64,000 nucleotides of DNA. It comes from Spirochaetia bacterium. Lineage in GTDB: Bacteria > Spirochaetota > Spirochaetia > Sphaerochaetales > Sphaerochaetaceae. The stretch is from the NCBI GenBank assembly GCA_022482625.1, contig JAKVOU010000001.1, positions 1 through 64,000 of the forward strand, written 5' to 3'. The notes under the pieces are model-generated. The model did not search any database. It was not told where the DNA came from and worked only from the letters and a program-made list of their open reading frames with translations. This document shows positions 1 to 64,000 of the stretch, piece after piece. Position 1 is the stretch's first letter. Each line of letters begins with the position of its first letter. The translations under genes and the position numbers were made by a program.

Positions 1-31
1 ATAACGACTTGTTTCTGAACTTGATACAAAG

Positions 32-61
32 AAAAAAAACATGTATCAAAAATGATACATG
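32..61 (-). terminator. Intrinsic terminator downstream of tRNA-Val
   Basis: On the minus strand a 9-bp perfect stem (CATGTATCA with TGATACATG, 4-nt loop) is followed directly by eight T residues. It lies 8 bp beyond the tRNA 3' end, so it should end the tRNA-Val transcript. Confidence 0.85.
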
Positions 62-68
62 CCATCTA

Positions 69-140
69 TGGGCCCGATTGGGTTTGAACCAACGACTTCT
101 ACCATGTCAAGGTAGCACTCTCCCACTGAGTTACGGTCCC
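69..140 (-). tRNA. tRNA-Val (anticodon GAC)
   Basis: The minus strand folds as a cloverleaf: 7-bp acceptor stem with one A-G mismatch at the fourth pair, a D arm, an anticodon stem CTACC/GGTAG with loop TTGACAT (anticodon GAC, reading GUC valine codons) and a T arm with loop TTCAAAC. The discriminator base is A and the CCA end is not encoded. It has its own promoter and terminator, so it looks like a single-gene unit. Confidence 0.93.
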
Positions 141-180
141 GTCTGTTTGTCTTTTCGTATTACCGAATCGACGTTTTCAG

Positions 181-209
181 ACCATACAGAAAAGGAAAAA
201 AAAAGTCAA
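181..209 (-). promoter_or_regulatory. Sigma70-type promoter of tRNA-Val
   Basis: On the minus strand TTGACT (204-209) and TATGGT (181-186) are separated by exactly 17 bp, mostly a T tract. Transcription would start near 174, about 35 nt before the mature tRNA. Confidence 0.75.
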
Positions 210-297
210 TAGCAAAACCTATTTGTAACCATTTTTCGTAAGCTTCAAATTATAGACACTGAGGAAAGGGCACTCACTAAGTAATATGCATGGCTGC

Positions 298-1500
298 TCA
301 TGTGTTGAATGTTTTCTCTATCCATTCAAAAAGGGCCTCGTGAAACACACTGATTGCACCCATCTGGCAATGTTCCTGTCCGCCTTCCTGTTCAGTAAAT
401 ATGCGGGTAGTTACGCTACGGGCATTTGTCAGGGCTGACTTGAATGAGGAGATCTGTTCCAGGGGGAAATGATGATCTTTTTCTCCAGCGGCAATAAAAA
501 CATCGCAGGTAATCAGTTTTGCAGTATCCCTCAGATTGTATTGCTTGAAGATACTCAGCAGGTCCGATGGGCTTTTTGCACCCATCGTCCATTTTGCATT
601 CTGTACTCCCCATTGTACACCTGGTCTGGATTTCATTGCCGATTTCAAAAGGAAATCGACAAGACCGGTATGTCCTTTTCTGTACAATTTTCTTACAAAA
701 ACAGGGGTTTTTCTCATGGCCGCTTCCTGGAAGTCATAACAGACATCGAAAGCAACGACACCGTCGATTCGCTTTTCGAAAGCAGCTGCCCGAGGGGCAA
801 GATAGCCACCCATGCTGGCGCCGACCAGTACTATTTTCTTAGGTTTTCCGAATTTTCCGATAAATTCATCCAGAACCGCACCTGTCGGTTTTTCCCATTC
901 CGGAGTGAACCGCATGCCGTACTTACGTATTGCCGAGCCCTGTCCTGGGCCCTCAAAAATGAGAGCAGCGTAACCTCGTTGCAAAGCCGCAGCAGCAACA
1001 AGGGAGTAAAGTTCCTCCAGCGTTGAATCATAGCCACCGTGAGCAACAATCAACGGCTTGGAGCCTGCATCTGTGCCACCGGGGAAATAGACAGCTTTCA
1101 GTTGCTTTGACTCGTAAGGGATAGAGAATATTTCATAGTTGATACCCAGATGGCCAAGACCATCATCGAAAGTATTGACGCTCTTATCAAATGTCGGTAA
1201 TCGGCGTTCATCCTTTGGGTTCAGGAAAAACTCCGCCGTACGGTAGTAATTGGATGCACGTAGCATGGCTTTCCCATAGCTGACAGGATTACAAAGAGCC
1301 TTTGCCCTGGTTTCAACCATGGCCGCGACTCTGTGCCACCCCTGATACCAGGCTTCGTCATCACCGTCCTTTATTCCTGATAGGGCAGACAGAACTTCAC
1401 CGACTTCAGCCCCATTGAATGTACTTTCTCCTAAAGTCCTCAATACTTCAAAGTTATATGTCTGATTCTTGAACCAGCGTGTATTTGCCTGTTTATTCAT
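298..1500 (-). CDS. Alpha/beta hydrolase (FrsA/dienelactone hydrolase-like)
   Basis: A 400-residue cytoplasmic serine hydrolase with no signal peptide. The nucleophile elbow is visible as GASMGG, the acid as AGEKDHHFP and the base as QEHCQMGA, the expected Ser-Asp-His order. The long N-terminal cap before the catalytic domain resembles FrsA or 2,6-dihydropseudooxynicotine hydrolase-type C-C or ester hydrolases. I chose the ATG at 1500, not the upstream ATG at 1554, because AGGAGA sits correctly before it and the upstream start lies inside an operator-like palindrome. It is divergent from a TetR gene and probably repressed by it. The substrate cannot be told from sequence. Confidence 0.85.
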   Translation of the reverse strand: MNKQANTRWFKNQTYNFEVLRTLGESTFNGAEVGEVLSALSGIKDGDDEAWYQGWHRVAAMVETRAKALCNPVSYGKAMLRASNYYRTAEFFLNPKDERRLPTFDKSVNTFDDGLGHLGINYEIFSIPYESKQLKAVYFPGGTDAGSKPLIVAHGGYDSTLEELYSLVAAAALQRGYAALIFEGPGQGSAIRKYGMRFTPEWEKPTGAVLDEFIGKFGKPKKIVLVGASMGGYLAPRAAAFEKRIDGVVAFDVCYDFQEAAMRKTPVFVRKLYRKGHTGLVDFLLKSAMKSRPGVQWGVQNAKWTMGAKSPSDLLSIFKQYNLRDTAKLITCDVFIAAGEKDHHFPLEQISSFKSALTNARSVTTRIFTEQEGGQEHCQMGAISVFHEALFEWIEKTFNT

Positions 1501-1536
1501 GACCTGATCTCCTAAGCTATGATTTTGATGACTAAA

Positions 1537-1557
1537 AACATGAACAATGTTCATGTT
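1537..1557. promoter_or_regulatory. Operator-like palindrome 1 (TetR site)
   Basis: Perfect inverted repeat AACATGAAC-AAT-GTTCATGTT in the divergent intergenic region, close to the hydrolase start. With its partner exactly 50 bp away it is the likely binding site of the adjacent TetR protein. Confidence 0.75.
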
Positions 1558-1586
1558 TTAAATTGGCAAGTACTGAATGTCAAGAA

Positions 1587-1607
1587 AACATGAACTGTGT
1601 TCTTGTT
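1587..1607. promoter_or_regulatory. Operator-like palindrome 2 (TetR site)
   Basis: AACATGAAC-TGT-GTTCTTGTT, the same inverted repeat as at 1537 with one arm mismatch. It overlaps the likely -35 region of the regulator gene (-10 TATACT at 1624-1629), which suggests autorepression. Confidence 0.72.
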
Positions 1608-1637
1608 TTTCCTTGCAGAAACTTATACTGTCAGAGT

Positions 1638-2288
1638 ATGACAAAAGAATCACAGATACCGAATGCCAGCAGATCCGGGCATTCGGTAAAGAATCCAGTG
1701 CAGAAGAGATCAATACAGAAAAAAGAAAGGATCATTGCCTCTGCATTCCGATTATTCAAGACAATGGACTATAATTCAGTGAGTATCAGGTTGATCGCCC
1801 GGGAAGCAGGGGTTTCAATCGGCATACTCTATTCCTATTTTGCGAACAAGCAGGATATCTTCTTTGCGGCCAGAGGGCTTTACCGTGATGAGATCTATCA
1901 TCGGTTTCTCGAAACGATTGAAAAAAAGATAGATGTTTCCGATTCTCTCGAAAATGCCATAGTAATGGTTCTGGAAACTCTAGATGCCAGTATCTGCGAT
2001 TTTGAGATTTTCCATCGTCAGATTCTGCTGTTTTCACTTTCTGATGCATCAGTAGCGAAGAATCAAATGAACTTGGAAAAGAAATATGCCACAGCAGTGT
2101 CTGCTGTGTTCTTTGAAAAATTCAAAGATAAGATTGCCATTGCAAATACAGCTGCCGTAACATACCTCTTACACCGTATACTGAAGGAAACAGTGGAAAG
2201 ACTGCTGTTTTTTCCCTCTGAGATTTCCAAAGAAGAGGTTTTTCACGAAGTGTCAAAAATGCTGGCAGATTACTTGAGGGAACAATAG
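1638..2288 (+). CDS. TetR/AcrR family transcriptional regulator
   Basis: About 216 residues. The N-terminal TetR helix-turn-helix is clear (RIIASAFRLF, then SVSIRLIAREAGVSIGILYSYF), followed by a divergent ligand-binding domain. The ATG at 1638 is preferred because the open frame further upstream (from 1563) runs through the second operator. A GTG at 1698 is an alternative, and no strong ribosome-binding site decides between them. It is divergent from the hydrolase and is expected to repress it and itself through the two palindromes. The inducer is unknown. Confidence 0.85.
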   Translation: MTKESQIPNASRSGHSVKNPVQKRSIQKKERIIASAFRLFKTMDYNSVSIRLIAREAGVSIGILYSYFANKQDIFFAARGLYRDEIYHRFLETIEKKIDVSDSLENAIVMVLETLDASICDFEIFHRQILLFSLSDASVAKNQMNLEKKYATAVSAVFFEKFKDKIAIANTAAVTYLLHRILKETVERLLFFPSEISKEEVFHEVSKMLADYLREQ

Positions 2289-2588
2289 TTGTCAGTTTCG
2301 GTCAAATGAAAACATGTGTCCTGTATGTTTGCGGAATGGCAATGGTATGCTGCAAGTTTACTGCTTGCTTGGTTCCGGGACATAGTTTGTTTTCCGAGTT
2401 GAGAAGTATGATAAAAGATATATCTGAATAATATCTAAACTTATACAAGTTTGTAGATGTAAACTAATTTTATATAGGAACGATTATACTCACCTGTAAA
2501 ACGAAATTGATAAAAACACATGTTTAGTAGAAATATATCTGTTTCAGTGGCAGTCTCGTGACAATATAGCATGACTTAAAGAGGCCTT
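2289..2588. other. Intergenic region before the purine operon
   Basis: AT-rich, with no open frame I can support. It holds an imperfect inverted repeat around 2433-2458 (ATCTAAACTT and AAGTTTGTAGAT) that could be a regulatory site or a hairpin. I looked for a purine riboswitch core and did not see one. Confidence 0.4.
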
Positions 2589-3881
2589 ATGGACGCATTG
2601 TTTGATTGCATTGTCAAGAAGATGATTGACTTTGGTGAGGATGTCTTCAGACATCCTGAACTTGGATACAGGGAATTTCGGACCAGTGCCAAGGTTAAAC
2701 AATTACTGGATGATGAAGGGATTCATTGGACTGAAGCAGCGTATACAGGTTTGACTGCCGTTATCGACGGTGGATTTCCAGGTCCGGAAATAACACTAGT
2801 CTGTGAGCTCGATGCGGTTCCTACTCTCGGACATCCCTATGCGGAAAAAGAAACTTCGGCAGCACATACTTGTGGACATTATGCGCAGCTGGGCATAATG
2901 CTGGCTGTTTTTCTATACTTGCACCGTTCCGGTGTCTTGGCATCCCTGTCTGGTCGTGTGAGACTTGTGGTCACGCCTGCTGAGGAATATTGTGACCTTG
3001 CCTATCGTAACGATCTGATCAAGAAGGGAGTTGTCAGCTTTGCTTCAGGTAAACGGGAGTTGATTCATGAAGGCATCTTCAAATCTGCGGATCTGATTCT
3101 TTCCTGCCATACCATGGGCATTGACCAGGATCGCTGGGATGCGGAAGTCGGGTCAACCCTCAATGGGTTTATGTACAAGAAGGCGACGTTCATCGGCAAG
3201 GGCGCCCATGCCGGTTCGAATCCTGCAGGAGGCATCAATGCCCTCAATGCAGCAGATCTTGCCATGACTGCCATAAATTTCCAAAGGGAAACCTTTCGGG
3301 AAGAAGATGCGATCAGAGTACATTACATTCTTTCCAACGGCGGGCTTACCATCAATAGCATTCCAGAAAAAACCGTCCTGGAACTCTATGTCAGGGGAAA
3401 GACCCTGGAAGTAATCAAAGAGACGAACCAGAAGGTCGATAATTGCCTGAAGGCCGGTGCCCTTGCCATTGGTGCAAAGGTCGAGATTGCAGATAGCATG
3501 GGTTATCTGCCATTGTTCCAGGACTCAGCACTGACAGCGGTAGTCAAGCAGCAGATTGAGAAAACCTGTGTTGCTCCGAGGATTGCAGAAGGAACACATG
3601 GCTTTGCAAGCGGTGATATGGGCGACTTGTCACAGATTTATCCTACGGTCGAAATCGGTATTTCGGGATTTGAGGGCCATATACATGGCAGTGACTTCAA
3701 AACCAAAGATACCGGACGTGCTTATCGTGAACCTGCGGCATACTTTGTTGCGACTGTCATTGCGTTGCTTCGTGACCATGCAGCCAAGGCAAATGAAGTC
3801 AAAAGCTCGTTTAACCGGCGGTTGAATGAAAAGGAATACTTTGAACTCATAGCAAATCTGTCCGGTGTACATATGTATTGA
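2589..3881 (+). CDS. M20 family amidohydrolase (AbgB-like)
   Basis: A 430-residue metallopeptidase-fold amidohydrolase. Family marks are GEDVFRHPELGYREF near the N-terminus, the metal-site motif AAHTCGHYAQLG, and HAGSNPAGGINALNA in the lid domain, the pattern of the aminobenzoyl-glutamate/N-acyl amino acid hydrolase group (M20D). The start has an AAAGAGG site. It is the first gene of an operon whose other members import nucleosides and deaminate adenosine, and the receptor follows after 23 bp. Its substrate is therefore probably an amide or carbamoyl compound met in purine catabolism, but that is inference from position. Confidence 0.85.
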   Translation: MDALFDCIVKKMIDFGEDVFRHPELGYREFRTSAKVKQLLDDEGIHWTEAAYTGLTAVIDGGFPGPEITLVCELDAVPTLGHPYAEKETSAAHTCGHYAQLGIMLAVFLYLHRSGVLASLSGRVRLVVTPAEEYCDLAYRNDLIKKGVVSFASGKRELIHEGIFKSADLILSCHTMGIDQDRWDAEVGSTLNGFMYKKATFIGKGAHAGSNPAGGINALNAADLAMTAINFQRETFREEDAIRVHYILSNGGLTINSIPEKTVLELYVRGKTLEVIKETNQKVDNCLKAGALAIGAKVEIADSMGYLPLFQDSALTAVVKQQIEKTCVAPRIAEGTHGFASGDMGDLSQIYPTVEIGISGFEGHIHGSDFKTKDTGRAYREPAAYFVATVIALLRDHAAKANEVKSSFNRRLNEKEYFELIANLSGVHMY

Positions 3882-3904
3882 TATTCTTTTACTAGGAGAA
3901 AAAG

Positions 3905-5011
3905 ATGAGAAGATTTCTTGTAGTCATGCTCGGACTCATGCTGACATTGGCTCCCGTTTTCGCACAAGGAAACAACGAGACGAAGAAAAACGCCGATGAC
4001 GGTAAACTTAAAGTCACATTGCTGGTGACGGGATCCTTCGGGGACAAGGCATTCAACGATTCTGCACTCGCAGGCGTCAATATGATCAAGTCAAAGCTTG
4101 GTGATAAAGTTGCAATAAATACTGTTGAAATGGGAACGGACAAGTCTAAGTACGAAAGTGCCGTCCTTGATGTGGCCGACAGCGGTACGGATATCATTGT
4201 CACCGGTCTATGGGAAATGGCCCAGGTCATCCAGGATGTTGCTCCGCAATATCCTGACAAGAAATTTATTCTTTTCGATACATCCGTGGATTATAGTGCC
4301 GGAGATTATTCGAATGTGTATTCGATCAGCTACAGACAGAACCAGGCAGGTTTCCTTGCAGGCGTCCTTGCCGCAGGTGTTACGAAATCTGATATGCCAG
4401 AGTGTAACCCGCAGGCTACCATCGGTTTCATAGGAGCAAAGGAAAATGCTGCGGTTATCAACGATAGTGCTGTCGGTTATGTAGAAGGTGCCAAGTTCAT
4501 TGACCCCAACATCAAGGTATTGGTTTCATATGTCGGTTCCTATGTTGACTCAGCTACGGCAAAGGAACTTGCACTTACACAGTATTCCAATGGTGCTGAC
4601 ATCGTATTTGTTGCTGCCGGACCTGCATCTGTGGGGGCTATCGAAGCTGCCTTTGACAGCCAGAAGTACATTATCGGTGTCGATTCTGACCAAGCTGCTG
4701 CCTATGCTGACAATTCCAATGCAAAATATATCATTTCCTCTGCCCTGAAGAATGTCGGAATGTCAATCTACAACAGTATCAGCCAAGATCTGGCAGGGAC
4801 ATTGCCGTATGGTCATTCCGAAACCCAGGGGCTTTCCAGTGATGCTGTCGGACTTGCCATGAACTCCATCTATGAATCAGAAGTTCCGGCTACGGTCAAG
4901 CAACAAGTAGCTGATGCCAAGAAGTCTTTGATCGAAGGTAAGGTCAAGGTCAATACCGCTTACGGCATGGAATTCGACAAGCTTAAAGCAATCATCAACA
5001 GTGCCCAATAA
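3905..5011 (+). CDS. BMP family (PnrA-like) nucleoside-binding receptor
   Basis: A 368-residue substrate-binding protein of the BMP/PnrA family, the periplasmic receptor of a nucleoside ABC importer. It has family motifs LLVTGSFGDKAFNDSALAG, a central GFIGAKENAAVIND-type stretch and GVDSDQAA. The signal peptide ends VFA-QG and has no lipobox cysteine, so it should be a soluble periplasmic protein. Treponema pallidum PnrA and most Gram-positive relatives are lipoproteins. The ATG at 3905 follows AGGAGAAAAAG. Confidence 0.92.
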   Translation: MRRFLVVMLGLMLTLAPVFAQGNNETKKNADDGKLKVTLLVTGSFGDKAFNDSALAGVNMIKSKLGDKVAINTVEMGTDKSKYESAVLDVADSGTDIIVTGLWEMAQVIQDVAPQYPDKKFILFDTSVDYSAGDYSNVYSISYRQNQAGFLAGVLAAGVTKSDMPECNPQATIGFIGAKENAAVINDSAVGYVEGAKFIDPNIKVLVSYVGSYVDSATAKELALTQYSNGADIVFVAAGPASVGAIEAAFDSQKYIIGVDSDQAAAYADNSNAKYIISSALKNVGMSIYNSISQDLAGTLPYGHSETQGLSSDAVGLAMNSIYESEVPATVKQQVADAKKSLIEGKVKVNTAYGMEFDKLKAIINSAQ

Positions 5012-5027
5012 CCTTGGGAGGGGAGCC

Positions 5028-6587
5028 ATGGATTCTCAAACTGCTCTGGCAGTCAAGCACATCACTATGGTCTATCCCGGTGGCGTTGTCGCCAACCGGG
5101 ATATCAACCTGGAAGTCAGAAAGGGGGAGATCCATGCTCTCATAGGTGAAAACGGCGCAGGCAAGTCTACTTTGATGAATATCCTCTATGGGTTGCTTGT
5201 TCCCACTAAAGGGACCATCGAAGTTGACGGACATGCCGTGACCTTTTCCAGCTCAAGGGATGCCATCAAGGCAGGGCTTGGTATGGTGCACCAGCATTTC
5301 AAGCTGGTGCCTTCGCTTACTGTAGCGGAAAACCTGATCCTTGGCGACGAACCGATGAAGGGGAAATATTTCATCGACAGGCGCAAGGCTGTCGACGTGA
5401 CCAAGTCGTTGAGCAAGAAATATCAGCTCAATGTAGTCGCAGAGGAACGTGTCAGGGATATTTCACTGGCAATGATGCAGAAGCTGGAAATACTCAAGGC
5501 CCTGTACAGGGGAGCCCGGATTCTGATCCTTGATGAACCGACGGCCGTCTTGACTCCTCAGGAAACCCTTGAACTGTTTGAACAGTTGAAACTTTTGAAA
5601 AGCCATGGCATTACCATTCTTTTTATTTCCCACAAACTCAATGAAGTAAAACAGCTATGTGACAGGCTTACGGTACTTCGTGATGGACATGCCATGGGTA
5701 CCTATGATGTCAGCAGCCTCAGTGAGAAGCAAATATCCACCCTGCTTGTAGGGCGGGAGGTCAACCTTGATATTGAAAAGCCGCCCGTTAAAGCCGGAAA
5801 GGTAGTTTTTTCTGCGCAGGGTCTTTGCTATACCGATCATTTCGGCAAGCTTCGTGTCAATGAAGTTTCGTTCAGTGTCCATGCTGGAGAAATCGTGGGC
5901 ATTGCCGGAATCGATGGCAACGGACAATCGGAACTTGCAGAGTTGATCGTAGGTTCCTTGAAACAAGACAAGGGCATCATGATGTTCAACGGAACGGATA
6001 TTTCCCATGCTTCGATTCGCCGTCGTCAGGATCTTAAGCTTTCACATGTCTCCGAAGACCGTATGCTCATTGGAACTGCCCCCCGTCTGTCCCTGGAAGA
6101 TAACCTGATATCAAAGAGCTACGACAGTGGAACACTCCAGTCACATCATTTGTACCACAGGAAGAAAATTACTGAGTTTTCCAAACATGTCCTGGATGAG
6201 TTCCAGGTAAAATATGACCATACCCAACAGCATGTTACAGAATTGTCCGGTGGAAACATCCAGAAGCTGGTCGTCGGTAGGGAATATACTTCAGATCCTG
6301 ATTTCATCATCCTTAACCAGCCTACAAGGGGCATAGATGTCGGTTCGATTGAGTTCATCAGGAAGAAGATCATCGGCAGCAGGAGCGAGGGTAAGGCAAT
6401 ATTGCTTATCTCTGCGGACTTGAGCGAAATAAGATCCATGAGTGATGTCATCCTTGTCATGCATGAGGGACGCATAGTGGCCTATATCGAGAACGTCAGT
6501 GAGAGTACAGAGGAAGAACTTGGTCTCTATATGCTAGGCGTGAAGGAAGATAATCCTGCACATATAAGGAAAGCGTACAATGGATAA
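5028..6587 (+). CDS. Nucleoside ABC transporter ATP-binding protein (PnrC/NupA-like)
   Basis: A 519-residue protein with two tandem ABC ATPase domains, as in sugar and BMP-type importers. The first has Walker A GENGAGKST and Walker B ILILDEPTAVLTPQE. The second has the degenerate Walker A-like GIDGNGQSE, signature LSGGNIQK and a degenerate Walker B (FIILNQPTRGIDVG). The start is the ATG at 5028, with GGGAGGGGAG just upstream, not the in-frame ATG at 5001 that lies inside the receptor gene. Its 3' end overlaps the first permease gene by 8 bp. Confidence 0.93.
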   Translation: MDSQTALAVKHITMVYPGGVVANRDINLEVRKGEIHALIGENGAGKSTLMNILYGLLVPTKGTIEVDGHAVTFSSSRDAIKAGLGMVHQHFKLVPSLTVAENLILGDEPMKGKYFIDRRKAVDVTKSLSKKYQLNVVAEERVRDISLAMMQKLEILKALYRGARILILDEPTAVLTPQETLELFEQLKLLKSHGITILFISHKLNEVKQLCDRLTVLRDGHAMGTYDVSSLSEKQISTLLVGREVNLDIEKPPVKAGKVVFSAQGLCYTDHFGKLRVNEVSFSVHAGEIVGIAGIDGNGQSELAELIVGSLKQDKGIMMFNGTDISHASIRRRQDLKLSHVSEDRMLIGTAPRLSLEDNLISKSYDSGTLQSHHLYHRKKITEFSKHVLDEFQVKYDHTQQHVTELSGGNIQKLVVGREYTSDPDFIILNQPTRGIDVGSIEFIRKKIIGSRSEGKAILLISADLSEIRSMSDVILVMHEGRIVAYIENVSESTEEELGLYMLGVKEDNPAHIRKAYNG

Positions 6588-7644
6588 GCGTAGACTATCA
6601 GTAAACGGTCTGTTTGATATCATCAGGGTTGTCGTTGCCATGTTGATAGCCGTGGCAATTACGGTTGTCATCATCTTTGCAGTCAGCAAGGAACCTGGTA
6701 CGGCATTATTCAACTTGTTCATAGGTCCGTTTTTGACGAAGCGGCATTTCTTCGATATCGTGCAAAGCGCCATTCCTCTGATGTTCACGGGCTGTGCCTT
6801 GGCTATGATCTTCAAATCCGGCAATTTTTCCTTGATCGGCGATGCTTCCTTGTATCTTGGTGGTGTTACCACGGCAGCCTTGGCTGTTTTCGTACATCTG
6901 CCTCCCGTCATCCATCCTCTTTTCATCATAGTTGCCGCAGGGATCGTCGGAGCTGCCATCGGTGCCATACCTGCCATCTTGAAAGTGCGGTACGGAGCCA
7001 ATGAATTGGTAACGTCCCTGATGCTCAACTTTGTCTTTGATGCCTTCGGCGTGTTTATCATAAATACATTCCTTGCCGATCGCAATGCCGGTACCTTTGC
7101 TTCTTTGAAATACGACAAGTCCGCAGGACTTGGAAACATGCTTTCCGGCACGAGACTGCATTGGGGGTTACTGGTTGCGTTAGGAATTGTAGTCCTTTCC
7201 TATCTTATCATGGAACGTTCCACCTTGGGATATAAGATCAAGGCTTGCGGCTCAAATCTTACCTTCGCCAAGCATGCAGGAATCAATACCGGCATGACCA
7301 TCATACTTGCACAGGTCATCGGCGGTGCCATCTGTGGCATTGGTGGGGCAACTGAGCAGCTTGGCATGTTTACCCGCTTTATCTGGGCAGATTCACCTTC
7401 CTATGTATGGGACGGAGTCATCGTGACCATACTGGCTCGCAACAATCCCAAGAACATTCCCTTGTCGGCATTTTTCTTGGCATATCTTCGCATAGGTGCA
7501 GATTTGATGTCACGGCGCAGCGATGTACAGAATGAATTGGTTGCCGTAATCCAAGCCATCATCATCCTTTTCGTGACTGCGGAAAGTTTCCTTGCCGGCA
7601 TGAAGCAGCACATGGAATCACGTCAGGCGCTGGCTGTCAAATAG
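6580..7644 (+). CDS. Nucleoside ABC transporter permease 1 (PnrD/NupB-like)
   Basis: A 354-residue polytopic membrane protein of the BPD_transp_2 family, with about eight to ten hydrophobic segments and the conserved cytoplasmic loop around GYKIKACGSNLTFAKHAGI that contacts the ATPase. The start overlaps the ATPase gene by 8 bp, which implies translational coupling. It pairs with the next gene as the heterodimeric channel. Confidence 0.92.
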   Translation: MDKRRLSVNGLFDIIRVVVAMLIAVAITVVIIFAVSKEPGTALFNLFIGPFLTKRHFFDIVQSAIPLMFTGCALAMIFKSGNFSLIGDASLYLGGVTTAALAVFVHLPPVIHPLFIIVAAGIVGAAIGAIPAILKVRYGANELVTSLMLNFVFDAFGVFIINTFLADRNAGTFASLKYDKSAGLGNMLSGTRLHWGLLVALGIVVLSYLIMERSTLGYKIKACGSNLTFAKHAGINTGMTIILAQVIGGAICGIGGATEQLGMFTRFIWADSPSYVWDGVIVTILARNNPKNIPLSAFFLAYLRIGADLMSRRSDVQNELVAVIQAIIILFVTAESFLAGMKQHMESRQALAVK

Positions 7645-7653
7645 GAGCATCAC

Positions 7654-8607
7654 ATGAGCATATTGAGTACCATATTACATACATTGATGAAACCTGATTT
7701 CTACTATGCAGTCCTGCGCAGTGCCACACCTGTATTGTTTGCTACGCTGGGCGCAATCATTTCTTCCGCCGCCCATTGCAGCAATATAGCATTGGAGGGG
7801 ATGATGCTGATGGGAGCCTTTGTCGGTGTTGTTGTCAGTGCGTTTACCCAGAGCGCATTCCTAGGATTGCTTGCGGCTATGGGAGCGGGGCTGCTTATGA
7901 GCCTGATCCTTGCTTTCTTTGCCATAAACCTCAAGTCGAACATCATTATATCAGGTATTGCGCTCAATACCCTTGCTTCGGGAGGTACCATTTTCATGCT
8001 GTATCTCATCACTGGTGAAAAGGGTGCTTCTACCAGTTTGCATTCCTTGAAGATACCTGATATTGACATCCCGTTCCTTGATCATATTCCCGTGTTGGGA
8101 ACTATCCTGTCAGGACATAACTTGCTGACATATACTGCGCTTATCTGTGTTATCCTGATCTGGGTCATGTTCAAGTATACACGTCTGGGGTTGCATATCA
8201 TCGCAACCGGTGAGAACGAAGGGGCTGCCAGGTCCGTGGGGATCGATACCGTAGGTATCAAGTACATAGCACTTGGCTTGTCAGGAATCCTTTCTGCAAT
8301 GGGCGGAGCTTTCCTTTCGATGGGATATGTAGGACTGTTTTCATCCGGCATGACCGCAGGACGTGGCTATACGGCCTTGGCGACCCAAGCCATAGCAGGC
8401 AGCAATGCTGTCATCGGGCTGCTGGTTTCCTTGTTGTTCGGTTTCTGTGCCAGCATGTCGAATTATCTGCAATCGACGGATATTCCCCTGCAGTTTGTGA
8501 AAATGGTACCTTATTTGACCATTGTCATTGTCTATACGTGGTTCTGTGCCTCGACTCGGAGGAAAAGCCAAGGGAAGAAGAAGGGGAGGTTGCCTGATGA
8601 ACTGTGA
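7654..8607 (+). CDS. Nucleoside ABC transporter permease 2 (PnrE/NupC-like)
   Basis: A 317-residue inner-membrane permease of the same family. It has the coupling-loop motif RLGLHIIATGENEGAARSVGID and a segment that places an early AALEGM-type sequence as NIALEGMMLMGAF. It begins 9 bp after permease 1 and overlaps the adenosine deaminase gene by 11 bp. Confidence 0.92.
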   Translation: MSILSTILHTLMKPDFYYAVLRSATPVLFATLGAIISSAAHCSNIALEGMMLMGAFVGVVVSAFTQSAFLGLLAAMGAGLLMSLILAFFAINLKSNIIISGIALNTLASGGTIFMLYLITGEKGASTSLHSLKIPDIDIPFLDHIPVLGTILSGHNLLTYTALICVILIWVMFKYTRLGLHIIATGENEGAARSVGIDTVGIKYIALGLSGILSAMGGAFLSMGYVGLFSSGMTAGRGYTALATQAIAGSNAVIGLLVSLLFGFCASMSNYLQSTDIPLQFVKMVPYLTIVIVYTWFCASTRRKSQGKKKGRLPDEL

Positions 8608-9526
8608 ACTTCATCTGCATCTTGATGGTTCGCTGAGACCTGCCACTGTTGATGAATTTCTTGGGACAAAGTCTCCTGGATTGGATAAGGTTACCGATCT
8701 GCTTAGGGTGCCGGAGAACTGTCCGAGTCTTGAGGCCTGTCTTGAGCGTTTTGAACTGCCGCTTAAGGTACTGCAGGACCATGATGCCTTGGAGCGGGTT
8801 TCCTTTGAGTTGGTAGAAGATCTTGTACATCTGGGACTTGACTATGCAGAGATACGGTTTGCTCCTCAGCTGCATACGGGAAAGGGTGCTTCACAACAGG
8901 CGATTGTCCAGGCAGCGGAGCGTGGTGTGCGACAGGCCATGAGTCAATACCCTTCCATACGTGTAGGATTGATCCTTTGTATGATGCGTGGCCGTGACAA
9001 CCATGCCGAGAACATGGAAACGGTACGTGTTGCCCAGAAGCTGCAGGATGATGTAGTATGCGCGCTTGACCTTGCCGGAGCAGAATCCTTGTATCCTACT
9101 TCTGAGTTCATGAAGGAACTTCAGTGCGCGAAGGCCAGCGGGCTTGGCTTGACCATACATGCAGGAGAGGTGGATGATCCCCAAAGTCTCAGGGATGCCT
9201 TGAGTCTCAGGCCGGACAGGATCGGACATGGTATCATAGCGGCACGGTATCCAGACATCATAGATACGCTTATCAGGGAAGAAATAACGCTGGAAGTCTG
9301 CGTAACGAGCAACTACCATACCAAGTCAGTTGCTTCCATTGCTGAACATCCTATTCGATTCCTGCTTGACCATGGGGTCAAGGTAGCTGTCTGTGCAGAC
9401 AATATGACGGTTTCACATACCGATGTACTGCAGGAACTTGAACTGGTCAGACAGACCTTCGGGCTTACTGACGCCAGCATGGATTTGTTCAGGTCATATG
9501 CTGAGGCGGCACGCTTCCTCAAATAA
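8597..9526 (+). CDS. add: Adenosine deaminase
   Basis: A 309-residue metal-dependent deaminase converting adenosine to inosine. Metal and catalytic motifs are all present: HLHLDGSLRP at the N-terminus, TIHAGEVD, the RIGHG motif, and a C-terminal ADNMTVSHT (normally SDDP). The Asp-Asn in place of Asp-Asp is a mild departure; the first Asp is the metal ligand. The ATG at 8597 follows AAGGGGAGG and overlaps the permease stop. As the last gene of the operon it gives imported adenosine an immediate fate. Confidence 0.9.
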   Translation: MNCELHLHLDGSLRPATVDEFLGTKSPGLDKVTDLLRVPENCPSLEACLERFELPLKVLQDHDALERVSFELVEDLVHLGLDYAEIRFAPQLHTGKGASQQAIVQAAERGVRQAMSQYPSIRVGLILCMMRGRDNHAENMETVRVAQKLQDDVVCALDLAGAESLYPTSEFMKELQCAKASGLGLTIHAGEVDDPQSLRDALSLRPDRIGHGIIAARYPDIIDTLIREEITLEVCVTSNYHTKSVASIAEHPIRFLLDHGVKVAVCADNMTVSHTDVLQELELVRQTFGLTDASMDLFRSYAEAARFLK

Positions 9527-9939
9527 AGTCGTATGTTATAATGAATTTTTGCAAGTCTGAAAAAAACTCAAGGATATCTGAACAACTATTGATGAACGGT
9601 GCAAATTAAAAACAACGATTATGCTGGCATATCTGCATAGGTTGAAAATAGTTTTGGTATTGTTCTTTGCTTAATTGAAAAATATCTAATGATATTGTTA
9701 CTATTATATCAGATAGTAAAAGCATCGCTGGCTACTTCCGTTAGGATATTCAACGGGCAGCAACTCCTTTGGACGAAGATAACTAAACAAATATTTTATT
9801 GTAATAAAAGGAATTGATTTTTTTCCATTAATACGTATGTCCTGATAGGATGTTGCTCCTTGACCAAAAACAAAAGAATCAAGTAGCATCAAGATAGTAG
9901 TATAAATCGTGTTATTTACTAAATTGATAGGTGTTGATT
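9527..9939. other. AT-rich intergenic region after add
   Basis: I see no clear terminator or gene. A minus-strand open frame of 62 codons (9704-9892) has ordinary composition but no recognised motif, and I do not call it. Composition becomes AT-rich here, marking the junction with the accessory cassette that follows. Confidence 0.4.
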
Positions 9940-11220
9940 ATGAAAGTTCAAATATCAGATATTGGGAAAATTCAAACTGCAGAACTTGCACTGGATGGAA
10001 TTACAGTAATTGCAGGACAAAACGGCTCAGGAAAGACCTCTTTAGCAAAAGCGATTTATGGCATTTTATCTCCAGTATATAATTTTGAAGATCATATAAT
10101 GGAGAAACGACTGACAAGTATACTTGCATCTGTACGGGAATGGTTTCGTTTCAGTTATGCAGGAAAACTTTCTTCTCAGCAAAATAGAAGTACAATTTTG
10201 CTTATGAATAGAGTCATGCGGTGGGTTAAGAACTATGTTAAGGAAAAAATTGACTTAGGTTGTGAAGATCTTGAATTGACACAAGCTAAGCTTGTAGAAA
10301 TTTGTCTTTCAGCTGATAGCGATTCTTTTTCTCCTGAGTCTTTTGAAGAAAATAAGCGTACTCGAGAGACAATTGATAGGATTGGTTTGTATTGGGAAAA
10401 AGCAGATGAAGAATATGCAAGTTTGATTTATTTCCAACAATTCAGAAATTTATTTGAAAATCAAATCGTTTCTTTTGATTGTAAGCATCCGGGAGAAATT
10501 AAATTCGATGATGGTATCAGCGTACGTTTGACCAATGATAGAATTGATTCTCTAGATTATTCTGCAACTGGAAAATTGGGTGAGGTAGTATTTTTTTCAA
10601 CAGACCGTGATTCTCTTCTTGGAAGAAATTTGTATACTGATGATTCACTTGCTAAGCAACTTAGGAGAAAGAATCTATTTGCAGATCAGGATATAACTCT
10701 TGAAACCTATAATGAGAACCTTGAGGCCGTAACTAAATTTCACCAGTTAATTGACAGTGTCATACATGGAAAATTCGTTAGCCAAGAAAATGGAATAGAC
10801 TTTAATTTTGTTGAGAATGAGCATTCTTCTGAAAAATTAGAATTATGTAATATGGCATCAGGAATTCTTCCCTTTGCAATGATTGAACAGTTAATTGAAA
10901 ATGGCACACTTTCCCGGGATAGTCTGCTTATCATTGATGAGCCCGAAATGAACCTTCATCCTGAATGGCAGTTGTCATTTGCAAAACTTATCATTGGTTT
11001 AAACCATCTGTTACATGTGAAAGCTCTCTTGATATCGCACAGTCCTTATTTTATACGTGCAATTGAAAAGGTGCTTTCAGATACTGAATATCAAGGAGTA
11101 TCAAGAGCTTTTTATCTTATGGAAAAAAACAGCGGGAATGATCAATATCACACAAAAGATGTCACTAACGAAACTGAATTGATCTATCAACAGCTATATA
11201 GGCCCCTAGAGGAATTATAG
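9940..11220 (+). CDS. AAA family ATPase (AAA_15/OLD-like), putative defence gene
   Basis: A 426-residue SMC/RecF-type ATPase. Walker A is AGQNGSGKTSLA near residues 25-35, a signature-like SG motif lies in CNMASGILP, Walker B is LLIIDEPEMNLHPEWQ and the H-loop is LLISHSPYFIRA. The middle is a helical insert, and no TOPRIM nuclease domain follows. The ATG at 9940 has TAGG upstream; a GTG at 9931 is also possible. A single base separates its stop from the next gene, a putative nuclease, so the two are surely co-transcribed. Base composition is far more AT-rich than the purine operon, which suggests transfer. Anti-phage function is inferred from architecture only. Confidence 0.8.
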   Translation: MKVQISDIGKIQTAELALDGITVIAGQNGSGKTSLAKAIYGILSPVYNFEDHIMEKRLTSILASVREWFRFSYAGKLSSQQNRSTILLMNRVMRWVKNYVKEKIDLGCEDLELTQAKLVEICLSADSDSFSPESFEENKRTRETIDRIGLYWEKADEEYASLIYFQQFRNLFENQIVSFDCKHPGEIKFDDGISVRLTNDRIDSLDYSATGKLGEVVFFSTDRDSLLGRNLYTDDSLAKQLRRKNLFADQDITLETYNENLEAVTKFHQLIDSVIHGKFVSQENGIDFNFVENEHSSEKLELCNMASGILPFAMIEQLIENGTLSRDSLLIIDEPEMNLHPEWQLSFAKLIIGLNHLLHVKALLISHSPYFIRAIEKVLSDTEYQGVSRAFYLMEKNSGNDQYHTKDVTNETELIYQQLYRPLEEL

Positions 11221-11221
11221 A

Positions 11222-11776
11222 ATGGGAAAAAATTTTACTAAGGGTTTTTGTCCTTTATGCAACTATAAATCATTGTTGGCACAAACCTCCCTGAATACTG
11301 CTTCTATGGAGTCCCTGCTTGATTCTGGAACTGAGGTTTATGATTTTGATAAATTAGCAGAGACTCTTTCTGGACTCAGAGGTGACGAAGCTTTAAATTC
11401 CTGTGATGCGTATTTTGAAAAAGATGATAAAATATACCTTTTTGAATTCAAAGATCAACCAAGGTGTAATATTCCTAATAAAGTAATCCAACAAAAAGCG
11501 TTTGATTCTGTAGCACAATTGCTGATGTCATGGAAAAATGGTGATTCACAGCAAATAGTATCAAGTAAATTGGTCCTTTTCGTTATTTTTAATAGTGAAA
11601 AGGAAAGGTCTTATGAAAAGACAAGCAAAAAAATTTATACAATGGCTTATCCTCACTCGCAGGAAGAGCCATGTTATTTTGGATTGGATTCGTCAATGCT
11701 CAAAGAATATTTTGTAAGAATTCATACAATTTCAATTGATTGTTTTATAGAAAAAATATATGCCGTTGATTTTTGA
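11222..11776 (+). CDS. Putative PD-(D/E)XK nuclease partner of the AAA ATPase
   Basis: A 184-residue protein I do not recognise by name. It begins with a CPLC pair (residues 10-13). It then has CDAYFEKDDKIYLFEFKDQ, which reads as the core of a PD-(D/E)XK fold: Asp62, then Glu75-x-Lys77 on the next strand, followed by a helix rich in Gln and Lys. It starts one base after the ATPase stop and shares its AT-rich composition. An ATPase coupled to an effector nuclease is a common defence layout. The nuclease call is motif reading and needs a structure or profile check. Confidence 0.55.
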   Translation: MGKNFTKGFCPLCNYKSLLAQTSLNTASMESLLDSGTEVYDFDKLAETLSGLRGDEALNSCDAYFEKDDKIYLFEFKDQPRCNIPNKVIQQKAFDSVAQLLMSWKNGDSQQIVSSKLVLFVIFNSEKERSYEKTSKKIYTMAYPHSQEEPCYFGLDSSMLKEYFVRIHTISIDCFIEKIYAVDF

Positions 11777-11782
11777 TGAAGG

Positions 11783-12165
11783 CTGAATTACTTTGTTGAA
11801 GTGAAGTAACAAGACAGGCATCCTGCTATATTTACAGCATTCTCATTTGTCTTCAATTGGCCGATGGTTTCGTCTTTGGAATATTCTGTGGCAATCGGAA
11901 CTGCTTGTTATGATCAAGTCATATTCCCCGCACAATTGCAGGCGTGTGGCTGTTATTTCCGGAGTATGTGAGGGGTAGAAGCATTCGGTTCCTTCAATTC
12001 CTTCAGAAAGCAATTCTCGGATGATGGCAGTGAAGGCATCTATCGATTTTGTCTTGATAACTTTGCCGGGATGGGCAAGGATTGCCTTGCCACCTGCTTC
12101 ATGGATCCAACTGCAAACTTCTTTGACTGAGGGAAAATGGGTAAGCTGTCCGGATGATTATAGTT
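11783..12165 (-). pseudogene. Remnant of a PHP-domain phosphoesterase gene
   Basis: Minus-strand translation gives EVCSWIHEAGGKAILAHPG, then a region ending in ITSSSDCH, the AHPG and S(S/G)SDxH motifs of PHP-domain metallo-phosphoesterases (TrpH/YciV type). The N-terminal half is missing and a stop lies just upstream. A one-base frameshift right after SDCH is needed to read on into EYSKDETIGQL up to a stop at about 11783. The fragment sits between the AAA/nuclease cassette and the IS, so it is probably a casualty of those insertions. Confidence 0.7.
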
Positions 12166-12182
12166 TAGATCATTTTTCAAGA

Positions 12183-12218
12183 ATCAAAATCGATAATGAA
12201 AAAAATATCGGTTTTGAT
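12183..12218. repeat. Long hairpin next to the IS
   Basis: Inverted repeat ATCAAAATCGATA and TATCGGTTTTGAT (13 bp, one G-T pair) around a 10-base A-rich loop. It lies 25 bp outside the IS left end. It could be a transcription barrier, or a preferred target for insertion. Confidence 0.5.
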
Positions 12219-12243
12219 CTAATCATTATAATTATATATTTAA

Positions 12244-12262
12244 AGAGGTTTTTGCAAAACTC
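12244..12262 (+). repeat. IS left terminal inverted repeat
   Basis: AGAGGTTTTTGCAAAACTC, identical over 19 bp to the complement of the right end. The repeat contains the palindrome TTTTGCAAAA. Confidence 0.88.
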
Positions 12263-12523
12263 GAAACTGATGGGTCAGTGTGCATAAATATGCAGTTTTC
12301 TCAGCAGGATTCCCGGCCTGTGCCCGGAAGGGAAAGAAAGGGGAGAAACTGAGGGGAAGGCTGCACCGGCATGCCATGGTGCCGGGAGGACAGCCCCGCC
12401 CCGTACGGCAAAGGACAGGTGTACCGTCATCTTTTTCTTGAAAAACAATTCTTTTTAGGGTATGAAAAAAGGCTCGCTTTTGATATACTTTGATTGTAAA
12501 AAAGAATAAAAGGAGCCTTTACC

Positions 12524-13663
12524 ATGGATAGTACACCGAACCGCCTTTCACTGCAACCCCTCCTCTTCGACCGGCAGGACCTGTGCGGCTGCTTCTTCCT
12601 TGAGCCCACCCCGAAGGAGGTGGAGTTCCTGCGCTACTGGCAGGCACTGGTTGCCCTGGTCCCCACGCGGCTTTCACGGCCTGCGGGAGGGCGTACCGGG
12701 CGCAGGGGCTACAGCCTGATGGACATACTGGCGGTGCGTGCGGTGCTGCTCTTCTTCCGCCTGGACACCGTCACGGCTGCGGTTGCCCTGCTGCAGTCGA
12801 GCCCGAACCTGAGGACGGTGACACAGCTGGGGCGGGTACCCAGCCCGTCGTCGGTGAGCAGGCGGACGTCACGGCTGCTGGAGGAGATGGACTTCCGGGG
12901 GATCCATGACCGGCTGTGCAGGCAGTTCTATGCAGGCAGGACGGTGTGCCACCTGAGCCTTGACAGCACGCCCGTGGATGCACGGGAGAAGCCTGCGGTG
13001 AGGGCGAAGCGGCAGAAGGGCCGGAGGGGCCGCCCGAAGGCCGGCAGCGCAGAGGAGAAGGCGGTGCAGGAAAGGAAGGGGCAGGAGGCACGCCTGGTGC
13101 AGCTGCGCGACAGCGGGGACCCCCATGCCTACCTGGCCACGCTGGAACAGCGGTGCACGGTCACGGGGAAGCGGAACAGCAGGGGGCACATGCAGTGGCG
13201 CGTGGGCTACAAGGTACACCTGGCAGTGGACGACAGCGGCATCCCGGTGGCCAGTGCGGTGACGGGGGCGTGCGTGCATGACACGCAGCCGGCGATCCCC
13301 CTGCTGCGCATCGCCGCAGGGCGGTGCACCTGGCTGTATGCCCTCATGGACGGTGGCTACAGCAGCGGGGCGATCAGGGACAGGGTGCTTGCCATGGGCA
13401 GGGTGCCGCTCATCGACTTCAAGGCCGACCGCAACGGGGCCAAGGAGGAGATGGACCCTGCGGGACGCGCCAGGTACCGGGCACGGACCACGGTGGAGCG
13501 TACCAACAGCGAGCTGAAGGAGTGTTTCCTGCCGAAGGCGCTGTACGGCCGGGGGCCGAGGGCACGTTTCGACCTGCGGCTTGCGGTGCTGCTGCTGACC
13601 GTCAAGCGGATGGGCAAGGTGCTGGAAGCACGGCAGCAGGCGGCAAGGAAGAAGAGCGCATAG
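12524..13663 (+). CDS. DDE transposase (IS5/IS1182-like group)
   Basis: A 379-residue transposase. The catalytic triad is seen as Asp in LSLDSTPVDA, Asp in YALMDGGYSS, and Glu in TTVERTNSELKE, the Y/R-x-E style of IS4/IS5-superfamily enzymes. A basic Lys/Arg-rich insert follows the first Asp. The N-terminal part resembles the DUF772-type domain of IS5 relatives. The ATG at 12524 follows AAAAGGAGCC. The frame is intact, so the element may still move. Codon use is strongly GC-biased compared with all neighbours, and the bias creates many long shadow frames on both strands. Confidence 0.9.
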   Translation: MDSTPNRLSLQPLLFDRQDLCGCFFLEPTPKEVEFLRYWQALVALVPTRLSRPAGGRTGRRGYSLMDILAVRAVLLFFRLDTVTAAVALLQSSPNLRTVTQLGRVPSPSSVSRRTSRLLEEMDFRGIHDRLCRQFYAGRTVCHLSLDSTPVDAREKPAVRAKRQKGRRGRPKAGSAEEKAVQERKGQEARLVQLRDSGDPHAYLATLEQRCTVTGKRNSRGHMQWRVGYKVHLAVDDSGIPVASAVTGACVHDTQPAIPLLRIAAGRCTWLYALMDGGYSSGAIRDRVLAMGRVPLIDFKADRNGAKEEMDPAGRARYRARTTVERTNSELKECFLPKALYGRGPRARFDLRLAVLLLTVKRMGKVLEARQQAARKKSA

Positions 13664-13847
13664 CAGGAAGGAATGGAAATGATGGCAGAGTGCAGGCACC
13701 CGGGAGGGCGTCCGTCCTGCGTGTGCGCGCAGGCCTGCGGCAGGCCATGAAGGCTACGTGATGCGGCCGGTTTCCATCCCCTGCAGCTGTCAGGCATGGC
13801 TTCTGCATGGATATGCATCATCCGTGAATATTTATTCAGGCATTCGT

Positions 13848-13866
13848 GAGTTTTGCAAAAACCTCT
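13848..13866 (-). repeat. IS right terminal inverted repeat
   Basis: GAGTTTTGCAAAAACCTCT, complement of the left repeat over 19 bp. Its last bases (CT at 13865-13866) form part of the MATE stop codon. Confidence 0.88.
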
Positions 13867-15196
13867 AAAGTTTAATCTTCACTGTATGCTTTCGAATATA
13901 GACTAACGAAAAAGCCATTATAAAGAATTCTGAAACAGGTATAGCAATCCAAACACCATTTATGCCTAAGAAAATTGGTAATACGAACAAAAGCATTCCA
14001 CTTGCAAGGCTCCTGAAAACAGCAATAAGCATAGATGCCATATCTTGCATAGTCGATTGTAAATAATAAGTTGACAGTACATTGATGCCAAGGAATAAAT
14101 ATATACTAGAATAAATTCGAATGATTTTAGGTGCCATTTCGAGAACACGTGGAGTAGTGGCCATAAATAGTTTCATAATCTGAATGGGGAAAAGTTGCCC
14201 AAGTCCCGCAAGCAATAGACCTATGACAATAACTAGTAACATGGACATGTTGTATATAGTACGAATACGTTCTCGCTTATTTGCACCATAATTTAATGAA
14301 ACAATTGGTTGAATGGCTTGTCCCACACCACAATAAAGGGCTTGTATTAAAGACGAAATACTTGCAATCACTCCATAAACAGCAAGTGCCACAGAATCAC
14401 TGTATCGCATGATTTGATTATTTATGATGACAGCTAGTACTACAGTTCCTAGATCAAGCAAACTTGAACCGAGACCAATCAAAAGAATGTCTCTAGTAGC
14501 CTTGGACATGCTGAATGGTTTCTTTAGCCTTAACCCACAGCTTTTCTGCAGGAAGTGACTACTCATGATGATGGCTTGCGCTGATGTTCCAATCACGGTT
14601 GCTATTGCAGCGCCTTCAATTCCCATTCCCAACGGAAATACAAAAAACCAATCACCAAAGACATTGATAAGTCCCCCTACAATGACTGCAGACATCGCCA
14701 AATTTGGAGCACCATCATTACGGATGAATGCACTTAAAAAAGCGGGGAAAATAAATATAGGCCAAAAACGAATTAGCCATTTTGCATATTTCATTACCAT
14801 TGGTAAAGATTTTTCATTTGCCCCTAAAAAAAATAATATCTGTTTGGAAAATATTATAAAACCTATCCAAGAGAGAATTGTTAACATACTCATTAGAATA
14901 ATTGCTGCAGTAAAATATTCATTACCTCTTTGATCTTTTTTTCCTCCTTTTGCATTACTCATTAATATTGATCCACCTATTCCGCAAAGGATAGCGAGAA
15001 AGACTTGTATCTCATAAATGGGCATAATAATCGCCATTGCAGCTGCACCTGCAGGACCTTCTGATTGTCCTACTGCAAGTGTGTCTACAAGACTATAGAT
15101 TGACATAACGAGCGAACTACCCATCGATGCCAATAAATATTTAGTAAATAAACTTTTAATGTTGTCAGTTAATAAGTTGATTTTAAAGTACCTCAC
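13865..15196 (-). CDS. MATE family multidrug/Na+ efflux protein
   Basis: About 443 residues with twelve hydrophobic segments. Family motifs are SLVDTLAVGQSEGPAGAAAMAI near the N-terminus and GVGQAIQPIVSLNYGANKRERI in the second half. It exports drugs or metabolites across the inner membrane using an ion gradient. The start is uncertain: no ATG lies near LLTDNIKSL. I give the GTG at 15196, next to GTGAGG; a TTG at 15223 lies inside the hairpin upstream and is unlikely. The TAG stop is formed exactly at the IS junction, so the natural C-terminus may have been longer. Length is still normal for the family. An attenuator-like leader precedes the gene. Confidence 0.85.
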   Translation of the reverse strand: MRYFKINLLTDNIKSLFTKYLLASMGSSLVMSIYSLVDTLAVGQSEGPAGAAAMAIIMPIYEIQVFLAILCGIGGSILMSNAKGGKKDQRGNEYFTAAIILMSMLTILSWIGFIIFSKQILFFLGANEKSLPMVMKYAKWLIRFWPIFIFPAFLSAFIRNDGAPNLAMSAVIVGGLINVFGDWFFVFPLGMGIEGAAIATVIGTSAQAIIMSSHFLQKSCGLRLKKPFSMSKATRDILLIGLGSSLLDLGTVVLAVIINNQIMRYSDSVALAVYGVIASISSLIQALYCGVGQAIQPIVSLNYGANKRERIRTIYNMSMLLVIVIGLLLAGLGQLFPIQIMKLFMATTPRVLEMAPKIIRIYSSIYLFLGINVLSTYYLQSTMQDMASMLIAVFRSLASGMLLFVLPIFLGINGVWIAIPVSEFFIMAFSLVYIRKHTVKIKL

Positions 15197-15308
15197 AAAA
15201 AAAAGACCGGATAAGCTATCCAATACACTTGTCTATCATATCTGGCGGCGTCACTACGATTGCGCGCGCTCTCTGATAAATAATGTATTCGACATCTTAT
15301 CCGGTCTT
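15197..15308 (-). promoter_or_regulatory. Attenuator-like structured leader of the MATE gene
   Basis: On the minus strand AAGACCGGATAAG (15296-15308) pairs perfectly with CTTATCCGGTCTT (15203-15215). The latter continues into a run of eight T (15197-15204), the shape of an intrinsic terminator. The loop of about 80 nt folds further (AATACA/TGTATT, TATCA/TGATA, GCG/CGC) and contains a 13-codon open frame. The MATE coding region begins straight after the T run. This is the layout of ribosome- or ligand-controlled transcription attenuation. I cannot assign it to a known riboswitch class. Confidence 0.6.
15254..15295 (-). CDS. Candidate 13-residue leader peptide MSNTLFIRERAQS
   Basis: A short open frame, ATG to TAG, lies entirely inside the loop of the long hairpin upstream of the MATE gene. 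It starts directly after the 5' arm of the terminator stem. GGATAAG just upstream is only a weak ribosome-binding site. Leader peptides of this size control many resistance genes by ribosome stalling. That this one is translated is inference. Confidence 0.4.
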   Translation of the reverse strand: MSNTLFIRERAQS

Positions 15309-15343
15309 GAAACTACGGTTACAAAGCCTCCGATGGTGAAAAA

Positions 15344-15372
15344 AGTTTACTAAGAATATTTATTTTTGTCAA
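15344..15372 (-). promoter_or_regulatory. Promoter of the MATE leader
   Basis: On the minus strand TTGACA (15367-15372) and TAAACT (15344-15349) are separated by 17 bp, close to the sigma70 consensus. The start would fall near 15337 and give a leader of about 140 nt that includes the whole hairpin. Confidence 0.75.
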
Positions 15373-15836
15373 TCAAACACATTGAATTGCGCAATATCAA
15401 AATTGACAAAGATTTCAAGTGCAACAATCAGTCAAATTCTAAACACACCGATTCCTATCTTGACATTTTTTACTAGACGAATAAGAACTATATTCTTTGA
15501 AGAAGTGACTGATATAATAGATTGATTTGAAATATTGTTGGATGATTTTTCTATAAGAAAACGTTTATTGTAGGCCGACTACACCTGTTTTTTAACATTT
15601 TTTGTAAATATTTCAAAAAACAGAGGAAAATCTCCCTTATTAAAAATAGTGAAATTTTTTAAATCTTTGACATCCTAATGGTAGTTTTGTCTAATGGTTG
15701 GAAGTAATATGAAACTTCTGTATATAAAACTACCAATTGCAGAAAGCAACAAGAAAATCTATCTACAATTGGAAGATGTCGCATCCTTGTACAGGAAATC
15801 TATGAGTAGGACCAGGATGAGGATCCGGGATGTATG
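15373..15836. other. AT-rich intergenic region
   Basis: About 460 bp between the MATE promoter and the 3' end of the TetR gene. I see no supported gene. The plus-strand frame starting at 15694 is mainly the antisense of the TetR gene. Confidence 0.4.
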
Positions 15837-16409
15837 TTATTCCGTCTTAGCCTTTTCTTTTACTATGCCGAAAAACAGGATATCCAAGGAAGCGTCAATG
15901 GACTTTCCTACGGTCATACCCTGTTCCATTAGGAAGGGAAAGTCCATATACATGTTACTCATTTCCTTTATCATCCTGTTCAATATGGTCCAGTTGACTT
16001 CGGGTTTGAAGAGACCCTCCGTGATGCCCTGCTGTGCAACCTGTCTGAATATCTTGAACTTGAAGTGTTTGAGTTCTTCTACTTTTTCCCATTGCTCAGG
16101 GTAGTACTGCCGTATATCCTGCAGCAGTGAGACAGGAAGCGGGTAGGTATGTGTCGCATGGACCAGCATCCTTAGCTTTTTTATTGCATCGACAGGTGCG
16201 GCAAGGATTGCCTCGTCTCCCTCCTCGTTGCATGCAATTGCCGAGGCAATATAGCAGGCAATGAGATTTTCCTTGCTGCTGAATTGCTGGTAAATCGTCT
16301 TCTTGCTGATTTTCAATCCTGCGGCAAGCTCATCCACCGTGAACTTTTTTGGTCCATATTGTTTGACCAGCTTACCTGTAGCCTCAAGTATACGATCTCT
16401 TGTTTCCAT
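15837..16409 (-). CDS. TetR family regulator of the adjacent MFS pump
   Basis: A 190-residue protein with an N-terminal TetR DNA-binding domain (DRILEATGKLVKQYG, then FTVDELAAGLKISKKTIYQQF) and a helical C-terminal sensor. The ATG at 16409 has GAGGAG upstream; the longer frame from 16445 runs into the MFS gene with no such site. It overlaps the 3' end of the MFS gene by 26 bp, so the two are translationally coupled. It is the likely repressor acting on the palindrome at 17578. Confidence 0.87.
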   Translation of the reverse strand: METRDRILEATGKLVKQYGPKKFTVDELAAGLKISKKTIYQQFSSKENLIACYIASAIACNEEGDEAILAAPVDAIKKLRMLVHATHTYPLPVSLLQDIRQYYPEQWEKVEELKHFKFKIFRQVAQQGITEGLFKPEVNWTILNRMIKEMSNMYMDFPFLMEQGMTVGKSIDASLDILFFGIVKEKAKTE

Positions 16410-17556
16410 GGTTTTTCTCCTCTTCGTGCGCCATGATGATACCAATCATACCAAGACAAAGCAACGGTATGTCCGTTGCAATGCTTGATACATCCCAGAG
16501 CATGCCTATAAGCACGGGGCCGATGAAATTGCCAAGATATTGTATGGCATTGAAAAGTCCGTTTGCAGTTCCTCTGGAAGCATTCGGTGTCAGTTCGTTT
16601 ACTTTGGAAGAAATGATCGTTACATTGGATGCATATCCTCCTGCGAACAAAGCAAGCCCGAGCATAGTGGACAGTAACGATACTTTCATTATGCATAGTA
16701 TCCCTATTGTGTCCAATAGGAACGAGAATCCCATCATCCGATAGCTGAAACCTTTGTTTACGGCCTGCACGGTCAGCCTGATCATCAATATTGCAACAGC
16801 CAAGGCCGGAATGAATACAATCCAAAGTTGTGTTTCCTTGAGCAACCCTTGCAGATGCATCGGAACAATGAAAAGGATAGATGTCAACATAAAATTGTTG
16901 ATGAATGCAGCACTGCAAAGCCTCATGAATGGCCTGTCCGCGAGGAACTGCCGCAAAGCTACGCCATTGATCCTTCCCGTTGTTTCCCTTGGCTTGCCTG
17001 AAGAGGGAGTGAAAAAGAGTATGTACAGCTCAGTCATGATGATGAAAATGGCACAGCAGAGGAAAATCTGGTTTACGGCCAGATAGTTGCGAAGCAATGG
17101 TCCGAGTATGAATGACAGCATTGCGCCGAATGAAACCATGAAGCTGAGGATTCCCATGGTCTTGGCTCGTTTGTCATCTGGTGCCATTCCTGCTATCCAT
17201 GAGTAGCCGACACCGATGATGGCTCCACAGCCTTGCAGCATCCTGGAAATGATAAGGGTATAGATTGATGTGGCGACATAGGCAAGCAACAGGCCCGCTA
17301 CCGTGATAGTAAGGCCGATGAGCAGTATTCTCTTTGTGCCGAACTTGTCGCTCAGCATGCCGAACGGTGTCTGCAGGATGGCTTGCATCAGACCGAATAT
17401 GCCCAATACCATTCCGGCAAGCATCGGCGTGTAACCAGTCAGTTGCGTACAATAGGTGGCAATGAACGGTGCTACGATGGAAAGTGACATCTGCCGTAGC
17501 ATGAGGGCCAGGCTGATCATGAAAATGGCTACGTCTGTATGTGTGGAATGTTTCAT
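16384..17556 (-). CDS. MFS transporter, probable drug efflux
   Basis: A 390-residue major facilitator with about twelve transmembrane segments. The loop 2-3 signature appears as GMLSDKFGTKRILLIG and is preceded by GIFGLMQAILQTPFG, as in DHA-type proton-driven efflux pumps. It is the first gene of a two-gene unit with a TetR regulator at its 3' end, the usual arrangement of an inducible pump. The substrate is unknown. Confidence 0.87.
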   Translation of the reverse strand: MKHSTHTDVAIFMISLALMLRQMSLSIVAPFIATYCTQLTGYTPMLAGMVLGIFGLMQAILQTPFGMLSDKFGTKRILLIGLTITVAGLLLAYVATSIYTLIISRMLQGCGAIIGVGYSWIAGMAPDDKRAKTMGILSFMVSFGAMLSFILGPLLRNYLAVNQIFLCCAIFIIMTELYILFFTPSSGKPRETTGRINGVALRQFLADRPFMRLCSAAFINNFMLTSILFIVPMHLQGLLKETQLWIVFIPALAVAILMIRLTVQAVNKGFSYRMMGFSFLLDTIGILCIMKVSLLSTMLGLALFAGGYASNVTIISSKVNELTPNASRGTANGLFNAIQYLGNFIGPVLIGMLWDVSSIATDIPLLCLGMIGIIMAHEEEKNHGNKRSYT

Positions 17557-17577
17557 GTAATGCTCCTGTGTACTATA

Positions 17578-17603
17578 GAAACTAAAATTGTATTTTTAGT
17601 TTC
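17578..17603. promoter_or_regulatory. Operator-like palindrome upstream of the MFS-TetR unit
   Basis: Perfect 10-bp arms GAAACTAAAA and TTTTAGTTTC around TTGTAT, 22 bp upstream of the MFS start codon. The size and place fit a TetR-family operator. Confidence 0.7.
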
Positions 17604-17795
17604 CAACAGGTGAAAATATCTTAGTATTTTTACTTTTCGTCAAGTGTTCGCTAGCCAAAAACAATAAAAATACTATGGCTTGGAGCTCTGGTTCTGTTGT
17701 TGCGTTTCTTTGTCGGAACCGGAATGCCTGATGTATTCCCACTCATGGCGCATATGTTGTATGGTAGAGGAAAACCCTGGATTGGAGGAACTTAC

Positions 17796-19007
17796 GTGGA
17801 TAAAATTCAGATGAAAACCCCTATCGTCGAACTCGATGGCGATGAGATGACAAGGATTCTCTGGAAAATGATCAAGGATGAACTTATCATCCCTTATGTT
17901 GATTTGAAGAGCAATTACTATGACCTTGGACTGGTAAACCGGGAAAAGACCAAGGACCAGGTAACCGTCGATGCGGCCAATGCCATCAAGCAGCTTGGAG
18001 TAGGTGTCAAATGTGCTACGATTACGCCAAATGAACAGCGTATGAGTGAGTATCACCTGACAGAAAAATATAAAAGTCCCAATGGTACACTCAGGGCTAT
18101 CTTGGATGGTACGGTTTTCCGTACACCGATTACCATCGATTCCATCAAACCTGTGGTCAGGAATTGGAAGAAACCCATTACCATCGCCAGACATGCCTAT
18201 GGTGACGTGTACAAGGCGACTGAATACAGGGTAGAGGAACCTGGCAAGGCTGAACTGCTGTTTACCGGGGAAAGTGGCAAGACGGTGCGCAAGACCATCT
18301 ATGAATTCGAGTGTCCCGGAGTGCTTCAGGCACAGTACAACAAGGACAATTCAATAACCAGCTTTGCCCATAGTTGTTTCAAGTTTGCTCTTGCCACGCA
18401 TCAGGATCTATGGTTTTCAAGCAAGGATACGATCAGCAAAAGCTATGACCAGCGTTTCAGACAGATTTTCCAGGACCTGTACGAAGACACATACAAGCAG
18501 AAATTCGAAGAAGCTGGCCTGACATATTTCTATACGCTTATCGATGATGCCGTTGCCAGGGTCATCCGCAGCGAAGGTGGGTTCATCTGGGCCTGCAAGA
18601 ACTACGATGGGGACGTCATGTCCGATATGGTTTCCACAGCTTTCGGTTCCTTGGCCATGATGACAAGCGTACTTGTTTCTCCGGATGGAAAGTACGAGTA
18701 TGAGGCAGCTCACGGTACGGTAACCAGGCATTACTATCGGTATCTGAAAGGCGAAGATACTTCAACAAATCCTATGGCAACCATCTATGCTTGGACGGGA
18801 GCACTGAAGAAGCGTGGAGAACTCGATGGCTTGCATGATCTTTCACAGTTTGCAGATCAGCTGGAAGCTGCCTGCATGCAGACGCTTGACGATGGGATAA
18901 TGACGAAGGACCTTGCTCATTTGGCAGAAGGTATCAAGGTGACCGCAGTCAATACGGCCCAGTTCATCAGTGCGATCAGAAAGCATCTGGATGCCATCAG
19001 AGGCTAA
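17796..19007 (+). CDS. icd: NADP-dependent isocitrate dehydrogenase, eukaryote-type
   Basis: A 403-residue enzyme making 2-oxoglutarate, CO2 and NADPH from isocitrate in the cytoplasm. It belongs to the homodimeric eukaryote-like subfamily: PIVELDGDEMTRILW at the N-terminus, KSPNGTLRAILDGTVFRTPI, the metal-site segment NYDGDVMSDMVSTAFG, and AAHGTVTRHY with downstream STNPMATIYAW for NADP. The start is the GTG at 17796, preceded by GGAGG at 7-bp spacing; the frame runs on upstream to 17697 with no support. It supplies 2-oxoglutarate, and thus glutamate, for the proline genes elsewhere in the window. Confidence 0.93.
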   Translation: MDKIQMKTPIVELDGDEMTRILWKMIKDELIIPYVDLKSNYYDLGLVNREKTKDQVTVDAANAIKQLGVGVKCATITPNEQRMSEYHLTEKYKSPNGTLRAILDGTVFRTPITIDSIKPVVRNWKKPITIARHAYGDVYKATEYRVEEPGKAELLFTGESGKTVRKTIYEFECPGVLQAQYNKDNSITSFAHSCFKFALATHQDLWFSSKDTISKSYDQRFRQIFQDLYEDTYKQKFEEAGLTYFYTLIDDAVARVIRSEGGFIWACKNYDGDVMSDMVSTAFGSLAMMTSVLVSPDGKYEYEAAHGTVTRHYYRYLKGEDTSTNPMATIYAWTGALKKRGELDGLHDLSQFADQLEAACMQTLDDGIMTKDLAHLAEGIKVTAVNTAQFISAIRKHLDAIRG

Positions 19008-19023
19008 GAAAACATGGTCGGAT

Positions 19024-19050
19024 TGACCGGATAGTCTTGCTGTCCGGTCA
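19024..19050. terminator. Hairpin between convergent icd and the PHP phosphatase gene
   Basis: TGACCGGA and TCCGGTCA form an 8-bp stem over an 11-nt loop between two convergent genes. It overlaps the last codon of the minus-strand gene. There is no T run, so the terminator role is tentative. Confidence 0.4.
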
Positions 19051-19683
19051 GAGACCGAGATCCTGTGCCTTTTGGGCAACGAGAGGATATTTCGCATATG
19101 CCATTACCAACTGTACAGGAGCTTCCAGGTTACCGTGGTTGTCTGAGGCAAAGACATCAATAAGGTCCCTGTCAAGGTATTCCTTGGTTTTCGGCAGATT
19201 GATGTCTTCTGCATTGCATTGGAAAATTACGCCCATGTCCTGGAGCTGCTTGAAAAGGTCTCCGTTCCATGTCAGCCATGGAAAACGTTCTACATGTGCG
19301 ATGATTACCCTGTATCCTTTGTCTTGGACCATCTTGATTTTCTGTATGATGAAATTAGGTGGGAACAATACCGGAAATTCTATGAGATAGAATTGATTTC
19401 CGATAGGAATGCCTTGGATATCCTTTTCACTGTCCTTGACGAATATTTCAGAACCCAAGTAGCAGGTGATGCCTAAGTCTTCCGCAATGGCCTTGCAGTT
19501 TTCATAGGTATGCATGATGTTCGGTATATCTGTGTGTACGTATGGATTGAACAGATGCGGGGTAAATACCAATGAGGTAATGAAGCATTGGGCATATGCC
19601 CGAAACATCTTTGGCAGCAGGCTTTCGTCTTTCAGACCATCATCAATGCCGGGAAGCAGGTGTGTGTGGATATCAATGTACAT
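19048..19683 (-). CDS. CpsB/CapC family PHP-type protein-tyrosine phosphatase
   Basis: A 211-residue metal-dependent phosphatase of the PHP superfamily. Metal motifs are IDIHTHLLPGIDDG at the N-terminus, TPHLFNPY, GSEIF, IAHVERFPW and the C-terminal ASDNHG. Relatives (CpsB, Wzb-like YwqE) dephosphorylate bacterial tyrosine kinases that control capsule or exopolysaccharide synthesis. No such kinase is in view here. The ATG at 19683 is preceded by AGGAGC. Confidence 0.85.
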   Translation of the reverse strand: MYIDIHTHLLPGIDDGLKDESLLPKMFRAYAQCFITSLVFTPHLFNPYVHTDIPNIMHTYENCKAIAEDLGITCYLGSEIFVKDSEKDIQGIPIGNQFYLIEFPVLFPPNFIIQKIKMVQDKGYRVIIAHVERFPWLTWNGDLFKQLQDMGVIFQCNAEDINLPKTKEYLDRDLIDVFASDNHGNLEAPVQLVMAYAKYPLVAQKAQDLGL

Positions 19684-19756
19684 GCTCCTATAATACCTTT
19701 TCTCATTATTTTGTACATGGCTTGTTTTTTGCTTTTAGATGAGTGCTTTTGACAAT

Positions 19757-21382
19757 TCAATCAGTTAGTCTGAAAAATTCAATGCCATTTTCTGTTTCGG
19801 TGATGAGATAGTATGCAGGCTGCTGACTCCTGTGAGTCCTGACAAAGTCCTTCACAGCCATCTTGTCCAGCAAGGCAAGTTCATTTGGATCGTAGCGGAG
19901 GCTTACTTCAGGTTCTTCCTTGCAGTCCATCAGATAGTCGATGCCTTGATGGAGTTCGACAAAGGAGATGACAGCATCCTCAATCTCTGTGTCTTTGCAG
20001 TCCTTCAGCAATTGTCTGATGAATAGTTCCTGCTGTCCATAGATATCTTCCTCTTTGTTCCTGTGTTCAATGAACAGTGCAAACTCCTTGAACAGTTGGC
20101 TTGCCGTGAGTCCCGTGGCTTCAAGGACCGTGTGGAGGAACATGGAAGCCCCTCCTTTTGTGTAGAATTCATCACATCCGTGCTTGATTACCATGGCTTC
20201 CTGTAACTCGGCAGGACTCAATGTCGATGTACAACGGATAGTGTACGTATCGTCATCACTGACTTCAAGGCCAAGTTTTGCTGCCTCATGCGCCAGTTTT
20301 GTCCCGGGCAGGAGGGAAAGCGGAAATATGTCCAGGTTGCTTGGTTGCAGACCTGTGGCAAAGTTGAGGCTTTCTTTGAATTTTTCCAGGGTATCTCCGG
20401 GAAGACCGATGATGAGGTCCAAACCGAAGACGATGCCGCTTTTTACCAACATCCTGACTTTTTCTTCAAATAGCTTACGGTCAAATTTACGGTCAGCGGC
20501 TTCCAATACATCCTTATGGATACTTTGCAAGCCGATCTGGAGAGAACAGTAGATTTGGCTGAATGCCTCGACGAGGTCTTCATCCAGCAGCTCGGCTCTG
20601 AGCTCGAAGGTGAAATGGACATCAGGAGCCTTGTCCCTGATCATGTGAAGGATGTGCAGGGTCCGTTCCTTGTTGATATTGAAGGTCGGGTCCAGTACGA
20701 ATACGTCGGCCACGCCTTTGCTTACGATATAGTCAAGTTCCGCTTCCGTCCGTGCCATGGGATAGTCCCTGACGCTTCTCAGGCCTTTTGATTCAAAACA
20801 GAATGCGCAGTGATATGGACATCCTCTTGTCATTTCCCAAAGGATGGAGCAACCCGGAAAAAGGAAGGGATCGGCAGTATGGGTAAGCAATGGGGAATCG
20901 AGGCTTTCCAGATTCCTGATGCTAGCGAAGCTTGGTACGGTACATTCTTGAGTATAAATGCCTTTCCCTTCAGGTTTTTTCCCTTCTTTCAGCTGGACAA
21001 GGGCTGCAGGGGTACTTTCTTCACCCTCACCGACAACAAGGAAATCAAATCCATCTTTCCTGAAATTGCTGTAGTTGGCGCTGATCTCGGTTCCACCTGC
21101 GAACAGCCATCCTTTGTAGTTGGACTTCTTCAATGTTTCATGAAAGGAAGAAAACCATTTCCGGTTCCACAGGTAGATTGAAAAACCGATGCCATCAGGA
21201 TGTTTCACAAGTATCTGCTTAGCGGCTTTCTCCGGCTCATCCGCAAGGCAGAAGAGGGATGTGTTGACGGAACAGTCCGAAAGCTGTGGGGTGTGCTCCA
21301 GTGCTGTCTGGATGCAGAGGGCTCCCAGGGGGTAGGAAAGGTTGTCTTTTTCAATAGCTGTCGAAACAAGTTCAATATGCAT
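19757..21382 (-). CDS. B12-binding domain radical SAM protein (DUF4080 type)
   Basis: A 541-residue protein. Residues 1 to about 140 form a cobalamin-binding-like Rossmann domain without an obvious DxHxxG motif. A radical SAM barrel follows with the cluster motif TRGCPYHCAFCFE (Cx3Cx2C), then DVFVLDPTFNINKERT and LQIGLQS. The C-terminal part matches the DUF4080 pattern. The reaction is unknown; relatives are often annotated as magnesium-protoporphyrin cyclase-like by mistake. It is divergent from a second radical SAM gene. Confidence 0.85.
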   Translation of the reverse strand: MHIELVSTAIEKDNLSYPLGALCIQTALEHTPQLSDCSVNTSLFCLADEPEKAAKQILVKHPDGIGFSIYLWNRKWFSSFHETLKKSNYKGWLFAGGTEISANYSNFRKDGFDFLVVGEGEESTPAALVQLKEGKKPEGKGIYTQECTVPSFASIRNLESLDSPLLTHTADPFLFPGCSILWEMTRGCPYHCAFCFESKGLRSVRDYPMARTEAELDYIVSKGVADVFVLDPTFNINKERTLHILHMIRDKAPDVHFTFELRAELLDEDLVEAFSQIYCSLQIGLQSIHKDVLEAADRKFDRKLFEEKVRMLVKSGIVFGLDLIIGLPGDTLEKFKESLNFATGLQPSNLDIFPLSLLPGTKLAHEAAKLGLEVSDDDTYTIRCTSTLSPAELQEAMVIKHGCDEFYTKGGASMFLHTVLEATGLTASQLFKEFALFIEHRNKEEDIYGQQELFIRQLLKDCKDTEIEDAVISFVELHQGIDYLMDCKEEPEVSLRYDPNELALLDKMAVKDFVRTHRSQQPAYYLITETENGIEFFRLTD

Positions 21383-21473
21383 GGCAATAATCTAGCAGAA
21401 AGGACAAAGGACTGCAATTGCACATGTCTGACCCATATTGCAATGGAAGTGGAAAGCAACGTACAGTAGCGGT

Positions 21474-23342
21474 ATGAAACAAGATGAGTATCGTGCTGCA
21501 TTTCTTCCGGTGACGAAACAGGATATGGAAAACCGTGGCTGGGAACAGCTGGATATCGTGATGATAAGTGCCGATGCCTATGTGGACCATCCGTCCTTCG
21601 GCGTTCCTTTGCTGGCCCGCTTGCTGGAAAGCAAGGGCTACAAGGTCGGTATCATAGCTCAGCCGGATTGGCAGGATGACAAGGCGTTTCTCAAGTTAGG
21701 TGTGCCACGGCTTTGCTGCATGATAGGAACTGGTAATATTGATTCCATGGTTCTGAAGTATACCAGTGCCAATAAGCCGAGAAGTGAAGATTTCTACGCT
21801 CCCGGAGGCAAGTCCGGGTTCCGCCCTGATCGGGTCGCTCCTGTCTATGTATCCAAGGCGAGGCAGGCTTTCGGTAAGGATGTGCCGATCATCATCGGAG
21901 GCTTGGAAGCTTCACTGCGCCGGTTTGCCCATTATGATTTCTGGAGTGACAGGATCCGCAATTCCGTTTTGCTTGATGCCAAGGCTGACATGCTTATTTA
22001 CGGGATGGGTGAGAAACAGACCTTGGAAATTGTCCGAAGGCTTCAGGAAGGCCAGAAGGTGGAAGAACTTACCGATATCAAGGGAACCTGTGTTTCATTT
22101 TCTGAAAAGCATAAGGAAGAGATTCTTAAAAATTCCGTATGGCCGCTTGTTATGTTACCTTCTTTTGAAGAGGTCGCTGGCAGAGATAAGAAGTCAAACC
22201 GTCCGACCGAGGAAGGGAAACGGGCGTATGCAGAGGCCTTTCAAATGCAACTTGAGCATGAAAACCCGCTCAAGAGTACACGCATACTCCAGCAAAGTGG
22301 CAATCGTTATGTATTGCAGAATCCTCCCGCCGACAGGTTGACGACAAAGGAGTTTGACAGCTTGTATGAACTGCCTTACACGAGGATGGCCCATCCCGAT
22401 TATGACAAGGACGGTGGGGTTCCTGCCTTGAGGGAAGTACAGTTTTCCATTACGAGCAACAGGGGGTGTTTCGGAGGGTGTTCCTTCTGTGCTATTACCA
22501 GTCACCAAGGTAGGATGATTCAGATCAGAAGCAAGGAGAGCCTTGTACGTGAGGCAACATCATTGACCAAGCTCAACGGTTTCAAGGGCTATATCCATGA
22601 CTTGGGAGGGCCTACTGCCAATTTCCAAGGTTTGGCTTGTATGAAGCAAAGCAAAGCCGGTCCCTGTGATCAAAGGCAATGTCTGTTTCCTTCTCCATGC
22701 CTGAATCTGCAGGATACCCACCGGCACTATCTGGAAATCTTGGAAGCGGTTGAGGCAGTCCCTGGGGTCAAGAAGGTTTTCATACGGTCTGGCATCAGAT
22801 TCGATTATCTGATGGAAGTCTGTTCTCCTGAGATCAGGGAGCAGTTCATTGACCATATGGTAACCCATAATGTCAGTGGTCAGCTCAAGGTGGCACCGGA
22901 ACATATTGATCCGCAGGTGCTTGCCGTAATGGGCAAGCCTCGGGTAGGGGCCTATGAGGCTTTTGAGGAAGCATTCCATCAGGCAAACCATAAGCATGGG
23001 TTGAAACAGTACCTTATTCCGTATTTCATTGCCGCCCATCCTGGTTCTACACTGCAGAGTGCGTTGAAGCTGGCACTGTACCTCAAGAAGGTCGGTTTTG
23101 TGCCTGATCAGTGCCAGGAGTTCTATCCGACACCGGGTACTGTTTCTACCTGCATGTACTATACCGGATTGGATCCCCGGCCCGGTATGGATTTCGCTCC
23201 TGTCTATGTGCCGAAGGGACGGGAGCGTACCTTACAGAGGGCATTGCTTCAATTCAATAAACCTGGCAATGCCAAGCTGGTCAAGGAAGCCCTGCAACTT
23301 TGTGATCGGATGGATCTCTATCATGTACTATGCAGGAGATAA
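21474..23342 (+). CDS. YgiQ family radical SAM protein
   Basis: A 622-residue YgiQ-type protein. The N-terminal domain starts FLPVTKQDMENRGW and contains VDHPSFGVPLLARLLESKGYKVGIIAQPDW. The radical SAM cluster motif is NRGCFGGCSFCAI, followed by HDLGGPTANF, both diagnostic of the family. The function is unknown across the family. I chose the ATG at 21474 because it matches the usual family N-terminus; a longer frame from 21438 would overlap the divergent promoter region. Confidence 0.9.
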   Translation: MKQDEYRAAFLPVTKQDMENRGWEQLDIVMISADAYVDHPSFGVPLLARLLESKGYKVGIIAQPDWQDDKAFLKLGVPRLCCMIGTGNIDSMVLKYTSANKPRSEDFYAPGGKSGFRPDRVAPVYVSKARQAFGKDVPIIIGGLEASLRRFAHYDFWSDRIRNSVLLDAKADMLIYGMGEKQTLEIVRRLQEGQKVEELTDIKGTCVSFSEKHKEEILKNSVWPLVMLPSFEEVAGRDKKSNRPTEEGKRAYAEAFQMQLEHENPLKSTRILQQSGNRYVLQNPPADRLTTKEFDSLYELPYTRMAHPDYDKDGGVPALREVQFSITSNRGCFGGCSFCAITSHQGRMIQIRSKESLVREATSLTKLNGFKGYIHDLGGPTANFQGLACMKQSKAGPCDQRQCLFPSPCLNLQDTHRHYLEILEAVEAVPGVKKVFIRSGIRFDYLMEVCSPEIREQFIDHMVTHNVSGQLKVAPEHIDPQVLAVMGKPRVGAYEAFEEAFHQANHKHGLKQYLIPYFIAAHPGSTLQSALKLALYLKKVGFVPDQCQEFYPTPGTVSTCMYYTGLDPRPGMDFAPVYVPKGRERTLQRALLQFNKPGNAKLVKEALQLCDRMDLYHVLCRR

Positions 23343-23680
23343 TGACAGTAAAGATGTGGCACTTGTGTCACTATTTGTAGTAGCAGTTCAATGATGAAAA
23401 ATATGCATAAATCGGTGGATTTAACTTGTGACTGTTTTTATAATTTCTAATAATATCTGATATAGATAAAATATTCTTTATACAAACTGTGCATAAATAT
23501 TGTTTGTTTAGGAAATAAAATTTAATAAATATATGATTTTTCTTACATTTTATGATAGTTGTCTATTGTGAATAATGAAAGTTATGACATAATCAAACCT
23601 GAAAAAAGAAAATCTGCATGGAAAGGTGTTTCTGTATTTGTATGGAAACACTTTCTTCTTGGATTGAAAGAGGTTCTGTT
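23343..23680. other. AT-rich region upstream of the retroelement target gene
   Basis: About 340 bp, very AT-rich, with no supported gene. It presumably carries the promoter of the lipoprotein gene, but several weak -10-like sequences prevent a firm call. Confidence 0.4.
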
Positions 23681-25943
23681 ATGTCCATAAACAAGAGACT
23701 GAAATCTGCTAGAGGTGTATATAAACTTTTGTTCATTGCTTTACTTGCTGTTTTATTATTGCTGGTAGGTTGCAAGGACCCTGATCCCTACGGTGAACTG
23801 CAGTTTGGCTTAGACGAAGGTACGTCCAAGTCAATAACTCCCGGAAGCAGTGCCAAGGTCACCCAGGTGTCCTTCTGGGGGGAAGAGACAAACAGCAGCA
23901 AGACGCTTTCCAAGCAGACATTGATCCTCGGTGAAAAGAATACGGTCTCCAGCATTCCCGTAGGCACCTGGGACTTCCATGTGGAAGGGATGAACAGCGA
24001 CGGGACGGTGATCACCGAACAGGCCGATGCAACCGGAGTCGCAGTCAACTCAGGGAAGACGAGTTCCATCAGCTTCACCCTGCATTACCTTACAAGTGAC
24101 AACGGGACCTATAGCATAGGGATAGGCTGGCCGGATGACCTGTCATCGACCTTTACCAAGGTTGAGGGCAAGCCTCGGGGACAGCTGGTATGAAGGAGCC
24201 GTGAGCGGGGGCAGTGCGACGGTGAGTGGCAGTGCCGCTGCAGGCGACTACATGGTAGGGGTGAGGTTCACCAATCCCTCCGGTACACAGATTACTTTCT
24301 CAGGGATGGACATGGTGAACGTGTTCACGGGGCTGGAGTCGAGCGGGACGATCAGCTTCGAGGACGCAGACTTTGCCAAGGCGGCACAGCCGACGATAAG
24401 CACAGGGGATGTGACCGGCGGCAAGCAGGTGACCATGGCAACCGATACAGCAGAAGCGGCAATCTACTACACGACAGACGGGACTGACCCTGCCACCAGC
24501 AGTACGAGAGAGAGCTATACAGCTCCGTTCACCTTGGCAGAGAGCAAGACGATAAAGGCGGTTGCCGTGAAGGCAGACCTGCTGGATTCAGAGGGAGCCA
24601 GCCAAGTCGTCACGGTTTCTGCTGTTGCGACACCGACTTTCAGCCTGAGTTCAGGAGATTCGCAAGATGTTGCCATCAGCTGCAAGACTGGCGGAGCAAC
24701 CGTCCATTACCGGTATGCAGTAGGCAACGGAAGCTACGGGAGCTGGACAGAAGGGATGGCAGTGCCGGTGACGCAGGGCAAGGAGCTCAAGGTGGAGGCC
24801 TATGCAGAAAAGGACGGGATGGTCAGGTCTGCCACAGGGACACAGGCCTACAGCGTTGCCACAGGACCAGACTTCAGCAAGACCACCGGAACCTACAGCA
24901 ATACATTTACGCTGACACTGACCGGCGATACCATACGCTACAAGGCAGGAAGCGGTACCTACCGGACCTACTCGTCAGGCATCAGCATCGCAAGCACAGG
25001 GACGACGGTCACGGCATTCGACGAGGCAAGCGGAGAAGTGAACTCTGCACCTGTGAGCAATACCTACACGCTCAAAGTAACGACACCAGTCATTTCCCAG
25101 AGTGACACCACCGGAGGGCAGAAGGTAAGCATCAGCTGTGGGACCAGCGGAGCAACCATCCACTATACGACAGATGGGAGCACGCCTGCATCGTCCAGCA
25201 CTGCCTACGCCGGCGCAATCACGCTGACATCAAGTACGACGGTCAAGGCCATTGCGGTGAAGGACAACTTTGCCAGTTCCGAAGTGGCAAGCAAGGCAGT
25301 TACAGTTTCAACAGTAACGACACCGACTTTCAGTCCCACAGGCTGTACTTTCAGTGATACGCAAAGCGTAACAATGACAAGTACTAGCGGGGCCACCATC
25401 TACTATACGACAGATGGTACTACACCGACGACAAGCAGCAGCCATGTTACATCAGGAGGAAGCATTACCCTCAGTGCCACAACGACGGTAAAGGCGATGG
25501 CAGTAAAGAGTGGCATAGCAAACAGCAGTGTGGCAAGTACAACCTATAAAACCTATTCCGTAGGAGATGAAGGTCCTGCGGGAGGAAAAGTTTTCTATGA
25601 CAAAGGTTCTTATATTGATGACTGGCGGTATCTTGAGGCTGCTCCTGCTGATGAAAGCGGAACATATACTTGGTATTCAGCAAAAAGTAAATGTTCCAAT
25701 AAGACGGTATCATATGGCGAAAAAACATATGATGATTGGTTCCTGCCATCAGTGGGTGAGTTATATGAAATGTACGAGCAAAAAGATAGTATCGGAGGAT
25801 TCGTTAGTAGTCAGTATTGGAGTTCTTCTCAGTCCGGCGCTTACAGCGCGGGCGCGGTCAGCGTGGTCTTCAGCAGTGGCACCTGGTACGACGACTACAG
25901 CAGGAAGCACATCCACTCTGTTCGGGCTGTGCGGGCTTTCTGA
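23681..25943 (+). pseudogene. DGR target: surface lipoprotein with chitobiase-like repeats and a variable lectin-like tail (frameshifted)
   Basis: The first frame (23681-24193) encodes a lipoprotein signal ending LLVGC and a Ser/Thr-rich stretch. After AAG at 24170-24172 one extra C (24173 or 24174) ends it early. The second frame continues directly as LGDSWYEGAV to 25943, restoring about 753 residues. The middle holds three or four CHB_HEX_C-type repeats (YYTTDGTDPATSS, HYTTDGSTPASSS, YYTTDGTTPTTSS). The last 120 residues (GPAGGKVFYDKG..WRYLEAAP..DDWFLPSVGELYEMY) match the DUF1566/Lcl C-terminal, C-type-lectin-like domain found in Treponema DGR targets such as TvpA. The final 37 residues are the variable repeat. 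The start has GAGG upstream. An assembly error at the frameshift is possible. Confidence 0.85.
25830..25940 (+). repeat. DGR variable repeat (VR)
   Basis: The last 111 bp of the target gene align with the template repeat at 26547-26648. They share a CAGTCC start and a GTTCGGGCTGTGCGGGCT end, the likely initiation-of-mutagenic-homing segment. In the alignable left part I count 17 mismatches, and 16 of them are at template adenines (A to G, T or C). The VR is 9 bp longer than the TR: two codons extra near AGCGCG/GGCGCG and a net one codon in the right part. The next codon after VR is the TGA stop. Confidence 0.9.
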
Positions 25944-26002
25944 TTACCTATTTGTCTATTTGACTATTTTAAAAGGAGGTGCAGGAACTTGGGGCCCTGC
26001 AC

Positions 26003-26365
26003 ATGAAATACAAGGAGCTTTCTGTGGCATTATACTATGACTTGCCGGTATTCCATGATGTGTACCATATGATCCTGTTGCTTTTTCAGTATACAAAAGA
26101 TTTTCCGCGGAAATACAAGTTTACGCTGGGACAAGATATGAAAAGGGATGGTATTGTATTGGTACGTAGTATTTATCGTGCGAACAAAGCCATGGAAAAA
26201 CGGAGATATCTGGAGCAGTTCCTTGATGACTGAGAGATTCTGAAATTTGAAATTCGGCTTTGTGTTGATCTCAGAATCATGAGCATGAAACGGCAGGCAG
26301 CCCTTGCCGTATATATGGAACGAATAGGAAAACAAATCATCGGTTGGCGTAATGCCAGTCGGTGA
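26003..26365 (+). pseudogene. avd: DGR accessory variability determinant (Avd), interrupted by in-frame TGA
   Basis: The four-helix-bundle Avd protein binds the reverse transcriptase and template RNA. The frame reads KYKELSVALYYDLPVFHDVYH, then FPRKYKFTLGQDM, a typical Avd start. It stops at a TGA (26231-26233) after LEQFLDD. In the same frame it continues EILKFEIRLCVDLRIMS to GKQIIGWRNASR and a second TGA at 26363-26365, which is exactly the normal Avd C-terminus (..IGRQLGGWLKS type). So one nonsense codon removes the last third. The strong site AAAGGAGGT (25972-25980) is far from the ATG at 26003, so an alternative start codon between them is possible. Confidence 0.82.
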
Positions 26366-26496
26366 AGGCCGGAATGACTGTGGTTACGGCCATAGCTAGC
26401 GAGCCAGGCTTTGGATGAAAGCGGCAGGAAGTCTGTATGGTAATACACACAGGGAAATGGTCTGACAAAGACGGGCGTCTCTGTCAGCAAAACGCT

Positions 26497-26538
26497 CCTG
26501 CGTCATTGGATTTGGTCCGTATGCGAGCTAGACGCAGG
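26497..26538. repeat. Inverted repeat just upstream of the template repeat
   Basis: CCTGCGTC (26497-26504) and GACGCAGG (26531-26538), 8 bp perfect with a 26-nt loop, end 9 bp before the TR. DGR template RNAs are structured on both sides of the TR, so this may be part of the RNA fold recognised by Avd and RT. Confidence 0.5.
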
Positions 26539-26546
26539 GCCTGTTG

Positions 26547-26648
26547 CAGTCCAGCGCTTACAACGCGTACAACGTAAACTTCAACAATGGCAACAAAAAC
26601 GACAACAACAAGAACAACAACAAATATGTTCGGGCTGTGCGGGCTCTC
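26547..26648 (+). repeat. DGR template repeat (TR)
   Basis: A 102-bp non-coding repeat, very rich in AAC codon-like triplets in the VR reading frame, which is the hallmark that lets adenine mutagenesis diversify exposed residues. It lies between avd and the RT gene. It shares its flanks with the VR at 25830-25940 but is 9 bp shorter. The last few bases differ from the VR (CTC against TTC). Confidence 0.9.
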
Positions 26649-26718
26649 AGGCCAAAGCTATGCGGGAGCTGGAGAAAAGATTTCCAGTTCCCGCATTTGT
26701 CCCTATCCTATACCACTT

Positions 26719-27847
26719 GTGGATTTCTATGATGCATATGAAGCCTGCCGGCAGCATACACGGCATACAGCTGCAGCCCAGTTGTTTGAGCTGGATTATG
26801 AGAAAAACTTAGAAGCACTTTACAAGGAAGTCAATTCAGGAACATACAAGATCAGTCCCGCTACGGCTTTTGTCGTGCGGGAACCCGTACCCCGTGAAAT
26901 ATTTGCTTCTGCGTTTCGAGACAGGGTCATACAACACCTTGTCGTACAAAAAATCCTTCCATTGCTGGAAAAACAAAACATCCAAGACAGCTATGCCTGC
27001 CGTAGGGGAAAAGGTACCCATGCCGCTATCCGAAGGCTGGATCATTTTATCAGAAGCTGCTCACAGAATTACACCAAGGAATGCTGGATTCTGAAACTTG
27101 ACATCAAAGGTTTTTTCATGAGCATAGACAGGACAATCCTCTATCGACAGCTTTTGTCCTTGCTTACGCCTCTGTGCAATGAACCGAGTTTTTCCCTTGT
27201 ACTTGCCTTGATTTCCCAAATTATTTTCCATGATCCTACGACTGACTGTATCATCAAAAGAAAGAGAAGCGACTGGAATCTCCTCCCACAGGAAAAAAGC
27301 CTTTTCCATGCGAAGAAAGGTTGTGGACTCCCACTTGGAAACTATACCAGCCAAATCTTGGCCAATTTCTACCTTTCTTCATTTGACCACTTTAGCAAGC
27401 ATGACCTTAGGATCCGTCGGTATGTACGATATGGTCATTGTTCATTTGAAAAAGAATTTCCTGCAATTTCTTATTCCTGTTGTCCGCGCTTATCTTGCAA
27501 AACATCTGCATCTTACACTTCATCCGAAGAAAATGTATCTGCAACCATGCAAGAACGGGGTCCGTTTCCTTGGAATCCAGTTCAAGCCAGGTCATCTTCT
27601 TGTCTCCCGACGTGTTACGGAGCATGCCTTCAGGACAGTAGGTGAATGTAACAAAATTGCTTTTTACCATAAACCTACCGTTGAGGAAACCTTGCATGTA
27701 CAGGCACGTGTCAATGCATACTTTGGCCTATTGTCCCATTACCATACCTACAGGCTTCGCAGAAATTTATCCCTTTCTCTTGTTACCTCATGGAAAAACC
27801 GTTTGGTTCCGGCTCCTGCCTACCGTTTTATGGTCCGTAAGAAATAA
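26719..27847 (+). pseudogene. DGR reverse transcriptase, frameshifted at the catalytic YVDD
   Basis: The first frame carries the N-terminal RT motifs: TYKISPATAFVVREPVPREIFASAFRDRVIQHLV, LKLDIKGFFMSI (motif A Asp) and LPLGNYTSQILANFYL. LGNxxSQ replaces the usual QGxxxSP and is the DGR-type signature. The frame then reads RRYVRYGH. The +1-shifted frame resumes as DMVIVHLKKNFLQFL and runs through the thumb to 27847 (VRFLGIQFKPGHL). Two missing bases (GA) after 27426 would restore YVDDMVIVH. The deletion thus removes the first catalytic Asp and shifts the frame. The start is uncertain; I give a GTG at 26719. Confidence 0.87.
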
Positions 27848-27942
27848 TAGTCTGGCAGAAATGTCTAGTAGTTGGATTTGTCATTCAGTTACCTTGACTC
27901 CATTTTCCTAGGTGAGTAAGCTTGTTGACAAGGAAGGTTGCC

Positions 27943-28287
27943 ATGGAAAAATCAAATCAACTGTATATACTCTGGACCAATGCTGATGAGTTGACATCAG
28001 AAAAGATGGTAATGATGTATGCCACCAACAGCCTGCTGGAAAAATGGTGGGATGCTGTAACCGTCATTATCTGGGGCGCCACCACGAAACTGGTTGCGGA
28101 GAATACCTCCATCCAAACAAAGATACAGGTTGCCCAACAAGCGGGAGTGCAATTTTCAGCCTGCAAGGCCTGTGCTGACCAGCTGGGCGTTGCTGACAAG
28201 CTCATCGGTCTGGGCATTGAAGTCATCTATTGGGGTGAAGGGTTGACGACAATACTGAAAGACGGGGATAAACTGCTGACCGTCTGA
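27943..28287 (+). CDS. DsrE/DsrF-like family protein
   Basis: A 114-residue cytoplasmic protein of the DsrE-like fold: LYILWTNADELTSEKMVMMY at the N-terminus, VTVIIWGATTKLVAEN, and a conserved Cys pair in FSACKACADQLG, close to the active-site Cys of sulfur-transfer relatives. Relatives move sulfur in tRNA thiolation or sulfur oxidation, or have unknown roles. It starts after AAGGAAGG at the ATG at 27943, just downstream of the broken RT gene but in normal host codon use. The function here is not clear. Confidence 0.75.
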   Translation: MEKSNQLYILWTNADELTSEKMVMMYATNSLLEKWWDAVTVIIWGATTKLVAENTSIQTKIQVAQQAGVQFSACKACADQLGVADKLIGLGIEVIYWGEGLTTILKDGDKLLTV

Positions 28288-28405
28288 CACAACAGGGAAC
28301 AAAGGAATCAAGATATCCATCAACATTAGACGAGAATTCAGTTACTTTTTCTATTTCGCAAATTGACAGTAATCGGCCAAAGTTTTACCATTGTCCCAAT
28401 ATAGA

Positions 28406-28421
28406 TTGCAGTATACTGCAA
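28406..28421. promoter_or_regulatory. 16-bp perfect palindrome over the ilvE promoter
   Basis: TTGCAGTATACTGCAA is a perfect palindrome 22 bp upstream of the ilvE start. It contains a -10-like TATACT (28412-28417). Its position suggests an operator for an unidentified repressor. A -35-like TTGACA lies further upstream with TACCAT at 17 bp, giving a second possible promoter. Confidence 0.55.
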
Positions 28422-28443
28422 AATTAGTATTTGGAGCTGGAAA

Positions 28444-29472
28444 ATGGAAAAGAAGAACATCGATTGGACTAGCCTTGATTTCTCCTATCGTGCGACCGAC
28501 AAACGCTACGTAGCTGAATACAAGGATGGTTCATGGGGCAAGGGATACCTTACCAATCAAAGTGAAATCGTCATCAATGAATGCGCAGGAGTTCTTCAGT
28601 ATGCCCAGACCTGTTTTGAGGGCCTGAAAGCCTATACTACCAAGGATGGACGAATTGTTACGTTCCGTCCTGACCTGAACGCCGAGAGGATGATGAATAC
28701 CTGCAAACGACTATGCATTCCAGTCGTAACAAAGGAAATGTTCCTAGAGGCAGTAGACCAGGTCGTAGCGGCCAATGCAGCCTATGTACCACCGTTCGGA
28801 ACAGGTGCAACACTCTATCTTCGCCCGTACGTATTCGGCAGTGGCCCTGTAATCGGCGTCAAAGCCTCGGGCGAATATCAGTTCAGGCTGTTCGCAACAC
28901 CTGTCGGCCCCTATTTCAAGGGAGGTGTCAAACCCGTGAAGCTCATGCTCAGTGACTATGACAGGGCAGCTCCGCATGGAACCGGCAATATCAAGGCTGG
29001 ACTCAACTATGCAATGAGCCTGTATCCGGGAACCCTCGCACATAGCCTTGGCTATGCTGACAATATGTATCTGGACTCAGCTACCAGAACCTATGTCGAA
29101 GAAACCGGAGGAGCCAACTTCCTCTTCGTGGACAAAGAGGGTACCATTGTCATTCCGAAGAGCCCGACGATTCTTCCTTCCATTACCAGAAGATCCTTGG
29201 TCACTGTTGCAAAGGATATGCTCGGCATGAAAGTCGTCGAACGTCCTGTTGCCTATACTGAAGTAAAGGACTTCGTTGAATGTGGTCTCTGTGGCACTGC
29301 TGCAGTCATCAGCCCAGTCGGACAGATCCATACCAAGGACGGAGATATCAACTTCGCAAGTGGCATGGACGAGATCGGGCCAGTAGCAAAGAAACTGTAT
29401 GATACCCTGACAGGTATCCAGATGGGAGTGATCGAAGGCCCTGAAGGGTGGATCAGAACCATTATCAAATAG
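28444..29472 (+). CDS. ilvE: Branched-chain amino acid aminotransferase
   Basis: A 342-residue fold-type IV PLP enzyme that transfers the amino group between glutamate and the 2-oxo acids of Leu, Ile and Val. Motifs are INECAGVLQYAQTCFEGLKAY at the N-terminus, LYLRPYVFG, the catalytic Lys in GTGNIKAGLNYA, and EETGGANFLFV with SPTILPSITR for cofactor binding. It belongs to the longer BCAT type (class II). It is transcribed alone and is followed by a terminator. Confidence 0.93.
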   Translation: MEKKNIDWTSLDFSYRATDKRYVAEYKDGSWGKGYLTNQSEIVINECAGVLQYAQTCFEGLKAYTTKDGRIVTFRPDLNAERMMNTCKRLCIPVVTKEMFLEAVDQVVAANAAYVPPFGTGATLYLRPYVFGSGPVIGVKASGEYQFRLFATPVGPYFKGGVKPVKLMLSDYDRAAPHGTGNIKAGLNYAMSLYPGTLAHSLGYADNMYLDSATRTYVEETGGANFLFVDKEGTIVIPKSPTILPSITRRSLVTVAKDMLGMKVVERPVAYTEVKDFVECGLCGTAAVISPVGQIHTKDGDINFASGMDEIGPVAKKLYDTLTGIQMGVIEGPEGWIRTIIK

Positions 29473-29501
29473 CATAGAAATTTCTTGTTTGCATATGGAT
29501 G

Positions 29502-29530
29502 GGGATGGTTACCAAGTAGCCATCCCTGTT
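29502..29530 (+). terminator. Intrinsic terminator of ilvE
   Basis: GGGATGG and CCATCCC form a 7-bp stem with an 11-nt loop, followed by TGTTTTTC, 30 bp after the ilvE stop. Confidence 0.7.
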
Positions 29531-29539
29531 TTTCAGACA

Positions 29540-29575
29540 AAAGGAATCTCCCGTTTGCTTGCGGGAGATTCCTTT
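29540..29575. terminator. Bidirectional terminator between ilvE and the purine permease
   Basis: A perfect 14-bp stem, AAAGGAATCTCCCG with CGGGAGATTCCTTT, over an 8-nt loop between two convergent genes. The minus-strand gene ends at 29608, 33 bp away. Confidence 0.75.
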
Positions 29576-29607
29576 ATGATGCTTTCGTAAAAATCATGCC
29601 ATATGGC

Positions 29608-30909
29608 TTATACCAGTGGGCTGAAGATGATTTCAAGTATGAACAATATAGCAACAACCCATGTCATGACGGTGATATCCTTTCCTTTCCCGGTAAAAAG
29701 CTTCAGTACTGTATAACCCAGGATACCGATCAAGATACCATTGCTGATAGAGTAGGTGACGACCATGAACAGTATGCACAGATAGGCGGGAACCAGTTCT
29801 GTAAGATCGTCGAATTCAAGATCCTTGATAGGCGAGACCATCAGGACACCGACGAGGATAAGTGCTGGAGCGGTAGCCGCTGATGGAATGGATTCAAATA
29901 TAGGACTTAGGAACATTGCCAGCAGGAAAAGAATTGCCGCAGTTACTGCCGTGAGCCCGGTCTTGCCGCCTTCAACAACACCAGCTGAGGATTCGACAAA
30001 GGTCGTAACCGTAGAACATCCGAGAATTGCGCCTACAGTAGTACCTACTGCATCTGCAAACAATGCTTCTTTGACGTGTGGGATGGAACCATCTTCTTTA
30101 AGCAATCCAGCCTTCGTTGAGCAACCGATGAGGGTCCCGACCGTGTCAAACATATCTACGAACAAGAAAGTAAAACAGACTGTGATAAAATCGAAGGAAG
30201 CCATGTGCGCAAATTCAAAAGGGAAGAAATACGGTGCATGGGGTGCAAAACTACCTCCGGCATAGTTGGTTACACCAAGAGGAATACCGATGACGGTCGT
30301 TGCAAGAATGCCGATCAGCATGGCACCTTTGACTCTCTTGACCATCAGTACAATCATGATGACCAATCCGATGACAGCGACGATAGGACCCGGAGTTGAA
30401 AGCCATTGAGGGTTCAGCTCAACAAGCGTCGATGCGTTGCCTTTGACAATACCTGCGTTTACCAATCCGATGAAGGCAATAAAAAACCCGATTCCTACAG
30501 AAATTGCTTTCTTCAGGTTGCTCGGGATGCTGTTGATTATTGCTTCTCTGATGTTGCAAGCTGTCAAGATCAGGAAAATGATACCTTCGACGAATACGGC
30601 CGAAAGTGCGAATTTCCAATCATAGCCCATTCCTAGGCAGACAGTGTATACCATGAAGGCATTGAGGCCCATTCCAGGGGCCAGTACAAACGGGAGGTCA
30701 GCCCAGAGTCCCATCACCAATGTAGCAATGGCACTAGCCAGACATGTTGCAGAGAATACCTGCTCAAATGCCATTCCCATGCCATTTGATGACAGCATGC
30801 CAGGTTCGACAGCTAGGATGTAAGCCATCGTCAGGAAGGTTGTCAACCCAGCCATGACCTCGGTACGTACATCGGTTTTTCTTTCAGATAATTTGAAGAA
30901 CTTATCCAT
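29608..30909 (-). CDS. NCS2 family purine base permease (AzgA/PbuG-like)
   Basis: A 433-residue inner-membrane protein with about 13 hydrophobic segments. Motifs are FLTMAYILAVEPGML near the N-terminus, LGCSTVTTFVESSAGVVEGGKTGLTAV in the second half and VDMFDTVGTLIG, the marks of the hypoxanthine/guanine/adenine branch (COG2252) and not of the xanthine/uracil branch. The ATG at 30909 follows AAGGAG; the frame runs further upstream without support. It is divergent from adenine deaminase, so adenine or hypoxanthine is its likely substrate. Confidence 0.9.
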   Translation of the reverse strand: MDKFFKLSERKTDVRTEVMAGLTTFLTMAYILAVEPGMLSSNGMGMAFEQVFSATCLASAIATLVMGLWADLPFVLAPGMGLNAFMVYTVCLGMGYDWKFALSAVFVEGIIFLILTACNIREAIINSIPSNLKKAISVGIGFFIAFIGLVNAGIVKGNASTLVELNPQWLSTPGPIVAVIGLVIMIVLMVKRVKGAMLIGILATTVIGIPLGVTNYAGGSFAPHAPYFFPFEFAHMASFDFITVCFTFLFVDMFDTVGTLIGCSTKAGLLKEDGSIPHVKEALFADAVGTTVGAILGCSTVTTFVESSAGVVEGGKTGLTAVTAAILFLLAMFLSPIFESIPSAATAPALILVGVLMVSPIKDLEFDDLTELVPAYLCILFMVVTYSISNGILIGILGYTVLKLFTGKGKDITVMTWVVAILFILEIIFSPLV

Positions 30910-31121
30910 AACGCACTCCTTTTTCGATTGATAGCTTATTGTAAACCTGAATATCTGATTCGTACAGAAAAAAAATAGAATCAAGTGAACAAATTTGTTA
31001 AATAAAACTAATCGAGAATAATTATCATACAAAATTTATGTATACATAAAAAATCAAATAAAAAATATATTTATCTATAAATTACATACTGTGCAATTTA
31101 TCTAAAAAAATGATAAAAAAC

Positions 31122-31150
31122 TTGTTGCCTATGCAGACTGGTGATATGAT
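31122..31150 (+). promoter_or_regulatory. Promoter of the adenine deaminase gene
   Basis: TTGTTG (31122-31127) and TATGAT (31145-31150) are separated by 17 bp, 40 bp upstream of the start codon. The leader is too short for a purine riboswitch. Confidence 0.65.
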
Positions 31151-31189
31151 GCAAGCATCAGAATCCAAAGATAATCGGGAGTAATACCA

Positions 31190-32929
31190 ATGAAAGATTT
31201 GAAACGTTTGGTTGATGTTGCCATGGGAAGGAAGCAGGCACAGCTGTGTATCCGGAACGCAAAAGTGGTTGATGTCCATACATTGGAAGTGTTGGAAAAA
31301 GATGTTTTGATTGACAACGGCATCTTTGCAGGTTTCCGGGAACCTGACAAGGGTATGGCTGAAACGGTCTATGACGCTAAAGGCAGATATATGGTTCCCG
31401 GATTCATCGACGGACATGTCCATATCGAATCTTCCCATTGTGGTCCCCAGGTTTTTTCGGATCTCGTAGTCCGTAAAGGTACGACTACCGTTATCGCCGA
31501 TCCCCACGAAATCTGCAACTGCAGTGGTTTGGATGGCCTTGATTGGATGATTGAGAATTCAAAAGGCCTTCCGCTCTCCATATATTATATGGTACCAAGC
31601 TGTGTACCCGCGACAGCCTTTGAGCATGCAGGGGCAACAATGCTGGCTGACGACATTGCAAAACGGATTGATAATGAGAGGGTACTCGGTTTAGGAGAGA
31701 TGATGAATTATCCCGGTGTTCTGGCGGCTGACCCCATGGTACTGGACAAGATTGCCGTAGCACATAAGGCCGGAAAACTCATTGACGGACATGCTCCCAG
31801 TCTTGAAGGCATAGGCTTGGATGCCTATGCTGCCATGGGTATCAGGGATGACCATGAATGTACGACAGTGGAGGAAGCCCGGGAACGGCTGCGCAGGGGC
31901 ATGTACGTGCTGGTCAGGCAGGGGACTGTCTGTCAGGATGAACTCAGGTTGCTTCCTGCGGTTACCATGGCAAATTTCAGGCATTGTCTTTTCTGTACCG
32001 ATGACCGTCAGGTCGCCTCCCTGCTGGAAGAGGGAAGCATCAACAACAACGTAAGACTGGCTGTTGCCCATGGCTTTGATCCACTTATGGCAATAAGCAT
32101 GGCCACGATAAACAGTGCCGAATGTTTCCGGCTTTCTGACCGTGGAGCCATAGATCCTGGTCTTAGGGCAGATTTCTCCCTTGTGGATAATCTGAAGGAT
32201 TTCAAGATACACAGGGTCTATGTAGAAGGTCGGCTTGTTGCCGAAGGCGAACAGATGCTTGAACCGGCAACACCGGGAGAAGTAGGTGACAAGGTACTGT
32301 GCAATATCAACATCGGTTCTTTTTCCAAGGGGAAACTGGTTTTGCCACTATCTCAGGGACATGTACGTACGATCCGGCTCAAGGAAGGCGGTGTCGTGAC
32401 TGAAGCCGGTGAAGCTTCGGTGAAAGTAGTGGATGGGCATTTTGTCCATGATCCGACTTTGGATGTCGTCAAGGTCTGTGTCCTTGAACGGCACCATGGG
32501 ACAGGAAATATCGGCCTTGCCTTGTTGGAAGGCTATGGTATAAAACGAGGAGCTGTTGCTACGACTGTGGCCCATGATTCCCATAACATCATCTGCTGTG
32601 GTTGCAATGACGATGATATGTATCTGGCAATCGAGACACTCAAGGAGAACCATGGTGGCATGGTAGCTGTTGAAGGTGGCAAGGTCCTTGGCAAGCTTTC
32701 TCATCCGATTGCCGGACTTATGAGCAACAGGAAGGCTTCCGAAGTTGCCGAATCCCTCAAGGAGCTTGGAAATCTGGCATGGGAAAGATTGGGAGTTTCG
32801 AAGCAGTACGACCCGTTCATGACACTTTGTTTCATGGCTTTGCCAGTAATACCCGTATACAAGGTTACTGATCTTGGTCTCTTTGATGTATCCAAGTTCT
32901 CGCTGGTAGATATTGAGATCAAGGACTAA
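31190..32929 (+). CDS. ade: Adenine deaminase
   Basis: A 579-residue amidohydrolase converting adenine to hypoxanthine and ammonia. Metal motifs are VPGFIDGHVHIESS, ADPHEICN, and IDGHAPSLEG in the barrel. A C-terminal domain ends with the usual AHDSHNIICCGCNDDDM and LMSNRKASEVAE sequences, as in the Ade family (Mn/Fe cofactor). It is divergent from the NCS2 permease, forming an adenine import and salvage unit. Its stop codon overlaps the stop of the convergent ABC ATPase by 4 bp. Confidence 0.93.
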   Translation: MKDLKRLVDVAMGRKQAQLCIRNAKVVDVHTLEVLEKDVLIDNGIFAGFREPDKGMAETVYDAKGRYMVPGFIDGHVHIESSHCGPQVFSDLVVRKGTTTVIADPHEICNCSGLDGLDWMIENSKGLPLSIYYMVPSCVPATAFEHAGATMLADDIAKRIDNERVLGLGEMMNYPGVLAADPMVLDKIAVAHKAGKLIDGHAPSLEGIGLDAYAAMGIRDDHECTTVEEARERLRRGMYVLVRQGTVCQDELRLLPAVTMANFRHCLFCTDDRQVASLLEEGSINNNVRLAVAHGFDPLMAISMATINSAECFRLSDRGAIDPGLRADFSLVDNLKDFKIHRVYVEGRLVAEGEQMLEPATPGEVGDKVLCNINIGSFSKGKLVLPLSQGHVRTIRLKEGGVVTEAGEASVKVVDGHFVHDPTLDVVKVCVLERHHGTGNIGLALLEGYGIKRGAVATTVAHDSHNIICCGCNDDDMYLAIETLKENHGGMVAVEGGKVLGKLSHPIAGLMSNRKASEVAESLKELGNLAWERLGVSKQYDPFMTLCFMALPVIPVYKVTDLGLFDVSKFSLVDIEIKD

Positions 32930-33693
32930 TCCGTGATGAGTATCCTTTTGCCTGCTTCCTGCAGGACGGAAACCTTGGTGCCGTAGACAGCACTCAGGAT
33001 TTCTCCTGTCAGGCAATCTTCGAGGGAACCGAAAGCTACGAGGTTCCCTCGTTGCAGTATAGCCGCCTTATCAGCGAGGTCATTTGCAAGCGTTGGATCA
33101 TGTGTCGTGAAGAGAATGGTCTTTCCACTTGCATTGAGGGTCTTGATGAGGTTTTTGACCTTTACCTTATTACCAAGGTCAAGTGAGCTTGTCGGCTCGT
33201 CCAGAAGCAGGATTTTTGCATCCTGACAGATGGCACGGGCCAGTAAGGTAAGCTGTTCTTCTCCACCGCTGAGTGTGGTAATCGGCTTGTCGGCAAATTC
33301 TGCCATACCGACTTCCTGCAGTGCTTGCATGGCAATTTCCTGATCTTGTGCCTTCGGGCTTTCAAAGCCCTGAAGATATGGGGCCCGACCGAAAAGTACA
33401 TAATCAAGGCAAGTGAAGGAAAACGGCGGTTTCTCTACTTGGGGTACCAAAGCCATGAGCCGGCCCCGTTCCTTTTTGTCATAGGATAGGATGTCCTTTC
33501 CGAAGGCAAAGACGGTATGCTTTGTGGGAAGGTATGAAAGCACAATATCCAGCAACGTGCTTTTCCCTGCGCCATTAGGGCCGAGCAATGCGACACATTC
33601 TCCTTCTTCTACGCTGAAATTGATGTCATTGAGCGTAGGCGCTGTATTCCCGTCATAGGTAAAGCACAGGTCCTTGACCTGTATGGCAGTCAT
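32926..33693 (-). CDS. Iron/siderophore-type ABC transporter ATP-binding protein
   Basis: A 255-residue FecE/FepC-type ATPase with Walker A LLGPNGAGKSTLLD, signature LSGGEEQLTLLARAI, Walker B ILLLDEPTSSLDLG and an H-loop TTHDP. The signature has EEQ in place of the usual EQQ. It overlaps the permease gene by 4 bp (ATGA) and is the last of three genes for an importer of iron complexes or a related chelate. Confidence 0.9.
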   Translation of the reverse strand: MTAIQVKDLCFTYDGNTAPTLNDINFSVEEGECVALLGPNGAGKSTLLDIVLSYLPTKHTVFAFGKDILSYDKKERGRLMALVPQVEKPPFSFTCLDYVLFGRAPYLQGFESPKAQDQEIAMQALQEVGMAEFADKPITTLSGGEEQLTLLARAICQDAKILLLDEPTSSLDLGNKVKVKNLIKTLNASGKTILFTTHDPTLANDLADKAAILQRGNLVAFGSLEDCLTGEILSAVYGTKVSVLQEAGKRILITD

Positions 33694-34676
33694 AGCTTGC
33701 CTCCCTGTTTTTTCTGGGAAAGTATGATGATGAAGATCAAGGCTCCGACACTGCTTGTGATAAGCCCTATGGGAAGTTCACTTGCAAAAGCGCTTCTCCC
33801 GAATGAATCGCAGAGCAACATGAAGATTGCGCCGATGAGCATGGAACCTGGAAGTGCCACCGTTGAATCCGAACCCATGAGTTTTCTTGACAGATGGGGA
33901 ATGATCAGGCCGATCCATCCGATCAGTCCGGTTACCGAAATAATCATGGTCGTGCCTACGGTTGCAACAGTAAGCAGGAAGATTCTCTCTCTTTTCGGTG
34001 AAGCGCCCATGGCAAAGGCTGTCTTTTCATCGAGGCTGAGAAGGTTGAGTTTCCACCGAAAGAGGAAAAGTATAAGCAGGCATGGAAGTGCGAGAGGTAG
34101 TATTGACAGCAGTCTTGCCCATGTTGCGTTCCAGAGTCCTCCCATCATCCAGAACGTAATGTCCTGCAGGTCCTTTGTGGGATCTGCTACCAGTTTGAGG
34201 GCTGAGAGCATGGAAGAAAAAATGGCAGATACCGCGATACCGGAAAGTACCAGTCTCAGGAGCCAGCCGCCGAACCGAAAATGGCGTGCCAAGGTATAAG
34301 CCAGAAAGAGGGCAAGCAGGGCAAAGAAAATTGCCGAAGCCTGCAGCAAAGCCGGCTGATAACCGATGTAGATAATTACCAATGCTGCTCCGAAAGCCGC
34401 GCCTTGGGATACTCCTAGGAATCCTGGTTCGACTAGAGGGTTTGAAAAAATCATCTGGAACGTAAAGCCTGCGGCGGAGAGCATGGCGCCGGCCAGAATT
34501 GCCAAAAGTATCCGTGGCAACCTGACCGACAGTATGATCGTCCGTGAAAGTCTGGTCGTAAGATCGAAAGAAAAACCTGGGTGGGGATATCTACCCAGAA
34601 ACAATGTCAGTCCTCCGATAAGGAAAGTCAGGGCAAACAATTCCCACAGATATCTATGGCTTTTTCTTCCTTCCAT
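33690..34676 (-). CDS. FecCD family ABC transporter permease
   Basis: A 328-residue membrane protein with about nine to ten transmembrane segments of the BtuC/FecCD fold. RLPRILLAILAGAMLSAAGFTFQMIFSNPLVEPGFLGVSQGAAFGA near the N-terminus and GLIGWIGLIIPHLSRKLMG near the C-terminus are diagnostic. Only one permease is present, so it should act as a homodimer. It sits 9 bp after the receptor gene. Confidence 0.92.
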   Translation of the reverse strand: MEGRKSHRYLWELFALTFLIGGLTLFLGRYPHPGFSFDLTTRLSRTIILSVRLPRILLAILAGAMLSAAGFTFQMIFSNPLVEPGFLGVSQGAAFGAALVIIYIGYQPALLQASAIFFALLALFLAYTLARHFRFGGWLLRLVLSGIAVSAIFSSMLSALKLVADPTKDLQDITFWMMGGLWNATWARLLSILPLALPCLLILFLFRWKLNLLSLDEKTAFAMGASPKRERIFLLTVATVGTTMIISVTGLIGWIGLIIPHLSRKLMGSDSTVALPGSMLIGAIFMLLCDSFGRSAFASELPIGLITSSVGALIFIIILSQKKQGGKL

Positions 34677-34685
34677 GACGCCTTT

Positions 34686-35801
34686 CTACCTGTTGTTGTC
34701 TGCTACTGACTTGCGATAACGGGTAAGTAGGTCATTGATGATATTCTGATCAGTTATGCCGTAGAAATCCTTGAAGTACTGGGTAATGACATCTTCAAAA
34801 TTGACACCTGCATAAAGCTGCGGATGCATTTGGCTGCATAGCCACTGTTCGCACAGAATCCAACGGGAGATAGGCTGGGCCCAGCTGAGATAATCCTGTG
34901 GGGTAGCCATGATATGTTTCTCCTGGACTGCCTTCAGCTGTTTCCATGCATTGCTTGAATAGATTTCATCAAGATATTTCTTGCTTGGAGCTTTGAAGGA
35001 GGTTACGAATATGTAGTCTGGGTTCCATTTTGCAATCTGTTCGAAGGAAACGACACTCCAGCTGCTTTTGTCAGCAAGCTGTCCTTTCCATACGGGAATT
35101 CCACCGGCCTTTTCAATCATTTCTGTCTGGATCCATGAATCCGGTGCAACGGAGAAAGCTGTGACACCGTCCTTGGAACTGAACTGCATCAGCAGGACCG
35201 TCGGTTTGTCACTGTCTTTGAGCGTGGCAACTTTTGCAGCAAGATCATCAATTCTTGTTTGATAGAGTTTGTCAATCTGCTGGGCCCTTGGTTCATCACC
35301 GATAAGCTTGCCTAGTTGCAAAGTCTCATCCATCCAACTCTTGGATGTTTCCAAGTCCAAAGTAAACAAAGGAATGCCCAGTTGCTCTATGTTCTTTCCA
35401 ATTGATGAATAGTTGAAAGATTTTGTAAGTACAAGATCGGGAGACTGTGCTGCAACTTCCTCGGCACTTATGTTGTGGGGTAGCCTTTTTTCTGTCTTGA
35501 ACTCAGGATGGATAGCTGGGAAAAAATCACCGATGCCTTGGTTTGTCTTTGCAAGGCCGCTGATGTCCTTTACTTCATCACTGAACAGAAAAACCATATC
35601 GGCCGGCATGATGGCTGATTTCCCGACTACCATTATATGGGCAGGCTTTTCCTTGAGGGTAACGGTTCTGCCAAGAACATCAGTAGCAGAATAGGTTTGC
35701 TGAGGCTGTGAAACAGCTGATTGCGTTTCGACATTCCCATTGGCAAAAACAAGGCTTATTGCCGTCAGGAGCATAAGCAGGGACAAAGTTATTTTTTTCA
35801 T
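34686..35801 (-). CDS. Periplasmic binding protein of the iron-type ABC importer
   Basis: A 371-residue FecB/BtuF-type receptor. The signal peptide ends VFA-NGNVE with no lipobox cysteine, so it should be a free periplasmic protein. The mature part begins TYSATDVLGRTVTLKEKPAHIMVVG, the standard start of class III binding proteins. The ligand (ferric chelate, cobalamin or other) cannot be told, and no cobalamin riboswitch lies upstream. The ATG at 35801 has AAGAGG before it; the ATG at 35828 lies in the promoter region. Confidence 0.87.
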   Translation of the reverse strand: MKKITLSLLMLLTAISLVFANGNVETQSAVSQPQQTYSATDVLGRTVTLKEKPAHIMVVGKSAIMPADMVFLFSDEVKDISGLAKTNQGIGDFFPAIHPEFKTEKRLPHNISAEEVAAQSPDLVLTKSFNYSSIGKNIEQLGIPLFTLDLETSKSWMDETLQLGKLIGDEPRAQQIDKLYQTRIDDLAAKVATLKDSDKPTVLLMQFSSKDGVTAFSVAPDSWIQTEMIEKAGGIPVWKGQLADKSSWSVVSFEQIAKWNPDYIFVTSFKAPSKKYLDEIYSSNAWKQLKAVQEKHIMATPQDYLSWAQPISRWILCEQWLCSQMHPQLYAGVNFEDVITQYFKDFYGITDQNIINDLLTRYRKSVADNNR

Positions 35802-35838
35802 ACGTACCTCTTGAGAAAAATGTTGCAATATGTTGCGT

Positions 35839-35867
35839 ATGATACCATTATTTATTTAAAAAAGCAA
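35839..35867 (-). promoter_or_regulatory. Promoter of the iron-type ABC operon
   Basis: On the minus strand TTGCTT (35862-35867) and TATCAT (35839-35844) are 17 bp apart. A direct repeat TGTTGC-AATA-TGTTGC (35821-35836) lies just downstream of the -10 and might bind a regulator. Confidence 0.6.
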
Positions 35868-35934
35868 TGGAGTAGTTATTAAGAAGAGAAAACATCTTCA
35901 TCAAAGATACACTAGATTTCTTGATTAATGGAAC

Positions 35935-36063
35935 CTTTTGCCAGATTTTTACCTTCACAGGCAATCAGTATTTCTGGTATGACAGACATGAAAACCCGTT
36001 TCCTCTTAAGTTGCCTTTGTTGTTGCCTTTGTATTTTTCCTGTTGTTCCTTATAGCTATGGAA
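35935..36063 (-). pseudogene. Fragment of a second rloB-like gene
   Basis: About 130 bp closely matching 39648-39776, which covers the first codons and upstream region of the rloB-like gene. The minus-strand ATG at 35989 gives MSVIPEILIACEGKNLAKG, identical to the first 19 residues of the other copy, then diverges and stops. The plus-strand frame of 91 codons over this stretch is only its antisense. Upstream, up to about 36210, a minus-strand frame (RFQILSDGFRKAFKDN..) could be another gene tail that I do not recognise. Confidence 0.75.
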
Positions 36064-36354
36064 CTCATTCTCAGGTCATCTTCGGTAATCTTGCAAAATC
36101 CTTCTGCTTTCTGAGTCTGGCTAGGTTGATGGAGATTGTCTTTGAATGCCTTCCTGAAGCCATCGGAGAGAATCTGAAACCGGCTGTTATGAGATGTCTA
36201 TGATCAAGCAATGGGGATATGATTTCTTCGACATATGAATGAGGACAACCAAAACCAAAGAAAACTTCTATAGTACATTATAAGACAATGAAATATAATT
36301 TGTACTTATGTATTGTAAATATAATATATATTTACATTCTGGGGAAGATACGCT

Positions 36355-36692
36355 ATGCTGAAACTGGGTAAGAAAGAAGCTTGCATGGAAGTTGTCGGGA
36401 ACCGTTTCGAATGGAACGAAACCAAGAACGAGGACAACCAGGAAAAACATGGGTTTTCCTTTGAGGCCATCATTCCGATGTTTGATGATCCTTTTTTTTA
36501 GAGCGTTTTGATAAAGAACGTTCGAGTGTTGGAGAAGATCGGTTCTTTGGCTTGGGCCGTGTACAGAATTATGTCGTCGTTGCCGTAGTTTACGTAGAAG
36601 ATGAGCATATCCGAATCATATCTGCACGATTGGCAACTCCATGTGAAGAAAAAATATACTACGACAAAGTAACAAGGAATCTGGACTTATGA
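36355..36692 (+). pseudogene. brnT: BrnT family RNase toxin, frameshifted in a T8 run
   Basis: The first frame reads NRFEWNETKNEDNQEKHGFSFEAIIPMFDDPFF and stops at TAG (36499-36501). The next frame continues ERFDKERSSVGEDRFFGLGRVQNYVVVAVVYVEDEHIRIISARLATPCEEKIYY, exactly the remainder of a BrnT toxin. One more T in the run of eight (36492-36499) would give LERFDKER and restore the protein. The ATG at 36355 follows GGGGAAG. The last codons overlap the antitoxin start (ATGA), the normal toxin-antitoxin layout. It may be dead, phase-variable through the T run, or a base-calling error. Confidence 0.82.
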
Positions 36693-36952
36693 AGAAAATA
36701 ACAGAATTGACCCCGGAATTAGTAGAACGGATAAAAGCAAAAGGCATTGACCTTTCGGATATTCCTGAGCTTACCGAGACTCAGGCCAATGAATTGTATC
36801 CCCGAAATTGGAAGCCAGTGAAAAAAGTCATTACCATCCGCATTGACATGGATAACTTGGAATGGCTCCAATCCAAGGGTAAGAAGGGGTATCAGGGTCG
36901 TCTTAACGAGGTACTTAGGTGGGCAAGGCTAAAAGGGTGTCCATTCATATAA
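36689..36952 (+). CDS. brnA: BrnA family antitoxin
   Basis: An 87-residue BrnA-type antitoxin with a ribbon-helix-helix C-terminus: KKVITIRIDMDNLEWLQSKGKKGYQGRLNEVLRWARLKG, where the first strand makes DNA contacts and the rest is the helical pair. The N-terminal part normally wraps BrnT. It overlaps brnT by 4 bp and should repress the pair's promoter. A small piece of a related antitoxin gene lies at 39290-39318. Confidence 0.85.
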   Translation: MKKITELTPELVERIKAKGIDLSDIPELTETQANELYPRNWKPVKKVITIRIDMDNLEWLQSKGKKGYQGRLNEVLRWARLKGCPFI

Positions 36953-37465
36953 GCCCGGGTATATGACGTAATCCATGCAACAATACCTTACTGAGTTGTC
37001 TGTTGTTTGAAGCTTAGAAGATATTGTACTAATTTAAAAACAGTAGTAGATGATTCTTCCTGAGCTGGAGAATAGTGGGAAAGCCTGTCGTAGATTTTTT
37101 GTGCCCGTCTGATTGCAAGTGTTGATTGTCCGGTGTCTGGAATATATTAATGGTCCTTTTGCAATACTACTGTACATAATTATCAAATAAGTTTTTGAAC
37201 TTGTAAAAGATTGAAAAAGTGATTTTATAAAAATAGTAAGCTACTTACTTGATCTGTGATATCATATAGTCTTACTAAGGGTTTATGAATGGGAAGAAAA
37301 AGCTTCCTGTAGTCCGGTTTGAGCAAAGAGGGAGTAAAGGCGTTTGAAATGACTAATAGAATTGTAAAAAATCAAATCAAATTGAAAGTGAAAACAAGGA
37401 GTGATGTATTTTTTCCTTGCATAAATCTCTTCGAATCTATTATATTGTAGTTCAGGAAAGGAAAA
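36953..37465. other. AT-rich region between BrnTA and the TIGR04255 cassette
   Basis: No complete gene. A minus-strand open stretch ending at 36988 (about 50 codons, with STLAIRRAQKIYDRLSHYS) has a protein-like composition and may be a gene tail, but I do not recognise it. A possible promoter for the next gene is TTGCAT (37417-37422) with TTATAT (37440-37445), 17 bp apart. Confidence 0.4.
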
Positions 37466-38230
37466 ATGGAAGAGTATCCTCGTCAGCTAAAGAAAGGGCC
37501 GTTGGCCGAAACAGTTTTTGAAATTAGATTTACCTCATCTTTACCGGATGATGCTGTTTTCGGTATAATATACCAATCTCTTCTCGCAAAGATTAGCACA
37601 CAAAACAAAGTTATAAATTTACCAATATTACAAATTCCGCCAGAAATTCGTAGCAGAGATCCAAACTTTAGATACCAACAATATTATCAAATACATAATA
37701 CGGGCGTATATGATTTGATAATCGGAGTGGGACCTCGTGCTATTTCCTTTTCGAATCGATCTTCCGATTTGGTTTGGGAAAAATATCATGATGCTATTAG
37801 TAGTTTGCTCAATGAAATATTGAAACCATCAATATTTATCCAAATTGAACGGACAGGACTTCGGTATATCAATGTATTGGATGAGCCATTATTCAAATCC
37901 GCAAATTTACAATTGACTCTTGGAGCCAACCAAATAGGTAAAGATTCTGTAACAAATATTATGACCGAAGTATTAGAACCTGATTCCTATAAAATAACTT
38001 TACAGTTAAAGAATAATGCAAGGATTTCAATACAAGGTCAAAAATCTAAGATTGCTTCTATGATTGATATTGATGTTACGCATGACTCGATTTATACTTT
38101 TACTGCGTTCAAAAATACCTATGACGAGATACTAGTTCATTCGCATCTGTTGGCTAAGCAAGAATTTTTTGATTTATTAGATAAAGAGTATATAAAAACT
38201 TTTGACCCAATTTTCGATGAGGACAAATAA
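37466..38230 (+). CDS. TIGR04255-like family protein
   Basis: A 254-residue cytoplasmic protein. The pattern LKKGPLAETVFEIRF at the N-terminus, with RYQQYYQI, FSNRSSDLVWEKYHDAISSLLNEIL and IQIERTGLRYINV, matches my recollection of the sporadically distributed TIGR04255 family, whose function is unknown. The ATG at 37466 follows AGGAAAGG. It heads three tightly packed genes that share AT-rich composition, and it lies in an island with toxin-antitoxin and Rlo genes. A defence role is a guess from that setting. Confidence 0.65.
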   Translation: MEEYPRQLKKGPLAETVFEIRFTSSLPDDAVFGIIYQSLLAKISTQNKVINLPILQIPPEIRSRDPNFRYQQYYQIHNTGVYDLIIGVGPRAISFSNRSSDLVWEKYHDAISSLLNEILKPSIFIQIERTGLRYINVLDEPLFKSANLQLTLGANQIGKDSVTNIMTEVLEPDSYKITLQLKNNARISIQGQKSKIASMIDIDVTHDSIYTFTAFKNTYDEILVHSHLLAKQEFFDLLDKEYIKTFDPIFDEDK

Positions 38231-38524
38231 ATGTTACACAGTGATACGACATTTAAAAAATTGGCAGCTGTTTTAGGATCTGCAGCGGTCAGTGTTATTC
38301 CTGTCAGTGGGGCAAATGATGTTATAGAGTCTGTATATGCAATACCTGTTGAATATATTTCTGTACTTACTACTCCTGAAACATATTCCGATCCTACATA
38401 CATTACTTACGAAGCTAATGTATTCCAAGACAATCCAGAAGAATCTGTCATAACTTTACCTATTGCAGGGACCGTAAAACTGAGACTTTCGAAATTTAGC
38501 AAAAGGGAAAAGGTTTGGATTTAA
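38231..38524 (+). CDS. Small protein of the three-gene cassette, unknown function
   Basis: 97 residues, not recognised. Residues 10-30 (AAVLGSAAVSVIPVSGANDVIE) are mildly hydrophobic, and the C-terminal 20 residues are basic (TVKLRLSKFSKREKVWI). It starts directly after the stop of the first gene and its stop is followed directly by the third start, so it is surely translated as part of one operon. Confidence 0.6.
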   Translation: MLHSDTTFKKLAAVLGSAAVSVIPVSGANDVIESVYAIPVEYISVLTTPETYSDPTYITYEANVFQDNPEESVITLPIAGTVKLRLSKFSKREKVWI

Positions 38525-39103
38525 ATGGCAGAAGAAGACTATCCTTGGTATGATTATACGGTATGTGGAAAAACTCTAGAGCAAGGAGATATAATAGAAA
38601 ATTGTAAGATTATTATACCATCAGATGAAGCTTATGAGTCATTACTCAATGATACAGTAACTGACAGTATTTCTGAATTTGTTGAACACCATTGTATCAT
38701 TCTTTCGCAATCCTGTGATTTGCAAAATGAAAAAATAGAAAGCGTAATAGTCTGTCCCATACTTTCCCTTAAGGAACTCATTACTAATGGAGGAAATGGA
38801 GATTTTTATAGAAGTAAATCTGCAAGGGAGCAGTTAAGGCAAGGGAATCAACCTGCATACCATTTATTAAATAAAGTCGCTATAGGCTCAGAAAATGAAG
38901 ATTATTACTGTGTATCTTTTAGGACAATTTACTCAGTACCTAAAAGTTATCTTATAGCTTTGGTTGGTTATAAAAAAAGAATTCGTTTGCTGCCTCCCTA
39001 TCGGGAGCATTTATCTCAAAGTTTTGCGCGCTATTTCATGCGTGTAGGTTTGCCTTCTGGTATACCCTCAGATGAAATGAAACATTATAATTATACCACA
39101 TAA
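38525..39103 (+). CDS. Third protein of the cassette, unknown function
   Basis: 192 residues, not recognised with confidence. Visible features are EHHCIILSQSCDLQNEKIESVIVCPILSL, a His-Cys and Ser-Gln-Ser-Cys-Asp motif that recurs in a group of uncharacterised bacterial proteins, and a C-terminal RLLPPYREHLSQSFARYFMRVGLP stretch. The Cys/His residues could bind metal. It begins with no gap after the preceding stop. Downstream, 27 bp away, begins the degenerate IS end. Confidence 0.6.
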   Translation: MAEEDYPWYDYTVCGKTLEQGDIIENCKIIIPSDEAYESLLNDTVTDSISEFVEHHCIILSQSCDLQNEKIESVIVCPILSLKELITNGGNGDFYRSKSAREQLRQGNQPAYHLLNKVAIGSENEDYYCVSFRTIYSVPKSYLIALVGYKKRIRLLPPYREHLSQSFARYFMRVGLPSGIPSDEMKHYNYTT

Positions 39104-39130
39104 TAAATCTTGAAAATTTTTACATTCCAG

Positions 39131-39241
39131 AGGCTTTTTCAAAATTTACGGATACCTGAATAAATATTTATGTACGATGCATATCCATGTAGAATCCATG
39201 CCGACAGTTGCAGGAAATGGAAACGAGTAGCATCACACAAC
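39131..39241 (-). mobile_element. Degenerate remnant of the IS right end
   Basis: About 110 bp that align along their length with the inner side of the right end of the IS at 12244-13866, read inward from its terminal repeat. Shared blocks are AGAGG..TTTTTCAAAA.., CCTGAATAAATATT, GATGCATATCCATG and GCAGG..ATGGAAAC. Identity is roughly three quarters by eye. No transposase is left. It abuts the altered 3' end of the rloB-like gene. Confidence 0.82.
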
Positions 39242-39243
39242 CT

Positions 39244-39702
39244 CTATAATCTGCTTGGAAATATCAAGGAAATTTTTCCGTAAGCACTTTTGGAATGGCT
39301 CCAGTCCAAGGGTAATAAGATTGCAAGTGTTGAACGTTCAGTGTTTTTTTCCTCATCTTTACTTTGCAACACATTGAATATTTCAGACGTAATGACCTTA
39401 CAACCATTGCCTTCGTATTTCAAACCAAAGGGAGACAATTCTTCATTTATTATTTCTGCATACTGTTTTCTATCCATTGCACTTCCTTGATGGTCCCTAA
39501 AGTGTAAGATTATCCAATACTCAAAGGCTTGATTTGAATAAGCTACTTCGAAACCGTTTGCTTGGGCTTTGCTAACGGCATTGTCAAAATCGCAATTTGG
39601 AAAATCATCTTTATCAGATACACACCCGACTTTTTCATAAGAATGTCCTTTTGCCAAATTTTTACCTTCACAGGCAATCAGTATTTCTGGTATGACAGAC
39701 AT
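39244..39702 (-). CDS. RloB-like protein with internal deletion and altered tail
   Basis: 152 residues. The N-terminus has the RloB start IPEILIACEGKN and the middle has VSDKDDFPNCDFDNAVSKAQANGFEVAYSNQAFEYWIILHFRDH, typical of RloB (AbiL partner; a TOPRIM-like fold with CEG and D-x-D motifs). The usual stretch of several tens of residues between CEG and DKDDF is missing. The last 30 residues (LLPLDWSHSKSAYG..) are not family-like and are read antisense through a brnA fragment. It is probably non-functional although the frame is open. It lies 76 bp after the RloA-like ATPase gene. Confidence 0.72.
   Translation of the reverse strand: MSVIPEILIACEGKNLAKGHSYEKVGCVSDKDDFPNCDFDNAVSKAQANGFEVAYSNQAFEYWIILHFRDHQGSAMDRKQYAEIINEELSPFGLKYEGNGCKVITSEIFNVLQSKDEEKNTERSTLAILLPLDWSHSKSAYGKISLIFPSRL
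39290..39318 (+). other. Short fragment of a brnA-like gene
   Basis: TTGGAATGGCTCCAGTCCAA and the next few bases match brnA at 36857-36885 with two differences, encoding LEWLQSKGNK. It is fused antisense into the 3' end of the rloB-like gene, which suggests that illegitimate recombination joined two islands. Confidence 0.65.
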
Positions 39703-39778
39703 GGAAGCCTGTTTCCTTTTAAGTTTTCTTTGTTGTTGCCTTCATGCCTTTCCTGTTTCTCTTGTAGCCATGTTGTAA

Positions 39779-41104
39779 TTATTCCTTTTCGCAGCATCGT
39801 TGGGCTGTGAATTCATTTAGAAAAGGCACGGCTCCATATTTTCCCTTGAGATAGCTTGTTTCAAAGTTTTCCCCTTTGCGAACTTTTGTTGATTTGAAAT
39901 CTGATAGAGCATAGAGATGGGCGGCTTCAAATTGGTCTTTTTCTATAAACCATAGTTGATCTTTTCGTAGTATCCCTTCTTTTAGGAAAATTGAGTTTTG
40001 GGCTGTTATGATTAGCTGGGCCCCTTTCCCATTGATTTTGGAATTATTGAACAAGGCAAACAGCTTTAGGACGAGGTTCGGATGCAGACGTGCATCAAAT
40101 TCATCAATAAACAGTGTTTGCCCTGTTTCAAGAGCGTTGATGATCGGTCCGGTCAGGTAGAAATATTTTTTGGTACCATCTGATTCATCTTTCTCCATCA
40201 TGAAGTCTGTCTTGCCGATAATTCGATTCGTTTCATCGTAGTGGTAGTGGGTGGTGATTGTCCCCGTATAGACGGGGATATGCTCACTTTCAATTTTTGA
40301 AAGGAGAAATTCTTTCATTTCTTTTGGAGCACCAGTGGGTATTTCATTAATGCCCATCGTCTTGGACGTTACTTCTCTGATGGACAGATCTGCTACCTCT
40401 AACAATTTCATGATTCTGTCATGGAAGTTTTTATCTGATAATTTCTTCATGGTGTAGCCCTTGTATTCAATCTCTTTTTGAGTTGAAAGTACTGCTACTT
40501 GGTTGGTAAACCATTTGACGATTTTGCTACAGATTGAGTCATTGAACTGTGCGGCGACAGAAAGCATGAGTGCATTGTCCCTGACAAGTTGCTGTTCATG
40601 CAGCATGTTGCCTTTCTTGAAAAGTTTTTGGTGGCCTTCGAAGGTTCCATCGACTGTATCGCGATAGAAAATTTGCACCTCTCTGGTTTTTGCTTCCATC
40701 TTTTTATAAAAAAGCCATTCACTAAGTACCTGTTTACGTGTTACTTCACATCCATATCGGTAGATAGCACTATCATCCAAAAAAATGATATTAAATTCCG
40801 TCGGGGCGTTTTCAGTTGTGGAAGAAAGCAGAAATGGTTGTACATTGATTGGCTCTTCCTGTTGGCCGTTCTTGGATGAGTTGATAACTAAATGACGCAG
40901 AGTTCTTAACGATTCCAAGAGTTTTGTCTTGCCTGAAGCGTTTGCACCATAAATGACAGCAGATTTCAGGATGCGAAGCTTCTTGTCAGGTGTTTCAAGA
41001 AAATTTTCCTTTTGATTTTCCTTGTCATAGTTGGAAGCAATGAAGCTGATAGTTACTTCTTCTTTGAAAACCTTATAATTTTTTACGGAATATTCAAGAA
41101 TCAT
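39779..41104 (-). CDS. RloA-like AAA ATPase (AbiL/RloAB type)
   Basis: A 441-residue ATPase of the AAA_15/AAA_21 class. It begins MILEYSVKNYKVFKEEVTISF, has Walker A YGANASGKTKLLESL near residue 55, Walker B TLFIDEFDARLHPNLV and a conserved IITAQNSIFL in place of the H-loop His. The C-terminus KGENFETSYLKGKYGAVPFL is typical of RloA/AbiLi proteins. With RloB it forms a two-gene abortive-infection type system; here the partner looks defective. The start follows AAAAAAGG. Confidence 0.82.
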   Translation of the reverse strand: MILEYSVKNYKVFKEEVTISFIASNYDKENQKENFLETPDKKLRILKSAVIYGANASGKTKLLESLRTLRHLVINSSKNGQQEEPINVQPFLLSSTTENAPTEFNIIFLDDSAIYRYGCEVTRKQVLSEWLFYKKMEAKTREVQIFYRDTVDGTFEGHQKLFKKGNMLHEQQLVRDNALMLSVAAQFNDSICSKIVKWFTNQVAVLSTQKEIEYKGYTMKKLSDKNFHDRIMKLLEVADLSIREVTSKTMGINEIPTGAPKEMKEFLLSKIESEHIPVYTGTITTHYHYDETNRIIGKTDFMMEKDESDGTKKYFYLTGPIINALETGQTLFIDEFDARLHPNLVLKLFALFNNSKINGKGAQLIITAQNSIFLKEGILRKDQLWFIEKDQFEAAHLYALSDFKSTKVRKGENFETSYLKGKYGAVPFLNEFTAQRCCEKE

Positions 41105-41501
41105 AGTTATTACCTTTTTTGAATCACTTTTCGTTTAAAACAACATAAACATAATCAATTATACATGTAATAAATTGATTTTTCAACATAAAAATGTATT
41201 AAATTGATTTTATAAAATACTATCATGAAATAACGTTTCTAAAATTTGATACTTTTTGGGGAATTTAATCCTAGAAAGCAATGTTTTAAGTTTTTTTTGC
41301 TTCATAAGATGGTCTTGTGAATTACGGACTTCTTTGTTTGAAAGTAGAACTGGTTGCCTTTAATCCGGTAGTCAGCCGTATTCGTTTTCAATTTCATCAA
41401 TTTAGTTGTTTTCCCAGGGTATATTGAGATTGCTTCCTTCTTGCGTTACATTGTAGAAAACAAGGATTGGAAATTTCCCTGTTTTCCTCAAGGAGATACA
41501 G
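41105..41501. other. Intergenic region before proA
   Basis: Very AT-rich in its first half. The second half returns to core composition and holds the proA promoter. No gene is supported. Confidence 0.45.
41424..41452 (+). promoter_or_regulatory. Promoter of proA-proB
   Basis: TTGAGA (41424-41429) and TACATT (41447-41452) are 17 bp apart, 49 bp before the proA start. Confidence 0.6.
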
Positions 41502-42806
41502 ATGGACTTGGCAGCACAATTGAAAAGCGTACGGCAGGCATCACAAAAACTTGCATCCAGTAGCTTGGAAGAGCGCAATCAGGCTCTGCGCCTTATAGCA
41601 GCAGGACTGAAAAGAGACAAGGTTTCTCTCTTTGCTGCAAATGAACAGGATGTTGCGCAGGCAGAGAAAAATCATGTGGCTCCTGCATTGCTTGGCAGGC
41701 TTCATTTTGATGAAAAGAAACTGCAAAGCGTACTCAGTGGTCTTGAAATGGTAGCGACACTTCCTGATCCGATCGGGAAAGTACTTCAGCGCCGTAAGTT
41801 GGACGATTCCCTGTTACTTGAGAAAGTTGCCTTTCCTCTAGGGGTCATCGGCATGATTTTTGAAGCCAGACCTGACGCCTTGGTACAGATTGTCTCGCTT
41901 GCCTTGAAAAGTGGAAACGGCATAGTCCTCAAGGGTGGCAGGGAAGCAGATAAAAGCAACACTGCGTTGGTAGCTTCGATAAAGAAAAGTCTGGAAGAGA
42001 CATCATTCGGCAGTGATTGGTTACTGTTGATCCATTCTCGTGAAGAGACTCGCAGACTTTTCGACATGGAAGGTCTGATAGACCTGCTTATTCCTCGAGG
42101 ATCCAATACCTTTGTCCGGTATGTCATGGAAAACACAAAGATACCGGTCATGGGACATTCCCAGGGACTTTGTTCCATCTATGTTGATGACAGTTGCGAT
42201 ATCGAACAGGCCGTAGCAGTCTGCGTGGATGCAAAAGTACAGTATCCATCTGCCTGCAATGCTGTTGAAACATTGCTGGTCAACCGTAAGATTGCCTCTG
42301 TGTTCCTGCCACTCCTGAAGAAGCAGCTGGAAACCTATGGTGTCATTATCCATGGGGATGAGACTTGTCGACGTCTCATTGACTGCGTACCTGCGACGGA
42401 CGAGGACTGGGACACCGAGTACCTTGCCTTGGAAGTAGCAATCAAGGTCGTCAATTCCGTGGAAGAGGCAATGGAACATATTGCCCGCCACGGTTCGCAT
42501 CATACCGATGCCATCCTGGCGGAGGATGAGACAAAACAGAAACTTTTCCTGACTCAGGTTGACAGTGCCGATGTATTCGTCAACTGCAGCACCCGTTTTG
42601 CCGACGGTTATCGGTTCGGCCTTGGCGCTGAGGTAGGCATAAGTACCAGTAAGCTCCATGCCAGGGGACCTGTGGGTATGGAAGGATTGATGACTACCAA
42701 GTACTTGCTGAAGGGTTCGGGAAACATAGTTGATTCCTACAGCAATGGTACCAGCCATTTTACCCATGAGGAGCTTTCCTTGGACGGGAAAGCTATGAAC
42801 AGGTGA
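41502..42806 (+). CDS. proA: Glutamate-5-semialdehyde dehydrogenase (gamma-glutamyl phosphate reductase)
   Basis: A 434-residue enzyme of the aldehyde dehydrogenase fold that reduces gamma-glutamyl phosphate with NADPH in proline synthesis. Motifs are PLGVIGMIFEARPDALVQI, LKGGREADKSN, the catalytic Cys in KVQYPSACNAVETLL, and SADVFVNCSTRFADGYRFGLGAEVGIST. The start follows AAGGAG. It is the first gene of the proA-proB unit; proC lies at 48.5 kb on the other strand. Confidence 0.95.
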   Translation: MDLAAQLKSVRQASQKLASSSLEERNQALRLIAAGLKRDKVSLFAANEQDVAQAEKNHVAPALLGRLHFDEKKLQSVLSGLEMVATLPDPIGKVLQRRKLDDSLLLEKVAFPLGVIGMIFEARPDALVQIVSLALKSGNGIVLKGGREADKSNTALVASIKKSLEETSFGSDWLLLIHSREETRRLFDMEGLIDLLIPRGSNTFVRYVMENTKIPVMGHSQGLCSIYVDDSCDIEQAVAVCVDAKVQYPSACNAVETLLVNRKIASVFLPLLKKQLETYGVIIHGDETCRRLIDCVPATDEDWDTEYLALEVAIKVVNSVEEAMEHIARHGSHHTDAILAEDETKQKLFLTQVDSADVFVNCSTRFADGYRFGLGAEVGISTSKLHARGPVGMEGLMTTKYLLKGSGNIVDSYSNGTSHFTHEELSLDGKAMNR

Positions 42807-42807
42807 A

Positions 42808-43935
42808 ATGATGGGTAGAAATTTTTCCCAAGTCAAACGGATAGTCGTCAAGGTCGGAACAAATTTACTGTCAGGGCCTGAAGGCATAGATGAAACACGG
42901 ATTGAAGACATTGTCAGGCAGATCATGGAACTGGAAAAATCAGGTTATCAAATCCTGTTGGTTTCCAGTGGCGCCATCGGAATGGGAGCGAAAGAAATAG
43001 GGCTCTCACATTCCATCAGCCAAGTTGCAATGCGGCAGGCCTGTGCCTCAATCGGACAGCCGATTCTCATGCATGCCTATCGCAGGGCCTTCAAGAAATT
43101 CGGTGGTATCTGTTCCCAGGTACTTCTGACGCGTAAGGAACTTGATAACAGGACTACCTACAATAACCTGAGAAACAGCGTATTTACGTTGCTTGATCTT
43201 GGGGTAATTCCCATTTTCAATGAGAATGATGTCGTCAGTACTTCTGAAATAGGTTCGGCTTTTGGGGACAATGACAGGATGAGTGCCTTCGTAGCCAGTA
43301 AGATTGATGCCCAGTTGTTGGTTATCCTGACGGATGTCGATGGACTGTATGATGAAAATCCGAAGCTGACAGACGCGAAATTGCTTAAGGAGATAGATCA
43401 GGTTACCGATAAGGTGTTTTCCTATGCAGGTGGGGCCGGTTCTGCATTTGCTACCGGTGGCATGCGTACCAAATTGCTTGCCGCCAGGATTGCAAGCGTA
43501 GCCGGTTGTCAAAGTCTTATTGCTTCCGGTTATGAGAAGGATATCTTGCCCCGGCTTCTGGCTGGGGAAGAGATCGGAACCTGTATCCATGCCGTGGAGA
43601 AATTGAAACAGCGCCAGCGATGGATACTCAACAACAACCATAGCGGTGCCATTACCGTGGATGCAGGAGCAAAGGATGCACTGGTAAACCACAACAGCCT
43701 GCTTCCCAAGGGTATAATTGCAGTTGAAGGGGTTTTCAATGCCGGTGATGTGGTGGAAATCAGGGATGAAGGTGGTGTTGCCTTTGCAAAGGCAGTGCCG
43801 TATTATGATAGTACGGATATTGCCGCGATAAGCGGACATAGGAGTGATGAAATTTCCAAGTTGCTGGGACCAGGCAACAAGGATGTAGTCTTCCGTCCTG
43901 AGGATATGGTGTTTTTACATGAGTCAGATGAGTAA
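42808..43935 (+). CDS. proB: Glutamate 5-kinase with PUA domain
   Basis: 375 residues. An amino-acid-kinase domain (KRIVVKVGTNLL, LVSSGAIGMG, NENDVVST, LTDVDGLYDENP, GTGGM-like FATGGMRTKL) phosphorylates glutamate. A C-terminal PUA domain (GAITVDAGAKDAL.., GDVVEIRD) is the usual form in proline-regulated enzymes. It starts one base after proA. Its 3' end overlaps the next gene by 17 bp. Confidence 0.94.
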   Translation: MMGRNFSQVKRIVVKVGTNLLSGPEGIDETRIEDIVRQIMELEKSGYQILLVSSGAIGMGAKEIGLSHSISQVAMRQACASIGQPILMHAYRRAFKKFGGICSQVLLTRKELDNRTTYNNLRNSVFTLLDLGVIPIFNENDVVSTSEIGSAFGDNDRMSAFVASKIDAQLLVILTDVDGLYDENPKLTDAKLLKEIDQVTDKVFSYAGGAGSAFATGGMRTKLLAARIASVAGCQSLIASGYEKDILPRLLAGEEIGTCIHAVEKLKQRQRWILNNNHSGAITVDAGAKDALVNHNSLLPKGIIAVEGVFNAGDVVEIRDEGGVAFAKAVPYYDSTDIAAISGHRSDEISKLLGPGNKDVVFRPEDMVFLHESDE

Positions 43936-44878
43936 ATACAGGATATATCACAGAAAGCAGGATGTGGGAAAGAAGATTGAGCAGCTTCACCGCAGTGAAC
44001 AGCTGGCAATCGGCATCATTGATGTAGGGACGCTTGAGCAACTCAAGACGACACTCAGCAGATACATTTCTGAAATGAACTGTTGCCTGCATGCAATCAT
44101 CAGCAGTGAGAGAGGAGATATCGCTACCTTGCTTGATGAGTTTCCAGATGTGACGTTCATTGTCTTCAATGGCCTTGGTTATCTTGGTGAGTTGATCAAT
44201 GCTGTGGCTGACGAATGTTTTACGACCTATTTCATGATCGTCAGGACCGACATGGAGCTCGTACGTTTTGACGGTGCCTATATCCTGTCGCTTTTCAATG
44301 ATGAGCGGGCGCCTGGCATCATCGTTCCTGCCATCGCAAACAGCAATAAGGAAATAATTCCTTCCATGAGGTCTCCTCGTCTTACAGGCAATCTCATTGA
44401 TCCTGATTCGTATTTTCCTGTCATGTCCGATACCGGTATGTACCAGAGCCTGTATCCGTTCAAGGGCATCGGTTTCTATGACAGGGCATTGTTCCAGCGT
44501 CTGCGAGGCTTTGATTTTTCGATTCCCAGTGAGTATTGGCAATGTCTTGACCTTGGATTACGTTGCAACCAATTTGGAAATACAATCGGCTGTACCAGCA
44601 GTTTCATCATGAGTTTTCCTGATCGCCTGTCAATAATCGAAGACCGTAGTCCCGTTGAAGGTATGAACAAGGTGCATACAAGGGCCTTGGGTGTGGAAAC
44701 GATCAACGGAAAGAATTTTGCCCATAAGTTCAGAGGACATTTCGACCGTAAGACATTCAATGAAGAAGTGAAAAAGAGGACGATGTTCCTCATCAAGAAA
44801 GATTGGCATACCCTCTGCGCTACATGGCAATATCCTAAAGAGGATAAGACAGAAGACAGCGGGAAGGATGCCCAGTGA
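43919..44878 (+). CDS. Glycosyltransferase-like protein of unknown function
   Basis: 319 residues, not recognised with certainty. The layout SERGDIATLLDEFPDVTFIVFNGLGYLGELINAVADECFTTYFMIVRTDMEL resembles the nucleotide-sugar domain of family 2 glycosyltransferases. There a loop 'N.G.G.N' is followed by a metal-binding acidic motif, here perhaps RTDME. The rest has KGIGFYDRALFQRLRGFDFSI, like the acceptor region (GFDE) of GT2 enzymes. It overlaps proB by 17 bp and the amidase gene by 4 bp, so it is co-transcribed. The start at 43919 or 43928 is undecided. Confidence 0.5.
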   Translation: MSQMSKYRIYHRKQDVGKKIEQLHRSEQLAIGIIDVGTLEQLKTTLSRYISEMNCCLHAIISSERGDIATLLDEFPDVTFIVFNGLGYLGELINAVADECFTTYFMIVRTDMELVRFDGAYILSLFNDERAPGIIVPAIANSNKEIIPSMRSPRLTGNLIDPDSYFPVMSDTGMYQSLYPFKGIGFYDRALFQRLRGFDFSIPSEYWQCLDLGLRCNQFGNTIGCTSSFIMSFPDRLSIIEDRSPVEGMNKVHTRALGVETINGKNFAHKFRGHFDRKTFNEEVKKRTMFLIKKDWHTLCATWQYPKEDKTEDSGKDAQ

Positions 44879-45627
44879 AAAGAGTTGTTGCTTTCATTGC
44901 CGTCGGTTTGTTTTCATGTCTGTTTCTATTTTCCATGAATCCATTTTCCTATCCTGTTGAGACCGTCTTTATAGACCCTGGCCATGGAGGACAGGATTCC
45001 GGTGCAGTCCGGAATTGGGATTTCGCTCCTGGTGGAGAACTCATGGAAAAGGATGTGAACCTTGCCATATCGCTTATCCTGAAGGACTATCTGAAACAAA
45101 AAGCTCCGTCTTTGGATGTCGTGCTGACACGTAGCGATGATACCTTTCCCTCGTTGCAGGAGAGGAGCCAGCTGTGCTACCGGACTGTTCTTTCTCCCAA
45201 GACAGCTTCTTTGTTTTTGTCCATACATGCAAATGCTTCGACAAACCAATCCGCTGAGGGATTTGAAGTCTTTACGAAGCCAAAAGACAAACAGGTCCCA
45301 ATCATTGATGAAAAGACGCCGTTGCTGAATATTCCTCTGTTTGCTTCAGAGGACAACAAGACATTGAATGTACAGCAAATGGAGGAAAACCTGAAATTTG
45401 CAGGCAACATTGAATCTTCATTGGCTGCAAGCTTTCCTTCCATGGAAGACAGGGGCATCAAGGAAGATGACCTGTATGTACTCAATGCCTGCCGTACCTG
45501 TGCGGCCTTGGTAGAAGTCGGTTTCATTTCCAACAGGGAAGATGCATTGCATCTGCTTGATCCGGCTTGGCAGCATAACATGGCCCAAGCCTTGGGAGAT
45601 GCCATACTCAAATATGTACAACGATAA
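44875..45627 (+). CDS. N-acetylmuramoyl-L-alanine amidase
   Basis: 250 residues, Amidase_3 type, cleaving the bond between muramic acid and L-Ala in peptidoglycan. Zinc-site motifs are TVFIDPGHGGQDSGA, a Glu in GGELMEKDVNL, FLSIHANAS and the final catalytic LVEVGFISNREDA. An N-terminal hydrophobic segment (RVVAFIAVGLFSCLFLFS) exports it or anchors it. The start is a GTG overlapping the previous stop (GTGA), with GGAAGG upstream. Confidence 0.9.
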   Translation: MKRVVAFIAVGLFSCLFLFSMNPFSYPVETVFIDPGHGGQDSGAVRNWDFAPGGELMEKDVNLAISLILKDYLKQKAPSLDVVLTRSDDTFPSLQERSQLCYRTVLSPKTASLFLSIHANASTNQSAEGFEVFTKPKDKQVPIIDEKTPLLNIPLFASEDNKTLNVQQMEENLKFAGNIESSLAASFPSMEDRGIKEDDLYVLNACRTCAALVEVGFISNREDALHLLDPAWQHNMAQALGDAILKYVQR

Positions 45628-45632
45628 AAAAA

Positions 45633-45656
45633 GAAACTGCCCTTGCAGGCAGTTTC
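45633..45656. terminator. Bidirectional terminator between the amidase and pncB
   Basis: GAAACTGCC and GGCAGTTTC form a perfect 9-bp stem with a 6-nt loop between two convergent genes. A-rich and T-rich flanks lie on either side. Confidence 0.8.
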
Positions 45657-45682
45657 CCTTTTCCGTATATGAGTCTTGTTTG

Positions 45683-47140
45683 TCAATCCTCTCCGATTTT
45701 CATCCTTTCCTTTGCAATCAGCTCCCGTTTCAATGTCTTCAGGGCATGAGAGAGACTGACCTTGTAGATGTGCGGATTGATTTGCCGTTTGTAAGACTCG
45801 TGGAACATGGCAAGGTTTGCCTTTGCAAATTGCTGTAGCTGTGGCAATGTCTTTTCCTGTGCAATGCGTTTTCCCTCCTTTTATCTTGAGAGATAGCAGG
45901 GGAACGCAGGAATTATACATTGGCCCTTTCATCCTGAAGAAATCTGTATCGGAAAAGGGGTGATAGAACGTATATTCCTTGCCAGTTTCTACTTTTTCAT
46001 CTTCAAGGGTAATAAGGTCTGCCAAAGCGGTGTGCTTCTTGTCATAGAATCTCCAGACCTGCTTGATCCCAGGATTGGTCGTTTTTCCAAAACTGTTGGA
46101 AAGTTTCATGGTGGGGATATATGGCTTGTCTGCTTCCGGTTGTTTTGCGCAGAGTTTGTAGACACCGTTGAGTGAGCTTTGGAACCCTCCCGTGACAAGA
46201 TGCGTGCCGATGCCCCATGAGTCGATAGGTACTTCGTCCTGCATCAATGTCTGGATGATTTCTTCCGTCATATCATTGGATACACAGATCTTGGCATCAG
46301 GCAGTCCTGCGTCATCAAGCTTTTTTCTGATCATCTTGGGCAAGTAAGACATATCGCCGCTATCAATCCTCACACCTATGCTCGGAAGTCCCTTGGCTTT
46401 CTGTTCAAGGCCGACGATGATTGCATTGTCAATTCCGGAACCTAGTGTATCGTAGGTATCAATCAACAGGATGGCGTTATCAGGATACAGTTTCGCAAAT
46501 GCCCTGAATGATTCCAGTTCGGAATCGAAACCCATTACCCATGAGTGTGCCATGGTGCCTGCAACGGGGAATGCCATATTTCTTGCCTGCCAAGGTGTTG
46601 CTGGTGCTCCGTGTGCCTCCGATGAACGAAGCTCTGGAAGCCGACAGTGCACCATCATCACCTTGTGCCCTTCTTAGCCCGAATTCCATGATCAAGCCAT
46701 CCTTGCTGGCGTTTACCATGCGGGAAGCCTTTGTGGCAATGAGTGTCTGGAAATTCAGCGTATTGAGCAACATCCCTTCAATCAGTTGGGCCTCGATCAA
46801 AGAAGTATGGACTCTGACCAGCGGTTCTCCTGCAAAGACGACCTGTCCTTCGTCAACGGAATAGATGTCTCCGGAAAACCGATAGGAGGACAGATATGAA
46901 AGGAACTCAGGCGTAAATTTTCCCAAGGACCTGAGGTAGGCGATATCATCGTCACTGAAACTGAAACCTTCAAGTTTTGCAATCAGTTCCTCCAATCCCT
47001 GTGAACAGTGCATAGCCACCGTTGAAGGGGTTGGTCCGATAGAACATGTCAAATACGACATTGGGATTATATCCAAGGGTGTAAAACCCCTGCATCATGG
47101 TCAGTTCATAGAAATCTGTAGTCAATGCGCTGATTTGCAT
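45683..47140 (-). pseudogene. pncB: Nicotinate phosphoribosyltransferase, three +1 frameshifts
   Basis: NAD salvage enzyme making nicotinate mononucleotide. The pieces in order are: ATG at 47140 with ALTTDFYELTMMQGFYTLG; GLEELIAKLEGFSF..GLRRAQGDDGALSASRASFIGGTRSTSN; VAGTMAHSWVMGF..LLIDTYDTLGSGI..GVRIDSGD; and a C-terminal PQLQQFAKANLAMFHESYKRQINPHIYKVSLS to 45683. Each join needs one base removed: near 47010 (extra A after CAGGG), near 46576 (CCCC for CCC) and near 45876 (AAAA for AAA). The reassembled length, about 485 residues, is normal. It lies 20 bp after serS. Three errors of the same sign in one gene, two in homopolymers, make a sequencing artefact a real possibility. Confidence 0.88.
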
Positions 47141-47160
47141 ACAGTCTTACCTTGCCTTTC

Positions 47161-48438
47161 CTACTCAGCCTGGATGATCTGGAAACCGGTGTAGGGTACC
47201 AAGTTTTCCGGAATCCTGATGGAACCGTCAGCTGTCTGATAGTTCTCGAATATTGCAACAAGAGCCCGTGAAAGAGCGACCGCCGTGCCGTTGAGCATGT
47301 GGACGTACTTGATGGCCCCCTCGTCATCCCTGTAACGGATCTGCAATGACCTTGACTGATAGTCCGTACAATTGCTCGTACTGGTCACTTCCCCGTATTC
47401 TCCGTTTTCACCTCGGCCTGGCATCCAAGCCTCGATGTCAAATTTCCGATAAGCCGGAGCCCCCAGGTCACCAGTGCAGGTATCTACGATCCTGTAAGGA
47501 AGCCCAAGGCCATGGAATATTTCTTCTTCAATTGAAAGCAGCTTCTGATGATAAGCATCACTTTCCTCTGGCAGACAGATGATGAACATCTCAAGCTTTG
47601 AGAACTGATGGACCCTGTACAATCCCTTTGAATACTGTCCTGCGCCTCCTGCTTCTCTCCTGAAACAGTGTGAAAGTCCTGTCATCTTTATCGGAAGGTC
47701 TTTCTTGTCTATGATGGTGTCACTATAGTAACCGCCCAATGTGATTTCTGCTGTTCCTACCAGGCAAGTTCCCGTTCCTTCTATGGTATAGATATTTGAT
47801 TCTGCTCCACGTGGATTGAAGCCGATACCTGCAAGTATTTCTTCTTTTGCCACGTCAGGAGTAATGAACGGCGTAAAGCCGTGCTTTACGACAATGTCCA
47901 TGGCATACCGCTCCAATGCCATCTGAAGCAGTACGGCCTTGTTCTTGAGATAATAGAACTTCGGACCTGCAACTTTTGTACCCTTGTCAAAGTCCAGCAG
48001 ATCGAGTTTTTCACCAAGCTGTACATGGTCAAGCGGTTTGAAATCGAACTTGGTCGGCTCTCCCACGAACTTTACAGCCAAGCTGTCCTTGTCTTCCTTG
48101 CCTACGGGTGCATCAGGATGGGCATAGTTTGGAATTCTTCGGCTTTCTGCATCAAATTCCGCACTGGTTGCGGTCAGTTCCTTTTCAATTTCCGCTATCC
48201 GGTTCTTCAGGTCCTTGCCTTCCTCAATCAGAGCCATCCTGGCCTGTTGGTCCATCTTGCCTTTCATCTTGGATGCATTTGCATTCCGCTGTGCACGCAA
48301 CTCTTCACTTTGTCGGAGCAACGTGGACCGTGCATCCTGCAATTCCATAATATGTTCCAAAGGTACATCCATGAATCTGTTCTTGATGTTCCGGGCAATC
48401 TCGTCATGCCTGGTCTTCAGTTCCTTGATGTCAATCAT
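47161..48438 (-). CDS. serS: Seryl-tRNA synthetase
   Basis: A 425-residue class II synthetase. The N-terminal arm is a long charged antiparallel coiled coil (residues about 25-100, RSEELRAQRNANASKMKGK). The catalytic motifs are visible: motif 2 FRREAGGAGQYSKGLYRVHQF and motif 3 LNGTAVALSRALVAIFENYQ, with the tRNA/Ser segment TSTSNCTDYQSRSLQIRYR. It lies between proC upstream and the pncB gene downstream on the same strand. Confidence 0.96.
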   Translation of the reverse strand: MIDIKELKTRHDEIARNIKNRFMDVPLEHIMELQDARSTLLRQSEELRAQRNANASKMKGKMDQQARMALIEEGKDLKNRIAEIEKELTATSAEFDAESRRIPNYAHPDAPVGKEDKDSLAVKFVGEPTKFDFKPLDHVQLGEKLDLLDFDKGTKVAGPKFYYLKNKAVLLQMALERYAMDIVVKHGFTPFITPDVAKEEILAGIGFNPRGAESNIYTIEGTGTCLVGTAEITLGGYYSDTIIDKKDLPIKMTGLSHCFRREAGGAGQYSKGLYRVHQFSKLEMFIICLPEESDAYHQKLLSIEEEIFHGLGLPYRIVDTCTGDLGAPAYRKFDIEAWMPGRGENGEYGEVTSTSNCTDYQSRSLQIRYRDDEGAIKYVHMLNGTAVALSRALVAIFENYQTADGSIRIPENLVPYTGFQIIQAE

Positions 48439-48511
48439 TATAGTACGTCCCTTTAATTAGTGATGATTATTCAGTCTACTTCTTTTAATCCATTGTTGCC
48501 AGTAGGAAAAG

Positions 48512-49354
48512 TTACTTTCCCTTTGCAGCATCTTCCATCTTCCTTGATTTTTCTGCCGTCTTTGCTACGGCTTCGATGACTGTCCCGTTGAGGCCCCCTT
48601 CTTCCAGAGCCTTGACTCCTTCGATGGTAGTGCCACCTGCCGAGCAGACTTTCATTTCAAGTTCCATAGGAGCCACTGTACCTTCCTTTCCAAGGGCAAG
48701 GGCAACAGCACTTTCCATGGTCGCGTAACAGATGGCATGGCTTTGAGGATAGGGGATGCCTTCCAGGCAGCCCCCTTCGGCCATGGCATGGATGAACTGA
48801 TAGATATAGGCGATACCACTTCCGCTGATGCCGATGAAAGCCGGCATAAGCCGTTCATCCAAGGGAAATGCCGAACCGAAGCTTTCAGCTATTGCCAAGG
48901 CAGTAGTCTTGTCAGCTTTTGTACAGGAAGGACCAAGACAGATTGCAGTGACACTTTTCTTTACTTTGGCCGCAATATTCGGCATGAAGCGTACGACACG
49001 TCCTGTACCCAGCCTGTCTTCCAGTATTGATAGCGGTACGCCGGCTGCTATGGAAATGAACAAGGTTTTTCCTTTGTCAGCTTTTCCCAGCCCTTCATAA
49101 AGTGTCGGAAGTACCTGAGGCTTGACACAGATCAACACGACTTGGGATTGTCCCAACAGATCCTGCAGATTGTTTGCCGGTATGACAGAACAGGCTGCAT
49201 TTGCCAAGTCAGCCGCTTTTTGACGTGTGTCTTCTCCCGTATGTGCAAGTATGCACAGACTTTTGAACAGATCGCTGTCAGCCAAGGCTGATGCAATGGC
49301 TGAGCCCATGTTGCCCAGCCCGATGATACCAATAGTAAGTTCTTTCCCTTCCAT
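48512..49354 (-). CDS. proC: Pyrroline-5-carboxylate reductase
   Basis: A 280-residue enzyme for the last step of proline synthesis. The NADPH Rossmann motif is IGIIGLGNMGSAIA, and the C-terminal dimer domain has the signature VCSAGGTTIEGVKALEEGGLNGTVIEAV. The ATG at 49354 has AGAGGA upstream; the long frame from 49519 overlaps trmL and is not real. It sits 19 bp after trmL and before serS. Confidence 0.94.
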   Translation of the reverse strand: MEGKELTIGIIGLGNMGSAIASALADSDLFKSLCILAHTGEDTRQKAADLANAACSVIPANNLQDLLGQSQVVLICVKPQVLPTLYEGLGKADKGKTLFISIAAGVPLSILEDRLGTGRVVRFMPNIAAKVKKSVTAICLGPSCTKADKTTALAIAESFGSAFPLDERLMPAFIGISGSGIAYIYQFIHAMAEGGCLEGIPYPQSHAICYATMESAVALALGKEGTVAPMELEMKVCSAGGTTIEGVKALEEGGLNGTVIEAVAKTAEKSRKMEDAAKGK

Positions 49355-49373
49355 CGTTTTTCCTCTCTGTAGT

Positions 49374-49883
49374 TCAGTCTTTCCAATGACTGTGATGTAG
49401 CTGTCCCTGTCCCTGCAGACCGATGAAATCAGTCTGCCTGAGATATTCATAGGCCGCAATGGCCACACTGTTCGAAAGATTGAGGCTTCTGAGTGCCGGA
49501 CGCATCGGTATCCTGACACAGTTTTCCTTATGTTCTACCAATACTTCTTCAGGAATACCTGCACTTTCCTTCCCGAAGACCAAGTAGGTATCGCCCTCGC
49601 TGGTATAGATGACTTTATGATAGGACTTGGGAGCCTTTGTCGTGTAGAGGAAGAGTTGTTTTTCCTGTCCGTGTATTTCCATGAACTGTGCGATATCTTT
49701 CCATTTTGTTATTTCCAGCTGGGACCAGTAGTCCAAGCCTGCCCGTTTCAGATGTTTCTCATCAAGGCTGAAGCCAATGGGATACACAAGATCCAGTTTG
49801 GCCCCTATGACTGCACAGGTCCGTGCAATGTTTCCGGTGTTCTGAGGAATTTCTGGTTCAAAAAGTACAATATGCAGTGACAT
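49374..49883 (-). CDS. trmL: tRNA (cytidine/uridine-34 2'-O)-methyltransferase
   Basis: A 169-residue SPOUT-class methyltransferase that modifies the wobble base of some leucine tRNAs. Family marks are LHIVLFEPEIPQNTGNIARTC at the N-terminus, DYW in the middle, LVFGKESAGIPEE and the knot motif IPMRPALRSLNLSNSVAIAAYE. The ATG at 49883 follows AAGGAG. It is the first gene of the trmL-proC-serS-pncB run. Confidence 0.93.
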   Translation of the reverse strand: MSLHIVLFEPEIPQNTGNIARTCAVIGAKLDLVYPIGFSLDEKHLKRAGLDYWSQLEITKWKDIAQFMEIHGQEKQLFLYTTKAPKSYHKVIYTSEGDTYLVFGKESAGIPEEVLVEHKENCVRIPMRPALRSLNLSNSVAIAAYEYLRQTDFIGLQGQGQLHHSHWKD

Positions 49884-49992
49884 GTCTTTCTCCTTGCAAA
49901 ACCTTATCATCAGAAGGCTAGCTATGCAAGGAGTTCTGTCCCGATGGTACCGAACCATTGTCAAAAGTGCTGTTTTTTTTTATAGTCGTGAT

Positions 49993-50817
49993 ATGTTTGA
50001 AATGGTAAAAGCCGTTATATTCGGTATCGTAGAAGGAATCACAGAGTGGCTTCCTATCAGCAGCACCGGTCACCTGTTGCTTTTGGACCAGTTCCTGAAG
50101 CTGCAGGTTCCACAGCATTTCATGGACCAGTTCCTGGTACTTATCCAGTTGGGAGCAGTATTTGCGGTCATTGTGCTTTACTTCGGACAGCTCAATCCGT
50201 TTTCATTGCGGAAAGATACCGAAGAAAAGAAGACGACGTGGCTATTGTGGGCCAAAGTCGTAGTTGCTACGATTCCTGCCGGTATAGCTGGCTTTTTCCT
50301 AGATGACCTGATGGACCGTTATCTCAACAAATGGCAGGTCATCGTCCTTGCATTGTTCGTCTACGGCGTTGCCTATGTGCTTGTGGAACGACATCCCGAA
50401 CGGAGGAAGACCAAGGTAGACGATGTGGATGGATTATCTTTTCCGGATGCCATAAAAATCGGTCTGTTCCAAGCCCTTGCCATTGTACCTGGTACGAGTC
50501 GTAGCGGTTCCACTATCCTGGGAGGTGTCCTGTGTGGCATTTCCCGTCCGGCAGCGGCCCGTTTTTCATTTTTTATGGCAATCCCGGTCATGTTCGGGGC
50601 GTCACTTCTCCGACTGGTCAAGCTTGGTCTGTCATATACGCCCGCTGAGGTGCTGATACTTGCCATAGGTTCTGTCGTTTCTTTCCTGGTTTCCCTTGTG
50701 GTAATCAAGAAGTTGATGGCATACGTCCGGTCCCATAGCTTTGCAGTCTTCGGCTGGTATCGTATTATCCTTTCAGTCGTCCTGACGGTTGTGTTTCTGC
50801 TTCTCCGTCAGCAGTGA
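49993..50817 (+). CDS. uppP: Undecaprenyl-diphosphatase
   Basis: A 274-residue membrane enzyme recycling the lipid carrier of cell-wall synthesis (BacA family). Motifs are VEGITEWLPISSTGHLLLLD at the N-terminus and PGTSRSGSTILGGVLCGISR in the middle, with about eight transmembrane segments. The ATG at 49993 is the normal family start; the frame extends upstream to 49882 but would overlap trmL. Its last 45 bp overlap the convergent dinB gene. Confidence 0.93.
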   Translation: MFEMVKAVIFGIVEGITEWLPISSTGHLLLLDQFLKLQVPQHFMDQFLVLIQLGAVFAVIVLYFGQLNPFSLRKDTEEKKTTWLLWAKVVVATIPAGIAGFFLDDLMDRYLNKWQVIVLALFVYGVAYVLVERHPERRKTKVDDVDGLSFPDAIKIGLFQALAIVPGTSRSGSTILGGVLCGISRPAAARFSFFMAIPVMFGASLLRLVKLGLSYTPAEVLILAIGSVVSFLVSLVVIKKLMAYVRSHSFAVFGWYRIILSVVLTVVFLLLRQQ

Positions 50818-51957
50818 GGCCTTTGTCAGGTTCAGGCCTTTCTTTGAGAGCGAGTAGGCTACCTTTTCGATTTCCCTTTTCTTTTTTTCATCTTCATCAA
50901 AGAACTCGGGTTGCATCGGTGCCGTGCCTGCATATGTCTGAAAAAGACCGACACCCAACAGTCTGATCGGATTGTGGTTCCATTTTTTGTCCATAAGATC
51001 CTGGCTCAGTCCGTATACTTGGCTTGCGTTGTAAATAGGACGGTCCGGTGTAATTTGACAGGAAAAGGTCGTAAAATTCCCATATCTGATTTTGATGCCT
51101 ATAGTTCGGGCTATCTGCTTTTCCTGCAGGGAACGGTAGATTACCTCAAGACTCATTTCCAGCAATGCATGGTCAATTTCATTTTTCTGGAAAATGTCTT
51201 CGGTAAATGTACGCTCAGTGGAAATGGAATGGGACTTTGCTTCCTGTGTATAGATACCGGGATCGATTCCCCTGCAGATTTCATAGAGGTATGTTCCCAT
51301 TGCCTTGCCGAACAGATGTTCAAGTGAAAGCTGGGTATATTCCCTCAGTACCTGATTGTCGGTGATATGATGTTTCTGCAGCAGGTCCCTTGTCGATTTT
51401 CCTATTCCCCATAGTTTCCATAGCCCTACGGCATCGACGAATGGAATTTCCATGCCGGCATCGACAATGCACAGTCCATCAGGCTTGTTATAGTCGCTTG
51501 CCATTTTTGCAATGAGCCGGGAAGGGCCGACGCCGACTGAAATGACAAGGCCTGTGTGTTCCTTTACTTTCTGCTTGAGGGCCAGGGCTGCTTCCTTCTT
51601 GTCCTTGTAAAGATAGTTGAATCCTGACATGTCCAGGAAGGCTTCGTCGATGGATATCTGTCTGATATCCGGCGTAAAGCTTTTGAACAGTTCCATTACT
51701 TCATGGCTTTTTTCACTGTATCTTTTCATCCTGCCCCGGATGACAATGGCAGAAGGACACAATCGCAAGGCTTGGACCATAGGCATCGCAGAATGTATGC
51801 CGTATCGCCTTGCCTCATAGCTGCAGGTTGAAACAACGGATCGGGGAGCCCTGGAACCGATAAGCACAGGTTTTCCTGCCAGATCCGGATTATCCAGTAT
51901 TTCCACTGATGCAAAGAACGCATCAAGGTCGACATGGAAGAAAACAGTCTCAACCAT
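50773..51957 (-). CDS. dinB: DNA polymerase IV (Y family)
   Basis: A 394-residue translesion polymerase. Catalytic motifs are FFHVDLDAFFASVE near the N-terminus and QISIDEAFLDMSGF, with the Pol IV steric segment SCSYEARRYGIHSAMP. A helix-hairpin-helix region and a little-finger domain follow. The C-terminus lacks a clear clamp-binding QxxLF motif; NLTKASLL is the nearest. The ATG at 51957 overlaps the murE-ddl stop by 8 bp, so the two are coupled. Its 3' end overlaps uppP by 45 bp in antisense. Confidence 0.93.
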   Translation of the reverse strand: MVETVFFHVDLDAFFASVEILDNPDLAGKPVLIGSRAPRSVVSTCSYEARRYGIHSAMPMVQALRLCPSAIVIRGRMKRYSEKSHEVMELFKSFTPDIRQISIDEAFLDMSGFNYLYKDKKEAALALKQKVKEHTGLVISVGVGPSRLIAKMASDYNKPDGLCIVDAGMEIPFVDAVGLWKLWGIGKSTRDLLQKHHITDNQVLREYTQLSLEHLFGKAMGTYLYEICRGIDPGIYTQEAKSHSISTERTFTEDIFQKNEIDHALLEMSLEVIYRSLQEKQIARTIGIKIRYGNFTTFSCQITPDRPIYNASQVYGLSQDLMDKKWNHNPIRLLGVGLFQTYAGTAPMQPEFFDEDEKKKREIEKVAYSLSKKGLNLTKASLLTEKQKHNRQDD

Positions 51958-54466
51958 ACAGGGTCTTCTCCAGAATGCACCCGACTGCAGAAGAAAATGA
52001 TATGCCTTCACTTTCTACCAAGACAGGGAAATGGCTGGAAGAGGTCAACCCAGGCAGAGTATTTATTTCATTGATCAGCAAGGTACCGTCCGATCTTAGG
52101 AAAAAGTCGACGCGGGCAAAACCGGAACAGCCAAGAGCCTTGAATGCCTGCAATGCCTGGTGCCTGACCTGGGCTTTTGTTTCTTGGCTGACGGGAGCAG
52201 GGCAGATGATATGCACGCCCCCTTGCCTGTATTTGTTTTCATAGGTACAGACCCCCGCAGTTTCCTTGTCGGGATCAATGACAAGGCCAGGACCACAGGC
52301 AACCAAGGTCCCGTCCGGTTTCTCCAGTATGGCACATTCGATTTCATCCTTGTCGTCTATATAAGGTTGGATAAGCACCCTGGGACTGAGGGACAGCCCC
52401 AGTTCGACTGCCTTGCAGAAAGTTGCTTTGTCAGGAACCTTGAGCAAAGTGACCCCGACAGAGCTTCCTGTCGTTTCACTTTTTACGACAATGCTATGGG
52501 TATGCAAGGCCTTGCAGGCTTCCTCCAGACTGATTGGGTCTTTTCTGGATGTTATCAGCGTCGGTATGGTAGCCAGCCCTGCCTGCTGCCACACTGCTTG
52601 GGCCAGTCCCTTTGCCATACCCAAGGCGCTTGCAGTTGCATCACAGCCACAGCAAGGAATATTGCAGAGCTGAAGAAAAGACTGAAGCCTTCCGTCTTCT
52701 CCCTCATTGCCATGGATAATGTCAAAGACGGCATCGATTTCCAGCTGTTTCCCCTGGGGGCCGGTTGCCAATCCGACTCCTGGTACGGCAATGACTTTTT
52801 CAGTCGCGTGCCATGAGTTTTCTTCCATGCTGTCCTGAAGGAAGAAATTTCCTTTTTCATCGACTTGAACCAGATAAGGGACTACTCCTGTCTGGATGAT
52901 GATGTAAGGGAGGATACCCCTGGCACTTTCGGCCGATACCTTCCGCTCGGGAGACCTTCCTCCGAAGAACAAGGCGATGTGGAATCGCTTTTTTCTCAGT
53001 TGTAGTTTTTCTGTTTCTTTGATAGCCCGCAAGGCCTCAGCTTTTTCATCCCATGGTAGTTTCTTGTCTTTGAACTCCATGCTATGTTCGTGTCCCTTTC
53101 CGAGGAAAAGGACGGTGGCGCCTTCTCCTGCAACGGACAGAGCTTGACGCATTGCAAGTTTTCTGTTGTCAGCACGGATGAATTTCTTTCTGTCATGGCT
53201 GTCTATCATGCTTATGATATCGTTGAAAATAGCCTTGTCATCTTCACCGCGTGGGTCTTCCTCACAGACAAAAGCCATCTGTACATAACGGGCTGCAGCT
53301 TTTCCCATTGCGCTGCGCTTGCTTTTGTCTCTTTCTCCTGCGGCTCCGAATACTATGATAAGCGGGCTGTCTGGACGAAGTTCCCTAAGTGAAGAAAAAA
53401 GCTTGGTAAAGGCATCTGCCGTATGGGCAAAGTCAATTGCTATGTGTATCTTCAGATGATTGTCCAGGACTTCAGAGCGTCCTTTCGGCAAGGAAAGCTT
53501 AGGCAGAAGCGGCAACAAGTCTTTTGTGCTGCACTTGAGAAGCAATGCCGCTGTTTCCATTGCAAGCAGGGCATCTGTCCTGAAAAAATAGGGAAACAGC
53601 GAACATGCTGTCTTTGTTCCATCAACAGTTATCTGACGAGGGGTTGGGTTGGAAATGCAATGTAGGTCTTCGATGATCCTGACGTTGTGTCCTGTCTGCT
53701 TTGCAATTTCCATGCAACGGTCAAGATGGGGATTTTCCCTGCTGGCGATCAACATGCCTTGAGGTTTCAGCTTCCGTATCAGATTGCATTTTGCCTGTAT
53801 GTAGCCTTCTATGGTTTTGTGCAGTTCCAAATGTTCACTGGTAATGGTCGTAATGACCGCAAGATCAAAACAGACTGTTGCGAGTCTGTCGAGTTCGGGA
53901 CTGAGCGCATGGCTGGTCGTTTCTACGATTGCCATTTTCAGACCATTGGACAGACAGGTAGCGAAGAAAGCCTGGAGGCTGTCTGCTTCCGGGGTGCTCT
54001 GACGATAAGGTGAATCTGCCAATCCCGTACCGTCATCCATATAGACGGTAGAGACAAGGCCGACTTGCAAGCCTTTTGCCTTGAGCAGCTGGTAGAGGAA
54101 AAAGGCGGTACTGGTTTTTCCGTCAGTACCTGTTATGCCGATGAGAGACAGACGGTCTGCTGGATGTCCGTAGAAATTGGCACACGCAATGGCAAAAGCT
54201 TGTCTGACATGAGGTACCGTGACATAGACGATACCTTTCTCCAACTTGTCGATTTTCTTTTCTGTTACCACAAGCCTTGCACCTTTTCCAATGGCGTCAG
54301 CAATGAAGTCATTGCCGTCGGTATGCGTTCCGGGAAAGGCAAAGAAAGCATCACCTTCATGGACTTTGCGCGAATCATAACACAGATGTCCTATTCCCTT
54401 GATGGACCGTTCAGCTTCAGTGCAGCTGAAGTCCGTACCTTCAAACAACTCTCCGATATTCAACAT
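51950..54466 (-). CDS. MurE-Ddl fusion: UDP-MurNAc-tripeptide synthetase plus D-Ala-D-Ala ligase
   Basis: 838 residues. Residues 1 to about 489 are a MurE ligase: YDSRKVHEGDAFFAFPGTHTDGNDFI, ATP motif GITGTDGKTST, ETTSHAL, and a C-terminal FGAAGERDKSKRSAMG with EEDPRGED, where MurE enzymes have DNPR (meso-diaminopimelate type) or another motif. Residues about 490 to 838 are a D-Ala-D-Ala ligase with ATP-grasp fold: FFGGRSPERKVS, IIHGNEGEDGRLQ, KSETTGSSVGVTL and RVDFFLRSDGTLLINEINTLPGLT. The frame is continuous through the junction. MurC-Ddl fusions are known in Chlamydia; a MurE-Ddl fusion joins two other steps. It overlaps dinB by 8 bp. Confidence 0.92.
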   Translation of the reverse strand: MLNIGELFEGTDFSCTEAERSIKGIGHLCYDSRKVHEGDAFFAFPGTHTDGNDFIADAIGKGARLVVTEKKIDKLEKGIVYVTVPHVRQAFAIACANFYGHPADRLSLIGITGTDGKTSTAFFLYQLLKAKGLQVGLVSTVYMDDGTGLADSPYRQSTPEADSLQAFFATCLSNGLKMAIVETTSHALSPELDRLATVCFDLAVITTITSEHLELHKTIEGYIQAKCNLIRKLKPQGMLIASRENPHLDRCMEIAKQTGHNVRIIEDLHCISNPTPRQITVDGTKTACSLFPYFFRTDALLAMETAALLLKCSTKDLLPLLPKLSLPKGRSEVLDNHLKIHIAIDFAHTADAFTKLFSSLRELRPDSPLIIVFGAAGERDKSKRSAMGKAAARYVQMAFVCEEDPRGEDDKAIFNDIISMIDSHDRKKFIRADNRKLAMRQALSVAGEGATVLFLGKGHEHSMEFKDKKLPWDEKAEALRAIKETEKLQLRKKRFHIALFFGGRSPERKVSAESARGILPYIIIQTGVVPYLVQVDEKGNFFLQDSMEENSWHATEKVIAVPGVGLATGPQGKQLEIDAVFDIIHGNEGEDGRLQSFLQLCNIPCCGCDATASALGMAKGLAQAVWQQAGLATIPTLITSRKDPISLEEACKALHTHSIVVKSETTGSSVGVTLLKVPDKATFCKAVELGLSLSPRVLIQPYIDDKDEIECAILEKPDGTLVACGPGLVIDPDKETAGVCTYENKYRQGGVHIICPAPVSQETKAQVRHQALQAFKALGCSGFARVDFFLRSDGTLLINEINTLPGLTSSSHFPVLVESEGISFSSAVGCILEKTLYG

Positions 54467-54683
54467 GCTGTCATGATACCTGCAACGGTCCTGTTGCGCA
54501 AGAAAAAGTGACTTGACAGTAGTAGCAAGGATGCAAATATGCTATAGTCAGGGCATGCGATATGCGGCATTTTCATTGAGAAAAGTCAGATTGCCTGCTA
54601 TAAGAAAGCTTTTGCGCAGGAACAGATTCTGTTCCTGCTTGTTTTCCTTTCTTCAGGCGGGGCCTCATGCAGGGCGTTGCAGG

Positions 54684-55727
54684 ATGAAACAGCATCTTGT
54701 GCTGTTGCTGTTCTCTGTCTCTATCCTGCCAGTCCTTGACGCTTCTGGATTGTCAACTTTTTCCCCATATGCCCTTTGTCTGGGTGGTGCAGGGATTGCG
54801 AATGACGAGGGAATGGAAAATCCTGCGAATCTTGCATCGGAAAACATGGAAGATATAACATTCAGTGATTATGCCTCTTATCAGGATACCTACGGTTCTT
54901 CATCTGGGTCGGGAAGCAATTCATCCATCTTCCAGAGTCCTGTTTCCTATCTGGGGGCCAGCTTCTTCGGTACCGGTGTATCAATGACCCTGCAAATAAA
55001 AAATTATCTTGATGACAAGAAAGATTCGACCGAAGATGCTGTTTCCTTTACCGGACACACTTTGACGATGATGCAAATGGATATTGCCTTGCCTCTGAAA
55101 TTCCTTCAGGTAGGGCTGCGGTTGAGAGGGGGCAGTGAAGTCAAAAGGCAGAATGCCATAATCCGCAGTGGTTTGCTGGCAATACCGGACTACTTCATCC
55201 AGACTTATCTCGAACGTTATGAATATGTGGAAGGTTCTGAATCATACAGTGTCGGGTTAGGAGCAAGGAAACAGATCAATGATGCGTGGGCTCTTGCTTT
55301 TACAGCTGACTTGTACCAGGGTGGGGAAGATGCCAGTACGCATTATTTCCTTGATACGCTCAGACTTGGTTTTTCATATGCTACGCCGACCTACAACAAG
55401 GAAAACGCACTCAATTTCTTCAAGGTCAGGATATTCGGTGATATCTCCGGTTTTACTGACAGTGACAGCAGATATGTGAGCTTGGCAACTGAGGTCAGAT
55501 GCCAATTGCTCAGGGACCATTCCGTCTCATTCTTTGCTGCAGTGAAAGCGCTGAAACCTGAGCTGATGGATTATATTACCTTTGATGCAGAAAAAATGTT
55601 GGCTACCACTGCATTGGCTCTTTCTTTGCCGTCTTCTGCATATTCCGTTGCGGTATCTTTCCCGCTTTCAGATTTCAGCGACTTTTCTGCTGTTACCGTT
55701 TCCTTGACTGGTCAGTATAGGCTATAG
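54684..55727 (+). CDS. Exported protein, probable outer-membrane beta-barrel
   Basis: 347 residues, no named family recognised. A signal peptide (KQHLVLLLFSVSILPVLDA) is followed by SPYALCLGGAGIANDEGMENPANLASENMEDITF, a start seen in outer-membrane transporter-like and PorV/TraF-like barrels. Alternating hydrophobic strands follow, ending in a short aromatic/hydrophobic C-terminus (VTVSLTGQYRL). The ATG at 54684 is chosen because it begins the signal peptide; the frame runs on upstream to 54513 without support. It converges on znuB, whose stop is the next base. Confidence 0.6.
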   Translation: MKQHLVLLLFSVSILPVLDASGLSTFSPYALCLGGAGIANDEGMENPANLASENMEDITFSDYASYQDTYGSSSGSGSNSSIFQSPVSYLGASFFGTGVSMTLQIKNYLDDKKDSTEDAVSFTGHTLTMMQMDIALPLKFLQVGLRLRGGSEVKRQNAIIRSGLLAIPDYFIQTYLERYEYVEGSESYSVGLGARKQINDAWALAFTADLYQGGEDASTHYFLDTLRLGFSYATPTYNKENALNFFKVRIFGDISGFTDSDSRYVSLATEVRCQLLRDHSVSFFAAVKALKPELMDYITFDAEKMLATTALALSLPSSAYSVAVSFPLSDFSDFSAVTVSLTGQYRL

Positions 55728-56555
55728 TCATCCTTTTTCAGTTGTCAGTTTCTGGACTTTGCCATTGACCAACCTGACGATCATCTGGACGGCGACGGCA
55801 ATGATGACGATGATAGCTCCGCTGGCAAGGTCAAGCGTGTAGGATAAGGCCAGCCCAGCCAGGCATTCTGCTTCTCCTATCAGCATTGCCAGGAACATCC
55901 TTGATTTCAGTTTCCTACTGAGCAATGAAGCGGTTGCCGCGGGGGCACTGATCATAGCAATAAGCAGGATTATGCCTACCAACCGTATGAGGACCACTAC
56001 TGACAATGCAATAAGCACCAGCAGAAGATATTCAAGGAATGTTACCTTCATGCCGGAAAGCCTTGCGAATTCAGGATCAAAAAGATAAGCCTTCCAGTCT
56101 GCAAACAATGCGACGAGAAGAAAAACAACGATTACGGTCAACAGCAGCATACGTAGCAGATCTGCATCGGTGACAGCAAGGATATTGCCAAAGAGGTAGG
56201 AATTCATGTCAGGGGGATACCCCGGCATCAATGAAGTGAACAGGATGCCCAGCGCCATACCCAGTGACCAGAACAAGGCTATGGTCACTTCACCGTCTTT
56301 TTCACCTTTGCGGCGCGTGTGTCCGATGGCAAGGGCTGCGAGCGTAGAAAATCCCATTGCTCCCAACATCGGGTCGAAACCGAGCAGGTAGCCGAGCCCG
56401 ACACCGCCGTATGCTGTATGTGCTATGCCGCCGCCCATGAGTATGAGTTTCTTTTCAACGATGATTGTCCCTATAAGACCACAGACTATGCTGGCCAACA
56501 GGGTTGCAAAAAATGCGTTCTGTAAAAAATGGTAATGAAACAATGCTTGGATCAT
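55728..56555 (-). CDS. znuB: Zinc/manganese ABC transporter permease
   Basis: A 275-residue ABC-3 family membrane protein with about eight segments. The family motif FFATLLASIVCGLIGTIIVEKKLILMGGGIAHTAYGGVGLGYLLG is near the N-terminus and KVTFLEYLLLVLIALSVVVLIRLVGIILLIAMI near the C-terminus. It lies 10 bp after znuC and ends the operon. Zinc is favoured by the Zur-like regulator next door. Confidence 0.9.
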   Translation of the reverse strand: MIQALFHYHFLQNAFFATLLASIVCGLIGTIIVEKKLILMGGGIAHTAYGGVGLGYLLGFDPMLGAMGFSTLAALAIGHTRRKGEKDGEVTIALFWSLGMALGILFTSLMPGYPPDMNSYLFGNILAVTDADLLRMLLLTVIVVFLLVALFADWKAYLFDPEFARLSGMKVTFLEYLLLVLIALSVVVLIRLVGIILLIAMISAPAATASLLSRKLKSRMFLAMLIGEAECLAGLALSYTLDLASGAIIVIIAVAVQMIVRLVNGKVQKLTTEKG

Positions 56556-56565
56556 ATATGCTTCC

Positions 56566-57345
56566 TCATGTGTGCTCGTGTGGGGGCAGTACCCTATGTG
56601 GTACTCCGTGTGCGATCAAGTCGACAGGACAACCATACATGTGTTCGACAATCTGTTCGTTGATCTCAGGATTACCATGGTAGATCAGATGCTCGCTGAT
56701 GCAGGCCAGATGCTTGACTTGTGAAGAGATTGCCATCATGTCGTGGGAGACAAGGATGATGGTCATGCCCTTTCCATTAAGTTTTGCCAACAGGCTGTAT
56801 ATCTGTTCTCTGCTGGCGGGGTCAACGCTGGCAGTCGGTTCATCGAGCAACAGGAGCTTTGGATGCCTTGCCAGTGACCGGGCAATGAGCAGCCGTTGAA
56901 ATTCGCCTCCTGACAGGCTTGCTATCTGCCTGTCTGCCAGTTCTGTAAGTCCGACTTCATCCAGTGTCTGCCTGGCCCGGTCAATATCCGCCTGGCGTGT
57001 CCGATGAAACGGATGGAGCCCGCTGCCAAGCAGTGCCGTGAGCATGACATCCATGCTGGTTACCGGATAGGAACGGTCGATGTTCGCAAATTGGGGTACG
57101 TAGCCTACCTGTTGCCAGCTTTCTTTCAGCGGATGCCCGAAAAACAACACAGGGCCACCCTGGCTCGGTATGAGCTCCAGGATAGCCTTGAATAGTGTTG
57201 ATTTGCCTCCTCCGTTGGGACCTATGATCCCAAGGTAATCACCGCAGGGAACCTGCATTGAAATATCCTTCAATGCAAGGTTTCCTTCTTTGTATCTGAC
57301 ACTTAGGTGATGTACGGCAAGGGCGAATTTTTCGCTCTCACTCAT
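56566..57345 (-). CDS. znuC: Zinc/manganese ABC transporter ATP-binding protein
   Basis: A 259-residue ATPase with Walker A GPNGGGKSTLFK, the Q-loop in VGYVPQFANID, signature SLSGGEFQRLLIARS, Walker B LLLLDEPTASVDP and an H-loop LVSHD. It overlaps the receptor gene by 4 bp (ATGA). Confidence 0.92.
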   Translation of the reverse strand: MSESEKFALAVHHLSVRYKEGNLALKDISMQVPCGDYLGIIGPNGGGKSTLFKAILELIPSQGGPVLFFGHPLKESWQQVGYVPQFANIDRSYPVTSMDVMLTALLGSGLHPFHRTRQADIDRARQTLDEVGLTELADRQIASLSGGEFQRLLIARSLARHPKLLLLDEPTASVDPASREQIYSLLAKLNGKGMTIILVSHDMMAISSQVKHLACISEHLIYHGNPEINEQIVEHMYGCPVDLIAHGVPHRVLPPHEHT

Positions 57346-58202
57346 AGCGTCTCCTTGAATGTATTTGCCATCTTGACCAGGTTGTTGACATAATCCCCGC
57401 TCAGAGGGTCAAGCTGGACAGCCTTTCCTCCGATTTCTTCGGCAAATGCCTGTGCCTGGCGACTGTCAATCTCTGCCTGATAGAAGATGACTTTGCAGCC
57501 TTCTTGCTTTGCAAGGTCAACCATCTGGGCCATATGCTGGGGCGAAGCGTCCTTGCCTTCTTCTTCCAAAGCGTACATCTTCAGACCGAAATCATCGGCA
57601 AAGTAGCCGAAGGCAGGATGATAGACAATGAAGGTCTTGCTTTCCGTTTGGAAAAGGATACCCTTGATCTGTGTAGAAGCTGCTTCGATTTTTCCGATAT
57701 ATGCTTTTGCATTTGCTTTGTAGAACGTTGCGTTGTCGCTGTCGATCTTGCTCAGTTCATCTGCGATTTGGTTGACCATTACTTCCGCTCTCTTAGGACT
57801 GAGCCAGATGTGCGGGTCTCTTCCGTCTCCCATTTTCCTGTCAGGATATTGCTGACGGCATGCGGCAGCTTGGTCCACGACTTTCATGTTTGCAGGAAGT
57901 TTCGGCAGGATGGCACTTTTTTCAGTCGGTACGCCGATAGAGAAATAGAGCTGTGCATCCTCGAGGTCTGCCATCTGGCGGGGAGTCGGTTCGTATGTTT
58001 CAGGACTTGCCCCTGGTGGGATTTCAGTGGAAACGGTTACTTTTGACTGTCCTACTTGCTTGACGAAGGTTGCCTGCGGGACGATGGAAACGGCAACTTT
58101 GGGATTTGTGTTGTTTGCTTGTGTTTCAGGCATGCCTGCTGCAGCCAAAGGCATGGCGGCACACAGGGCTACGATTGCAAACAGATGTATTCTTTTTTGC
58201 AT
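57342..58202 (-). CDS. znuA: Periplasmic zinc/manganese-binding receptor (ZnuA/TroA-like)
   Basis: A 286-residue cluster A-I binding protein. The signal peptide ends AAAGMPE without a lipobox. Metal ligands can be read: HIWLSPKRAEVM and HPAFGYFADDFGL supply two His and EIDSRQAQAFAEEIGGK a Glu or Asp. The first ligand position, normally His in a PHxYEPTP motif, is Glu here (PETYEPTP). There is no His-rich loop of the kind many ZnuA proteins have. Metal identity is therefore open between Zn and Mn. The ATG at 58202 follows AAGGAAG; the Zur-box-like palindrome is 18 bp upstream. Confidence 0.87.
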   Translation of the reverse strand: MQKRIHLFAIVALCAAMPLAAAGMPETQANNTNPKVAVSIVPQATFVKQVGQSKVTVSTEIPPGASPETYEPTPRQMADLEDAQLYFSIGVPTEKSAILPKLPANMKVVDQAAACRQQYPDRKMGDGRDPHIWLSPKRAEVMVNQIADELSKIDSDNATFYKANAKAYIGKIEAASTQIKGILFQTESKTFIVYHPAFGYFADDFGLKMYALEEEGKDASPQHMAQMVDLAKQEGCKVIFYQAEIDSRQAQAFAEEIGGKAVQLDPLSGDYVNNLVKMANTFKETL

Positions 58203-58220
58203 GTTTTGCTTCCTTGTTTA

Positions 58221-58243
58221 AATTTGCAAGTAATTTGCAAATT
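58221..58243. promoter_or_regulatory. Candidate Zur box in the znuACB promoter
   Basis: Perfect 9-bp arms AATTTGCAA and TTGCAAATT around GTAAT, a 23-bp palindrome of the size bound by Fur-family repressors, between the Fur-family gene and znuA. Confidence 0.75.
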
Positions 58244-58296
58244 GCACGCTATCATCAAGAAGGCTTCATGTCAACAGCTCTATGAAAAATCTTTGA

Positions 58297-58731
58297 TTAT
58301 TTTTTCTTGCTTTCTTCGGCAAGTTCTTTTTTGCATGCCTCGCACAGACCGAAAAGAATTGAATTGTCGCAGGTGAGGTCAAACCCATGCTGCTCAGAAA
58401 TATGTTTGACAAACTGTTGCATGAATCTGCAGTCGAGGTGAATGACTTTTCCACATCTGGAACACTGGAGATGGAGGTGTTCGTTGCAGGTAAGGCATGG
58501 TTGGATCTGGTAGTAGGCTTTGTGCCCGTCAGTGGCGGGAAACTTGAGGATTTTGCTTTCTTCGGAAAGCCGGTCAAGGTTCCTGTAGATGGTGGTAAGG
58601 TTGAGGTCGATGCCTTTGTCCTCCAGCAATTGGTGGATTTCATCAGCACTGAGGGTAGTATCTGCATGCTTTTCCAGCAGGTCAATCAGCGCTTGTCTGC
58701 CTTTTGTGTTGTAGCTGATAGTCTTCATCAT
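58297..58731 (-). CDS. zur: Fur family regulator, probably Zur
   Basis: 144 residues. An N-terminal winged helix (KGRQALIDLLEKHADTTLSADEIHQLLEDKG, LTTIYRNLDRL) precedes a C-terminal metal domain with HLHLQCSRCGKVIHLDC and LFGLCEACKKE. The two CxxC pairs form the structural zinc site. Its place 94 bp upstream of znuACB with a palindrome between them argues for zinc sensing, though Fur or Mur identity is not excluded. Confidence 0.85.
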   Translation of the reverse strand: MMKTISYNTKGRQALIDLLEKHADTTLSADEIHQLLEDKGIDLNLTTIYRNLDRLSEESKILKFPATDGHKAYYQIQPCLTCNEHLHLQCSRCGKVIHLDCRFMQQFVKHISEQHGFDLTCDNSILFGLCEACKKELAEESKKK

Positions 58732-58882
58732 ATATCCTCTGTGTCAGACTATAGAACAAGCTGAAGTTTTGTACCAGCCCTGAATAAAGTTAAAATGCCC
58801 TGTTTATTCTTCATCGGGCTTGACAGTATGAGCCGCTGTGGATATCCTTTTCCCACAGTATTGATTTTGGAAGGAGTACAAT

Positions 58883-59053
58883 ATGTCCAAAGCACATAGA
58901 GGAACTGGTATTCGTGCAGAAAAGAACCATGGACGCGGAACCTGTCCCGTTTGCGGCAGGACCGGAATCAAGGTTCTGTATGAATCGACCACCGGTGAAG
59001 AAAAGGTCATGATCTGCAAGCAATGCAATGCCCGGAAAAACAACGGCAAGTAA
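58883..59053 (+). CDS. 56-residue zinc-ribbon protein
   Basis: A short gene with a strong start (AAGGAG before the ATG at 58883). It encodes a basic protein beginning SKAHRGTGIRAEKNHGRG, then a CPVC and a CKQC pair 26 residues apart, a four-Cys zinc ribbon. It is rich in Lys and Arg, like small ribosomal or nucleic-acid binding proteins. I do not know its name. It precedes murC by 66 bp on the same strand. Confidence 0.75.
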   Translation: MSKAHRGTGIRAEKNHGRGTCPVCGRTGIKVLYESTTGEEKVMICKQCNARKNNGK

Positions 59054-59119
59054 GCGGTATTCTTGGCTGAATGGGAGAGACTGTCGGTATGGCAGTCTTT
59101 TTCTTTGTTGGGAGGATGC

Positions 59120-60604
59120 ATGGAAGCCAGTTATTTCCTCATCGGTATAAAAGGTACCGGCATGTCCAGCCTTGCCCTTCTGCTGAAAAGGAGAGGAGCT
59201 TACGTCTGGGGATGTGACAGCAATGAAGTCTTCCAGACCGACAGTGTCTTGGAAAAATCCGGTATCACCGTGGTGGCAGGATTTGACAGTTCGCATCTGG
59301 ACCGGTTGGACGAGGCTGCCTGCATCATCTATTCCACGGCTTTTGGGCGAAAGCCTATTGTTTCTGAGGCCAAGAAAAGAGGCTTCAGGATATATAGTTA
59401 CATTGATTTCCTTGCAGACCTTACAAAGACTTGCCAAAGTTATGGAGTAGCGGGAACCCATGGAAAGACAACCAGTACCGCCGCTACCTGCTGGGCGCTT
59501 TCACAAGGAAACAGAAGCAATTTTCCATTTTTTGCACTCTTCGGCTCTTTCCTGCAACATGGCAGCGATGGGCCGATATACCAAGGGAGTGAGGATTTCT
59601 TGCTTGAATGCTGTGAGTATGAGGATCACTTTCTCTCTTACAGGTTACGTGGGGCCTTGCTTACCAACGTCGAATGGGATCATCCGGATTATTTTGATGA
59701 TTATGAAGCAACGGTCAGAAGTTTTGAAACCTTTGCCTGTAAATTGGAGCAGGGAGGTTTCCTTTTGTATTGCCATGATGACAGCGGCGCGAAAAAGGTT
59801 GCTGAGTATACCCGGTTGCGTCGGCCTGACCTCAGGGTCATCAGTTACGGTTTTGATGATCCCGGACCTTTTGGGATCAGCATCGATCGGCTTCAAGGAG
59901 GCTACAGGCTTCCTGTAACAGGTCTTACGTCTTTTTCTTTTCCCGTGTGGGGCAAGGATTTTGTACGGGACCTTGTCGGGGCTGCTGTATTTGCAACCTG
60001 CATCCTGCTGGACAGGCCGAATCCCAGCCTCTATCTGGATAAGGATGCCCTTGTGGTTGACGAAGCGTTGGTCACGGTCCTTGCTACATCCTTGAAGCTG
60101 CTCTCTTCCTTCCCTGGAACGGAAGGCCGATGTCAGATCATGGCCGAGGACGGAGGCGTAACCTTTGTAGATGACTATGCACATCATCCGACTGAAATAC
60201 AAAGTACCATAGCTTCCCTTCGCAGCAGATGGCCTAATCGGCATCTGCTTGTTATCTTTGCTCCTCATACGAGCAGCAGGACCAGGCAGTTCTTCAAACA
60301 GTTTGTAACGGCACTGGACAGGGCTGACAAGGTCATTGTCCAGGATACGTTTGCTTCTGCACGTGAGGATCTGACTGATGTCAACTATTCAGAGCTACTG
60401 GCAGAAGAAATTGAGAAAAGCGGATTCCGTAGCAGGAAAAACCTCTGCGGGGCATGCATCTATGTACCAGGCAATGATGAAAAAGTCGCTCAGGTAGCTG
60501 CAGGCTGGTTGCAAGAGGGCGATGTGTGCATTACCATGGGAGCCGGCAACAACCATTGGCTGTATCGCCGGATCATTGAAAGAAGAAATGCAATAAGGAA
60601 ATAA
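59120..60604 (+). CDS. murC: UDP-N-acetylmuramate-L-alanine ligase
   Basis: A 494-residue Mur ligase adding the first amino acid to UDP-MurNAc. Motifs are FLIGIKGTGMSSLALLLKRRG (UDP-binding), IIYSTAF, the ATP loop VAGTHGKTTSTAAT, the C-terminal VDDYAHHPTEI and MGAGNN. The ATG at 59120 follows GGGAGG; the frame upstream to 59063 lacks support. It groups with uppP, murE-ddl and the amidase as cell-wall functions in this window. Confidence 0.92.
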   Translation: MEASYFLIGIKGTGMSSLALLLKRRGAYVWGCDSNEVFQTDSVLEKSGITVVAGFDSSHLDRLDEAACIIYSTAFGRKPIVSEAKKRGFRIYSYIDFLADLTKTCQSYGVAGTHGKTTSTAATCWALSQGNRSNFPFFALFGSFLQHGSDGPIYQGSEDFLLECCEYEDHFLSYRLRGALLTNVEWDHPDYFDDYEATVRSFETFACKLEQGGFLLYCHDDSGAKKVAEYTRLRRPDLRVISYGFDDPGPFGISIDRLQGGYRLPVTGLTSFSFPVWGKDFVRDLVGAAVFATCILLDRPNPSLYLDKDALVVDEALVTVLATSLKLLSSFPGTEGRCQIMAEDGGVTFVDDYAHHPTEIQSTIASLRSRWPNRHLLVIFAPHTSSRTRQFFKQFVTALDRADKVIVQDTFASAREDLTDVNYSELLAEEIEKSGFRSRKNLCGACIYVPGNDEKVAQVAAGWLQEGDVCITMGAGNNHWLYRRIIERRNAIRK

Positions 60605-60607
60605 AAG

Positions 60608-61477
60608 ATGAAGAGTATGACAGGATATGGTTCAGGGGAAGTCCTCTGTACCGATTTTCAGATGGTAGTAGAAGTCAAGAGCTATAACAACAGGTTCTTG
60701 GATATCCTTCATACGATCCCTTGTTACTTGGCACCGTTCGAGGCTGAAATTGACGAGGAAGTGAAGAAGGTTGCAAAGCGCGGCCACGTTGAGGTTTCCG
60801 TCAAGATCAGGTTATTGAAAAATGATGTTTCCCTTGTCGTCGATACGCAGGCTGTCAAGCAATATGCAAAAGCCTATGACAGTATCATAAGTGAGAGTGG
60901 TTTCAATATCAAACCTGAGCTTTCCGATTTCCTGTCGGTAGAAGGAATCGTATCCAGTGTCAATGCTACTGACAGTGAAAGGTTCAAGCCTGTGCTTTTC
61001 CAGTGCCTTACGCATGCGTTGGATCAGTTCGGGGCAAGCAAGGCAAGGGAAGGTGAAGCTACCAAGCAGGATCTGAAGGAAAAAGCTGAAGATATCAAGG
61101 AAGGACTTTCAGTCGTCAGCACCTATGCAGATGAGCTTGAGTCCATGATAAGGAAGAACCTTACTGAACGGATTGAGGAAATGCTCGGCGACGCTGGCTA
61201 TGACAGGAACAGAATCCTGCAGGAAGTAGCCCTGATGCTTGTCAAGCAATCCATAAACGAAGAAATCAAGCGTTTGGGTATCCACCTGAGGGAATTTGAC
61301 AAGTTGCTTGAAAAAGACGGACCTGTCGGTAAGCGGATGGATTTCCTCTGTCAGGAAATGAACAGGGAAATCAATACGATCGGCTCAAAAAGCCAGATAG
61401 CTGAACTTAACCTGCAGGTAGTCAGGATGAAAGACAGCTTGGAGAATATCAGGGAACAGGTCAGGAATGTTGAATAG
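60608..61477 (+). CDS. yicC: YicC family endoribonuclease/stress protein
   Basis: 289 residues. It begins MKSMTGYGSGE, the family hallmark, and ends with the DUF1732 region (GPVGKRMDFLCQEMNREINTIGSKS). Relatives are implicated in RNA turnover and stationary-phase growth. It starts 3 bp after murC and is followed 12 bp later by a nucleotide kinase gene, so it is part of one operon. Confidence 0.92.
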   Translation: MKSMTGYGSGEVLCTDFQMVVEVKSYNNRFLDILHTIPCYLAPFEAEIDEEVKKVAKRGHVEVSVKIRLLKNDVSLVVDTQAVKQYAKAYDSIISESGFNIKPELSDFLSVEGIVSSVNATDSERFKPVLFQCLTHALDQFGASKAREGEATKQDLKEKAEDIKEGLSVVSTYADELESMIRKNLTERIEEMLGDAGYDRNRILQEVALMLVKQSINEEIKRLGIHLREFDKLLEKDGPVGKRMDFLCQEMNREINTIGSKSQIAELNLQVVRMKDSLENIREQVRNVE

Positions 61478-61489
61478 GAGAGGAAAACT

Positions 61490-62023
61490 ATGAGGATTGC
61501 GATCAGCGGGAAAAGCGGCTGTGGCAACACGACGGTAACCGGGCTTGTTGCCGAAAAACTGGGGTATCCCATGGTAAACTTTACATTCAGGAACCTTGCC
61601 AAGGAAAAAGGTATCGAATTCTGGGAATTCTGCAGATTGGCTGAGACTGATGATGCATATGACAGGGAGCTGGATCGGCGGCAGGTCGAGATGGCAATGA
61701 GGGAGAAGGATTGTGTCCTTGGCTCGCGCCTTGCCATCTGGATGCTTAAGGAAGCGGATTTCAAGGTCTATCTGCATGCAAGCAGCAAGGAGCGGGCCTT
61801 GCGGATCCTTAAAAGGGAAGGCGGAGATTTGAAGCTTCGGATGGAACAGACGGCCCGCAGGGACCGCAATGATAGCGCAAGGTACATGCGCATCTATGGC
61901 ATTGACAACAATGATACGTCTGTAGCTGACCTTGTCATTGATACCGATGGGAAAAATCCTGATGAAATTGCAGAGATGATTGTTGAAATTGCAAAAAAAC
62001 GGGAAAAGACAGCAGAAAAATAA
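61490..62023 (+). CDS. cmk: Cytidylate kinase-like P-loop kinase
   Basis: 177 residues, the short archaeal-type (d)CMP kinase fold. The P-loop is ISGKSGCGNTT, with Asn-Thr in place of the usual Lys-Ser/Thr (GxxGxGKS/T), so the P-loop lysine is missing. Other parts, including GSRLAIWML and RDRNDSARYMRIYGID, are family-like. The missing lysine is a real oddity and raises doubt over CMP kinase activity, though this variation exists in the group as far as I recall. It lies between yicC and rpoZ. Confidence 0.7.
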   Translation: MRIAISGKSGCGNTTVTGLVAEKLGYPMVNFTFRNLAKEKGIEFWEFCRLAETDDAYDRELDRRQVEMAMREKDCVLGSRLAIWMLKEADFKVYLHASSKERALRILKREGGDLKLRMEQTARRDRNDSARYMRIYGIDNNDTSVADLVIDTDGKNPDEIAEMIVEIAKKREKTAEK

Positions 62024-62107
62024 TAACAGCTTATCATTGCTACTATACATTTCTGAAGTATTACGATAAAATACCTTCCGCTGTAGAAGCGAATAGGAGT
62101 CAAGAGC

Positions 62108-62326
62108 GTGAATAAAATTCCATTGGACAAACTCATCGATTACAAGGGGAACATCTATGAAACCACTTGTGTGGCAATCAAGGAAGCTGAAATCCTCAGC
62201 AATCCCGGTTGCGGCGGAAAGGAAATCGAGGAAGCCAACGGCAAGATAGTGACCGAAGTTCTGGACCGGGCTTTGGAAGGTGAAATCAAATACACCAAGC
62301 TTGATGACGAACGGAAAGCTGAATAG
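62108..62326 (+). CDS. rpoZ: RNA polymerase omega subunit-like protein
   Basis: 72 residues. It begins NKIPLDKLIDYKGNIYETTCVAIKEAE, matching the omega pattern in which a conserved N-terminal helix pair is followed by a basic segment. A C-terminal acidic stretch ends it. It overlaps miaA by 23 bp. The small size and low conservation keep the call moderate. Confidence 0.6.
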   Translation: MNKIPLDKLIDYKGNIYETTCVAIKEAEILSNPGCGGKEIEEANGKIVTEVLDRALEGEIKYTKLDDERKAE

Positions 62327-63245
62327 CCGATCCTTTTCCAAGCTGATCTTTCTCTTCGGTCCTACCGGAGTCGGGAAGACAGCCCTTTTGACAGAACTCT
62401 GCAAAGATTGTTTTTCGGTAATAAATGCCGATTCGATACAAGTATACAAAGGCTTGGACATCGGATCGGCGAAGGTGTCTCCAGAGGTCATTGAAAGAGT
62501 GCCTCATTATTTGGTGGATATCCTTCAGCCGTGGCAGCAGTTTACTGTTGCGAAGTTCATTGAACTGGCCGATCTGGCAGTGGAGGATATAGTTGCAAAG
62601 GGAAGGATTCCGATTGTCAGCGGAGGTACTGCATACTATTTCAAACACTTTCTCTATGGCCTGAGCAATGCCCCCCAATCTACTGCAGGAACCCGACAGC
62701 AAGTTGCCGCATGGATTGAGAAAAACGGCATTGCGGAGGCTAGGAAGAAACTGCTTGAGGTCGATCCTGTTTCATATGGGAAAATCGCTGCCAACGATGT
62801 ATATCGGCTCAGCAGGGCTTTGGAAGTCTATGAAGACAGCGGGAAACCTTTGTCGTCTTTTGAAGTTCCCACAACTTTCCGATATGGCATGGAGCCTTTG
62901 GTCATAGGTCTTTATAGATCGAAGGAAGAAATGGACCAGAGGATGCGTCTTCGTTTTTCCATGATGATGGAAGCCGGGCTCCTTGAGGAGATCGGACGGC
63001 TGAGAAGGGAAGGTGCCGATCCCCGATGGCCTGGCATGCAGGGAATCGGCTACCGTGAATTCTTTTCGGCGATGGAAAGCGGAGAGTATTCCATTTCCCA
63101 GATCGGTGATGAGATCGTCAGGGACAGCCGCCTGTATGCCAAACGTCAACTGACATTCTTTCGTTCTTTCTGTGATACGGAATGGGTCCATGCTGATGAT
63201 ATGGGTCGGGTACTTTCCTTAGTAAAAACATATCTTTCAACTTGA
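62304..63245 (+). CDS. miaA: tRNA dimethylallyltransferase
   Basis: About 313 residues, isopentenylating A37 of tRNAs that read UNN codons. Motifs are LFGPTGVGKTALL, NADSIQVYKGLDIGSAK, HYLVDIL, SGGTAYYFKHFLYG and the C-terminal QGIGYREF with KRQLTFFR. The start is undecided between the ATG at 62304 and the GTG at 62280; both overlap the omega-like gene and neither has a strong ribosome-binding site. Confidence 0.93.
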   Translation: MTNGKLNSRSFSKLIFLFGPTGVGKTALLTELCKDCFSVINADSIQVYKGLDIGSAKVSPEVIERVPHYLVDILQPWQQFTVAKFIELADLAVEDIVAKGRIPIVSGGTAYYFKHFLYGLSNAPQSTAGTRQQVAAWIEKNGIAEARKKLLEVDPVSYGKIAANDVYRLSRALEVYEDSGKPLSSFEVPTTFRYGMEPLVIGLYRSKEEMDQRMRLRFSMMMEAGLLEEIGRLRREGADPRWPGMQGIGYREFFSAMESGEYSISQIGDEIVRDSRLYAKRQLTFFRSFCDTEWVHADDMGRVLSLVKTYLST

Positions 63246-63288
63246 ATATCTTAATTCCTTTTATTACACTAGGAATTGGAGGCCCATT

Positions 63289-63741
63289 ATGATGATTTCT
63301 ACCAAGGGCAGATATGCCCTGCGTGTCCTTGTTGACATGACCCGCCATGATGGCGAAGGTTTTGTATCCCTGTCCTTGCTTTCAAAGAGGGCCGGTGTAT
63401 CACTTAAGTATCTTGAACTGATTGTTTCCGTCCTTAACAAGGGAGGCCTGTTGCTTAGCAAGAGAGGCAAGGAAGGTGGCTACAAACTTTCCCGCCGCGC
63501 TTCGCAGATCAGTGTGGGAGAAATCCTTAGGCTTACGGAGGGAACACTGGCTCCTGTGGAGTGTCTTTCAAAAGATGAGGACTGTCCACGTTCAGAACAG
63601 TGTCCGACACTTCCTCTTTGGCATAGGCTAGACCGTTTGATAGAAAATTACCTTGACGGTATCTCATTGCTCGACCTGAGTGAAGGGAAGTTCGATGATA
63701 CTTCAGTGCAGGTACAGCCTTCTGTGTCTTTCCAAGGTTGA
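63289..63741 (+). CDS. Rrf2 family transcriptional regulator (IscR-like)
   Basis: 150 residues. A winged helix (MMISTKGRYALRVLVDMTRH, then LSKRAGVSLKYLELIVSVL, and GGYKLSRRASQISVGEIL) is followed by ECLSKDEDCPRSEQC. The three cysteines are spaced as Cx7Cx5C, in the place where IscR, NsrR and relatives bind an iron-sulfur cluster. It probably regulates cluster assembly, cysteine or redox genes that lie outside this window. The start follows GGAGG. Confidence 0.88.
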   Translation: MMISTKGRYALRVLVDMTRHDGEGFVSLSLLSKRAGVSLKYLELIVSVLNKGGLLLSKRGKEGGYKLSRRASQISVGEILRLTEGTLAPVECLSKDEDCPRSEQCPTLPLWHRLDRLIENYLDGISLLDLSEGKFDDTSVQVQPSVSFQG

Positions 63742-63744
63742 GAT

Positions 63745-63773
63745 TTCAGTTACATGAAAGCTGAACTTTTTTT
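63745..63773 (+). terminator. Weak intrinsic terminator of the Rrf2 gene
   Basis: TTCAG and CTGAA form a short 5-bp stem over 11 nt, followed by C and seven T. The stem is weak, so confidence is low. Confidence 0.4.
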
Positions 63774-63784
63774 AATCTTACGTT

Positions 63785-64000
63785 TCAGTTGAACTGCATT
63801 GGCCTGGCGTGTTCGATTGCATAGGCAATGCTTTTCAATAAGGGGTATTTTTTTATCTGTGCATTAAGTTCGGCAAGATATTCCTGCCAATCATAAGCAA
63901 CATGCCGAAATTCGACTTTTTTTCCATCCAATATGGCATATGAGGCCCTTCGGTCTCCATCAAAGGCATAACCGATTGCCCCTGGGTTGATGATTCTCTT
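63785..64000 (-). CDS. Metallophosphoesterase C-terminus, cut by the window edge
   Basis: The last 71 codons of a minus-strand gene. It begins RIINPGAIGYAFDGDRRASYAIL, the NPG(S/A)xG...ASYAIL pattern that ends YfcE/ApaH-like calcineurin-type metallophosphoesterases. The remainder is a helical tail. The catalytic N-terminal metal motifs lie beyond the window, so the exact type cannot be told. Confidence 0.75.
   Translation of the reverse strand, partial: KRIINPGAIGYAFDGDRRASYAILDGKKVEFRHVAYDWQEYLAELNAQIKKYPLLKSIAYAIEHARPMQFN

Follow-up and report, generated by a model that had tools for sequence, protein, structure and literature searches.

In diversity-generating retroelements (DGRs), a reverse transcriptase (RT) working with Avd makes cDNA from the RNA of a template repeat (TR), erring at adenines, and this cDNA homes into variable regions (VRs). 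Both inactivated DGRs and remote targets have been described previously, and the locus reported here, at positions 23681-27847 of the window (the whole 64,000-nt stretch of DNA analysed), is a well-preserved new example. The DiGReF survey listed DGRs with an inactivated RT in Ruminococcus gnavus, Acaryochloris marina and Bacteroides sp. 9_1_42FAA, their RTs being broken by a nonsense change, an insertion or a frameshift (PMC3521204). As in those cases, TR and VR remain readable here, the adenine pattern is kept and the RT is broken. Here, however, the damage extends to avd and the adjacent target, the RT has lost its catalytic aspartates, and it is the remote VRs, not the adjacent one, that show a clean adenine pattern.

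The DGR of Treponema denticola (TvpA and its paralogues; PMC4891356) provides a second parallel, with lipoprotein targets ending in a C-terminal variable domain, several remote targets reached in trans, and gains and losses of the system that leave target genes behind. However, core-less T. denticola strains have lost RT and TR, whereas here the broken core persists beside remote targets. Paralogous targets dispersed in the genome and TR-VR homology are also features of cyanobacterial remote variable proteins, for which the authors suggest that cis elements located towards the end of the gene move with it (PMC7517822); unlike there, the 5' avd part on three remote copies marks one duplication family here. 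Finally, RT family, Avd, TR-to-VR logic and an inverted repeat after the VR are shared with the DGR of Bordetella phage BPP-1 (PMC3240598). BPP-1 needs a 4-nt GRNA loop, while the loop found here spans 10 nt and does not fit that consensus, its 7-bp stem being conserved in three copies; the hairpin of the intact relative G095 has a GGAA loop. Literature searches for PDB 'HbP1' and for DGRs in Sphaerochaeta returned no papers.

Anatomy of the locus and its lesions

Direct reading of the sequence gives the order lipoprotein target with C-terminal VR, avd, TR and DGR-type RT (Table 1), flanked by ygiQ (21438-23342) on one side and ilvE (28444-29472) on the other. The canonical order proposed in the first-pass annotation is thereby borne out, with family matches for RT, avd and target; its description of the locus as complete and legible in every part also holds, save that the length of the adjacent VR no longer equals that of the TR. 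The locus is a canonical DGR in which every one of the three genes is broken.

Table 1. Features of the DGR locus (window positions).
Feature	Position	Strand	Evidence
Target lipoprotein pseudogene	23681..25943	+	Pfam matches; intact paralogues
Target lesion, +1 frameshift from an additional G	24170..24172	+	Missing in paralogues at 255, 619 and 812 kb
Adjacent VR, 111 nt, exceeds TR by 9 nt	25830..25940	+	Alignment with TR
Invariant VR end (IMH-like) GTTCGGGCTGTGCGGGCTTTCTGA	25920..25943	+	Common to TR end (last bases excepted) and three remote VRs
Inverted repeat GTGCAGG...CCTGCAC after VR, 10-nt loop, candidate homing hairpin/cruciform	25979..26002	+	Folding; kept in 255k, 575k and 619k copies
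avd pseudogene	26003..26365	+	PHROG 3206 'Avd protein of DGR' E 2e-12
avd lesion, in-frame TGA	26231..26233	+	Comparison with two intact avd genes
Template repeat (TR), adenine-rich core	26547..26650	+	Adenine-specific differences to 255 kb and 619 kb VRs over 104 nt
Strong hairpin between TR and RT	26660..26696	+	RNA fold, 80-nt stretch, -32.8 kcal/mol
DGR-type RT pseudogene, GTG start inferred	26719..27847	+	Pfam RVT_1 E 3e-11 (profile search); PHROG 1423 'Reverse transcriptase' E 5e-64
RT lesion, junction of 11-nt deletion after Arg-Tyr	27432..27434	+	Comparison with intact homologues

The hairpin between TR and RT may shape the TR RNA at its 3' end or play a part in transcription. Measured against host codon usage, avd and RT (26003-27847) fit poorly and the target very well, as might be seen with a foreign core and an adapted target.

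The solved structure closest to the RT is PDB 8ub7 (83 bits; group II RTs come next with 28), an entry titled 'Reverse transcriptase' and belonging to a series that we take to be the BPP-1 DGR RT. The RT also carries LGNYTSQ, the DGR signature already recognized in the first-pass annotation, which fits the motif (I/V/L)GxxxSQ marking DGR RTs (PMC3521204). Profile searches matched it to RVT_1 and to PHROG 'Reverse transcriptase', and by motif and closest structure the RT groups with DGR RTs. It is 51% identical to the intact RTs of the relatives G095 and G099. Defence RT families (PADLOC) were matched more weakly and as a generic RT type, no close relatives of the RT were found in viral contigs, and its search of genome contigs returned only a 28% Verrucomicrobiota match.

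Arg-Tyr-x-Asp-Asp is present in all ten RT homologues with a readable motif, which belong to the same bacterial family. In the window RT, a lone G comes after Arg-Tyr (27427-27432), and the protein then resumes in another frame with VIVH, residues from beyond the catalytic motif; the counterpart stretch of 8ub7 likewise stops at Arg-Tyr at the lesion point. An 11-nt deletion is the single simplest event, removing both catalytic aspartates and shifting the frame; the intact catalytic xDD of a functional DGR RT is absent here. Since both aspartates go with the deletion, frame correction alone would not give an active RT. A 2-nt deletion at YVDD had been proposed: the place of the break stands, but against the ten intact homologues the lesion is larger. 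The 2-nt reading leaves three residues unaligned, whereas 'IRRYVRY' aligns directly with 'IRFYGRY' of the intact RTs and with the corresponding stretch of 8ub7.

The avd pseudogene also matches Pfam bAvd below the cut-off. Its identity to the intact avd genes of G095 and G099, both of which have a sense codon at the position of the TGA, is about 80% in the N part and 60% in the C part. Besides the window copy, solely 5' fragments and no intact avd were found in the assembly.

The target comprises a signal peptide with lipobox, CHB_HEX_C_1/Fn3_assoc repeats (Pfam E 4e-52 and 2e-42) and an Lcl_C-like C-terminal domain (6e-7, below the cut-off). This domain may have a C-type-lectin-like fold, given this sub-threshold match and a weak one to PDB 8q4e, and the VR terminates at the stop codon. 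The extra G is missing from three paralogues with near-identical surroundings, so the claimed +1 frameshift is confirmed, as is the in-frame stop in avd by the comparison above. Five paralogues, at 255, 575, 619, 730 and 812 kb, are intact, with 561 to 843 codons open end to end. Decay by codon position was not detected in the broken target, whose third-position bias is no lower than in the intact paralogues; its break is thus recent, or decay is too weak for detection.

It might be argued that an active DGR merely looks broken through assembly or sequencing errors, and an extra G in a short G run is indeed the sort of site at which assemblies can err. However, the three lesions, within 3.3 kb, are of three kinds, the avd one being a substitution to stop and the RT one an 11-nt deletion away from any homopolymer, while the conserved neighbours are uninterrupted and five long paralogues intact. 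A codon-usage scan was run over about 150 kb, made up of the window and seven other loci, and no gene but the target was judged split; other closely spaced frame changes resembled ordinary gene boundaries. The scan is coarse and left avd and RT unscored, so that their lesions rest on homologue comparison. Five intact paralogues and the lack of a second in-gene frame break in about 150 kb argue against sequencing error, and this explanation appears very unlikely.

Template repeat and variable regions

When used as a DNA query against the assembly, the TR gave two further strong matches, C1:255606-255707 (plus) and C1:619579-619680 (minus), both at the 3' ends of intact target paralogues, and the two VRs align to it over 104 nt without gaps. 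Within a 98-nt core, 17/39 and 14/39 TR adenines are changed in the two remote VRs, against 2/59 and 3/59 other bases (Fisher p 1e-6 and 1e-4). The 255 kb and 619 kb VRs differ from each other at 24 sites, and 19 of these are adenines in the TR. Beyond the VR, the identity of the broken target to these two genes is only 88% and 84%. Such adenine-specific changes, in genes otherwise so diverged, indicate that the remote VRs were rewritten from the window TR, or from a near-identical TR, after the genes had diverged.

As an alternative, the remote genes could have arisen by simple duplication of the target, their VRs then drifting under selection without mutagenic homing, consistent with their being paralogues that have sequence in common before and after the VR. 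Nonetheless, drift offers no reason for substitutions to concentrate at TR adenines, where 17 of the 19 and 14 of the 17 fall, nor for a difference of just 3-5% between VR and TR at non-adenine sites beside 12-16% in the remainder of the genes. Moreover, a duplicate of the local target should resemble the 111-nt local VR, yet the remote VRs resemble the TR. Drift is therefore highly improbable, and rewriting from a TR is retained. VRs of the 575, 730 and 812 kb copies are too diverged for assignment to the window TR.

The adjacent VR is related to the TR and shows adenine bias, yet it is no plain adenine-mutated copy, its 111 nt being matched by 102 nt in the TR with one 6-nt and one 3-nt gap. 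As a yardstick, ten other DGRs in the family have ungapped TR-VR alignments in which adenines account for 89 to 100% of the mismatches. The intact DGR of G095 (TR, L050 3489-3634; VR, L050 4182-4330) is also exceptional, with a 3-nt gap, a VR longer by one codon, and 71% of mismatches at TR adenines. Codon-sized length changes in AAC repeats may be recurrent in this subgroup. Considering that its 9-nt excess sets it apart from the ten other family DGRs, the adjacent VR was probably not last written by the present TR, this being the simplest reading of its length; either TR shrinkage or VR growth may have produced the gap. It is conceivable, though rather doubtful, that the DGR kept writing remote targets after the adjacent VR had dropped out, and that its death then fixed the varied surface lectins. 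If so, the locus would preserve a dated sequence of events, with the local target lost first and the writer second.

Probable loss of function and present state of the targets

Altogether, the locus is very likely an inactivated DGR that formerly served several targets. The earlier description of a decayed DGR is supported by an RT that is DGR-type, without catalytic aspartates and the only one in the assembly. In the mechanism that we propose, an RT-Avd complex prone to errors at adenines would have copied the TR RNA, and the resulting cDNA would have replaced VRs next door and, in trans, at least those of the duplicated lipoprotein genes at 255 kb and 619 kb. Function would have been lost via at least two disabling lesions, the catalytic deletion in the RT and the avd stop, with the local target breaking too, and the VR sequences would now be fixed in ordinary genes. 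We infer here trans homing by the window RT, the lack of any restoring factor and the order of events.

The few non-adenine changes in the remote VRs imply that the death was recent, or that activity came from elsewhere, and the first-pass annotation had considered that another DGR in the genome may serve the VR. The genome search for other RT genes, TRs and VRs that it called for matched the two remote VRs and no second RT: by RVT_1 profile and RT protein searches, the window locus holds the sole RT in 3,467,518 bases, in an assembly 98.55% complete with 4.73% contamination, which leaves room for an RT in missing sequence. That the cassette is dead while another RT still writes the VRs in trans would suit writing that was recent relative to the 12-16% divergence elsewhere, but with neither another RT nor an intact avd in those 3.47 Mb it is hardly credible.

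Returning to an inactivated DGR as the preferred reading, the remaining VRs should be fixed because RT and avd are both broken, and the frozen VR that had been foreseen is not one, two remote VRs in intact genes also bearing the adenine signature of the TR. A single genome illustrates the end of a DGR, in which the writer is lost and duplicated, diversified targets persist intact as ordinary genes. It also carries a warning for DGR surveys, in that an annotated DGR-type RT may be inactive and adjacent VRs may be stale.

Duplication of targets and origin of the locus

The copies at 255, 575 and 619 kb share with the DGR locus the target, the VR end, the inverted repeat and 25 to 48 avd codons, after which homology ends, pointing to a duplication in common with the DGR locus. 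In BPP-1, the IMH plus a hairpin downstream of the VR is enough to turn a gene into a target (PMC3240598), so the duplicated unit carried candidate cis elements. Targets can therefore spread with homing cis elements attached, as in these three copies. The 730 and 812 kb copies are without the inverted repeat and their VR end has diverged. A 230-codon frame at L029 5999-6691 (minus; C1 about 2859 kb) consists of the VR-type C-terminal domain alone, without repeat stalk, and this domain is 38% identical to that of the target.

In three congeners, ilvE directly follows ygiQ with collinear flanks and neither a DGR nor a DsrE-like gene in the gap, and no RT of the window type was found in their assemblies. 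Gain of the DGR by insertion in the window lineage is the simpler reading, although loss in the three congeners may be the alternative. A DsrE-like gene lies between RT and ilvE in the window (27943-28287) and may have arrived together with the DGR. No serine-recombinase gene was seen adjoining the window DGR. The nearest intact DGRs, those of G095 and G099, belong to another genus of the family and lie beside large serine-recombinase genes (L050 546-2180 and L051 2047-3246), a setting suggestive of carriage on a mobile element.

Follow-up and report, generated by a model that had tools for sequence, protein, structure and literature searches.

Bordetella phage BPP-1 carries a diversity-generating retroelement (DGR) in which avd, the template repeat (TR) and the reverse transcriptase (RT) follow each other in this order, mutagenesis acts on adenines, and an initiation segment (IMH) lies at the 3' end of the variable repeat (VR). 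In known DGRs the TR and VR copies of the IMH segment differ. The DGR of Treponema denticola has remote targets and shows strain-specific loss of core parts, and in one strain a remote VR fits the TR of another strain type better than its own (Nimkulrat et al. 2016, PMC4891356). DGRs have also been described whose RT is inactivated by a nonsense mutation, a frameshift or an insertion but whose TR/VR pair can still be recognised; their pairs contained A-mutations only, and the inactivation was therefore called very recent (Schillinger et al. 2012, PMC3521204). According to PMC12875486, which cites Wu et al. 2018, a proposed origin of indels in the AAC repeats of DGRs is slippage by multiples of three.

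The locus described here belongs to a member of the Sphaerochaetaceae and was found in a window, i.e. the whole stretch of DNA analysed, of 64,000 nucleotides; all of its features are on the forward strand. The gene order is target, VR, avd, TR and RT, as in DGRs, and the locus is a DGR by descent, without an intact catalytic motif. The target gene (23618–25943) encodes a lipoprotein that carries CHB_HEX_C/Fn3_assoc repeats and, at its C-terminus, a domain of the Lcl_C type. The Lcl_C match itself was weak (E 6e-7, below the curated cut-off), and further matches were to the NCBIfam adhesin_Lcl C-terminus and, by sequence, to PDB entry 8q4e; a C-terminal lectin-type VR domain is thus predicted for this protein. 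The gene is split into two ORFs (23618–24193 and 24135–25943) by a 1-bp frameshift at about 24166–24168, where one extra G is present (GGG, compared with GG in both intact paralogues).

The two other core genes are also broken. The avd pseudogene (26003–26371) has an in-frame TGA at 26231–26233. Up to this codon (76 aa) the Pfam bAvd score was 29.7 bits; with read-through it reached 61.2 bits and the match covered almost the full profile, while the NCBIfam DivGenRetAVD score was 58.7 bits, under the cut-off of 80. The RT pseudogene (26734–27847; RVT_1) retains LGNYTSQ when aligned to 12 intact relatives, most of which have TR/VR pairs of their own, and so agrees with the motif (I/V/L)GxxxSQ that defines the DGR clade of RTs (PMC3521204). 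Compared with the same relatives, an 11-bp deletion at the 27433/27434 junction removes V-D-D of YVDD and destroys the frame, so that the intact YxDD needed for an active DGR is missing. In addition, the RT was altered at 11 of 95 residues that are invariant in the relatives (11.6%), compared with 1–5 of about 100 (1–5%) for the relatives themselves in the same test. The genes adjoining the DGR are open, and the three core genes are broken in three different ways, as read from a single assembly. Judged from these lesions the element is very probably dead, and the lack of a catalytic motif in the RT leaves the present TR unable to serve as a template.

In three congeneric species the ygiQ-ilvE spacing is about 150–250 bp and the DGR locus is absent; no RT was found in congeners. 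In the genome studied here the same interval measures 5.1 kb and holds the DGR and a small ORF of 121 aa. This ORF (27922–28287), DsrE-like by eye, is located between the DGR and ilvE, within the segment that the congeners lack. Of 139 genomes in the family, 3 have the RT. A search at the ends of the 5-kb insertion for direct repeats that could hint at its route of arrival gave none that were convincing, and the IMH 18-mer had no match in viral contigs.

A strong stem-loop (26660–26696; −29.7 kcal/mol, z −6.85) begins 12 bp after the TR. Several relatives also have strong hairpins after the TR, and the stem-loop probably belongs to the DGR RNA. A weaker hairpin, GTGCAGG...CCTGCAC (25979–26002), is located about 40 bp after the VR; by eye, slightly altered versions of it are present at the targets at 255, 575 and 619 kb. 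It may correspond to the stem-loop next to the VR in BPP-1, or else belong to the avd leader. No Rfam family was detected across the DGR locus.

The TR (26547–26648) is AAC-rich and 102 bp long, and is the only one found in the genome, while the local VR (25830–25940) has 111 bp. The gapped alignment contains 102 aligned columns and 24 substitutions, and was the same under plain match/mismatch and adenine-tolerant scoring. Substitutions occurred at TR adenines, of which there are 39, in 21 of the 24 cases (hypergeometric p = 1.9e-8). The adenine share, 0.875 in the observed pair, did not exceed 0.74 in any of 300 simulated pairs that had the same indels and random substitutions. The preliminary description had reported 16 of 17 substitutions at TR adenines in the left part, which is exact when counted left of the second non-A change. 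It had named as refutation a full alignment with non-A mismatches as frequent as A mismatches; over the full length, the count was 21 adenine to 3 non-adenine substitutions. The latter are T22>G, C69>G and C100>T, and wherever one 6-bp and one 3-bp insert were placed, at least three remained.

C100>T falls within the GC-rich 3' initiation segment, which in the local VR is at 25920–25940 (GTTCGGGCTGTGCGGGCTTTC, with CTC as the end of the TR copy). Since TR and VR differ in this segment in known DGRs, the change needs no explanation by templating, leaving only two substitutions and the length to be explained. The excess of 9 bp, already noticed in the preliminary description, is made up of two gaps of 6 and 3 bp, in both of which the VR is the longer partner. 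The larger one corresponds to the duplication-like AGCGCG/GGCGCG seen earlier, located at 25845–25856, for which the TR has AACGCG only once. The one letter in which the copies disagree falls on an adenine of the template, as would suit a duplication made before or during copying better than one made later in the VR.

The genome (3.47 Mb) contains one RT and one TR, and no second RT was detected. A search with the TR revealed two remote VRs of exactly 102 bp, at 255606–255707 and 619579–619680, which are located in intact lipoprotein genes (805 and 789 aa, respectively). Both are equal in length to the TR and collinear with it, unlike the local VR, and their differences from it are concentrated at adenines (17 of 20, p 2.6e-6, and 14 of 18, p 2.2e-4). 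This indicates that a TR of the present length wrote the remote targets. The adenine bias strongly supports the earlier claim of past mutagenic retrohoming, for the local VR and for both remote VRs. Further paralogues of the target were found at 575, 730, 812 and 2859 kb. The VR at 575 kb was not counted as a product of the TR, its adenine bias being weak (23/44, p 0.0097). In translation, the VR domains of the seven paralogues in the genome measure 34 to 38 codons when counted from WSS or an equivalent motif.

The IMH segment of the local VR is identical in the VRs at 619 and 575 kb, and the VR 3' end together with its downstream flank recurs at six loci. Moreover, the 5' end of avd, cut at differing points, follows the remote targets at 255, 575 and 619 kb. 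The truncated avd ends and the recurring flank indicate that these remote targets were copied from a DGR locus or are the remains of sister loci.

Two TR positions give information on the template. Position 78 is A in the TR, within an unusual AAA codon, and C in all three TR-related VRs; position 100 is C in the TR and T in all three. By chance, about 0.015 cases of a C shared by three VRs at a TR adenine would be expected among the 39 adenines (estimated by hand from the observed A-to-C rates), so a change in the TR after it had written these VRs is probable. The preliminary description had proposed that either the TR changed or the VR came from a sister TR. This is plausible and receives some support from the shared C78 and T100, but no 111-bp TR is left: in a search of the genome with a pattern allowing A at every VR position and up to 3 mismatches, only the VR itself was matched.

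It is fairly probable that the DGR diversified three lipoproteins, and that a longer TR, earlier or sister to the present one, wrote the local VR before the TR was shortened, wrote the remote VRs and the element died. According to this history, the DGR, chromosomal and of the TvpA/Lcl lipoprotein type, would have resided between ygiQ and ilvE, and at least three paralogous surface lipoproteins, one adjacent and two far off, would have been diversified by TR copying with adenine mutagenesis. The local VR would have been copied from a TR with a second AACGCG and one extra AAC-type codon. After loss of these units the 102-bp form would have written the remote VRs, an order of homing suggested by few sites. 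One disabling lesion each in RT, avd and the local target would then have followed, and with these lesions the TR would no longer have been used and may have drifted, including the change from C to A at position 78.

The same length change could also arise without any change in the TR, by slippage during reverse transcription. Loci around DGR RTs from genome contigs, viral contigs and genomes of the same family were surveyed for length differences. A TR/VR pair was detected at 170 of 210 loci, and 22 of the 170 (about 1 in 8) had gaps within the repeat with anchoring on both sides, the loci being phylogenetically non-independent with exact duplicates alone removed. The pair of the window is outside this count because its longest ungapped segment is under the score threshold, and so the survey rate is independent of it. 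Multiples of three accounted for 24 of the 27 gap events, and the remaining three all came from one locus. At this locus (L030), three VRs for one TR had apparent gaps of 1 and 2 bp at nearly the same place. Among the in-frame events the VR was longer in 17 and shorter in 5 (two-sided sign test p 0.017; one repetitive pair left out). Most events were in AAC arrays, to which it must be added that adenine-tolerant scoring also draws gaps to adenines. The largest difference in the survey was a VR 24 bp longer than its TR (L061), and in one of the two DGR-bearing relatives from the family (L074) the VR was 3 bp longer.

The earlier statement that the present TR cannot be the direct template of the local VR was too strong, since codon-sized indels recur in other DGRs and slippage has been proposed for them; the indels alone do not exclude the present TR. 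It is possible, if rather unlikely, that the 102-bp TR did write the local VR, with the RT slipping by multiples of three along the AAC-rich template, the repeated codons being mutagenised independently and the two non-A substitutions being ordinary later mutations. Such an origin agrees with the frequency of codon-sized indels in the survey, mainly in AAC arrays, with the slippage on AAC repeats proposed according to PMC12875486, and with the difference between AGCGCG and GGCGCG at a templated adenine, as expected from re-copying. However, the 6-bp insert is AACGCG-like and not AAC, the TR offers a single such unit to slip on, and two indels and two non-A substitutions in one VR require several events. 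A more general idea is possible but again rather unlikely: codon-sized length change may be a regular second axis of DGR diversification, in which whole codons are added to or dropped from AAC arrays before or in the course of copying, the added codons are mutagenised independently and VRs tend to become longer. If true, the seven paralogous VR domains, with their range of lengths, would be its record.

Compared with copying from a longer TR, a change in the local VR after homing, by in-place duplication and point mutation in a pseudogene target, is improbable. The target is frameshifted, and its sequence may drift, but both indels are codon-sized, 21 of the 24 substitutions are still at template adenines, and the near-duplicate copies are not identical and differ at a templated adenine. 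That the lesions in RT, avd and target are errors of the one assembly available, and the DGR active, is very improbable: the target lesion is an extra G in a short G run, but a 1-bp insertion, a nonsense codon and an 11-bp active-site deletion lie within one 4-kb locus with open neighbours, and the RT has an excess of change at invariant residues.

A single genome here holds a template/target series, with a probably older local VR, newer remote VRs, a drifted TR and a dead enzyme. Such a series helps to read the history of DGRs where the active element is gone. The survey also shows that equal TR/VR length is not a strict requirement for a DGR; searches should not demand it, as roughly one in eight of the surveyed loci breaks the rule, and almost always by whole codons.

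In its surface lipoprotein targets, predicted C-terminal lectin-type VR domain and arrangement of a core locus with remote targets, the element resembles the T. denticola DGR (TvpA), which is also a precedent for the loss of core components and for a VR that fits a TR other than the resident one, and from which it differs in that RT, avd and local target are broken together, the local VR has two codon-sized insertions and the targets are of the Lcl_C/CHB_HEX_C type. With BPP-1 it shares the avd-TR-RT order, adenine mutagenesis and an IMH at the VR 3' end, whereas the target is a bacterial lipoprotein, the RT is dead and TR and VR are unequal. The TR-VR length difference in multiples of three is like that of the AAC-repeat indels of Wu et al. 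2018, as cited in PMC12875486, except that the 6-bp unit is AACGCG-like and not pure AAC. In contrast to the RT-inactivated DGRs of PMC3521204, the locus shows non-A and length changes, and its avd and target are broken too. The locus is a decayed DGR, ordinary in kind, which goes beyond the known features in its non-A drift and in its avd and target lesions, and in which the history of the VRs is still readable.
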